The notes under the pieces are model-generated. The model was not told the DNA's origin. It saw nothing but the letters and a program-made list of their open reading frames with translations, and searched no databases. Made by a program: the position numbers and the translations under genes. From Treponema sp. (lineage in GTDB: Bacteria > Spirochaetota > Spirochaetia > Treponematales > Breznakiellaceae), in assembly GCA_009785215.1 (NCBI GenBank), contig WQWU01000031.1:1-32750 (forward strand): a stretch of 32,750 nt of DNA, in the 5' to 3' direction. Below, one piece after another: positions 1-32,750 of this stretch (position 1 is its first letter; each line of letters begins with the position of its first letter).

Positions 1-1821
1 TACACGTGCGAATATATAGTATGTTGTGTTAGATGTCAAGCCAGAGAATGTGGTGCTATCCTGCCAGCCGTTAACTGGTGTAGTGTTTACCGTGTTCCTT
101 GCATATTCTATTGTTTGCCCATTTGTCGGAGCTGTCACAGGATTTATAGTAATACTGTTAATAGTTCTTGATGCCATTGTCGGAGCGGCAGCATCCGCTC
201 CATTGGCTCTTGCTATAAATACTTGAATATTGCCGCTTACTGTTGTGTAATTGCCGCTTGGATCTGTAAATATTGCGGAGAAAAACTGTCCGTTGTTTGC
301 ATTCAAAATGGTTGTCGGTGTGTTCCATGTATAACCGGCAGGTAATGTCAGATTTGCGAGTGTTAGCGTTGGTGAATAAATTGTGTTTATCGGATCAGGG
401 TTACCAAAAACCCCAGTAGCTCTTGCAATATTAACAGTAATATTTCCGTTAACTGGTTCATAGTTTCCGTTTGAATTGGTATAAATTGCAGGGAATGACT
501 GTCCGTCACCGGCATTCAGGTTTGTTGTCGGAATGTTCCACGTATAACCTACCGGAAGTGTAAGACAGGCAAGAGTTAAACCGGATGTATAAGTTCTATT
601 AATCGCAGAAGGGGTACCAAATGTGCCGGTGGCCCTTGCTACATTGACAGTAATATTTCCGCTAGCTGGTGCAAAATTGCCGCTTGGATCTGTATAAGTA
701 GCTGCAAATAATTGTCCGTTTCCTGCATTCAAAATGGTCGTCGGAGAATTCCATGTGTAGCCAACTGGAAGTATAAGATTTGATAATCGTAGAGTGGCTA
801 TGTATGTTGTATCTATTGCTTGTAAAGCTGGAAAATTACCAGACACTTCTGATACATTAACTCTGATACTGCTATTTACCGGTTCGTAATTACCACTTGA
901 ATCGGTAAATGTTGCGGAAAAAAACTGTCCATTACCTACATTTAAATTTGTTGTCGGTGCGTTCCAAACATATCCGGTCGGCAAAGATAAATTTCCAAGC
1001 GTTAATGTGGATGCATAAGTAATATTAATTGCAGCAGGTGAACCAAATATTCCAACTGCTTTTGCTATATTAACTGTGATGTTTCCACTTACTGATTCAT
1101 AATTTCCACTTGGATCAGTATATGTTGCCGGAAATTGTTGTCCAATACCAGCATTTAAGCCAGTAGTTGGAATGTTCCATGTATAACCTGTTGGTAGTAT
1201 TAGATTTGAAAGTGTCAAAGTTGGTGTATAGATTCTATCAATTGAAGAAGGTAACCCAAAAATTCCGATTGCTTTTGATATATTGACAGTAATAAAACCA
1301 CTTACTGTAGTATAATTACCACTTGGATCAGTATATGTTGCAGGGAATTGCTGTCCATCTCCAGCGTTCAAACTAGTTGTTGGAGCGTTCCATACATAGC
1401 CAACAGGCAGTGTTAGGTCTACAAGTCTCAAAGTAGAAGAATAAGTTGTATTAATTGCTAAAGGATTGCCGAAAGTACCAGAGGATTGATTTATTATAAA
1501 ACTTCCACCATCTAATCCATTTGCAGCATTCCAACCCGATGTTGCCGCTACGTCAAAGGTTATTGAATATGTATCGACTGCTGTAGGCAGCGTAGTTGAA
1601 CCATTATAAAAAATGGTAATAGCACCAGTAGACTTATCTGTCTTAGGTGTTATTATTGCCGCCGTCACACTCCCAGCTGTTTGTGATAAATTACTTATTT
1701 CAAAGTCACCAGCAACAGGGGTCTGATCAGGCAAATCATTCGAAGGATCTTTGCAAGTTAACAAAGAAAAACCAATAATCGCAACAAGAGCGATAATTCC
1801 AAGAAATTCAAGTTTTCTCAT
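1..1821 (-). CDS. Repeat-containing lipoprotein, C-terminus off the window
   Basis: The minus frame is open from an ATG at 1821 to the window edge (607 codons, no stop). The ATG follows AAAGGAG about 7 nt upstream. Residues 1-23 form a lipoprotein signal (MRKLEF, hydrophobic stretch, then SLLTC); the -1 Thr is a relaxed, spirochete-like lipobox. A short linker is followed by six 71-residue repeats with the core YTWNxPTTxLNAGxGQxF, then xATYTDPSGNY and GNITVNIARA. The last visible part (TINSITINPVTAPTNGQ...) looks like a fibronectin-III-like Ig-fold module. I infer an outer-surface lipoprotein with tandem beta-sandwich repeats, possibly adhesive; substrate unknown. The 3' end is missing, so total length is unknown. 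Confidence 0.85.
   Translation of the reverse strand, partial: MRKLEFLGIIALVAIIGFSLLTCKDPSNDLPDQTPVAGDFEISNLSQTAGSVTAAIITPKTDKSTGAITIFYNGSTTLPTAVDTYSITFDVAATSGWNAANGLDGGSFIINQSSGTFGNPLAINTTYSSTLRLVDLTLPVGYVWNAPTTSLNAGDGQQFPATYTDPSGNYTTVSGFITVNISKAIGIFGLPSSIDRIYTPTLTLSNLILPTGYTWNIPTTGLNAGIGQQFPATYTDPSGNYESVSGNITVNIAKAVGIFGSPAAINITYASTLTLGNLSLPTGYVWNAPTTNLNVGNGQFFSATFTDSSGNYEPVNSSIRVNVSEVSGNFPALQAIDTTYIATLRLSNLILPVGYTWNSPTTILNAGNGQLFAATYTDPSGNFAPASGNITVNVARATGTFGTPSAINRTYTSGLTLACLTLPVGYTWNIPTTNLNAGDGQSFPAIYTNSNGNYEPVNGNITVNIARATGVFGNPDPINTIYSPTLTLANLTLPAGYTWNTPTTILNANNGQFFSAIFTDPSGNYTTVSGNIQVFIARANGADAAAPTMASRTINSITINPVTAPTNGQTIEYARNTVNTTPVNGWQDSTTFSGLTSNTTYYIFARV
212..1490 (-). repeat. Six in-frame 213-bp tandem repeats
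   Basis: The same landmark (GTTCC of the NxPTT-coding segment) recurs at 322, 535, 748, 961, 1174 and 1387, exactly 213 bp apart each time, encoding 71-aa units. Copies differ at many silent and some replacement positions, so this is an old array whose period has been kept. Array limits are approximate. Confidence 0.9.
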
Positions 1822-2046
1822 CCAACAACTCCTTTAATTCAACTAATATCTATAAAATGACAATATACCCATATTTGTCAAAATGAAGCCTTCTTTTAAC
1901 CAAAGTCAGTTGGAAACTCAAAATGATCTTTACTTCCATTATAATATAATTACTATACTTGTTTAATAAGTATACTTACTAAACAGATAGTTAGTCAATC
2001 ACAAATAAGTCGATATTATTACTTTACGGGTAAGAAGACCGCAAAA

Positions 2047-2400
2047 ATGGCATGTGTAAAGGAAATTTTCGCTGAAAATTTAAAGAAAAACCGCCGGAAA
2101 CTTGGTATTTCGCAGGAAATACTAGCAGAAAAAGCTTGTATTTCAACCCATTATGTATCCATGATTGAAATGGCAAGGAATTTCCCAAAATCAGAAGTGA
2201 TAGAACGCCTTGCCAATGCCTTAGAGATTGAAGTCCATGAGCTATTTTTGGTGCCACAATCACCTGCAGATGAACTTAAAAAATTACATATGTCGATTAT
2301 TAATCAAATAAAACAGACTATTTCAGAATCCGTCGCATCATCAGTAGAAACCGCTTTTAAAAAACTTATCATCACAGAAGAAATCAGAAAAAAAACTTGA
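2047..2400 (+). CDS. XRE-family HTH transcriptional regulator
   Basis: 117 aa. An N-terminal Cro/C1-type HTH spans about residues 8-65 (NLKKNRRKLGISQEILAEK, then THYVSMIEMARNFP and LANALEIEVHELF), followed by an amphipathic helical tail that could mediate dimerisation. There is no strong Shine-Dalgarno before the ATG; a possible -10 (TATTAT, 2014-2019) lies upstream without a good -35. Upstream DNA contains two TATACTT half-sites (1954-1960 and 1971-1977) and the palindrome AAGTATACTT (1968-1977), a candidate operator. It lies 31 bp before the broken NYN gene on the same strand and probably controls it or the island. Target unknown. Confidence 0.85.
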   Translation: MACVKEIFAENLKKNRRKLGISQEILAEKACISTHYVSMIEMARNFPKSEVIERLANALEIEVHELFLVPQSPADELKKLHMSIINQIKQTISESVASSVETAFKKLIITEEIRKKT

Positions 2401-2427
2401 CTTTTTCTCCAAAAAATACCGTATATT
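2397..2427 (+). promoter_or_regulatory. Sigma-70-like promoter for the NYN gene
   Basis: TTGACT at 2397-2402 overlaps the stop of the XRE gene; TATATT is at 2422-2427, with a long 19-nt spacer. The -10 ends only 4 nt before the ATG at 2432, so the transcript would be leaderless or would use a downstream start such as the GTG at 2471. Confidence 0.5.
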
Positions 2428-2431
2428 ATAA

Positions 2432-3011
2432 ATGTTACCCGCAAGCACTATTGAAACACAAACCGCGCCAGTGAAAAAAAGGATCAGCGTATATATTGAC
2501 GGTTTTAACCTATATCACAGCACCCTCCAATACGCCCATCTAAACTGTCGTTGGCTTAATCTGATGGAATTATCAAAACGCCTTATCAATCCAAAAACCG
2601 AAGAAATCCAGACAGTTTATTATTTTTCCCGCTATCGCATTATGGAAACCGGATAAAGCCAAAAAGCACTTGCTTTATATTCACGCTTTGCGTACCGCAG
2701 GCGTAAAAGACATATTGGGAAAGTTCACCCTCAGAGATAGAAAATGCCCCAAATGCCTTGCTCTCTTTCAATCCCATGAAGAAAAAAAGACAGATATAAA
2801 TATCGCCATTATCTTGCTTGCTGATGCCGTGTTAGATAAATTCAACACAGCGTTAATTCTTTCTGGCGACAGTGATCTTGCTCCTGTAGCAGTAAAATTA
2901 CATCAACTCCGTCCAGGTAAAAAGCTTGGAATTATAGTCCCGCAAAACCAATCCGCAATGAACCTTAAAAAACACTCCGATTTTTTCAAAAAGATACAAG
3001 ATAGGGATTAA
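2432..3011 (+). pseudogene. NYN-domain (PIN-like) nuclease gene, frameshifted
   Basis: Two frames join into one NYN/LabA-type protein of about 190 aa. The first frame (2432-2656) gives the N-terminal strand ISVYIDGFNLYHS and ends ...YFSRYRI. From about 2644 the reading continues one frame over as WKPDKAKKHLLYIHALRT..., then CPKC, KKTDINIAIILLADAV and ILSGDSDLAPVA, stopping at 3011. The acidic residues expected of the family (YIDGFN, KKTD, SGDSD) are present on both sides, so a single indel near 2643-2644 broke an otherwise intact gene. Family members are metal-dependent RNases. Sequencing error or recoding cannot be excluded. Confidence 0.75.
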
Positions 3012-3152
3012 AAAACCCTTTTTCCCGAACAGATAACTTACAACGGTAATATAATCACTGCTCCAGCAGGATGGCTGCCGTCTAAAACCATCTCGACGCT
3101 TTAACCTCCAAACGAATCGTTGTTTAAAACCAGAATTATATTTTCTCAATAA
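3012..3152 (+). promoter_or_regulatory. Leader region before the left inverted repeat, weak promoter only
   Basis: The only promoter-like signal is a perfect TATAAT at 3050-3055 with a poor -35 (CGAACA, 3026-3031, 18-nt spacer), about 140 nt before the SIR2-STAND start. Nothing here matches the strong promoter outside the right repeat. Whether this drives real expression is uncertain. Confidence 0.3.
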
Positions 3153-3198
3153 AGGATAATTATTTATTATCAGGCAGAAATGAGAGGTTTTAATGTAT
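3153..3198 (+). repeat. Left copy of the 46-bp inverted repeat
   Basis: Identical to the reverse complement of 9888-9933. It contains a 17-bp dyad at 3155-3171 (GATAAT, 5-bp centre, ATTATC), resembling the ATAA-centre-TTAT core of XerC/D-type sites, then the RBS AGAGG at 3183-3187 and the ATG at 3193. Confidence 0.9.
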
Positions 3199-6100
3199 GT
3201 TTATAATAGTACAGATCATAATCAGACAGGAGCATTTTTAAGATTAATAAATGCTCTACGTCAAGCAAAGAGTCATAATCGTGGATTCACAATATTTTTA
3301 GGAGCAGGGTGTTCGTTATCATCATCACCAAATGATATATCAACAAGCAAAATTATTGAAAATTGTATTAGAGATAATTATAAACCAGATTATAAAAATC
3401 CAGGTTCATGGGAAGAATTATATCGAGATTTTATAAATAATGTTTGGGAACATCACGGTAAAATTGAACGACAAGAAATACTCGAGAAATATTTTTTAAA
3501 TTTAAGACCTTCAAAAGGATATCTTTATTTAAGGAATTTAGTCGAACAAGGTTATATAACAAATATAGTGACAACAAATTTTGATATGCTTTTAAATAGA
3601 TCTCTTGACGGTATCGCTTATACAATTCATGTAGGCAATTTGCCACCTAGAAGAATAAATGGCGGCTCATTGATTACATTGCATAAGATTCATGGAGATA
3701 TAGAATCAGGCGAACTCATTTTTTCACCTGAAGATATTAGAAATTTGCCGCAAAAGATATGTGAAGATATAAAAGAAATATCAAAGAAATCCTGTTTGTT
3801 TTGCGGATATAGTGGTCAAGATCAAGGATTAATGAAAAACCTAGATACAAATTCCGATTACGTCGTCTACTGGGCAACACCCCAAAAGCCATTGAAAGAT
3901 GATATTTATGGTACAAAATATATATATGATTGGATTTCTGCAAGGGGATCAGAGAGTAATTTTATTTATGGAAACGAACTGGGAAAATTCGATGATTTAA
4001 TGAAAAATCTTGTAAAGGCATTGATAGAAAATGAAAATGAATTAATCTTTACAAATCAATGGGAAAAAAACACAATTAGTGAAACCATTCAAATTAATCA
4101 TCGTGTTTTTTCAATATTTCAACAATTATTGAACTGTAGTTCTTCATTACGGAATGAATATGAATGGAAAAAACAATTCCCGTTTTATTCAAAAGATTAT
4201 GAAACCACACTTAATGCCTATCTGTATTATTATTGTGAGTCTGCTTCGCTACCACCAACATTACTGCAAATTCCAGAAAATGAAATCGAAGCTTTAATTA
4301 TGGGGCTAGCTATAGAGGTGTTAGCCAGCATATCCGGTATTGATTTATCAGTTGAAAATTATATAAACAAATTAAAAACAAATTATGAGAGAAGTAATCC
4401 CAATTACTTTCCTGATAATACATTTTGGATTGCTTTAACAGCAGTATTGGTATCAATAGAAAATAATATACCTTTACAAGACAATAAGGATTTATTAGAT
4501 ATTAAGCTTCAAATGAATAGCAGTGGAAGAATGACTCTAAGTGTTAAAGAGCCAAAGCTCCATTATGTTGCTGATGTAATTTCTTTGTTGAGTATCTCTA
4601 GTTTATTTATTCCAACCTGTGAAAATGAAAGTAGCATTGATCGATATGGAGAAACTAAAATATTGCTTCAAAAACATGGGCAAACAGTATGTGTAACAGA
4701 TGATAAATTATGTTTTAAGCTCAATAAAGTTTCAAAATTTGAACTTAAAGAAATATTTGATGTGTTTTTTCACAATCTAAACGACTATCATTTAGATGAT
4801 AATGGTATGATTATTGGACCAAAAGTTAGAATCATTGCAGATCTTTCAGATAAATCAGGAAATAAGTCTGTGGCTTCTATACCAGAATATATTTATAGTC
4901 TTGAAACAAAATCAAAAAATGCTTTTCTAAAACTTAAATCTGCTTTTGAACTAGATAGAGAAAATTATGTGTTTAGTCCATTAGATGCTTCAATAGATGA
5001 GTTCGTAATATCCGATAAACTTGGTATGTTTATAATTGGTTCGAGTGGCTCTGGAAAAACTAAAGCTTTTCAGAACTTTATTCGATCTGATCTAAATTCA
5101 GAACTGATAAAATTAATAGCTTCTCCCAGAATGAGTTCATTTGAAAACACATTAGGTCTATCCGTGTTTTGGAACAATTTAGGAATCTTTAATGATGAAA
5201 AGATATTATTAGAAGAAATTAATGCGATGTTGTCAACCAGAGGTAAAAAACTTCTATTAATTATTGACGGCTTAAATGAAATAGATGGAGGTATGGAAAT
5301 CTGTATTTTACACTATAAGTCAATTACAGAAACAATTGATAAGTTAAGTATGCTTGGCATCAAAACTATAAAAATATTGGTTGCTTGTAGAGATCATACT
5401 TTTTTGGATTATTGTGAAAGTACAAATCTATATCCTTCATCTGAACTGTGTTATTGTAGTATAGCAAAAGATCATATAACTCCATACTATCAAATTCAAC
5501 CGCTAACATTTGAGCAACAATTACAATTTGTTAATGTTTATTTTGATGATCCCATAAAAAAGAAAGCATTTGAATTGGATTTGAAAACAAATCGTAACAT
5601 CAGCAAAATCTTCAACCAGCCTTATCTTATTGCAGTTGCTGGAAAATACTATGCTGCAAAAGAGAATGAAACTGTGATTTCTACACAGCAGGAAATATTT
5701 AAGTTCTATACAGAACAAATGTTAAAACGATTGGGAAATCACTCATCAATAAACACTGCTAGAAAAATAATAAATGCTTATTTTGATTTACTGATCCATT
5801 CTAACCGCTTCGGTCGTCGGATAACACCTTTTACATTACTTGCCCGTATTACGAAAGAAGATGATAATGAGCTTTTTGTAGAAATTTTAAATCAACTATG
5901 TGATATAAATGTTTTTACTAACACCGCACATAGTGAAGAATATATAAGATTCACACATGACCGCATAGAAGAGTATTTTTTATGTGATTACCTCTATGCA
6001 AGTGCAAATAATACTGAAGTCTTGAAAAAGGCTTTTGAAATAGCTGGTACCGATCCTGTTTTTTACTCAGCAGCAATGGAATATTTCCGTAAATTGGCAC

Positions 6101-7377
6101 GCCAAGGACATTTTGAACAAATAATTGAAAATTATTGTTTTCTATATAATGACAGCCTAGACATACTGCCATGCATTATAGTCAGTTGTTTAGAGTTTAT
6201 TTCTGAAAATGGGTTAAAGCAATTATTTTTCACTTTGGAAAAAAGCAATGTTGATGCTGATGTCTTTATAATATTTTTATTTAGTGGATTAAAGCAAGCA
6301 ATATACCGAAATGATATAAGTTATCCAGAGGTAATGATAACCGCTTATCGTACACTATCTAGCTTATTTCCTGTATTATCTAAATATAGCAAATATTTTT
6401 ACTATATATCATCAGGATTTTACCTAATTCAAAAAGGAGATATAAAACTTGCAGAATATTTTTGTGATTTTGCCCTCTCTGAAAAAACTGACGATCAGTA
6501 TCTTGCACATTTAGTTGATTTTCAGAAAGCAGTTATTCTAAGGCATAAAACACAATTAAATGAAGCTATTAATAAATTTTCTAACTTATATAATTATTTT
6601 TCAAGAAATGGAAAATGGGATAGTGCAGTAGAATGTATTCTCGAATGGGGTGGAGTTCTAAGAGAAAAAACAAAATTTATAAACGCTCTTGAGGTATATG
6701 ATAAAATAGATGTGGAAAAACTTGAAGTATCACTCGCAATACAAATTAAAATTCATAGAAAAAAAGGAACTATATATAAAAATATCATGCAACAATTACG
6801 GAAAGAATATTTATCCAGCACTGATAACAACCAAGAACTTTTAGAAAAAATACGGCAATATTATAATAATGCCATCGCTGAGTATGAATCCGCAAAAAAG
6901 AAATCATATAATTCATTTGATATGATTGAAAAAATGAAAATTATTTCTGAGCAAGCAGAAGTTTGTTTAAAATTCTCTGACATTGATTCTGCGCAAATGT
7001 ATAGAGCAGAATTATTCTTATCTGAACACGACAGGCTTATTGCTTTATTTCCAATTCCCGATGCTCAGATTATTCAGTTACGATTGAAATCAAAATTTGA
7101 AGAAATGAAAGGGAACTTGAAAGAAGCCATGATTATTCTCGAAGATGCACGTGAAATAGCTGTGAATGGAGCAAAAATCTTCCGTGTTTTTGAGGTTGAT
7201 TATCAGTTTGGTAGATTAGTTGAGAAGCATAAGGAGAATTTATCTCCTGTGGATTTGCAGAAAGGACTTGATTCGCTTGAAAAAGCTATTGCATCAAGTC
7301 AAGACAAGGACAGCCAATATGTAAAGAATTGTATAGAATCGAAAAATAATCTTAAGATATATATTGCTAAAAAATAG
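3193..7377 (+). CDS. SIR2-STAND (NACHT) protein with C-terminal helical repeats, Avs-like
   Basis: 1394 aa. The N-terminal SIR2-like domain (about 30-270) has the nucleotide-binding GAGCS (37-41), TTNFD (127-131, Asn129) and KIHGD (165-169, His167), so NAD-binding and catalytic positions look intact. The STAND/NACHT ATPase has Walker A GSSGSGKT (616-623) and a Walker B-like LLLIIDGLNEID (687-698). The last 350 residues are helical with a TPR-like pattern, the usual sensor part. Known SIR2-STAND proteins (Avs5 type) sense phage proteins and deplete NAD+, killing the infected cell; this role is inferred. RBS AGAGG lies 5 nt before the ATG, inside the inverted repeat. No strong promoter precedes it in this orientation. 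Very AT-rich. Confidence 0.85.
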   Translation: MYVYNSTDHNQTGAFLRLINALRQAKSHNRGFTIFLGAGCSLSSSPNDISTSKIIENCIRDNYKPDYKNPGSWEELYRDFINNVWEHHGKIERQEILEKYFLNLRPSKGYLYLRNLVEQGYITNIVTTNFDMLLNRSLDGIAYTIHVGNLPPRRINGGSLITLHKIHGDIESGELIFSPEDIRNLPQKICEDIKEISKKSCLFCGYSGQDQGLMKNLDTNSDYVVYWATPQKPLKDDIYGTKYIYDWISARGSESNFIYGNELGKFDDLMKNLVKALIENENELIFTNQWEKNTISETIQINHRVFSIFQQLLNCSSSLRNEYEWKKQFPFYSKDYETTLNAYLYYYCESASLPPTLLQIPENEIEALIMGLAIEVLASISGIDLSVENYINKLKTNYERSNPNYFPDNTFWIALTAVLVSIENNIPLQDNKDLLDIKLQMNSSGRMTLSVKEPKLHYVADVISLLSISSLFIPTCENESSIDRYGETKILLQKHGQTVCVTDDKLCFKLNKVSKFELKEIFDVFFHNLNDYHLDDNGMIIGPKVRIIADLSDKSGNKSVASIPEYIYSLETKSKNAFLKLKSAFELDRENYVFSPLDASIDEFVISDKLGMFIIGSSGSGKTKAFQNFIRSDLNSELIKLIASPRMSSFENTLGLSVFWNNLGIFNDEKILLEEINAMLSTRGKKLLLIIDGLNEIDGGMEICILHYKSITETIDKLSMLGIKTIKILVACRDHTFLDYCESTNLYPSSELCYCSIAKDHITPYYQIQPLTFEQQLQFVNVYFDDPIKKKAFELDLKTNRNISKIFNQPYLIAVAGKYYAAKENETVISTQQEIFKFYTEQMLKRLGNHSSINTARKIINAYFDLLIHSNRFGRRITPFTLLARITKEDDNELFVEILNQLCDINVFTNTAHSEEYIRFTHDRIEEYFLCDYLYASANNTEVLKKAFEIAGTDPVFYSAAMEYFRKLARQGHFEQIIENYCFLYNDSLDILPCIIVSCLEFISENGLKQLFFTLEKSNVDADVFIIFLFSGLKQAIYRNDISYPEVMITAYRTLSSLFPVLSKYSKYFYYISSGFYLIQKGDIKLAEYFCDFALSEKTDDQYLAHLVDFQKAVILRHKTQLNEAINKFSNLYNYFSRNGKWDSAVECILEWGGVLREKTKFINALEVYDKIDVEKLEVSLAIQIKIHRKKGTIYKNIMQQLRKEYLSSTDNNQELLEKIRQYYNNAIAEYESAKKKSYNSFDMIEKMKIISEQAEVCLKFSDIDSAQMYRAELFLSEHDRLIALFPIPDAQIIQLRLKSKFEEMKGNLKEAMIILEDAREIAVNGAKIFRVFEVDYQFGRLVEKHKENLSPVDLQKGLDSLEKAIASSQDKDSQYVKNCIESKNNLKIYIAKK

Positions 7378-7387
7378 TTTAACTATT
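7373..7387. repeat. Palindrome at the convergent stop codons
   Basis: AATAGTT, T, AACTATT: a perfect 7-bp-arm palindrome containing both TAG stops (7375-7377 on plus, 7383-7385 on minus). It is too AT-rich and short to be a convincing terminator. Confidence 0.4.
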
Positions 7388-8291
7388 CTAAATCTATCAA
7401 TGTTTCTTTGATTTTTTCTTGTAAACAAATAATATTATTAAAATCATTTATTTTATAATAGTACGGTAGATCTGACACATAATAATAAAGCTGATAGATT
7501 AATTCTTTAACTGATGGGATATGTCCAATTTTTTGAAAATAACAGTTTTCAACATGAGACCATAAATTCCTAAAAAACAATGTGTTTTGTGAAAATCTCA
7601 TTTTGGCTCTTATCAATTCGTGAAACATGTCTCCAAAACGTGCAAATTCAAAATCCACTAGACTTATACTGGTAGTTTCTTTATCAAAAATAATATTTTG
7701 TGGTTTTAAATCAAAATGAAGAAAAGAGGGAGTTATGTTTATCCAATAATATTCATATAAATGAATGTTTTTTATTGTTTTTGATATATAATTTGCAAAA
7801 TTAATATCGTATGTACCAATTGTCCGAATATGACGTTGCATGTGTGTTTCTAGCATATCAAGGTATGTTTGATAACTATCCCCAATAAAGCTATGGAATT
7901 TATGTCCTTTCAGATTATGTAGTTCATATAAACAGGAAGATATTTTTTGTGTAAGTAAAGGCATATATTTCTCCAATTCGTCTGTTGAGTATTTTTCAAG
8001 ACTTTTCCCCGGAAGAAAAGATTCAATCAAATAGAGAGATTCTGGAGGACCATCTATCTTTGCTTCAAGAATATCTGCACCAAGTTTACTGCCCTGTTTT
8101 TTAAGATACTCAAGAGCGTTATATTCACGTATGATTGCATAGGGATTAAAGGATGAAGATAATCTGACTTTATAATTACAAATACCTTCCGACACCAAAA
8201 AACAAGAAGGATATGCATCATTAGAGTATATACTTTCCTGAAGCTCAATTAATTTATTTTGAAAAAAAGGCAGTTTGTTTATATTTATCAT
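7383..8291 (-). CDS. APH/choline-kinase-fold phosphotransferase
   Basis: 302 aa. The C-lobe has the Brenner-type motif HFDLKPQN (192-199) and the metal-binding DFE (213-215, within VDFEFARFGD), as in aminoglycoside phosphotransferase and choline/homoserine kinase families. The N-lobe has RxYNALEYL after a weak Lys-containing strand. It is a soluble small-molecule or protein kinase; the substrate cannot be read from sequence. The ATG lies 2 bp after the stop of the ATP-grasp gene, so the two are translated from one mRNA and probably act in one pathway. A resistance role is possible but the partner argues for biosynthesis or modification. Confidence 0.8.
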   Translation of the reverse strand: MININKLPFFQNKLIELQESIYSNDAYPSCFLVSEGICNYKVRLSSSFNPYAIIREYNALEYLKKQGSKLGADILEAKIDGPPESLYLIESFLPGKSLEKYSTDELEKYMPLLTQKISSCLYELHNLKGHKFHSFIGDSYQTYLDMLETHMQRHIRTIGTYDINFANYISKTIKNIHLYEYYWINITPSFLHFDLKPQNIIFDKETTSISLVDFEFARFGDMFHELIRAKMRFSQNTLFFRNLWSHVENCYFQKIGHIPSVKELIYQLYYYVSDLPYYYKINDFNNIICLQEKIKETLIDLE

Positions 8292-8293
8292 AT

Positions 8294-9886
8294 TTATCTT
8301 TTTAACATTGATAATGTCAAACCTCGTGGCGTTGGTAATAAAATACGATCTATTTTTCCCTTACTATATAAATACTCAACTGTATCAAACACTGAATGAT
8401 TTTGCTTCCTATAGGAACTGTCATGCCAAACTATAATTGACTTTAAGTTTAAATAAGGATAAAAATGTTCAAATTCCTGACCTCGTATATCTCTCTTTGA
8501 ATCTAGAAAAAGAATATCGATTGTCTCATTTGGTATGTAAGTCAGACTGTTTTTGTTTATAACCTCTACTGGGTACTGAGAGAAAAGCTTTTGCGCTTGT
8601 TTTGATAAATTCTCATCTATTTCTACTGTTACTATTTTACCAAATCCATTTTGCCGTAATCCTTCAGCAAACGCTACTGTTGAGCTACCTTTGTATGTTC
8701 CTGTTTCCAGAATAAACTTTGGCTTGGTTACTTGTGTTAATGTTTTCAAAAAACAATGTACTTCTGTTTCTGAACTTATTCTATCATTCATTGAAAAAAG
8801 ATAAGGATGTGAGCAATTATCTGTAGGACCACTGCATTCTGGACAAGTATCAACAGCGTTAGGATGATTAATTTGATAAATTATTTCTTGAGGTATACTT
8901 CTAATTAATGGCATTGGCAATCGACTTGGTTTACCTGAAGCTATTTGTCCGAAATGAAACGCGCATAAGTATAATGCGATAGTTTGTTCTTTTTTCATAC
9001 CAAATTTTATTTGCCACTCCCAAGAAAAACTATTACCCGGTACAGGGCTTGTATTAGCTTCTAGCAAATAATAGGTGTCATCTAAAATAAAATCGAAACG
9101 AGCAATATCTTTCATGGCAAAATGATGAAAAAGGGTTTTAGCGTGGTATTCTAATCTTTGTCGTATTGTCTCATCTTCTTCTATTGCAAAAGCGAATGAG
9201 CGTTTGGCTAACGGTAGTTCTTTCTGCTTTTTGCAATTAATTTTTATATCATTGTTGATTTTATATTGTAGTTTTGATACAGAACAGGCAATACTATTAT
9301 TATTCCCTAGAACCGATACAGTGTATTCTTGCCCATCAGTTACAAATTTTTCAATTAGCACTTCATGTAAAAAAGTAAAATCTTGAAAAAGCAGTCGAAT
9401 TCTTTCCGTTAGTTGTTCCTTTTTATAAACAATACTATCTTCTGATATCCCCATCGAAGCATGAAGAGTATTTGGCTTGACAATAAGAGGATATAAAGAA
9501 ATTGAATCCCAGTTAAAACAATTATTAAAAAAAGCGGTTCTTGTTATTATCCAATTTTGAAGCCCAATACCTGATTTCTTACTAGTCAAATATTTGTCAG
9601 CTATGAATAATTGTGTAATATAAGAATTGCCTATCATGGGTATGTTTTTTTGTTCCAAAGTCTTAGCCGGATCATATGTCATTTCACTATTAGTGATAGT
9701 CCTTCGCTTCACATGTATATATGCACAATCGAAAAAATTATTATTTATTAATCTCAATAATTCTATTTCTGTTGGATCTATGCTTAGAGTAATAAAAATT
9801 TTATATTTTTCTAGATATACGATTTGCTCATTAAGAGCAGTCATATCACCCTCAACAGATGATGATAGAATTAATAAATTATACAT
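8294..9886 (-). CDS. ATP-grasp ligase fused to class I methyltransferase-like domain
   Basis: 530 aa in two parts. Residues about 80-310 are an ATP-grasp fold like D-Ala-D-Ala ligase: PLIVKP, ASMGIS, ARFDF (262-266) and the metal/ATP-binding EANTSP (276-281). A short Cys-rich linker follows (C348, C351, C358). Residues about 375-530 are a Rossmann SAM-dependent methyltransferase-like domain with motif I FILETGTYKGSS and later TVEID, ILFLDSKRD and IVWHDSS. I infer a ligase joining a carboxylate to an amine, followed by methylation or another SAM-linked step; product unknown. The repeat supplies an RBS 5 nt before an ATG at 9893, but that frame stops after four codons (MYNV), and the real frame starts at the overlapping ATG 9886. 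Confidence 0.8.
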   Translation of the reverse strand: MYNLLILSSSVEGDMTALNEQIVYLEKYKIFITLSIDPTEIELLRLINNNFFDCAYIHVKRRTITNSEMTYDPAKTLEQKNIPMIGNSYITQLFIADKYLTSKKSGIGLQNWIITRTAFFNNCFNWDSISLYPLIVKPNTLHASMGISEDSIVYKKEQLTERIRLLFQDFTFLHEVLIEKFVTDGQEYTVSVLGNNNSIACSVSKLQYKINNDIKINCKKQKELPLAKRSFAFAIEEDETIRQRLEYHAKTLFHHFAMKDIARFDFILDDTYYLLEANTSPVPGNSFSWEWQIKFGMKKEQTIALYLCAFHFGQIASGKPSRLPMPLIRSIPQEIIYQINHPNAVDTCPECSGPTDNCSHPYLFSMNDRISSETEVHCFLKTLTQVTKPKFILETGTYKGSSTVAFAEGLRQNGFGKIVTVEIDENLSKQAQKLFSQYPVEVINKNSLTYIPNETIDILFLDSKRDIRGQEFEHFYPYLNLKSIIVWHDSSYRKQNHSVFDTVEYLYSKGKIDRILLPTPRGLTLSMLKR

Positions 9887-9887
9887 T

Positions 9888-9933
9888 ATACATTAAAACC
9901 TCTCATTTCTGCCTGATAATAAATAATTATCCT
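9888..9933 (-). repeat. Right copy of the 46-bp inverted repeat
   Basis: Perfect reverse complement of 3153-3198. It carries the same dyad core (9915-9931), the RBS and an ATG at 9893-9891. Just inside the repeat the two copies diverge; this side has one extra base relative to the left, which puts the shared ATG out of frame with the downstream gene. Confidence 0.9.
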
Positions 9934-9948
9934 GTATTTGCTATCCTA

Positions 9949-9977
9949 ATATTATCAAGAAATATCAAAAAAGTCAA
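9949..9977 (-). promoter_or_regulatory. Strong sigma-70 promoter reading into the inverted repeat
   Basis: On the minus strand TTGACT (9972-9977) and TAATAT (9949-9954) are separated by 17 nt. It starts 17 bp after the recombinase stop codon and would initiate near 9942, just outside the repeat, giving a leader of about 50 nt into the ATP-grasp gene. It is the best promoter in the island and lies outside the proposed invertible segment. Confidence 0.75.
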
Positions 9978-9993
9978 CAAAATACAAAAACCA

Positions 9994-10914
9994 TCATATT
10001 TTAACAGAAATCCTATTCCTCGGATGCTTATCAGTCAAAATCTGCCGCTGTTTCTCCATAGCCACCCGCGTATAAATCTGTGTGGTTACTATAGAACTAT
10101 GCCCCAACATATGCTGAATATAGCGAATATCCACGTCCTCTTCAAGCAAAAGCGTCGCAAAAGAGTGCCTGAACATATGCGGCGTTATATTTTGAACAAT
10201 ATTTACCTTGGCGCAAAGCCGCTTAATCAAAAAACGGACAGATTGCTCAGAAATACGAGATGAAAGCCTGTTAACAAAAAAACACCCGGCATTATTAATA
10301 TTTACAACATTTTCTTCTAAATAACGCTGGAGAATAGAAATAACTTCCGGGTTTCCAAGCTGCAATATTCGTTCTTTTTTGCCTTTTCCCATAATTCGAA
10401 TATTGCCGTTATTCAAATCAATGTTTTCGATATTAAGTAAACATAGCTCAGATACACGTATGCCAGTAGCAAATAGTAATTCAATTATCGCAATATTTCG
10501 CAGGGCAGAATTAAACGCATAAGCTGTTCGCGCCTGTTTCATCTCTTGGTATACAACAGCCAAAATATTTTCTATAACTGACAAAGAAATCGTTCTTGGC
10601 AGTACTTGCGGTTCCTGAAACTTTGTTTTAATCTTTTTCATCGGATTGTCAGTAATAATTTCTTCAAACTCAAGATAATTAAAAAAAGCGCGAATACTTG
10701 CAATTTTTCTTTTAACTGTTCTTGGTTTGTACATTTTATGCAAATATGTTATATACGCAGAAATATCCGTCTTTACAGGAATTACTTCTGCTGTAACTTG
10801 CCGTCTAAATTGTTCAAGGTCAATCGCATAAGCCTTAGTCGATTTTGCGCTTAGTTTTTTATGCTCCTTGCAATACGTTAAATAACTGTTTATCATTTGT
10901 TTCAGTGAGATCAT
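9994..10914 (-). CDS. Tyrosine recombinase (XerC/D-like)
   Basis: 306 aa, usual length for Xer-type and phase-switch recombinases. An N-terminal SAM-like core-binding domain (1-95) precedes a catalytic domain with Arg153 (ATGIRVSEL), a beta-hairpin Lys in GKGKKER (about 177-179), HMFRH (His246, Arg249), GHSS (His272) and nucleophile Tyr281 (QIYTRV): the full catalytic set. There is no integron-type insertion. It cuts and rejoins DNA at short dyads through a 3'-phosphotyrosine. The ATG follows AGGAGG. Its stop is next to the promoter and right inverted repeat, so the natural inference is that it acts on the 46-bp repeats. It could instead be a remnant integrase of the island. Confidence 0.9.
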   Translation of the reverse strand: MISLKQMINSYLTYCKEHKKLSAKSTKAYAIDLEQFRRQVTAEVIPVKTDISAYITYLHKMYKPRTVKRKIASIRAFFNYLEFEEIITDNPMKKIKTKFQEPQVLPRTISLSVIENILAVVYQEMKQARTAYAFNSALRNIAIIELLFATGIRVSELCLLNIENIDLNNGNIRIMGKGKKERILQLGNPEVISILQRYLEENVVNINNAGCFFVNRLSSRISEQSVRFLIKRLCAKVNIVQNITPHMFRHSFATLLLEEDVDIRYIQHMLGHSSIVTTQIYTRVAMEKQRQILTDKHPRNRISVKI

Positions 10915-10990
10915 ATATCCTCCTGAAGCAAATATAGCACATTATGATTTATGAATATTTTTACCTAATAAAACTAAAAACAGCTATTTA

Positions 10991-11959
10991 TCAGTTCTCT
11001 TTAATCTCATACTTACTTATAATCCGTTTTTCTATATCCTCCGCAGACGGCAAAGTATCAGCTAACTCCTGCGGAACAAAATCCGATAGCTTATATTCAC
11101 TTACACCAATTGGCTTGTTAATATCACGCAGAGCATATTCGGCAGTCAGTTTGTCCCTCTCCTTGCAAAGCAAAATACCAATTGATGGATTGTCGGATTC
11201 ATGCCGGAGCATATCATCAACAGCAGAAAGATAGAAATTCAATTTGCCTGTATATTCAGGCTTAAACTCAGTATTTTTAAGCTCGATGACAACATAGAAA
11301 CGAAGTTTCGTATTCCAAAACAACAAATCAAGATAATAATCCTTTCCGCTTATTTCAAGATGATATTGATTACCGATAAATGCAAACCCTGTTCCCAATT
11401 CCATAATAGTCTTGGCAATATTGGCAACAAGTTCCTGTTCAATTTCCCGCTCGATAATTCCTTCACGTTGTTCCACAAAATCGAACACATACGGATTTTT
11501 TAAAGTTTCCGTCGCAAGATTGCTCTGCGGTTTCGGAAGCTGTATTTCATAGTTTGCCGCTTTTTCTCCCAACGCCTGCCGTTGATAAGTCTTTGAACCG
11601 ATATAATATTCAAGCGATTTTGTTTTATCAAAAAGGTAAGTATTATGCGACCATGTCAAAAGTGCAGACACTGTCTGCACTTTTTCCTCATTTACTACTA
11701 TTTCTGCAAATTTTCTCATATATCGTAGATTTCTCACAGAATAGCCCTTGGCAGTCGGAAACTCCAGCTTAATATCACGAGCAAGGTTTTCGATAAATTT
11801 CGCCCCATATTTGGTGTTTTCAATAATAGTCCTGCCAATATTCCAAAACAGTATAATTTGCTCCTGGTTCACGCCTAAAACAGCCCTGTACTGCGCAGCT
11901 TTTATTTGGTTTTTGATATTCTCCAGAATTTGAAAATATTCATTGTTGTTTATTAACAT
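10991..11959 (-). CDS. DUF1016 / YhcG-type PD-(D/E)XK nuclease
   Basis: 322 aa from the preferred ATG at 11959, which has GGAGG 10 nt upstream; an in-frame GTG at 11998 would add 13 residues encoded by a palindrome. The N-terminal DUF1016_N part contains FWNIGRTIIE, then YSVRNLRYMRKFAE and LTWSHNTYL. The C-terminal nuclease core has FAFIGNQYHLEI, DYYLDLLFWN and FYVVIELKN, the acidic and Lys residues of a PD-(D/E)XK site. Members are found in defence islands and near restriction genes; the precise role is unsettled. Same strand as and 76 bp upstream of the recombinase, so co-transcription is possible. Confidence 0.85.
   Translation of the reverse strand: MLINNNEYFQILENIKNQIKAAQYRAVLGVNQEQIILFWNIGRTIIENTKYGAKFIENLARDIKLEFPTAKGYSVRNLRYMRKFAEIVVNEEKVQTVSALLTWSHNTYLFDKTKSLEYYIGSKTYQRQALGEKAANYEIQLPKPQSNLATETLKNPYVFDFVEQREGIIEREIEQELVANIAKTIMELGTGFAFIGNQYHLEISGKDYYLDLLFWNTKLRFYVVIELKNTEFKPEYTGKLNFYLSAVDDMLRHESDNPSIGILLCKERDKLTAEYALRDINKPIGVSEYKLSDFVPQELADTLPSAEDIEKRIISKYEIKEN
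11658..11684. repeat. 27-bp perfect palindrome inside the DUF1016 gene
   Basis: 13-bp arms (AAAAGTGCAGACA / TGTCTGCACTTTT) around a single C. It encodes the segment KVQTVSAL of the nuclease. A near-identical palindrome lies upstream of the same gene. Confidence 0.9.
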
Positions 11960-11975
11960 TCCAGATGTTCCTCCC

Positions 11976-12002
11976 AAAAGTGCCGACACTGTTGGCACTT
12001 TT
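11976..12002. repeat. 27-bp palindrome upstream of the DUF1016 gene
   Basis: Arms AAAAGTGCCGACA / TGTTGGCACTTTT around a C, with one mismatched pair. Same design as 11658-11684, 318 bp away. It sits in the 5' leader just before the GGAGG, so it could be an operator or an mRNA hairpin. Confidence 0.85.
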
Positions 12003-12144
12003 CAAAATTCTTAAATTTCCCAATTTTTTGCAAAAGCCAGTATTTAAACTGACTTTTTCCTTATTTTCTTAGTCTATAGTAAAAAAACAGCTATTTTCAA
12101 GACCAGAATTTAACACCCAAAAATACTAACATTCTGCAATAATA

Positions 12145-12173
12145 TTGACATACCCTATTAAATAGGGCATGAT
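12145..12173 (+). promoter_or_regulatory. Promoter with operator filling its spacer
   Basis: TTGACA (12145-12150) and CATGAT (12168-12173) with a 17-nt spacer. The palindrome CCCTATTAAATAGGG (12153-12167) occupies almost the whole spacer, a typical design for autorepression by the first gene product, here the HTH protein. Confidence 0.75.
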
Positions 12174-12196
12174 GCAAAAGAACAGGAGAGTGCAAA

Positions 12197-12499
12197 ATGA
12201 ATGTTTACAAAAGCATAACGAAAGGTCTAAACGAAGCCGTTGATTATCAACAAGGAAAAATCAAAGTCCGAAAAACCAGAATAACTATAAAACCAGTTGA
12301 AACATTCAACACCGATGACATTAAGCAAATCCGCCAAAGAACCGGATTAAGCCAGGTAATTTTTGCTGGTTCAATGGGGGTTTCTACAAAAACAGTAGAA
12401 GCATGGGAAAACGGCAGAAACAAGCCCGATGGAGCATCTAGGCGTTTGCTTGAGATTGTCAGGGATGATCCTGCGTTTTTGGCAAGATTTCAATTATAA
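12197..12499 (+). CDS. HTH antitoxin-like regulator (HigA2/NadS type)
   Basis: 100 aa. A 40-residue N-terminal extension precedes a Cro/C1 HTH (FNTDDIKQIRQRTGLSQ, FAGSMGVSTKTVEAWENGR, LLEIVRDDPAFLARF), the layout of HigA/NadS antitoxins that normally pair with RelE-fold toxins. Here the partner is an Abi_C protein starting 18 bp downstream. AGGAG lies 8 nt before the ATG. The palindrome in its promoter suggests it represses its own operon. Confidence 0.85.
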   Translation: MNVYKSITKGLNEAVDYQQGKIKVRKTRITIKPVETFNTDDIKQIRQRTGLSQVIFAGSMGVSTKTVEAWENGRNKPDGASRRLLEIVRDDPAFLARFQL

Positions 12500-12517
12500 T
12501 AATAATATGGGAATAAA

Positions 12518-13474
12518 ATGATGAAAGATAATCGAATCCAAAAAATTGATTTAATTTTAGATGATTTATTATCAGGAATAGAATATTACACAGTAATGGA
12601 TACTGATAGTTTTTTTTCAACTGGCAGTTTATCGTCAAAAAGAGAACTTGTTTTTGTAGATAATATTTACAAGCAGATATACAATGAATACCCAGATAAA
12701 TATAAAAGAATTTTTTCTATTTTCCATCAAAATATAAATTCTTTATTTAATTTTATGAATCAAAAAATGGATAATAACAGACATTTCAATGCTAATGAAA
12801 GTCGTGAATTAATTGAAATCATTTCAAAAATAAATGATTTGAATTTTAATCTAAAAAAAGAAGGCATAGAAATAATCATTGAAAATTACTACAAAAAAAT
12901 AATTGATGTATGTAATAATTTTTTAAGTAGTTCTGGTGGTAGTAGAATACCTGAAGAATTAAATAAAATAAACATTATTAAATATGAACCCATATTTTTT
13001 ATAAATAACAGTTCTGCAATGACAACAAAACAACAAGCTGCGTCTATAAAGCTAGAGTTTGATAATAAATATATGCAACAGCAAATTGAACAAATGGTGG
13101 AATCTATAGAAAAACATCCATCTGATGCTATAGGAAAAGCAAAAGAACTAATTGAATCTTGCTGTAAAGCTATTTTAACAAAAAATGAAAATATTGGTGA
13201 TTTAGATTCATTAGATATAAATGCTCTTATAAAAAAAGTAAAAGAAAAATTAAAATTAGAATCTGAGCATCCATCAATTAAACAGATTATTGGCGGACTT
13301 TCTGGCGTAGCATTAGGTATTGCGCAATTACGGAATGCGAAAGGAACAGGACACGGAAAAAATGCTGTTAAGTTCAAAGAACCAAGTATAATTGAAGCAA
13401 GGTTGTCAGTAGACAGTGCAATTGCATTAGTTCATTTTTTTTGGAATTTAAATAAAGAAAAAACTAAAATTTAA
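12518..13474 (+). CDS. Abortive-infection protein with Abi_C domain
   Basis: 318 aa, very AT-rich. The N-terminal 170 residues are helical and unrecognised. Residues about 185-315 match the abortive infection C-terminus family: HPSDAIGKAKELIESCCKAI, then IKQIIGGLSGVALGIAQLRN, GTGHGK and ARLSVDSAIALVHFFW. The conserved RNxxGxGHG element is intact. Members occur in lactococcal-type Abi systems and in stand-alone defence genes; the mechanism is not known. It starts at ATG 12518 (or 12521) after GGGAA and shares an operon with the upstream HTH gene, which may be its antitoxin or repressor. Confidence 0.8.
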   Translation: MMKDNRIQKIDLILDDLLSGIEYYTVMDTDSFFSTGSLSSKRELVFVDNIYKQIYNEYPDKYKRIFSIFHQNINSLFNFMNQKMDNNRHFNANESRELIEIISKINDLNFNLKKEGIEIIIENYYKKIIDVCNNFLSSSGGSRIPEELNKINIIKYEPIFFINNSSAMTTKQQAASIKLEFDNKYMQQQIEQMVESIEKHPSDAIGKAKELIESCCKAILTKNENIGDLDSLDINALIKKVKEKLKLESEHPSIKQIIGGLSGVALGIAQLRNAKGTGHGKNAVKFKEPSIIEARLSVDSAIALVHFFWNLNKEKTKI

Positions 13475-13481
13475 TAATAAT

Positions 13482-13727
13482 GTTAAGTTAATTCCAGTCT
13501 TGAAGCCGTTATCCGCCATGCCCTTTGGCACGATTTTTGCATCAAGCTATGAGACCCACACCGGGCAAAAATCGTGCCAACCCGCAAACATTCAGTTTGA
13601 TGGGACAGGGCAGGGGGCTGCCCGTACAGCATTTTATGAAACGCTGTCAAATAAGTTTTACAGACACAAAATCTGTTTCCTATTAGTGGCGCACAGATGT
13701 GTCGGTCCTGTCGCTGGTGCTTAACCA
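13482..13727. repeat. Structured non-coding element with nested hairpins
   Basis: About 246 bp, clearly richer in G+C than its flanks and bounded by GTTAAG and CTTAAC. It contains a perfect 16-bp inverted repeat (TTGGCACGATTTTTGC at 13525-13540, partner 13565-13580), a GGGCAG/CTGCCC hairpin near 13610, ACAGA/TCTGT near 13665, and GACAGG/CCTGTC pairings. Short open frames on both strands show no recognisable protein. It could be a MITE, an integron attC-like site or a structured RNA; I cannot decide. Confidence 0.5.
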
Positions 13728-14135
13728 AAAATGAAAATATTTTGAAAATTTTTAAGAATTTTTACCACAAACTAAACAAAACAGGAGGATAATTCACAAA
13801 CAGGTGGTTTTTGGTATAATTTTAGGTTATATTGGAAAAAATGAGGGTTGCCAGACATCAAATGTTGGAGGCACGTGTGTTATGCGATGCGCACACACTT
13901 ACGTATTTATTATTATATATAGTAAATTGTCGTTTCAATTGCCTATTTAATACAGGTAGTCTTTAAAAATTGGGCATTATATTTGATTTTTACTCATTTT
14001 GAAGCAAATTTAGCTGTTTTTCGACCAAATAATCCACAAATTATCATAATATAGCCCATGTGTTCGCAAAATGTTTTAAAAAAAATCTTAAATGAATAAA
14101 AGACACTTGATAAAAATAAATAAATGTGTTGATAT
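13728..14135. other. AT-rich intergenic stretch
   Basis: No gene recognised. It contains an isolated hairpin near 13872-13895 (GTGTG ... GCGATGCGC ... CACAC) and, at 14107-14112, a TTGATA that could be the -35 of the promoter for the following small genes. Confidence 0.4.
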
Positions 14136-14166
14136 GATATTAAGACAATTCAATTGTCTTAATATC
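14136..14166 (+). promoter_or_regulatory. 31-bp perfect palindrome before a small gene pair
   Basis: 15-bp arms (GATATTAAGACAATT and its complement) around one C. It ends 7 nt before the GGAGG of the next gene and overlaps the likely -10/start region, so it is a candidate operator or 5' hairpin. Confidence 0.65.
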
Positions 14167-14183
14167 TTTATTTGGAGGAAAAC

Positions 14184-14480
14184 ATGGTAAAATTATCTGG
14201 TCAAAGTGTATTACCAGCGGAGGAATACATGCAACTTGATCTTGACGAGCTGGTGCGTACAGCAAACAGTTGGGAACCAGGAGTCCCATTTCACTTAAGA
14301 AACCTTGTGGAAGATGCCGATTGGCTTGCATGGAAATCTTATTGGCATGAGAAGAACAGAGCAAAATATTTGCTACTTGGTAAGAATTTCTGCAATCATC
14401 CAGCACTAAACGCAATATACAAGGGAAAAGATCCCAATCCTCTTGATCGATCTGCTGTCTATATGATTCCGATTCCATAG
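14184..14480 (+). CDS. Small hypothetical protein
   Basis: 98 aa, from the ATG at 14184 with GGAGG 5 nt upstream; a TTG at 14172 lies across the RBS and is unlikely. No family recognised. It has acidic and Trp-rich stretches (ELVRTANSWEPG, DADWLAWKSYWHEKN), no signal or membrane segment, and Pro-rich ending MIPIP. It precedes a ribbon-helix-helix-like gene by 65 bp and shares its promoter region, so the two could form a toxin-antitoxin-like pair, but this rests only on size and order. Confidence 0.6.
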   Translation: MVKLSGQSVLPAEEYMQLDLDELVRTANSWEPGVPFHLRNLVEDADWLAWKSYWHEKNRAKYLLLGKNFCNHPALNAIYKGKDPNPLDRSAVYMIPIP

Positions 14481-14545
14481 TGCAATTTGTTGCCTCCATT
14501 ATTTTTAATGGGGGCAAAATTTTAATAATATGTTCGGGAGTTGAA

Positions 14546-14896
14546 ATGTCGGAAAAAACAATCACTATCGGTTTTACAAATGATGAATATTCTAATATTA
14601 AATTATTAGCTAAAGCAAGAGGTCTAAGTATTTCACAATATATAAAATCAGAAATTATTCCAAATGAATTTGAAGAAAAATACAAAGAATTATTACAAAA
14701 AGTGAAAAAACTAAAATCTGGAGATGAATTTAGTATTAAGATTTTATGGAAACCAGACGAATGGGATAATATATCAAAAGGGGTAAAACTTTCACTTGGA
14801 AAACATTTTTACAAAAATATTGAAGCAGAAAATATTGAGAATGTCATAATTAAAGGTTTTGGAAAAGCTGGTATTATGCTTTACATTAAAATATAA
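14546..14896 (+). CDS. RHH-like N-terminus plus DUF1413-like domain
   Basis: 116 aa from ATG 14546, preceded by GGGAG. Residues 1-40 resemble an Arc/MobC-type ribbon-helix-helix (KTITIGFTNDEYSNIKLLAK, then GLSISQYIKSEI). Residues about 60-116 match the DUF1413 pattern (FSIKILWKPDEWDNISKG, then LSLGKHFYKN and MLYIKI). Probably a DNA-binding regulator or antitoxin. A longer frame from a GTG overlapping the previous stop is less likely because no RBS fits. AT-rich like the rest of the island. Confidence 0.65.
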   Translation: MSEKTITIGFTNDEYSNIKLLAKARGLSISQYIKSEIIPNEFEEKYKELLQKVKKLKSGDEFSIKILWKPDEWDNISKGVKLSLGKHFYKNIEAENIENVIIKGFGKAGIMLYIKI

Positions 14897-14989
14897 CGCA
14901 TAACTACCTGTATACGAAATTCACAAAAACCTTCATATTATCTTTTCTGCCTATCATGTTTTTATAATTGATAATGTATACACCCTAAT

Positions 14990-15122
14990 CGTACAGGCAC
15001 TCACGGCAGCGGGATCAGAAAAAACATCTTACGAAATTCCTCGCTGAAGAGACTTCGAAGAAGGCTCGTAAGCAAATTCCTGAGTGGTTTTTTCTGAGCC
15101 CGCTGCTGTGAGCGCCTGTACG
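14990..15122. repeat. MITE-like element with long terminal inverted repeats
   Basis: 133 bp beginning CGTACAGGC and ending GCCTGTACG. About 34-35 bp at each end pair with only a few mismatches (14990-15025 against 15088-15122), and inner arms CTTACGA/TCGTAAG pair again. The GC-rich core GCAGCGGG...TCAG also occurs at 15161-15177 inside the next gene. No coding capacity. A non-autonomous mobile element or REP-like palindrome is most likely; it may also work as a bidirectional terminator. Confidence 0.65.
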
Positions 15123-15146
15123 GAGAGCGAGTTGAGCTAATCGCTT

Positions 15147-15626
15147 TTAACGCACCCCTGAGCCCGCTGCCGTAAGCACAACCTGAAACTGTTCCAATTT
15201 AAAACTATTATTAAGTTCGATAATAATATTCCATGCTGCCATGTCAGATGTGCCGATTTCGGGAATTATCTGATGTATAACAATATCACCGTTTTCGCCG
15301 ATTTTTTCTACCTTGTGCCTGTTGGAACCGCTGGGTTCTTCAAGGAAAACAATTAAAAGAAAATTATCTGCAAAATATTCATCGGTATATTTTGTTGTTG
15401 CATTTGTATATTCAGCATTTTTTGAATATTGTTCAAGATCATTTACAGAAGATATAATTGTATAAGCTGGTAATTTTTCGCCATAACTTGTTCTTATATA
15501 CTGAACATCAAAAGCCGGTTGATTGCCGTTCACAAGCGTTATACGATCAGACTCTTTGCTTGTACAGGCGCCAAGCAATACAAACAAAACCGGTAAAAAT
15601 ATACCGGACATAATTATTTTTTTCAT
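15147..15626 (-). CDS. Small lipoprotein
   Basis: 159 aa. N-terminal signal MKKIIMSG..VLFVLLGAC with lipobox LGAC at Cys21. The rest is an unrecognised soluble domain (LPAYTIISSVNDLEQYSKN, DNFLLIVFLEEPSGSNRHKV). The ATG lies one base after the stop of the transketolase C subunit, so it is in that operon and probably translationally coupled. The last codons (TAAGSGVR) are encoded by a copy of the GCAGCGGGCTCAG repeat found in the adjacent palindromic element, so the C-terminus may have been replaced by repeat insertion. Confidence 0.75.
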   Translation of the reverse strand: MKKIIMSGIFLPVLFVLLGACTSKESDRITLVNGNQPAFDVQYIRTSYGEKLPAYTIISSVNDLEQYSKNAEYTNATTKYTDEYFADNFLLIVFLEEPSGSNRHKVEKIGENGDIVIHQIIPEIGTSDMAAWNIIIELNNSFKLEQFQVVLTAAGSGVR

Positions 15627-15627
15627 A

Positions 15628-16581
15628 TTACCCCAGCAGCTCCTGCGCCTTCTTCACTAAACTTCCAACGTCAAGACCGTAGCGGTCTACAAGATAATCC
15701 TGCGTGCCCACTTCACCAAATTCGTCGCGGATACCAATGCGTGCAAACTTGCAGCAAGCTGCTCCCAAGCAGCAAGCTTCCTCGGCGAGAACCTCTGCTA
15801 CTGCGCTGCCAAGCCCGCTCATTATTTGCGCATTTTCAGCGCTGATAATAGCGCGTACTTTGCCGGCTTGGTTCAGTATCGCGTCACGGTCGATGGGTTT
15901 TAAAGTGAGAATGTCCAATACTCCGGCGCTAATTCCCGCTTCGGCAAGTTTTTCTGCGGCTTTAAGCGATTGGTTCACCATGAGACTGCCCAGCGCCACA
16001 AAGCACACATCTTTCCCTTCCTTTAAAACTTTTGCTTTGCCAAACTTGAATGTTTCGTTCTCCGGATAAATGTTCGGTACCGGCTTGCGCGGAATACGCA
16101 GATAGTGACAGCCGTATTCCTCTGCCATGAGACGCACGAAAGCTGCGCACGAAACAGGGTCTGACGGTTCGATCATTGTTAACTTTGGAATAACTCTCAT
16201 AAGAGCAAGCTCTTCAAAAGGCATGTGAGTGCCGCCGTTAAAGGCGGCGGTTACGCCGGGATCAGTGCCTATCAATTTTACATTTAACTTCGCGTAATTT
16301 GCGGAAAGGAAAAATTGATCATATACCCTGCGTGATGAAAAACAGCCAAAGCCGGATGCAAACGGAATTTTTCCAAGAGTGGAAAGACCGGCAGCGATCC
16401 CTATCATGTTGGCTTCTGCAACGCCGCAGTTAAAAAATCGATCCGGATATGCTTTTTTAAAAACACCAGTGTTTGTGCAGCTCATCAAGTCTGCTTCCAG
16501 TACAACAATATTTTTATTTTTCTCTGCCAATGCAACGATTGTATCGACATACGCCATGCGCATTTCTTTTTGTTCTGACAT
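15628..16581 (-). CDS. Transketolase, C-terminal subunit
   Basis: 317 aa, equivalent to the pyrimidine-binding and C-terminal domains of transketolase (split form). It has MAYVDTIVALAEKNKNIVVLEAD, the FFNCGVAEANMIGIAAGLS segment with the catalytic Glu that activates thiamine diphosphate, and MIEPSDPVSCAAF. Together with the N subunit it moves two-carbon ketol units between sugar phosphates in the non-oxidative pentose phosphate pathway, in the cytoplasm. AAGGAG precedes the ATG and the gap to the upstream subunit is 10 bp. Confidence 0.95.
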   Translation of the reverse strand: MSEQKEMRMAYVDTIVALAEKNKNIVVLEADLMSCTNTGVFKKAYPDRFFNCGVAEANMIGIAAGLSTLGKIPFASGFGCFSSRRVYDQFFLSANYAKLNVKLIGTDPGVTAAFNGGTHMPFEELALMRVIPKLTMIEPSDPVSCAAFVRLMAEEYGCHYLRIPRKPVPNIYPENETFKFGKAKVLKEGKDVCFVALGSLMVNQSLKAAEKLAEAGISAGVLDILTLKPIDRDAILNQAGKVRAIISAENAQIMSGLGSAVAEVLAEEACCLGAACCKFARIGIRDEFGEVGTQDYLVDRYGLDVGSLVKKAQELLG

Positions 16582-16591
16582 ATAAAACTCC

Positions 16592-17410
16592 TTAACCTAA
16601 CGCCGCGATGGCTTCCTGGGCTTTTTCCATGTTAAACGCCATGCTGTGATTTTTTTCTACACCTTCTGCGAAATTGCAGCCTTTCCCCTTGATTGTGTGC
16701 ATCACAATCATTGACGGTTTTTCCTTCTCTGCTAACGCTTTTTCGATAGCGGCATCCAGAGCGGCAACATCGTGACCATCAACTTCCTGCGTAAACCAGC
16801 CGAAAGATTCCCACTTTGCGGCAATGTTACCCATGTCGAGAATATCTTTGGTAAAACCATCGAGCTGCTGTTTGTTGCAATCGGTAAAAGCTATCAGGTT
16901 GGAAAGTTTTTGATAACTGGCAAAAAGAGCGCCTTCCCAAATTTGCCCTTCGTTGGATTCACCGTCACCGATGATGGTGTAAACGGCGGGAGATTTTTTG
17001 TCCATTTTTAAACCAAGCGCAATACCAATTGCCGCAGAAAACCCCTGCCCCAAAGAGCCGGTGGTCATATCGATACCGGGTGTTTTGTTGCGGTCGCAGT
17101 GGCTGGGTAAGCTGGTTCCGCCCTTGTTCAGGGTAGCCAGCCAGTCTTTGGGAAAATATCCTTTAAGAGCCAATGCCGCGTAAACGGCAGGACCGGCATG
17201 CCCCTTTGATACAACAAGTTGATCCCTTTCTTCCCAGCGCGGGTTTTGAGGATCAACTTTCATACGATGAAAATATAACAGCGCCAAAAGATCTACGATT
17301 GACATGGCTCCGCCGATATGCCCCGTACCCAGGGTAGCAATTTCTTCGATCGTCATTTTTCGTATTTCTTTTGCCTGATTTTTCAGATACAGTTCAGTTT
17401 CTTTATTCAT
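16592..17410 (-). CDS. Transketolase, N-terminal (thiamine-binding) subunit
   Basis: 272 aa. It contains SKGHAGPAVYAAL (His near 71), the GSLGQGFSAAIGIALG segment and the thiamine diphosphate/Mg motif GDGESNEGQIWE...DCNK (148-180). It is the pyrophosphate-binding half of a split transketolase and the first gene of a three-gene operon with the C subunit and a lipoprotein. GGGAG precedes the ATG and a TATAAT lies 30 nt upstream. Confidence 0.95.
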   Translation of the reverse strand: MNKETELYLKNQAKEIRKMTIEEIATLGTGHIGGAMSIVDLLALLYFHRMKVDPQNPRWEERDQLVVSKGHAGPAVYAALALKGYFPKDWLATLNKGGTSLPSHCDRNKTPGIDMTTGSLGQGFSAAIGIALGLKMDKKSPAVYTIIGDGESNEGQIWEGALFASYQKLSNLIAFTDCNKQQLDGFTKDILDMGNIAAKWESFGWFTQEVDGHDVAALDAAIEKALAEKEKPSMIVMHTIKGKGCNFAEGVEKNHSMAFNMEKAQEAIAALG

Positions 17411-17439
17411 ACTAAACTCCCTTTTTTATTTAATGGGAC

Positions 17440-17467
17440 ATTATATCATAAAATAAATAAGGGGTAA
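17440..17467 (-). promoter_or_regulatory. Promoter of the transketolase operon
   Basis: Minus-strand TATAAT at 17440-17445 with a weak -35 TTACCC (17462-17467), spacer 16. The -35 overlaps a small GGGG-TTA-CCCC hairpin followed by T-rich DNA that may end the upstream LRR transcript. Confidence 0.5.
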
Positions 17468-17489
17468 CCCCCCATTTGTCCCCGGTAAT

Positions 17490-18347
17490 TTACGGATTCG
17501 CCTGAAAACTGCCGGTATAACCCAATCTTCTCAACAATGACTGAGAAGCAGATGTCAAATTGATACAACCAATAAAAACATCAAACGGAGTTGAATCAAA
17601 AGAAATACTTCTTACCGTATTTGGAATAGTAACGGTAGTCAGAGAAGAACAGTTGTGAAAAGCGCCGCTTCTGATAATTCTGATAGTTGACGGAAGGGTA
17701 ACACTTGTTAAGGCAGTGCAGCCTGCAAATGCATAAAAACCAATCGTATTTATTCCTTCAGGAATTACGATATTTTTAAGGCTCGAGCATTGCGAAAACA
17801 CACTCTCGCCTATCGAAGTCATACCTTTTCCAAAAGTAACAGAAGAAAGCGAACTGCATCCAAAAAACGCCCGGCTTCCAATGGAGGTAACACTATCTGG
17901 AATAGTGATAGAGATCAGAGAACTGCAATCCCTAAATGCATCTGACCCTATAGTAACAACACCATTCGGAATATTGATGGAAGCCAAACTGCTGCAATTA
18001 TTAAACACGCCAATTCCGATAGAAGTAACGCTATCGGGAATATGGATAAAAGTAAGAGCATTACAGCCGGAAAAAGCATTTGCCCTGATTATTCTTACAC
18101 CATCCGGTATTATCACATTCGTAACAGGCAAATTCCTAAATGCCCCCTGCCCTATTTCAATAACAGGCACACCCTGAATAGCCGCCGGAATATGAACAAC
18201 TGTAGCATTCCCGGTATAACCAAGTATCACCGCTCCCGAACCGTCTCTGGATACTTCTATTCTAAAATCCGCCTCACTTTGCGCATATAAAGTAAATGCC
18301 ATAAAAATGACAGTAAAAAACAAAAAAATCTTTTTTTCATTCAACAT
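17490..18347 (-). CDS. Secreted BspA-like leucine-rich repeat protein
   Basis: 285 aa. Signal peptide MLNEKKIFLFFTVIFMAF ending LYAQ. The body is about eight 23-residue LRR_5 (BspA/TpLRR) repeats of the form SVTSIGxxAFxxCSSLxxIxIP, after a short N-cap. This family is common in Treponema and oral or gut bacteria, where some members bind host proteins; here the ligand is unknown. GGGGGAG precedes the ATG. The last repeat is extended (SFDSTPFDVFIGCINLTS) and closes with QANP. Periplasmic or surface location is inferred. Confidence 0.9.
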   Translation of the reverse strand: MLNEKKIFLFFTVIFMAFTLYAQSEADFRIEVSRDGSGAVILGYTGNATVVHIPAAIQGVPVIEIGQGAFRNLPVTNVIIPDGVRIIRANAFSGCNALTFIHIPDSVTSIGIGVFNNCSSLASINIPNGVVTIGSDAFRDCSSLISITIPDSVTSIGSRAFFGCSSLSSVTFGKGMTSIGESVFSQCSSLKNIVIPEGINTIGFYAFAGCTALTSVTLPSTIRIIRSGAFHNCSSLTTVTIPNTVRSISFDSTPFDVFIGCINLTSASQSLLRRLGYTGSFQANP

Positions 18348-18377
18348 AAAACTCCCCCATAACTAATTTTAACTGAT

Positions 18378-18710
18378 TTATCTGGCAATCGCTGCCCCAG
18401 ACGCTCTTGAGAGTATCTCAGGATTATTTGCAACATAATTCAGCACATCAGCCATTATACCAGTATAACCGTCTCCAAGGGCTTTGTATTTCATCAGAGC
18501 ATCTGGCTCTAAACGCAAAGAAATCATTGGTTTAGTTCTTCTTTGCCGCCTTTCCTTTGCTAATGCCGCAAATTCCGCAAGAGCTTCCGGCGTAGATTCC
18601 GGACAATCCTCCGTGTAATGTATTGGTTTTTTTGCAATTTCCCTAATCTGCTTCAACTGTTCTTTAGTTGGCTTTTGACCAACCCTTACCGTCGATCTGG
18701 TAATTCCCAT
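18378..18710 (-). CDS. BrnA-like antitoxin, no toxin beside it
   Basis: 110 aa. The C-terminal half fits the BrnA antitoxin pattern (KPMISLRLEPDALMKYKALGDGY, then MADVLNYVA), an RHH-type DNA-binding antitoxin that normally neutralises the RelE-fold RNase BrnT. BrnT usually lies just upstream, but only a promoter and about 130 bp without an open frame are present. It is therefore an orphan antitoxin or a regulator recruited from one. Confidence 0.75.
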   Translation of the reverse strand: MGITRSTVRVGQKPTKEQLKQIREIAKKPIHYTEDCPESTPEALAEFAALAKERRQRRTKPMISLRLEPDALMKYKALGDGYTGIMADVLNYVANNPEILSRASGAAIAR

Positions 18711-18733
18711 GATAACTTCTCGCGCATAAATGA

Positions 18734-18762
18734 ACTGTAATACATTTTGTATCTAATGTCAA
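18734..18762 (-). promoter_or_regulatory. Promoter of the BrnA-like gene
   Basis: TTGACA (18757-18762) and TACAGT (18734-18739), 17-nt spacer. The spacer contains the inverted repeat ATAC AAAAT GTAT, a likely autoregulatory operator. Confidence 0.6.
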
Positions 18763-18849
18763 GCGTAAAAAAATTGGCAGCAAAAATGCCCTCTGTGTCA
18801 TGCCTGTCACTTTTTCCTCGTTATGTTATTCTACTAATAGGAGATAAAA

Positions 18850-19788
18850 ATGAAAAAAATAACTATTGTTCTGTTTGGACTTCTGTTTGGACTTTTGTCC
18901 ATGTTGGCTGTGTTTTCGGGGTGCAGTAAAGCAGGAGATGAGGATATGGCGCTCCTGGGGAGGTCCCTTAGCAGTTCCCACGTTACAAGTGCCCGCGCAA
19001 GAGGCGCAATGCCGGAAGCGATGGCTTATAACGATGCGGCTGTCATGCACGACTCTATCCGTGTAGAAGAAAGTTCCATGGAAGCAGCCAACTTAAGCAA
19101 CGATGAGAGAAAGCTGATTAAACGTGCCCATGTCAGAATTAGGGTGGAAAACCTGGAAGCAGCAGATGCCTCCATTTCTGACATGATGAGCAAATATAAC
19201 GCCTATGCGGCATCAATGAATGCGGAGGAAAATTCTCGCTATTATTCGCTGAGGGTACCTTCGTCCCTGTACGACAGTTTCCTTGCCGAGATGAACGGTA
19301 TGGGAAGGATGCTTCACCGCTCGGAAAACACCGAAGACGTAACACTGCGCTACTACGACCTGGAAGGCAGGCTGGAAATGAAAAGAACCCTGCTTAGGAC
19401 TTTTCAATCGTATTTGACACGAGCCAGAACCATTGAAGAAATTTTGTCGGTAGAAGCCAGAATTGCGGAATTGCAAAATGATATCGAAGGGACAGGGATG
19501 CAATTACGCCACCTTTCAAACAGAGTTGATTACGCCACTATCGACCTCAACCTGGTTGGACCTGTCGCAGCCGGGCAAACCAAAAATGAAACTTTCGGCG
19601 AAAGGCTAAAACAGTTATTTGGGAGCTTTGGCTCCTTCCTATCTACAGTTGCAGTGATCATTGTCGGAATTGTTGTTTACGGCATCCCGCTAATGCTGCT
19701 GGCAGCGCTTTTATTCTGGGTATTATTTGGCAGAATTGGGCTGTTAAAAAAACTTTGGGCTCTGGTTAAGGGGAAAAAGCAGGAATAA
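18850..19788 (+). CDS. DUF4349 membrane-anchored lipoprotein
   Basis: 312 aa. Lipoprotein signal ending VFSGC. The DUF4349 domain runs from about 85 to 290: ERKLIKRAHVRIRVENLEAADA, YYSLRVPSSLYDSFLAEM, a coiled-coil (YLTRARTIEEILSVEARIAELQ), then VDYATIDLNLV. One or two C-terminal transmembrane segments follow (LSTVAVIIVGIVVYGIPLML...LFWVLF) with a basic tail. Membrane anchoring at both ends suggests an envelope role; function of the family is not known. AGGAG precedes the ATG. Its GC is clearly higher than the island genes. Confidence 0.85.
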   Translation: MKKITIVLFGLLFGLLSMLAVFSGCSKAGDEDMALLGRSLSSSHVTSARARGAMPEAMAYNDAAVMHDSIRVEESSMEAANLSNDERKLIKRAHVRIRVENLEAADASISDMMSKYNAYAASMNAEENSRYYSLRVPSSLYDSFLAEMNGMGRMLHRSENTEDVTLRYYDLEGRLEMKRTLLRTFQSYLTRARTIEEILSVEARIAELQNDIEGTGMQLRHLSNRVDYATIDLNLVGPVAAGQTKNETFGERLKQLFGSFGSFLSTVAVIIVGIVVYGIPLMLLAALLFWVLFGRIGLLKKLWALVKGKKQE

Positions 19789-19799
19789 CCGGGCTGCTG

Positions 19800-20219
19800 T
19801 TATGTTTCACGTGAAACATTTGCCCTTTCTGCCTTTTTTAGCGACTGCCGCTTCTTTGCCTGCAGCCGCTTTTCCTTAGCCGCCTTGCTGGGTTTTGTGG
19901 GGCGGCGGCGCTTTGGAAGTTTTGCCGCCGCTGCAATCAATGCCTCCATACGGACATACGCTCTCTCCAGATTTATTCGTTGAGAGCGTTCTTCGTCCGA
20001 AGTAATAACAATTTCACCATCATTGGAAATTCGGTTCTCCAGGAGCAGCTTTGTCCGCTCAAGTTCCGCTTCAGAAAGCCCGGTTAAATCATCCAGGCGC
20101 ATCTTTAAAGTTACCTTGGTATTTACTTTATTTACGTTCTGCCCGCCCGGTCCGCCGGAGCGGGAAAAGGTGACTGAGGCGAAATTGAGAATGGATTGTT
20201 TTAACAGGTTAGCATTCAT
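19800..20219 (-). CDS. arfB: Alternative ribosome-rescue factor, ArfB/YaeJ-type peptidyl-tRNA hydrolase
   Basis: 139 aa. The catalytic SGGPGGQNVNKVNTKV (GGQ motif near residues 21-31) belongs to class I release factors without a codon-recognition domain. The C-terminus is a Lys/Arg-rich tail (PKRRRPTKPSKAAKEKRLQ...) that in ArfB enters the empty mRNA channel. It frees ribosomes stalled on broken mRNAs. The last codons (NVSRET, stop) are made of a parS palindrome. No clear RBS precedes the ATG. Confidence 0.93.
   Translation of the reverse strand: MNANLLKQSILNFASVTFSRSGGPGGQNVNKVNTKVTLKMRLDDLTGLSEAELERTKLLLENRISNDGEIVITSDEERSQRINLERAYVRMEALIAAAAKLPKRRRPTKPSKAAKEKRLQAKKRQSLKKAERANVSRET
19803..19818. 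promoter_or_regulatory. parS site (ParB binding)
   Basis: TGTTTCACGTGAAACA, a perfect palindrome (ATGTTTCACGTGAAACAT at 18 bp) matching the bacterial parS consensus TGTTNCACGTGNAACA. It lies inside the last codons of arfB, about 12 kb from the putative oriC, where ParABS segregation sites are expected. Confidence 0.9.
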
Positions 20220-20245
20220 CGTTTAGGATTTATCAAAGGTAAGGT

Positions 20246-20345
20246 AAATGGTAATCAATACCAAGCGTATTTAACCCCCACCACGCTATATATAGCGTAG
20301 GGGGGTCAGCGGGTACACTACGAAAAAGTAATTGATACCATTATC
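20246..20345. repeat. 100-bp palindromic repeat element
   Basis: The centre ACGCTATATATAGCGT (20283-20298) is a perfect 16-bp palindrome flanked by CCCCC and GGGGG runs. The outer ends AATGGTAATCAATACC and GTAATTGATACCATT pair imperfectly. The outer motif CGAAAAAGT...AATTGATACC recurs at 24539-24560, marking a dispersed family. It sits between two genes reading left. Confidence 0.6.
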
Positions 20346-20346
20346 A

Positions 20347-20847
20347 TTATTGTCCAAAGACTAACAGCACATCGCGGCCGTCTTCGGTTTTGGAGAGGAA
20401 CTCGAGTCTTCCGCTGGTCGATCTCCATGTATGAGAATTCTGCATATACATAAAGAAAGTGTGTTCAGGAAGTTTTTCCGGCTGAAAAAGAGCAGCCATC
20501 AACGTTGCGCGCATGGGCATGATACTGATAGACCTGTCTTCGCCCAGCGTGTACGACGCAGAATAACGGTTCGGGGAACCTACGCCGGAGATGGTCTGCG
20601 CATCATATCTCAATGTAAAAATTGTCCCGTCACCTTCTTTTGTCAGATCGCTTCTGTTAAAAAGTATTTCTCTGTGAAATGTGCTTTCTACGATAACTTC
20701 GATCAACTTCCAGTCTTTTCCCGCACCTTCGGAAAAATTCATCAAGCTCCTGGCTTGACTTGCATTGCTGTTGCTGCTGTCATCTGTGCTGGTACAGCCC
20801 ATGATACAAACTGCAATTAAAATAATCGCCGCTAATAATTTTTTCAT
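20347..20847 (-). CDS. META-domain lipoprotein
   Basis: 166 aa. Signal MKKLLAAIILIAVCIMGC with a good lipobox at Cys18, a Ser/Asn-rich linker, then a META (HslJ-like) domain: GKDWKLIEVIVE, SGVGSPNRYSASYTLGEDRSI, ISIMPMRATLMA and LEFLSKTEDGRDVLLVF. Members are envelope proteins of uncertain function, some linked to heat or antibiotic stress. AGAGGT precedes the ATG. Confidence 0.85.
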   Translation of the reverse strand: MKKLLAAIILIAVCIMGCTSTDDSSNSNASQARSLMNFSEGAGKDWKLIEVIVESTFHREILFNRSDLTKEGDGTIFTLRYDAQTISGVGSPNRYSASYTLGEDRSISIMPMRATLMAALFQPEKLPEHTFFMYMQNSHTWRSTSGRLEFLSKTEDGRDVLLVFGQ

Positions 20848-20949
20848 AATTACCTCTTCTTTCTGATATTAAATTTAGTATAACACATTATAAACAAATT
20901 GTTTTGTTTTTTATTTGGAAATTTTAAGTTTTTCTAAGTTAGAGAAATA

Positions 20950-23490
20950 TTAATCAAAAGAAAGCTGTTCCTGTGATGTATTGTCTTCTGCCGGGGCGGA
21001 CCCCACGTCTGCTTCATCTTCTTTGACAATTCTGTCCAGACCAATTACAAAGTCCGGCTTGTCAATACTGAGCAGGCGCACTCCCTGAGCGGCGCGTCCC
21101 ATCACACGGATATCGTTTACTTTCATTTTAATTGATTTGCCCTGGCTGGTGATGCACATTATATCTTCGTTATCCAGAACGCTTACACAACCGACAATAT
21201 CACCGGTTTTTTCGGACACAGTGTAAATCTTCTGCCCGCCTGTACCGCGTCCGTGCGATGAAAATTCGCTGAACTCTACACGTTTGCCAAAGCCATATTC
21301 AGAGAGAATAAGCATTTTTTCGGCTTTTTCCGGCGTACGGGAACTATCAACCCGAAGCATACCGGCTAATTCATCGCTTTTTGAAAGCTTCATGCCGCTA
21401 ATGCCGCGTGAGGAGCGTCCCATTGCGCGGACATGGTCTTCGTGGGTACGCAGCGCCTGTCCCCTGCGGGAAATAAGCACAATTTCATCGCTGCCTTTTG
21501 TCAAAAGCGCGCTGACCAGTTTGTCGCCTTCATCAAGATTGATGGCAACAATTCCGCGTGTTTTGGCGTTTACAAACTCGCTGGTTTTTACTTTTTTAAC
21601 GACTGCGCGCGCTGTTCCCATGAACAGATATTCGTTGTCGCTGAAATCTTTAAGCGATACTATCGCGGTAATATCTTCGTTAGGTGAAACTGTAAGCAGA
21701 CTCTTGATGTGCGATCCTTTGCTGGTCCGGCTGCCTTCCGGCAATTCGTGAACCTTCATCCAGTATGCTTTTCCCGCGCTTGTGATAAACATAATGTACT
21801 CATGCGTAGAAGCAACGAAAATTTGTTCGACAAAATCATCCTCTGCAAGTTTTGCGCTTTGCATACCTTTACCGCCTCTCCCCTGATTTTTATACGCAGA
21901 AACAGGAACACGTTTTACATAACCTAAATTGGAAATGAGAATCATCATTTCTTCTTTTTTAATTAAATCTTCTATGTTGATGTTTTCCACTTCGCCGGCT
22001 ACGATTTCCGTGCGTCTCTTGTCGCCGAATTTTTCCGCTATTTCCCGCGTTTCGTCTTTGATAACCCCGCGCAGCTTTTTTTCGTCTGCAAGCAAAGATT
22101 TGTAGTAAGCGATGCGAACCTTTAATTCATCCAGTTCGCTTTGTATTTTTTCCACTTCAAGGCTGGTTAAACGCCCAAGCCTCATTTCGACGATTGCTTC
22201 GGACTGCGCTTCGGAGAGCAGAAAACGTTCCTGCAGTTTGATGCGCGCAGTTGCCACATCACGGCTTGCCTTGATAACGGCGATTACTTCGTCTATGTTT
22301 GCAAGCGCAATGAGCAGCCCTTCCAGGATATGGGCGCGTTCTTCGGCTTTGCGTAAATCATAACGGGTACGGCGGGTAACAACATCGACACGGTGTTCCA
22401 CAAAATAATGCACCAATTCTCTCAATGTGAGTAACTGCGGTCTGCCCCCGACAAGCGCCAAATTGATGATTCCAAAGGTAGTTTGAAGCTGTGTATTCGA
22501 AAAAAGCTGATTTAAAATGACTTTTACAATCGCGCCTTTTTTCAGTTCTATTACGATGCGGATGCCGTCACGGTCTGATTCGTCGTTTGCGTTAGCGATA
22601 CCATCGATTACTTTATCGCGCATCAATTGGCCGATTTTTTCGAGCAGAAGCGCTTTATTTACATTGTACGGAACCTCTGTAAAGATGATTTTTTCTTTAC
22701 CTTGTTTGGTTGTTTCGATATTGAATTTGCCGCGAATAAGCAGTTTACCGCGCCCTGTTCTGTATGCCTCTTTGATACCCTTACGTCCAAAAATTACGCC
22801 GCCGGTGGGGAAATCCGGACCTTGCACAAGGCGCATGAGGTCCTCGTTGGTTGCATTCGGGTTGTCGATGAGAGCATAGATTGCATCGCAGATTTCTCCC
22901 AGGTTGTGGGGAGCCATATTTGTCGCCATACCGACGGCTATTCCGCTGGATCCGTTAATCAGCAGATTGGGAACGGCAGAAGTCAACACAGACGGCTCTG
23001 AAAAATTTTCATCGTAATTAGGAACAAAATCTACTGTTTCTTTTTTTAAATCTACAAGTATTTCATCGCCAATTTTGGATAATTTCGCCTCGGTGTAGCG
23101 CATGGCTGCCGGAGGATCATCGTCCATAGATCCAAAGTTTCCCTGCCCCTTAATCAGCGGGTATCGAAGCGAAAAATCCTGCGCCAGGCGCACAAGAGCG
23201 TCATATATTGATAAATCGCCGTGCGGGTGATATTTACCCATCGTATCACCGACAATACGGGCGCATTTTACAGTGGCAGCTCCCGGCCGCAGCCCCAGCT
23301 CATCCATGGCATAAAGCAGCCGCCGATGCACCGGCTTCAGCCCATCCCGCACATCCGGCAAAGCACGGCTGACAATGACCGACATTGCATAATTGAGGTA
23401 GTCTGTTTTTACTTCGTCTTCTATCGCTATGGGGATAACTCTGCCCGTTGGTTCAGCCAAAGGTAATCCGTCTGTCTTTGTTTTTGCCAC
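20950..23490 (-). CDS. gyrA: DNA gyrase subunit A
   Basis: 846 aa, full length. N-terminal breakage-reunion domain with [32 protein letters not shown], and catalytic Tyr132 (AAMRYTE); C-terminal beta-pinwheel with the GyrA box QGRGGKG. With GyrB it introduces negative supercoils. The start is GTG at 23490 with AAGGA upstream. The position equivalent to E. coli Ser83 is Leu93 ([10 protein letters not shown]). gyrB is not in the window. In T. pallidum this gene directly follows recF and the DUF721 gene; here a 4-kb toxin-antitoxin-type cluster intervenes. Confidence 0.98.
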
Positions 23491-23593
23491 TTTATATATC
23501 CTTGAATCGGGAAAGTATAATTATAAACTTGCCTTAGTCTACCATTTTTGGAAATTTTAGTCAAAAGGGGGGAGAGGGGGAGATGCCTAAACT

Positions 23594-23857
23594 TTAAGCG
23601 GACACGGTTATTCCGAGACCAAGAGCTGTTGAAACTTTAATAAATGTCAGCATATTGCAATTTACCCCGTTTTCAATTTTGGATAGTTGTTGTTGAGTAA
23701 CACGGCTTTTTTCGGCAAGCTCTTTTTGAGTCATACCGCGTTTTTCACGAGCTTCTACTATTGCATAGCTTAATTGCAACAAACGTCTTTCTTCTTCATA
23801 GGCTTTTTTAAATTCCGGATTTTTTAATTCTTCGTTAAGATGCGCTCTAAATGTCAT
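23594..23857 (-). CDS. HigA-type XRE antitoxin
   Basis: 87 aa. The HTH spans about 30-82 (AIVEAREKRGMTQKELAEKS, VTQQQLSKIENG, LGLGITV), after a charged helix. Its ATG overlaps the stop of the upstream toxin gene by ATGA, so the pair is translationally coupled. It should bind and neutralise that toxin and repress the shared promoter. Toxin-first order is typical of HigBA. Confidence 0.88.
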   Translation of the reverse strand: MTFRAHLNEELKNPEFKKAYEEERRLLQLSYAIVEAREKRGMTQKELAEKSRVTQQQLSKIENGVNCNMLTFIKVSTALGLGITVSA

Positions 23858-24234
23858 AATTTCAACCCCCTAATTTCTTGTTCTGTATATCTTGATAAAA
23901 AATCTGTACGACTATCTTTAGCCAATTTAATTTCGGCTTTAGGAACTTTATCTGTATGTTTGTTAAATGTATTTGTTAGAATAATATAATTTTGGTAACA
24001 GAAAAAATATAATACTCTAACTTGCGTTCCTGTTATTTTAATCCTTAATTCATGAATTCCGTCCTCTAAAAGATCTGCATACGGTCTGTGCAAATTTGGT
24101 CCTTCTTCTTCAAGATGCTCAATTAGAGCCATTGCTTTCGCTCGTTCATTGACAGAAAGTTCTTTTATATATTCTTCCACAGGTTTTGAGCCATTCTGCT
24201 TAATATAATAAAGTACTTTCCATTTGTTGTTCAT
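23854..24234 (-). CDS. Gp49-like HigB toxin (RelE/ParE fold)
   Basis: 126 aa from ATG 24234; an upstream TTG at 24243 lies in the -10 box and is rejected. The sequence fits the phage-derived Gp49-like/HigB family: VLYYIKQNGSKPVEEYIKEL, ALIEHLEEEGPNLHRPYADL, GIHELRIKITGTQVRVLYFF and FNKHTDKVPKAEIKLA. Such proteins are ribosome-dependent or free mRNA endonucleases held inactive by the antitoxin. No Shine-Dalgarno precedes the ATG, and the promoter position implies a leaderless mRNA. Confidence 0.88.
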   Translation of the reverse strand: MNNKWKVLYYIKQNGSKPVEEYIKELSVNERAKAMALIEHLEEEGPNLHRPYADLLEDGIHELRIKITGTQVRVLYFFCYQNYIILTNTFNKHTDKVPKAEIKLAKDSRTDFLSRYTEQEIRGLKL

Positions 24235-24239
24235 ATGTA

Positions 24240-24268
24240 ACAATACATCATTTTTGACGTATTGTCAA
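24240..24268 (-). promoter_or_regulatory. Promoter and operator of the HigBA pair
   Basis: Minus-strand TTGACA (24263-24268), TATTGT (24240-24245), spacer 17. The expected start is at 24233-24234, the A of the toxin ATG. An imperfect inverted repeat (AATACATCA tttt TGACGTATT, 24242-24263) fills the spacer. Confidence 0.75.
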
Positions 24269-24587
24269 GCGGGAGGCGCAAAGGACGCGGGGGCGTAGGG
24301 TTGCTAAGAGCTCACACAAAGACACCAAGGCACGGAGGACGCGGGGGAAGAATTTTTAGAGTGTTGGTCACCTATGGTTTACTGCATTCTCCAGATTCCA
24401 TTCCAGTTTCCTTGACCAGTTCCTCTGCCGCCGCTGATCACAATAATGCCATTTGAAAATAAAAAAGAATTGGATGTTATTTTTCGCAATAATTGATTAA
24501 AGCAAGATCGCCAGATAGCGACTTTTTTGCGCAAAAAACGAAAAAGTGGTAATTGATACCTTGGCTATCGCTATGAAGGTAACTCTG
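24269..24587. other. Repeat-rich intergenic region
   Basis: No protein recognised. It holds a CACGGAGGACGCGG-type dispersed repeat (24309-24363, with a related stretch at 24270-24300), the left 50-bp direct repeat (24489-24538) and, directly after it, a GTGGTAATTGATACC motif (24546-24560) shared with the palindromic element at 20246-20345. Confidence 0.6.
24489..24538 (+). repeat. Left copy of a 50-bp direct repeat
   Basis: Identical to 25567-25616. The two copies flank the nucleotidyltransferase gene pair. Here only half of the terminator stem seen at the right copy is present. Confidence 0.9.
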
Positions 24588-24615
24588 TTTACAATTCGCA
24601 GATTTGCATTATAAT
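24588..24615 (+). promoter_or_regulatory. Promoter of the nucleotidyltransferase module
   Basis: TTTACA (24588-24593), TATAAT (24610-24615), spacer 16. The start codon at 24623 is 7 nt after the -10, so transcription should begin at or next to the ATG. Confidence 0.7.
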
Positions 24616-24622
24616 TAAAATA

Positions 24623-25018
24623 ATGATGATTTTGAGCCATGAAGAAAAATTAAAGCTTATGCGTTCTCTGAATTGGGATTATCTGGATACCCACGAAGAT
24701 ATGCTTTCTGTTATTGAAGGCAGCATGAAAACATCCGGAGCGTTTACCCGCGACAGATTGTTTGTTCGTTCTCTTGAGCGGCTGCCGTGGCATTATGTAA
24801 TAGCGCTTTGGGGAGTTGAAACAATTAAGGAATTATATACGCCGGAAATAGCAAACCGTATTTGGCCAAAAAGCAGGAGGTGTCATTTTGATTTTGCCAT
24901 CGCAGTATTACGAAGAGAGCCTTTACCCCCTACAAGATGGGGTGCTGAATATTTTACAACAGAGCGGCACAGATTTTTTTCTAACCGGGGGCACAGCTCT
25001 AAGCAGAGCGTATTATAA
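24623..25018 (+). CDS. Conserved partner protein upstream of the nucleotidyltransferase
   Basis: 131 aa. Residues 1-85 (MRSLNWDYLDTHEDMLSVIEG, FVRSLERLPWHYVIALWG, IKELYTPEIANRIWP) resemble the small protein often found just before AbiEii-type nucleotidyltransferase genes, as I remember that family; I know no domain name for it. The frame runs 131 nt into the downstream gene in another frame, and the RBS AGGAGG of that gene encodes its RR. The C-terminal third may therefore be read-through of a lost stop. Predicted leaderless start. Probably the antitoxin-side component, by gene order only. Confidence 0.65.
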   Translation: MMILSHEEKLKLMRSLNWDYLDTHEDMLSVIEGSMKTSGAFTRDRLFVRSLERLPWHYVIALWGVETIKELYTPEIANRIWPKSRRCHFDFAIAVLRREPLPPTRWGAEYFTTERHRFFSNRGHSSKQSVL

Positions 25019-25559
25019 TCATCGTTATTCTGATGATCTTGATTTTTTCTTAACTAATTCTAAAAACTATGATGAACAGCTAGATAAAGTTTTAGCAATA
25101 CTGGAAAAAAATGGATATATCTGGAGTACAGAAAATGATTATACAAGAGCGCCGAATTTTACAACCCTTAAAGTCCGTAAAGATACCAATGTTTTTCTAA
25201 AACTCGATTTTGTTAATGATTTGGTGCCTCATTACGGAGAAGTAATTGAAACAGAATTATTTTACCGGACAGATTCAATCCGTAATATGCTTTCCAATAA
25301 ATTATCAGCTCTCTTTCGATATTCGGCAAAAGATGTGACAGATATACGGGAAATTGCCCTGCATGAAAAAGTAGATTGGTCTCAGGCAATTAAAGACGCA
25401 CGGCAAAAAGAAGCAGGACTGGAATTAATTTATATTTCAGAGATATTAACAGGCATACCGCAAAGCGAATTTGAAACAATTACCTGGGTTAAAAAACCCG
25501 CCTGGGATGAGTTTCGCAGCGATATTGAACGAATTGTGTTTGATATAATGAATGGATAA
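24888..25559 (+). CDS. AbiEii-type nucleotidyltransferase (toxin candidate)
   Basis: 223 aa with a TTG start at 24888, 7 nt after a perfect AGGAGG. The nucleotidyltransferase core has FFLTGGTALSRAYYNHRYSDDLDFFL (the GG...DxD catalytic signature, about 31-56), then FTTLKVR, FLKLDFVND and MLSNKLSALFRYSAKDVTDI. Family members (AbiEii, MenT) transfer nucleotides to tRNA or other targets and act as abortive-infection toxins. It overlaps the preceding partner gene, and the module is flanked by 50-bp direct repeats, with a terminator at its end. Confidence 0.85.
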   Translation: MILPSQYYEESLYPLQDGVLNILQQSGTDFFLTGGTALSRAYYNHRYSDDLDFFLTNSKNYDEQLDKVLAILEKNGYIWSTENDYTRAPNFTTLKVRKDTNVFLKLDFVNDLVPHYGEVIETELFYRTDSIRNMLSNKLSALFRYSAKDVTDIREIALHEKVDWSQAIKDARQKEAGLELIYISEILTGIPQSEFETITWVKKPAWDEFRSDIERIVFDIMNG

Positions 25560-25566
25560 ACACATC

Positions 25567-25616
25567 ATAATTGATTAAAGCAAGATCGCCAGATAGCGAC
25601 TTTTTTGCGCAAAAAA
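25567..25616 (+). repeat. Right copy of the 50-bp direct repeat
   Basis: Identical to 24489-24538, 1078 bp apart. It includes the left arm of a terminator and the palindrome TTTTTTGCGCAAAAAA. Confidence 0.9.
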
Positions 25617-25640
25617 AATCGCTATCTGGCGATCTTTTTT
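25582..25640 (+). terminator. Rho-independent terminator
   Basis: Perfect 18-bp stem (25582-25599 pairs with 25619-25636, core GATCGCCAGATAGCGA) followed by a T run to 25640. It ends the nucleotidyltransferase transcript just before the next gene. Confidence 0.85.
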
Positions 25641-25654
25641 ATTATATTCTAAGT

Positions 25655-25987
25655 ATGAAGAAAGATAGTTTTTGGGGACGGGTTAAAGTCCTTTTAAATG
25701 CCCATAATATGTCTCAAAAACAGTTTGCCGAGGTGACGGGTTTTTCTCTGGGTACCATACGCGGATGGATTTATCACAACAGGGTTCCGGAACTTTCTGC
25801 GGCTTATGCTGTTGCGTATGCATTGGGGGTTTCGCTGGAATACCTCCTGGGCGGAAAGGAGAAGGAAATAACCGAACTGCGGTTCAGGGAACTGGAAATG
25901 AGAAAAACCGCTGCCCGTATTACAAGGTTGCTGTATGAAGCGCAGCTTGAATTAAAACAAATGCGACCCCTTGCCGGGAAAAATTAG
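25655..25987 (+). CDS. XRE-family HTH protein
   Basis: 110 aa from ATG 25655; an in-frame upstream TTG at 25571 would be inside the terminator and is rejected. HTH at about 8-65: VKVLLNAHNMSQKQFAEVTG, FSLGTIRGWIYHNRVPE, AYALGVSLEYLLGG, then a charged helical tail. Stand-alone regulators of this kind are frequent in Treponema. No RBS is visible; a TATATT (25643-25648) ends 6 nt before the ATG, so a leaderless start is possible although no -35 is convincing. Target unknown. Confidence 0.82.
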   Translation: MKKDSFWGRVKVLLNAHNMSQKQFAEVTGFSLGTIRGWIYHNRVPELSAAYAVAYALGVSLEYLLGGKEKEITELRFRELEMRKTAARITRLLYEAQLELKQMRPLAGKN

Positions 25988-26009
25988 ATGCTTTTCCGGT
26001 GAGTTTCCC

Positions 26010-26056
26010 TTGACAGTATTCCGTTTTTAACGTAATATTATAGTATTAACGTAATA
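26010..26056 (+). promoter_or_regulatory. Promoter and operators of the second HigBA pair
   Basis: TTGACA (26010-26015), TAATAT (26033-26038), spacer 17. The 11-mer TTAACGTAATA occurs twice, at 26027-26037 over the -10 and at 26046-26056 downstream, a likely HigA binding pair. Leader about 20 nt. Confidence 0.8.
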
Positions 26057-26064
26057 GGTAAGGC

Positions 26065-26343
26065 ATGAATAAATTTAAGGATAATCTGACAAAGCGAATC
26101 TTTGATGGAGAAGTTGTAAAAGGCTTTCCAGTTGAAGTATTAAGAAGAGCTGTTATCAAATTAACCATGGTTGAAGCTGCAACAGATCTTCGGGAACTTG
26201 CAACTCCACCTTCTAACCGGCTTGAAAAACTAAAGGGTGACCGGGCAGAGCAGTGGTCAATAAGAGTTAATGACAAGTACAGAATCTGCTTCGATTGGGG
26301 CAATAACGGTGCCAACAATATTGAATTTGTTGATTATCATTAA
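26065..26343 (+). CDS. higB: HigB toxin (RelE-type mRNA endonuclease)
   Basis: 92 aa, family length. Features: LRRAVIKLTMVEAATDLREL, PPSNRLEKLKGDRAEQWSIR, VNDKYRICFDWG and IEFVDYH, the classic HigB/GraT pattern with the C-terminal catalytic basic and Tyr/His residues. It cleaves mRNA on the ribosome when free of HigA. It is followed 12 bp later by higA. TAAGG lies very close to the ATG; TAGG 6 nt upstream may be the effective RBS. Confidence 0.92.
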   Translation: MNKFKDNLTKRIFDGEVVKGFPVEVLRRAVIKLTMVEAATDLRELATPPSNRLEKLKGDRAEQWSIRVNDKYRICFDWGNNGANNIEFVDYH

Positions 26344-26355
26344 GGAAGGTGTTTT

Positions 26356-26664
26356 ATGGCGAAAAAAATTATTATAACAGTCGGTGACATTTTAAAAGAA
26401 GAATACCTTGATCCTTTAGGTATAAGCGCTTATAGGCTTGCAAATGAAATAGGGGTATCTACTTCATTAGTTTCGCAAATTATCCGCGGCACTACCGCTG
26501 TATCGGCAGATGTCGCATGGAGGCTTGGACAGTTTTTTGATACTAGTCCGCAATATTGGCTTAATATGCAGGCTTCATGTGACAGCAGGAAAGTGAACGA
26601 TAAATATGCAAAACTAAAATTAAAAATTCCCTCATACAGGGAATTTGCAAAAGTCCCTGTATGA
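26356..26664 (+). CDS. higA: HigA antitoxin
   Basis: 102 aa. GDILKEEYLDPLGISAYRLA, EIGVSTSLVSQIIRGTTAVS, AWRLGQFFDTSPQYWLNMQ: the HigA/VapI HTH antitoxin pattern. It binds HigB and represses the promoter at 26010-26056. AAGGAAGG precedes the ATG. The C-terminal tail (KLKLKIPSYREFAKVPV) is slightly extended. Confidence 0.92.
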   Translation: MAKKIIITVGDILKEEYLDPLGISAYRLANEIGVSTSLVSQIIRGTTAVSADVAWRLGQFFDTSPQYWLNMQASCDSRKVNDKYAKLKLKIPSYREFAKVPV

Positions 26665-26680
26665 ATATTTTTTGCTAGTT

Positions 26681-26729
26681 CTCTCGCGGAGACGCTGAGG
26701 CGCAGAGGACACGTGGGAAGAAGTTTTAG
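26681..26729. repeat. GGAGACGC-type dispersed repeat, copy
   Basis: CGCGGAGACGCTGAGGCGCA followed by GAGGACACGTGGGAAGAAG. Related copies lie at 24309-24363, 26997-27057 and 27069-27110; all end in (A)GAAGAnTTTTTA. Confidence 0.75.
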
Positions 26730-26750
26730 TCTTTGATAACGCAATCAATA

Positions 26751-26840
26751 TCATGGATGTTTTCTTATGTACCTAGCTATCATAAATAGCGAAACACTTA
26801 TAAGCATCAATGAAATAGTAACAATTATTTGAAAAAACAT
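26751..26840 (-). CDS. Tiny single-span membrane protein (29 aa)
   Basis: MFFQIIVTISLMLISVSLFM followed by IARYIRKHP and stop: one hydrophobic helix and a basic tail, predicted inner-membrane small protein with the tail in the cytoplasm. TAGGAGG lies 6 nt before the ATG and a good promoter is upstream. Size and topology resemble small membrane toxins or regulators, but no family is recognised. Confidence 0.6.
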   Translation of the reverse strand: MFFQIIVTISLMLISVSLFMIARYIRKHP

Positions 26841-26863
26841 ATTAACCTCCTACCCATATTTTA

Positions 26864-26891
26864 ATTATAACAACAATTTTACATTTTGCAA
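26864..26891 (-). promoter_or_regulatory. Promoter of the 29-aa membrane protein gene
   Basis: Minus-strand TTGCAA (26886-26891) and TATAAT (26864-26869), spacer 16, followed by TAGGAGG and the ATG at 26840. Confidence 0.65.
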
Positions 26892-26923
26892 TACAAAAAA
26901 AATGGGTTGCCTGTCGCTTTTGT

Positions 26924-26952
26924 ACCCTTCCGTCTTTTACCGTGTACACCAG
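26924..26952. repeat. Copy of the recF 3' end
   Basis: Matches 28011-28039 (last codons of recF) at 27 of 29 positions, in the same orientation, but outside any gene. Probably a relic of duplication when the region between the DUF721 gene and gyrA was rearranged. Confidence 0.6.
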
Positions 26953-26996
26953 GTAGAGGTGACGGTCACCTTAGGTGTAAAGCGCAGAAGGATGAA

Positions 26997-27057
26997 GCTC
27001 CTCACGTGAAGGCACGAAGGCGCAGTGGACATGGAGGAAGATTTTTATAAAATGACA
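26997..27057. repeat. Dispersed repeat, copy
   Basis: CTCACGTGAAGGCACGAAGG, then CGCAGTGGACATGGAGGAAG and ATTTTTATAAAATGACA. Same family as 26681-26729. Confidence 0.7.
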
Positions 27058-27068
27058 GTTGTTGCAAA

Positions 27069-27110
27069 AGCTCACGCGGAGACGCGGAGGAAGATTTTTT
27101 AGAGTGACAG
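27069..27110. repeat. Dispersed repeat, copy
   Basis: CTCACGCGGAGACGCGGAGG followed by AAGATTTTTTAGAGTGACAG. Tandem to the preceding copy, about 70 bp apart. Confidence 0.7.
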
Positions 27111-27218
27111 TGGTTGCAGAGAGCAATTTGCTGAAGCGACAGGCTTAAAAAGAACGTTTTTTGTAAAAAACAACTTTCAGAAAGCTATAAAAAGTGTTAT
27201 ATTATAAATAGGTAAAAT

Positions 27219-27329
27219 ATGGGTATGGAAATTTTGTTAATAGGCGCATTAATTGTCGGGGTTCCTCTTATAATAATGGGTAGTATATCCGCTTGGCGAG
27301 AACGCCGTTATGGCGAACAAGCGCAGTAA
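27219..27329 (+). CDS. Tiny single-span membrane protein (36 aa)
   Basis: MGMEILLIGALIVGVPLIIM, then GSISAWRERRYGEQAQ and stop: a hydrophobic helix and a charged cytoplasmic tail. A weak AGGT lies 5'; ATG 27219 or 27225 could start it. TATATT/TATTAT sequences upstream may be the -10. Not similar to the 29-aa protein in sequence but alike in design. Confidence 0.5.
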   Translation: MGMEILLIGALIVGVPLIIMGSISAWRERRYGEQAQ

Positions 27330-27521
27330 GCACCTCATGACATAGGTAACACTTTTAAAAAGCGACAGGTCTTCTGAACTTAACAATGTCATATTTCCAG
27401 TTTGGGCATAATTGCTTTTTACATACCCGTTGCGTTCCCTTGAATTTTTCGACTATTTCTGGTATGCTAAAAAAAATGGATAAAGATAGCTACATCAGCT
27501 TTATGGCATTGCATTAAAAAG
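27330..27521. other. Intergenic region, nothing recognised
   Basis: No gene, clear terminator or repeat seen between the tiny membrane protein and the DUF721 gene. Confidence 0.4.
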
Positions 27522-28004
27522 CTAGGTGCTGCCTTTTTCCCTTTCTGCGATGGCTTGTCCTATTTTAATCAGCTTTTCTCTTAAATCGTCGTCTTTGATT
27601 GCGCCGTAATCGGCGGGGGATGGTTCATGCGCTTCGAAGGTTTGTTCCGGTATCGGCGGATACTCTGTTGTTTCTGTTTGCTTTTCGCCCGCGCTGCGAG
27701 CAGGTTTGCTTCGACCGAGCATGAGGGAAATGCCGGAAATTTTCATTTCGGGAAAACGGATGTTATAATCTTTTATCAGTTCTTTTTGTTTTGTCTGCAG
27801 AATTTGTTTCCAGCCGGGATGATCCATTTCTACCAATAGAATGCCTCTCTCCAGTTCTTTGATTCGGGAATGGTTTGCTGCTTCCGCAATTCCGTTTTTA
27901 GCGGTGATGTCTGCCCAGGAGTCAAAAAGATTTGTGTAGCCTTGCGCTTTTTTTACAAACTGTTCGTCAAAGAGGGAAGAAAGAATGGAGCCGGCTGTTT
28001 TCAT
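27522..28004 (-). CDS. DUF721 / DciA-like protein
   Basis: 160 aa from ATG 28004, which overlaps the recF stop by ATGA and has AAAGG upstream; a longer frame from 28055 inside recF is rejected. The N-terminal DUF721 domain has LSSLFDEQFVKKAQGYTNLF, FDSWADITAKNGIAE, GILLVEMDHPGWKQIL and IKDYNIRFPEMKISG. DciA proteins with this domain help load the replicative helicase. It occupies the slot of T. pallidum TP0004. The C-terminal 70 residues are charged and probably disordered. Confidence 0.88.
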   Translation of the reverse strand: MKTAGSILSSLFDEQFVKKAQGYTNLFDSWADITAKNGIAEAANHSRIKELERGILLVEMDHPGWKQILQTKQKELIKDYNIRFPEMKISGISLMLGRSKPARSAGEKQTETTEYPPIPEQTFEAHEPSPADYGAIKDDDLREKLIKIGQAIAEREKGST

Positions 28005-29107
28005 GGTTGCACCTTTCCGTCTTTTACTGTGTACACCAGCGTATCTTCTTTGCAATAGCGCTGGTATGGCTCTTCGGGGAGGAAGGTGTAAAAAGCCTGA
28101 TCATAGGCGGGCAGTACAGAGATAAATCTGCGTCTTTTTTCGCCGTCCATTTCCAGGAGGACGTCGTCCAGGAGCAGGATGGGGTTTAAGTTTGTCATTG
28201 CTGAAAAGCGGCAGGCTTGCGCCGCTCTGAGCAGCAGGGCAAGGAGACGTTTTTGCCCTGTGGAGGCTTTTACCGTGAAATCGGTGCCGTTATGTGCAAA
28301 TACGTAGCGGTCGCGGTGAGGACCGGAAAGAGACAGCCCTGCAGCCATGTCTGCGGGGCGGCGCTGCTGAAGGTGAGAAAGCGCATCGTCTTCATTCGCG
28401 CTCTTCCAGGATTGAGTGTACTGCACAGAAATGCCGCTAATGCCGGAAACCTCTTCGTAGAGCGTGCTGAAAAGATGAGAAAAATCCTGTACGGCTGTTT
28501 CGCGCTTTTTCATCAATTTAAGTCCGTACATGGTAAATTGCGGGTCGAGGGCATCCAAAACCGCCTCCGGGCTGCCGGTTAGTTTTTGCAAAGAATAATC
28601 CCGCAGTAAAGTGTTGCGTGTTTTTAAAACATGGCGGTAGCGGCGGAGGTCTTCCAGATAGACAGGGTCGTAAAGACTTAAAGTTTGATCAAAGAACCAG
28701 CGGCGGCGTTCGGGACTGCCGCTGACAAATTCCATGTCTTCGTGGCAAAAGACGATTGTTGGAGCTATGGAAAGCAATTCCTTTCTGTCTGCTGCCTGCT
28801 TTCCATTAATAAATATTGCTTTTTTTCCCTTTTCAAATTTTACAAGGATGTTGTCGTTAACGGATTGGGCAAGTTTTACTTCGGCAGAAAAATCCTTATC
28901 TGCGTTTTTAATAAAAAAGTTACGCGCTAATTCGCTGTCACGGACTGTGCGAAAAGACGAAGCGTAGGCGCAAAAATACAATGCTTCCAGAAAATTTGTT
29001 TTTCCCTGGCCGTTTTCTCCCACAAGAAAAACTTCTTTTGCGCCTGTAAAAATTTCTGCGTCAAGAAGATTTCTAAATGACGCTGTTCGTAAAGATGAAA
29101 ATAACAT
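28001..29107 (-). CDS. recF: RecF recombination-mediator ATPase
   Basis: 368 aa from ATG 29107 (MLFSSLRTASFRNLL, as RecF normally begins); an extension to the TTG overlapping the dnaN stop would be encoded by tandem repeats. Walker A GENGQGKTN, ABC signature LSGPHRDR, Walker B ILLLDDVLLEMD. It binds gapped DNA and helps load RecA at stalled forks. Middle of the dnaA-dnaN-recF-DUF721 series. Confidence 0.95.
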   Translation of the reverse strand: MLFSSLRTASFRNLLDAEIFTGAKEVFLVGENGQGKTNFLEALYFCAYASSFRTVRDSELARNFFIKNADKDFSAEVKLAQSVNDNILVKFEKGKKAIFINGKQAADRKELLSIAPTIVFCHEDMEFVSGSPERRRWFFDQTLSLYDPVYLEDLRRYRHVLKTRNTLLRDYSLQKLTGSPEAVLDALDPQFTMYGLKLMKKRETAVQDFSHLFSTLYEEVSGISGISVQYTQSWKSANEDDALSHLQQRRPADMAAGLSLSGPHRDRYVFAHNGTDFTVKASTGQKRLLALLLRAAQACRFSAMTNLNPILLLDDVLLEMDGEKRRRFISVLPAYDQAFYTFLPEEPYQRYCKEDTLVYTVKDGKVQP

Positions 29108-29122
29108 CTTTTTAAACTTGCT

Positions 29123-29164
29123 ATCAAGATTGCTGCAATCAAGATTGCTTGCAATCAAGATTGC
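29123..29164 (-). repeat. Three tandem copies at the dnaN-recF junction
   Basis: ATCAAGATTGC at 29123-29133, 29138-29148 and 29154-29164 (period 15-16 bp); the last overlaps the end of dnaN (MQS, stop). Units are themselves dyad-like (GCAATC AA GATTGC). Confidence 0.8.
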
Positions 29165-30255
29165 ATGGGCATTACGATGTGGAAAAAGTCTTTTTCCGGA
29201 ACGGGTTCTATCGTTATTGCTTTTGCCGCGCTGTTAAAACGAATTTTTATTTCATCATCTGTCATTATTTTAAAAGGTTCTTCCAAATAACGGTAATTAA
29301 GGGCAATAGTAATATCTTCTCCGTCATATTTGCATGGTATTTCTGTGTCTGCTTCTCCGTTTTCACCTTCTCCCGAATAAACAGCAATCTTTCCGGAAGA
29401 TATTCCCAGATAAACTCTGTGTGATTTTTTTTCTACCATGTGTACAACACAACGTAATGCATTTAACATTTCATCGCGTTTTACAGTAAGATAAAATTCC
29501 TGGCTTTCCGGTATTACTTTTTTATAGTTGGGAAATATTCCTTCTATAAGCAATGAAGAAAATTTGTACGATGCAAAATTTATAAATATCATTTTATCGC
29601 TTATGGAAATATTTATAAGTCCTTCTTCGCCGGATCTTTTTAAAATAGTGTTTAAAATTTTAGGCAGAATAATTACTCCGGGGAAATCTTTTATTTTATC
29701 TCCTGTTTTTTTGGAAATAAAAGCAAGTCTTCTTCCGTCGGTAGCAACCATAATTATTTTATTGTCGCTTTTTTCCATGTAAACGCCGTTCATGAAAGGA
29801 CGGGTTTCATCATCAGAAACTGCAAAAACACTTTGTTGAATCATATCTTTAAAATCTTTAATTGGCATTTCGAAAAATGGTTCTGATGAAACAGGTAATT
29901 CCGGAAATTTATCAGGTGCTATGCTTTTTAATTTATATTCAGGTTTTTTTTGAGTTACGGGTTTTATAACTACTATGTTATTTTCTTTTTGATAAAACTC
30001 TATTTCTTCCGGAAGTGTTCCAAGAATACTTAAAAATTTATCACCGTAAATGGTTGTAGAACCTGCTTCCAATACTTTCACAGGTACTTCAGTCTGAAAA
30101 TTAACTTTTAAATCTTTTGCCTTAATAATAAGACGATCATTGTTTGCTTCAAGATAAATATTTGATAATATCAAAATATTACTCTTTGAAGCTATTATAT
30201 CCTGTGCTATGGATATTTCTTTTAAAAGCACCTCTTTATTACAGGTAAATCTCAT
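29155..30255 (-). CDS. dnaN: DNA polymerase III beta sliding clamp
   Basis: 366 aa, full family length with the three clamp domains. Recognisable pieces: MRFTCNKEVLLKEISIAQDI, VSDDETRPFMNGVYMEKSDN, MVATDGRRLAF and the C-terminal FFHIVMPMQS (usual PMR/PMQ end). A ring dimer that holds the polymerase on DNA. AAGGAG precedes the ATG. Confidence 0.97.
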   Translation of the reverse strand: MRFTCNKEVLLKEISIAQDIIASKSNILILSNIYLEANNDRLIIKAKDLKVNFQTEVPVKVLEAGSTTIYGDKFLSILGTLPEEIEFYQKENNIVVIKPVTQKKPEYKLKSIAPDKFPELPVSSEPFFEMPIKDFKDMIQQSVFAVSDDETRPFMNGVYMEKSDNKIIMVATDGRRLAFISKKTGDKIKDFPGVIILPKILNTILKRSGEEGLINISISDKMIFINFASYKFSSLLIEGIFPNYKKVIPESQEFYLTVKRDEMLNALRCVVHMVEKKSHRVYLGISSGKIAVYSGEGENGEADTEIPCKYDGEDITIALNYRYLEEPFKIMTDDEIKIRFNSAAKAITIEPVPEKDFFHIVMPMQS

Positions 30256-30450
30256 TTTTTAATCTCCTTAATTAATATTAAATTTTATATATAAATAATA
30301 ACAGTAATAATAAGCCGGCTTAAATGTGTAAAACCCGCCTAATTCATTATCTGTATTAAACTTACAACTGCAATAACCTACTAACAATTATGCAACTTTT
30401 TCCACACTTTCCACAAGCTGTAACTTATTAACAACATAATAACACCTTTT
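30256..30450. promoter_or_regulatory. dnaA-dnaN spacer with DnaA-box-like sites
   Basis: TTTTCCACA (30398-30406) and CTTTCCACA (30407-30415) lie in tandem, with TTATGCAAC (30389-30397) beside them; each is close to the DnaA box TTATNCACA. The rest is AT-rich and likely carries the dnaN promoter. It may be part of a bipartite origin or a DnaA-titration site. Confidence 0.55.
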
Positions 30451-31836
30451 TCAGTTTTTTGCACTAAATTCTTTAATAGAACGTATAATAGTTTCTATTG
30501 TCAATTCCAAAGTAGGATCTGTTAGGAGTTTTTCCTTGATTTTCTGGATAGAATACATGACAGTTGTATGATCTTTACCTCCAAAATCCTGTCCAATCTC
30601 TGTAGTTGAATATTCCGTCATTTCCTTGCCGATATACATGGCAAGCTGACGCGCAAAAACGATATTTTGAGTCCTTTTTCTGCCCTTTAAATCATTTGGG
30701 GTAAGACTAAAATATTCGGCAGTTACCCTGATTATTTTGTCCATAGACAGATTCGCCTGTCTTGGAGCATTAAATATGTTTTTTAACTGCTGTTGGGCAA
30801 TTTCCAGGGTTATAGGTTTTTTCATAAGTACGGTAAAAGCTATCAGGGTATTTAATGCAAACTTTAAATCACGGATATTTGATGAAACATTACTGCTTAT
30901 AAGGTCTATTACTTCGAAAGGAATATCAGCATTTTTACTTTCCGCTTCTTTTTTTAAAATTGCGCAGCGTTCTTCGTATCTTGGAAACTGCAGGTCTACG
31001 ATTAAACCAAGCCCAAACCGGGATATAATTCTTTCTGAAAAAGTTTTTAACTCCGATACCGGCCTGTCGCAGGTAAAAACCAATTGCTTTTTTGAGTCAA
31101 ATAAAGCGTTAAAAGTATGAAAAAGTTCTTCCTGAATTTTATCTTTATTTTGAAAAAATTGAATATCGTCAATTAAAAGGACGTCTGTATATCGAAATTT
31201 ATTTTTAAAATAATTAGGTTTGTTATCCTGGATTGCCTGAACAAATTCATTTAAAAAGTTTTCGGAAGTTGTGTAAATTACCTTGTTGTCAGAATTTTCG
31301 TGAACATAATTTCCGATTGCCTGCATCAGGTGAGTTTTCCCCAGCCCTACACCGCCGAAAATCAAAAGCGGGTTATAGGTTTTACCCGGGTTCCTGCTGA
31401 CGGCGATTGCTGCATTTCCCGCCATGCCGTTTGTTTCTCCAATTACATAATTTTCGAATGTAAAATTCTCCTGCAATTGAGAGTGTCTGTCTCTTTTTTC
31501 TTTTGGCTTTGGCGCTTTTTCTGCAGGAGGATTTTCTGCCGTTGATGTTTTTACAGGCTGCGTTTCCTTTTTTTGCGGCCCTTGTTTTATTATTTCATGC
31601 TCAAGATTGATTTCTTCGCCGGATATCGACTTTAATATCGTAATAATGGCACATTGATAGCTGGAGATCACCTTATCCCGGTGAAATTTTGAGGGGACTC
31701 CTACAACGATGCTGTTATTGCCAGCACGCAGGTATTTCAAATCTGAAAACCAGCCGCTGAATTCCTCCTCCCCAAGGTCATTCCGCAGTTGGATCAGGGT
31801 TTCTTTCCAAAAACCCTCATAATCCAATTCAGCCAT
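30451..31836 (-). CDS. dnaA: Chromosomal replication initiator DnaA
   Basis: 461 aa. Domain I (1-85), acidic/Pro linker (KAPKPKEKRDRHSQ), AAA+ domain with Walker A GGVGLGKTH and Walker B LLIDDIQFF, and the C-terminal DNA-binding domain with the DnaA signature GGKDHTTVMYSIQKI. It binds DnaA boxes and melts oriC. AAAGGG lies upstream of the ATG. First gene of the origin series. Confidence 0.98.
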   Translation of the reverse strand: MAELDYEGFWKETLIQLRNDLGEEEFSGWFSDLKYLRAGNNSIVVGVPSKFHRDKVISSYQCAIITILKSISGEEINLEHEIIKQGPQKKETQPVKTSTAENPPAEKAPKPKEKRDRHSQLQENFTFENYVIGETNGMAGNAAIAVSRNPGKTYNPLLIFGGVGLGKTHLMQAIGNYVHENSDNKVIYTTSENFLNEFVQAIQDNKPNYFKNKFRYTDVLLIDDIQFFQNKDKIQEELFHTFNALFDSKKQLVFTCDRPVSELKTFSERIISRFGLGLIVDLQFPRYEERCAILKKEAESKNADIPFEVIDLISSNVSSNIRDLKFALNTLIAFTVLMKKPITLEIAQQQLKNIFNAPRQANLSMDKIIRVTAEYFSLTPNDLKGRKRTQNIVFARQLAMYIGKEMTEYSTTEIGQDFGGKDHTTVMYSIQKIKEKLLTDPTLELTIETIIRSIKEFSAKN

Positions 31837-32369
31837 TTCTAAACCCTTTTACAATAAAAAGAAATATTCTACAAAACCGGAGTTTTGCCAGCCATTTTCT
31901 TTATAATTTTAACAAGTTTTCCACAATTAAAAGAACAAAAATATTTGCTTTCCAGCCAAAATTTGTATGAAATTTTATAACTTCACTTAATACCTGATAC
32001 GTTATAATTATGCTAAGTTCTTATTATATAAGGAATTAGCTCAGGTTTAATGTTGACGCTCAGAAAGCTTAATCGACCCCTTTTTATTTGTTGTAATTTG
32101 TCTGATTTTTCCCGAAATTATCCACAGGTTTTGCACAAAAAACCCAAAAGGACGATACAGAACGTAACGGACAGAAAATAATTATATACATCTTTTTATT
32201 CTTTATGCAATAGGGTTTTTCCTTTTTTTGCAAAAAAAAAGATGAGGGCGGGGTTTTGCTGCTACAGCTAGTTATGCCTTGAAAACAGTCTCAATATGTT
32301 AAATAATATACTAACATAGAAAATATTAACCCAGTTAAGGAAGGAATCTATCAAAATGGGGCGAACAGA
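31837..32369. other. Probable replication origin (oriC)
   Basis: 533 bp without a gene between the divergent dnaA and sensor genes. A perfect DnaA box TTATCCACA is at 32118-32126, followed by TTTTGCACA (32129-32137); TTTTCCACA is at 31917-31925. Long AT-rich stretches (31900-32000, 32170-32240) could be the unwinding element. Near its end AAGGAAGGA (32337-32345) serves a five-codon frame (ATG 32356, MGRTE) whose TGA overlaps the ATG of the next gene. Confidence 0.65.
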
Positions 32370-32750
32370 ATGAAAAAATATTTGCAGCCCCCCCCCGACA
32401 TATGTATAGTAGTTTTGTTAATTGCTCTTACCCTCATCGTTGCACTGTCAGCTTGCTCTGGAAACCAGAATACTCAAAATGACAATATCATGTTTACTTC
32501 GTTTCGTGATATTCCCGGTGTTACCGAAGAACATATAAAAGCCATATATGAACTTCGTGAAAAATACGGCTTTTTTACATACGGCGTACTGGCAGCCACC
32601 GAAGCTTTTTATAACGATAACGGCGTTATAAGGGGATTTACCGCTCTCTTTTGTGAATGGCTTACTGAAATTTTTGAAATAGAATTCATTCCGACTCTTT
32701 ATGAATGGGGTGATTTATTTCCTAATATGAAACCTGATTTTTCAGGAGAA
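32370..32750 (+). CDS. Substrate-binding-type sensor lipoprotein, start only
   Basis: 127 codons open to the window edge. N-terminus MKKYLQPPPD, hydrophobic stretch, lipobox-like ALSAC, then SFRDIPGVTEEHIKAIYELR and STEAFYNDNGVIRGFTALFC-like sequence (here ATEAFYNDNG). This matches the periplasmic substrate-binding sensor part that in Treponema often precedes histidine kinase or diguanylate cyclase domains; the output domain is off the window. Translation may be coupled to a five-codon frame just upstream. Nine C's encode PPP near the start. Confidence 0.75.
   Translation, partial: MKKYLQPPPDICIVVLLIALTLIVALSACSGNQNTQNDNIMFTSFRDIPGVTEEHIKAIYELREKYGFFTYGVLAATEAFYNDNGVIRGFTALFCEWLTEIFEIEFIPTLYEWGDLFPNMKPDFSGE
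32388..32396 (+). repeat. Poly-C tract (9 nt) in the coding start
   Basis: Three CCC codons at residues 7-9 of the sensor protein. Homopolymer G/C tracts are slippage-prone in Treponema; a change by one or two bases would shift the frame and end translation early. Confidence 0.7.

What the first reader, a model, noticed from the sequence alone, without database searches (positions are those of the whole stretch)
3153..10914. Candidate site-specific inversion switch choosing between a SIR2-STAND defence protein and an ATP-grasp/kinase operon
Seen: a perfect 46-bp inverted repeat (3153-3198, 9888-9933) encloses two convergent units, and each repeat carries the RBS and first ATG of its unit. A strong promoter (TTGACT-17-TAATAT) lies just outside the right repeat and points in; no comparable promoter lies outside the left one. 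A complete tyrosine recombinase gene starts the same strand next to the promoter. The repeat has a GATAAT-5-ATTATC dyad like Xer-type cores. Known: tyrosine recombinases drive phase-variable inversions of promoters and hsdS genes. Inferred: flipping the 6.8-kb segment would connect the fixed promoter to either the NAD-depleting SIR2-STAND gene or the ATP-grasp/methyltransferase/kinase pair, making them mutually exclusive. I do not know a described system that toggles an Avs-like gene this way.
Basis: partly seen in the sequence, partly recalled or inferred. Interest (0 to 1): 0.93.

Follow-up and report, generated by a model that had tools for sequence, protein, structure and literature searches.

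The report
Flip switch for paired bacterial genes
A recombinase can apparently flip a stretch of bacterial DNA so that one fixed promoter drives either an immune-type protein or a set of modifying enzymes, and the same kind of switch, with other gene pairs in it, occurs in at least three bacterial phyla.

Summary
A perfect 46-bp inverted repeat (51 nt at 98%) encloses two convergent units, with a promoter and an accessory tyrosine recombinase just outside one end. Inversion in this genome itself was not shown. Comparison makes it very likely and shows a family. In 31 loci (termite-gut Treponema, Clostridia, one viral contig) the recombinase gene is followed by GATAAY-N5-RTTATC, with an inverted copy 1.9-6.8 kb away around (nearly always) two convergent units. 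Plasmids of Streptococcus and Aliarcobacter carry the same layout. The 5-bp spacer differs between loci but matches within each pair. A clear promoter lies outside one end only. The same gene pairs recur in both orientations relative to the recombinase; one 4.9-kb segment (78% nt identical) is inverted beside a collinear recombinase. Of 80 contigs, 24 end just past the recombinase against 1.7 expected, many at the repeat boundary; in one isolate the segment is its own contig bounded by 19-bp repeats. Cargo usually pairs an immune-type protein (STAND, SIR2, TIR, TPR) or a pentapeptide-repeat protein with a tailoring enzyme (ATP-grasp, radical SAM, carbamoyltransferase, glycosyltransferase, aminotransferase). 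I found no published description. The mechanism is a known kind; the modular, cargo-swapping family looks new.

The parts
3148..3198 (+). left (outer) arm of the inverted repeat; recombination core GATAATTATTTATTATC at 3155-3171; leader GAGAGG and the ATG of the SIR2 gene lie inside
9888..9938 (-). right (recombinase-side) arm of the inverted repeat; core at 9915-9931
3193..7377 (+). SIR2-STAND protein with a TPR-like helical C-terminus, 1394 aa; OFF in the orientation sequenced (away from the promoter). SIR2 motifs GAGCS (residue 37), TTNFD (127), KIHG (165); Walker A GSSGSGKT (616)
   Evidence: Pfam SIR2_2 8.8e-10 and AAA_22 5.2e-5; motifs; PADLOC SIR2 of pAgo-type systems 2.5e-17, no Avs model
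8294..9886 (-). ATP-grasp (D-Ala-D-Ala-ligase-like) fused to a SAM methyltransferase, 530 aa; ON in the orientation sequenced
   Evidence: Pfam Dala_Dala_lig_C 1.1e-17 and Methyltransf_24 2.4e-12; PDB and NCBIfam matches to D-Ala-D-Ala ligases
7383..8291 (-). small-molecule kinase of the APH/choline-kinase fold, 302 aa, second gene of the ON unit
   Evidence: Pfam APH 1.9e-8, Choline_kinase 1.1e-7
9949..9977 (-). fixed outside promoter TTGACT-17-TAATAT (TG before the -10), pointing into the segment
   Evidence: same place in the other three Treponema loci with both repeat arms
9994..10914 (-). accessory XerC/D-like tyrosine recombinase, 306 aa, the presumed invertase
   Evidence: Pfam Phage_integrase 5.9e-43; below the XerC/XerD curated cut-offs; separate from the housekeeping Xer pair on contig C18

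Best explanation
The locus is a two-state genetic switch. The neighbouring tyrosine recombinase (9994-10914) binds the GATAAT-N5-ATTATC core in each arm of the repeat and exchanges strands within the 5-bp spacer, inverting the 6.8-kb segment. A promoter between the recombinase gene and the right arm stays fixed. In the orientation sequenced it drives the ATP-grasp/methyltransferase and kinase genes, and the SIR2-STAND gene has no promoter of its own outside the left arm. After inversion the promoter drives the SIR2-STAND gene instead, so a population would split into enzyme-ON and immune-ON cells. The window is one member of a widespread family in which the recombinase, the site and one outside promoter are kept while the convergent gene pair inside is exchanged. 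Shown by sequence: anatomy, site conservation, spacer identity within loci, one-sided promoter, opposite orientations of shared pairs in relatives, assembly breaks at the repeats. Inferred: catalysis at this repeat, switching in this organism, exclusive expression, and the biology (bet-hedging between an intracellular immune effector and a surface or small-molecule modification is the most likely use).
For: Same layout in other Treponema loci: recombinase stop, promoter with 17-bp spacing, core, then different genes. Core within 200 bp after the recombinase stop in 42 of 83 testable family loci against 0.9 expected from other windows of the same loci; 31 intact inverted pairs with 25 different spacers, identical in both arms of all 31 (the mate search asked for the same core, so spacer identity is partly by construction, but several repeats are only 17-23 bp long, i.e. 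the bare site). Segments hold two convergent units in nearly all. Promoter outside one end only: recombinase side in Treponema, opposite side in Clostridia, never both. Same gene pairs in opposite orientation to the recombinase: L118/L251 (75-81% aa; 4.9 kb at 78% nt inverted, recombinase collinear), L030/L240 (69-74% aa, Spirochaetota/Bacillota), L074/L123, L082 against L073, L086, L244 and others. Assembly breaks: 24 of 80 family contigs end within 300 bp downstream of the recombinase against 1.7 expected; about ten end within 3 nt of the core end; in Desulfocucumis palustris NAW-5 the segment is its own 5036-bp contig bounded by the 19-bp repeat and the recombinase contig stops exactly at the repeat's inner end; similar in G070 and Treponema G021.
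Against: The window contig itself is unbroken and no inverted junction was seen in this MAG. No relative carries the window's own pair: no SIR2-STAND homologue in 393 Spirochaetota and 391 Clostridia genomes, plasmids or viral contigs, so its orientation could not be compared. Two pairs of near-identical complete Streptococcus plasmids have the segment in the same orientation. HTH/NYN genes on the + strand (2047-3011) could read through into the SIR2 gene. About 44 of 98 family recombinases outside the plasmids were scored as lacking a local site. L094 and L078 are not purely convergent.
Confidence: 0.83

Rival explanations
1. Cassette-exchange platform: the recombinase mainly captures and swaps gene-pair cassettes at a chromosomal or plasmid docking site (integron-like), and inversion is only a by-product.
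For: Streptococcus megaplasmids have 90-100% identical flanks up to the same repeat but three unrelated cassettes between the arms; pairs are shared across phyla (L030/L240, 69-74% aa).
Against: The promoter outside only one end, convergent units each starting at a repeat, and widespread contig breaks at repeats indicate that orientation matters; shared pairs sit in loci with different spacers, so many exchanges were not simply site-specific. Both processes can be true at once.
Confidence: 0.35
2. Static locus: the repeats are relics of an ancient duplication or insertion, and both units are expressed all the time.
For: No inverted junction seen in the window's MAG; near-identical complete Streptococcus plasmids agree in orientation; read-through into the OFF unit is not excluded.
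Against: Perfect 46-bp repeat; cores and spacers kept identical within loci across phyla; pairs found in both orientations; contigs ending at 19-55-bp repeats in isolates and MAGs.
Confidence: 0.08
3. The contig breaks are ordinary repeat-induced assembly breaks, not evidence of two orientations.
For: MAG assemblies break at repeats in general; the k-mer sizes of these assemblies are not known to me.
Against: Repeats of 19-55 bp are shorter than usual final k-mers; flank contigs stop at the inner repeat end and segment contigs at the outer end, the pattern expected when both joins exist; the same architecture stands intact in complete plasmids and large contigs.
Confidence: 0.08

Closest known systems
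Ureaplasma UU172/UU171 and mba/UU376 phase-variable elements (PMC3047005)
   Different: surface antigens of one genus; no modular family with exchanged immune-type/enzyme pairs
hsdS inversion with tyrosine recombinases such as PsrA of Streptococcus pneumoniae (PMC7096588, PMC4948785)
   Same: a tyrosine recombinase inverts coding DNA between inverted repeats
   Different: changes the specificity subunit of one restriction enzyme; here whole convergent genes are selected by an outside promoter
Invertons, invertible promoters of gut bacteria (PMC11892184 and references in it); RecV switches of C. difficile
   Same: recombinase, short inverted repeats, phase variation, present in Clostridia
   Different: those switches mostly flip a small regulatory segment; here the promoter is fixed and a 2-7-kb coding segment flips. 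Inverton group 139 of PMC11892184 (Clostridia, tyrosine recombinase nearby) was not compared by sequence
Integrons
   Same: tyrosine recombinase beside a site with a fixed promoter and exchanged genes
   Different: here two inverted, identical short sites bound one pair; no cassette array seen; integron-integrase model far below its cut-off
Avs5 and other SIR2/STAND antiphage proteins
   Same: SIR2 effector plus STAND NTPase plus helical repeats
   Different: no Avs model of PADLOC matched; no phage test

Membership tests
Tyrosine-recombinase DNA inversion switch (phase variation) | complete tyrosine recombinase with the catalytic R, K, H, R, H, Y residues next to the locus | tested here: met
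   R153, K177, H246, R249, H272, Y281, invariant in the six-sequence alignment
Tyrosine-recombinase DNA inversion switch (phase variation) | inverted repeats with a core dyad and an identical spacer in both copies | tested here: met
   window; family
Tyrosine-recombinase DNA inversion switch (phase variation) | both orientations exist | tested here: inconclusive
   not seen for the window; supported in relatives by opposite orientations and assembly breaks
Tyrosine-recombinase DNA inversion switch (phase variation) | inversion changes expression | not testable with these tools
   only inferred from a promoter outside one end
Housekeeping XerC/XerD | passes curated XerC/XerD cut-offs and groups with the genome's Xer pair | tested here: not met
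   XerD 242 bits against a cut-off of 329.6, XerC 240.5 against 335.15; separate from the Xer clade at 100/100 support in a midpoint-rooted tree
Avs (AVAST) antiviral STAND, type 5 | match to Avs family models | tested here: not met
   PADLOC 2023 scan hit pAgo, Aga, PDC-S65 (SIR2 part) and a weak mad8 model only
SIR2 NADase effector | SIR2 NAD-binding and catalytic motifs | tested here: met
   GAGCS, TTNFD, KIHG and Pfam SIR2_2; activity itself not tested
Integron | integron-type integrase | tested here: not met
   integrase_gron 94.8 bits against a cut-off of 265
Integron | attC cassette array | not tested
   attC sites were not searched for specifically; no array appeared in the repeat scan of the window

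The most novel reading that the evidence does not exclude
A pan-bacterial class of exchangeable two-gene cassettes in which an NLR-like immune protein and a specific partner enzyme are co-inherited but never expressed in the same cell, for example because the enzyme's product is the trigger or the target of the immune protein, so that each clone keeps two incompatible defence states.
Probability: 0.3. Interest if true: 0.95.

Novelty: new variant of a known kind. Interest (0 to 1): 0.87.

Why it matters
Bacterial immune proteins that kill or halt their own cell are costly; how populations keep them without paying the price in every cell is an open question. A heritable coin-flip between such a protein and a modifying enzyme, in a reusable cassette shared by Spirochaetota, Bacillota and Campylobacterota, would be a direct answer and testable in cultured hosts (Hungatella hathewayi, Desulfocucumis palustris, Streptococcus salivarius, Aliarcobacter). 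It also gives a search key (recombinase plus GATAAY-N5-RTTATC) for finding new immune gene families together with their partner enzymes, and implies that genome assemblies show or lose such genes depending on orientation.

Tried and rejected
Own-genome search for further copies or inverted joins of the repeat: none. Relatives of the window's SIR2-STAND protein in Spirochaetota, Clostridia, plasmids and viral contigs, and of its ATP-grasp protein in viral contigs: none. The 52%-identical recombinase of G062 has no recognisable site behind it. Near-identical Streptococcus plasmids did not differ in orientation. The congeneric loci were first read as integron-like cassette capture because the gene after the site always differs; the inverted second core in four genomes turned this into an invertible pair. 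A structure prediction was not run: the SIR2-STAND protein is over the length limit and the argument did not need one. Literature: nine searches found no description of this class; a catalogue of gene-altering programmed inversions (Milman et al. 2023, cited in PMC11892184) is not held, so overlap with it cannot be excluded.

Full report
WHAT WAS CLAIMED. A perfect 46-bp inverted repeat around two convergent units, a promoter and a tyrosine recombinase outside one end, read as an inversion switch between a SIR2-STAND protein and an ATP-grasp/kinase operon.

CHECK OF THE OBSERVATION. All main elements are in the sequence. The repeat is 3148-3198 / 9888-9938 (51 nt, 98%; 46 nt perfect), with 6.7 kb between the arms, and occurs nowhere else in the 1.9-Mb MAG. 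The units are 3193-7377 (+) and 8294-9886 plus 7383-8291 (-), with stops 5 bp apart. The promoter TTGACT-17-TAATAT is at 9977-9949 on the minus strand; shuffles of the flank reach its score in 1-4% of cases, and the left flank has nothing comparable. The recombinase keeps all six catalytic residues. One correction: the ATG in the repeat starts the SIR2 gene, but on the right it opens a four-codon frame, and the ATP-grasp ORF starts 2 bp outside the repeat.

WHAT THE GENES ARE. The SIR2-STAND protein has SIR2 motifs (GAGCS, TTNFD, KIHG), a Walker A at 616 and a helical C-terminal part; no Avs model matched, so it is Avs-like only in architecture. The opposite unit is an ATP-grasp enzyme of the D-Ala-D-Ala-ligase type fused to a methyltransferase, and an APH/choline-kinase-fold kinase. 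The recombinase is an accessory member of the XerC/D superfamily, below the curated XerC/XerD cut-offs and separate from the genome's own Xer pair.

RELATIVES: SITE AND PROMOTER ARE KEPT, CARGO IS NOT. The genome is a Treponema-type MAG: its nearest recombinase orthologues are in MAGs named Treponema, by their isolate names apparently from termite guts. In G007, G025 and G035 the order is recombinase stop, promoter with 17-bp spacing, core (C/T)AGGATAAYTATTTATTATC, a different gene; and an inverted core 2.7-5 kb away encloses two convergent genes that both start at a repeat. Pairs: pentapeptide protein / aminotransferase; two ORFs of 364 and 562 aa without Pfam match; Mrr-like STAND / carbamoyltransferase.

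A WIDE FAMILY. Recombinases at 50-60% identity are common in Clostridia. The core lies within 200 bp after the recombinase stop in 42 of 83 testable loci; 0.9 would be expected from other windows of the same loci. Thirty-one loci have an intact inverted pair; 25 different 5-bp spacers occur, the same in both arms each time. This is what strand exchange by a tyrosine recombinase needs, with the caveat that the mate search asked for an identical core. Several repeats are just 17-23 bp, the bare site. A tree puts these recombinases apart from housekeeping Xer (100/100 support; midpoint root and long branches, so with care), with the local site scattered through the family. Complete plasmids of Aliarcobacter (ATP-grasp + YbaK against a STAND-like protein; the repeat was seen in L266 only) and of Streptococcus salivarius/equinus carry the same layout.

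ONE PROMOTER, ONE SIDE. In the four Treponema loci the strong promoter is on the recombinase side only. In Clostridia, where the recombinase stop often overlaps the site, it lies outside the opposite end (L063, L066, L081, L086, L089, L097, L100, L108, L237, L240, L241; shuffle p at most 0.03). No locus has strong promoters on both sides; in several neither side stands out.

ORIENTATION. The same pairs recur in both orientations relative to the recombinase: L118/L251 (75-81% aa identity; 4917 nt at 78% identity inverted, while the recombinase is collinear), L030/L240 and L030/L252, L028/L241, L074/L123, L082 against L073, L086 and L244. Comparisons across phyla are weaker evidence, because the promoter side also differs: L030 (Treponema) and L063 (Oscillospiraceae) are opposite relative to the recombinase but alike relative to the promoter. 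Within Clostridia (L118/L251; L082 against L073, L086, L244) the comparison is cleaner, although in L118 and L251 the spacers are reverse complements of each other, so these two are related by transfer as well as by orientation.

ASSEMBLY SIGNATURE. Of 80 family contigs, 24 end within 300 bp after the recombinase against 1.7 expected, about ten of them within 3 nt of the core end. When both joins exist in the DNA pool, flank contigs should stop at the inner end of the repeat and segment contigs at its outer end. That is seen: Desulfocucumis palustris NAW-5 has a 5036-bp contig that begins and ends with the 19-bp repeat, and its recombinase contig stops exactly at the repeat's inner end; G070:C40 starts at the outer end of a 55-bp repeat and C2 stops at the inner end; G073 and G075 show two flanks broken at or near the same site. 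In Treponema G021, contigs C183 and C41 end at the same base of the same repeat. G022:C29, with a recombinase 90% identical to the window's, ends about 100 bp past its core; contig G021:C141, which is 83% identical to the window's outer flank and has G022's repeat, stops inside or at the end of that repeat. I could not see reads or k-mer sizes, so this is strong but indirect.

CARGO PATTERN. By Pfam, about two thirds of the pairs examined set a STAND, SIR2, TIR, TPR or pentapeptide protein against a tailoring enzyme: ATP-grasp, radical SAM (in L118 a lysine-2,3-aminomutase relative), carbamoyltransferase, aminotransferase, glycosyltransferase, nucleotidyltransferase. Exceptions: L085 (SIR2-STALD against TIR, the domain types of Thoeris ThsA/ThsB), L074/L123 (TIR against DUF4062 and a kinase-like protein), L272 (GNAT against methyltransferase) and several unknowns. 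Either class can be on the promoter side. On the Streptococcus plasmids, 90-100% identical flanks end at the same repeat and hold three unrelated pairs, so cassettes are also exchanged.

MECHANISM. Most likely: recombinase-mediated inversion linking a fixed promoter to one of two units (0.83). Cassette exchange very probably happens too. Not shown: inversion in this organism, exclusive expression, NAD loss, phage defence. Against: the window contig is unbroken; two pairs of near-identical complete plasmids share one orientation; read-through from 2047-3011 could leak into the SIR2 gene.

COMPARISON WITH THE KNOWN. The principle is known: Hin links alternative flagellin expression to inversion (PMC8987985), Ureaplasma alternates two genes by inversion (PMC3047005), PsrA inverts hsdS (PMC7096588), and invertible promoters are common in gut bacteria (PMC11892184). 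Nine literature searches gave no paper on a modular convergent-pair switch carrying immune-type proteins and enzymes; the most relevant catalogue of gene-altering inversions is not held. Hence a new variant of a known kind, high interest, moderate uncertainty about prior description.

Noticed in passing
window 2432-3011: The NYN-domain gene next to the left repeat (PADLOC HEC-09-like) is split by a frameshift: the N-terminal half (2432 to about 2655) and the C-terminal half (2670-3011) are in different frames. Either a broken gene or an assembly error.
   Followed up: partly
L050, L051, L053, L061, L065 just after the recombinase stop: The site is a long palindrome (for example CCAACACAGGATAATCAATTGATTATCCTGTGTTGG in L051) with no second arm found: possibly an emptied site where the two outer halves are joined, or a terminator.
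   Followed up: no
L263, L264, L265, L269, L270 (Streptococcus megaplasmids): Same locus and same repeat, but three unrelated convergent pairs in different strains with 90-100% identical flanks: cassette exchange at a fixed site.
   Followed up: yes
L085 10963-13189 (Hungatella hathewayi WAL-18680): SIR2-STALD and TIR proteins, the domain types of Thoeris ThsA and ThsB, stand convergent inside an inverted pair; if only one is expressed at a time this is odd for a system that needs both.
   Followed up: partly
window 10991-13474: Defence-type neighbours: a YhcG-family PDDEXK nuclease (PADLOC PDC-S02), an HTH gene and an Abi_C protein, so the switch sits in a defence-island-like region.
   Followed up: partly
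window 204-1455: Six tandem copies of a 213-bp unit (about 71 aa each, 67-71% alike) near the contig start, probably a repetitive protein.
   Followed up: no
window 24489-24538, 25567-25616, 25612-25636: A 50-nt exact direct repeat 1078 bp apart, the second copy forming a hairpin with an inverted 25-mer.
   Followed up: no
G023:C16 start and G035:C6 start (L029, L030): Both contigs begin inside the recombinase gene at about codon 172-177; the same break point in two MAGs is unexplained.
   Followed up: no
G021:C141 (L259): This contig of a MAG with 6% contamination carries the repeat type of G022 and an outer flank like the window's, so it may be a stray contig of a G022-like organism.
   Followed up: partly
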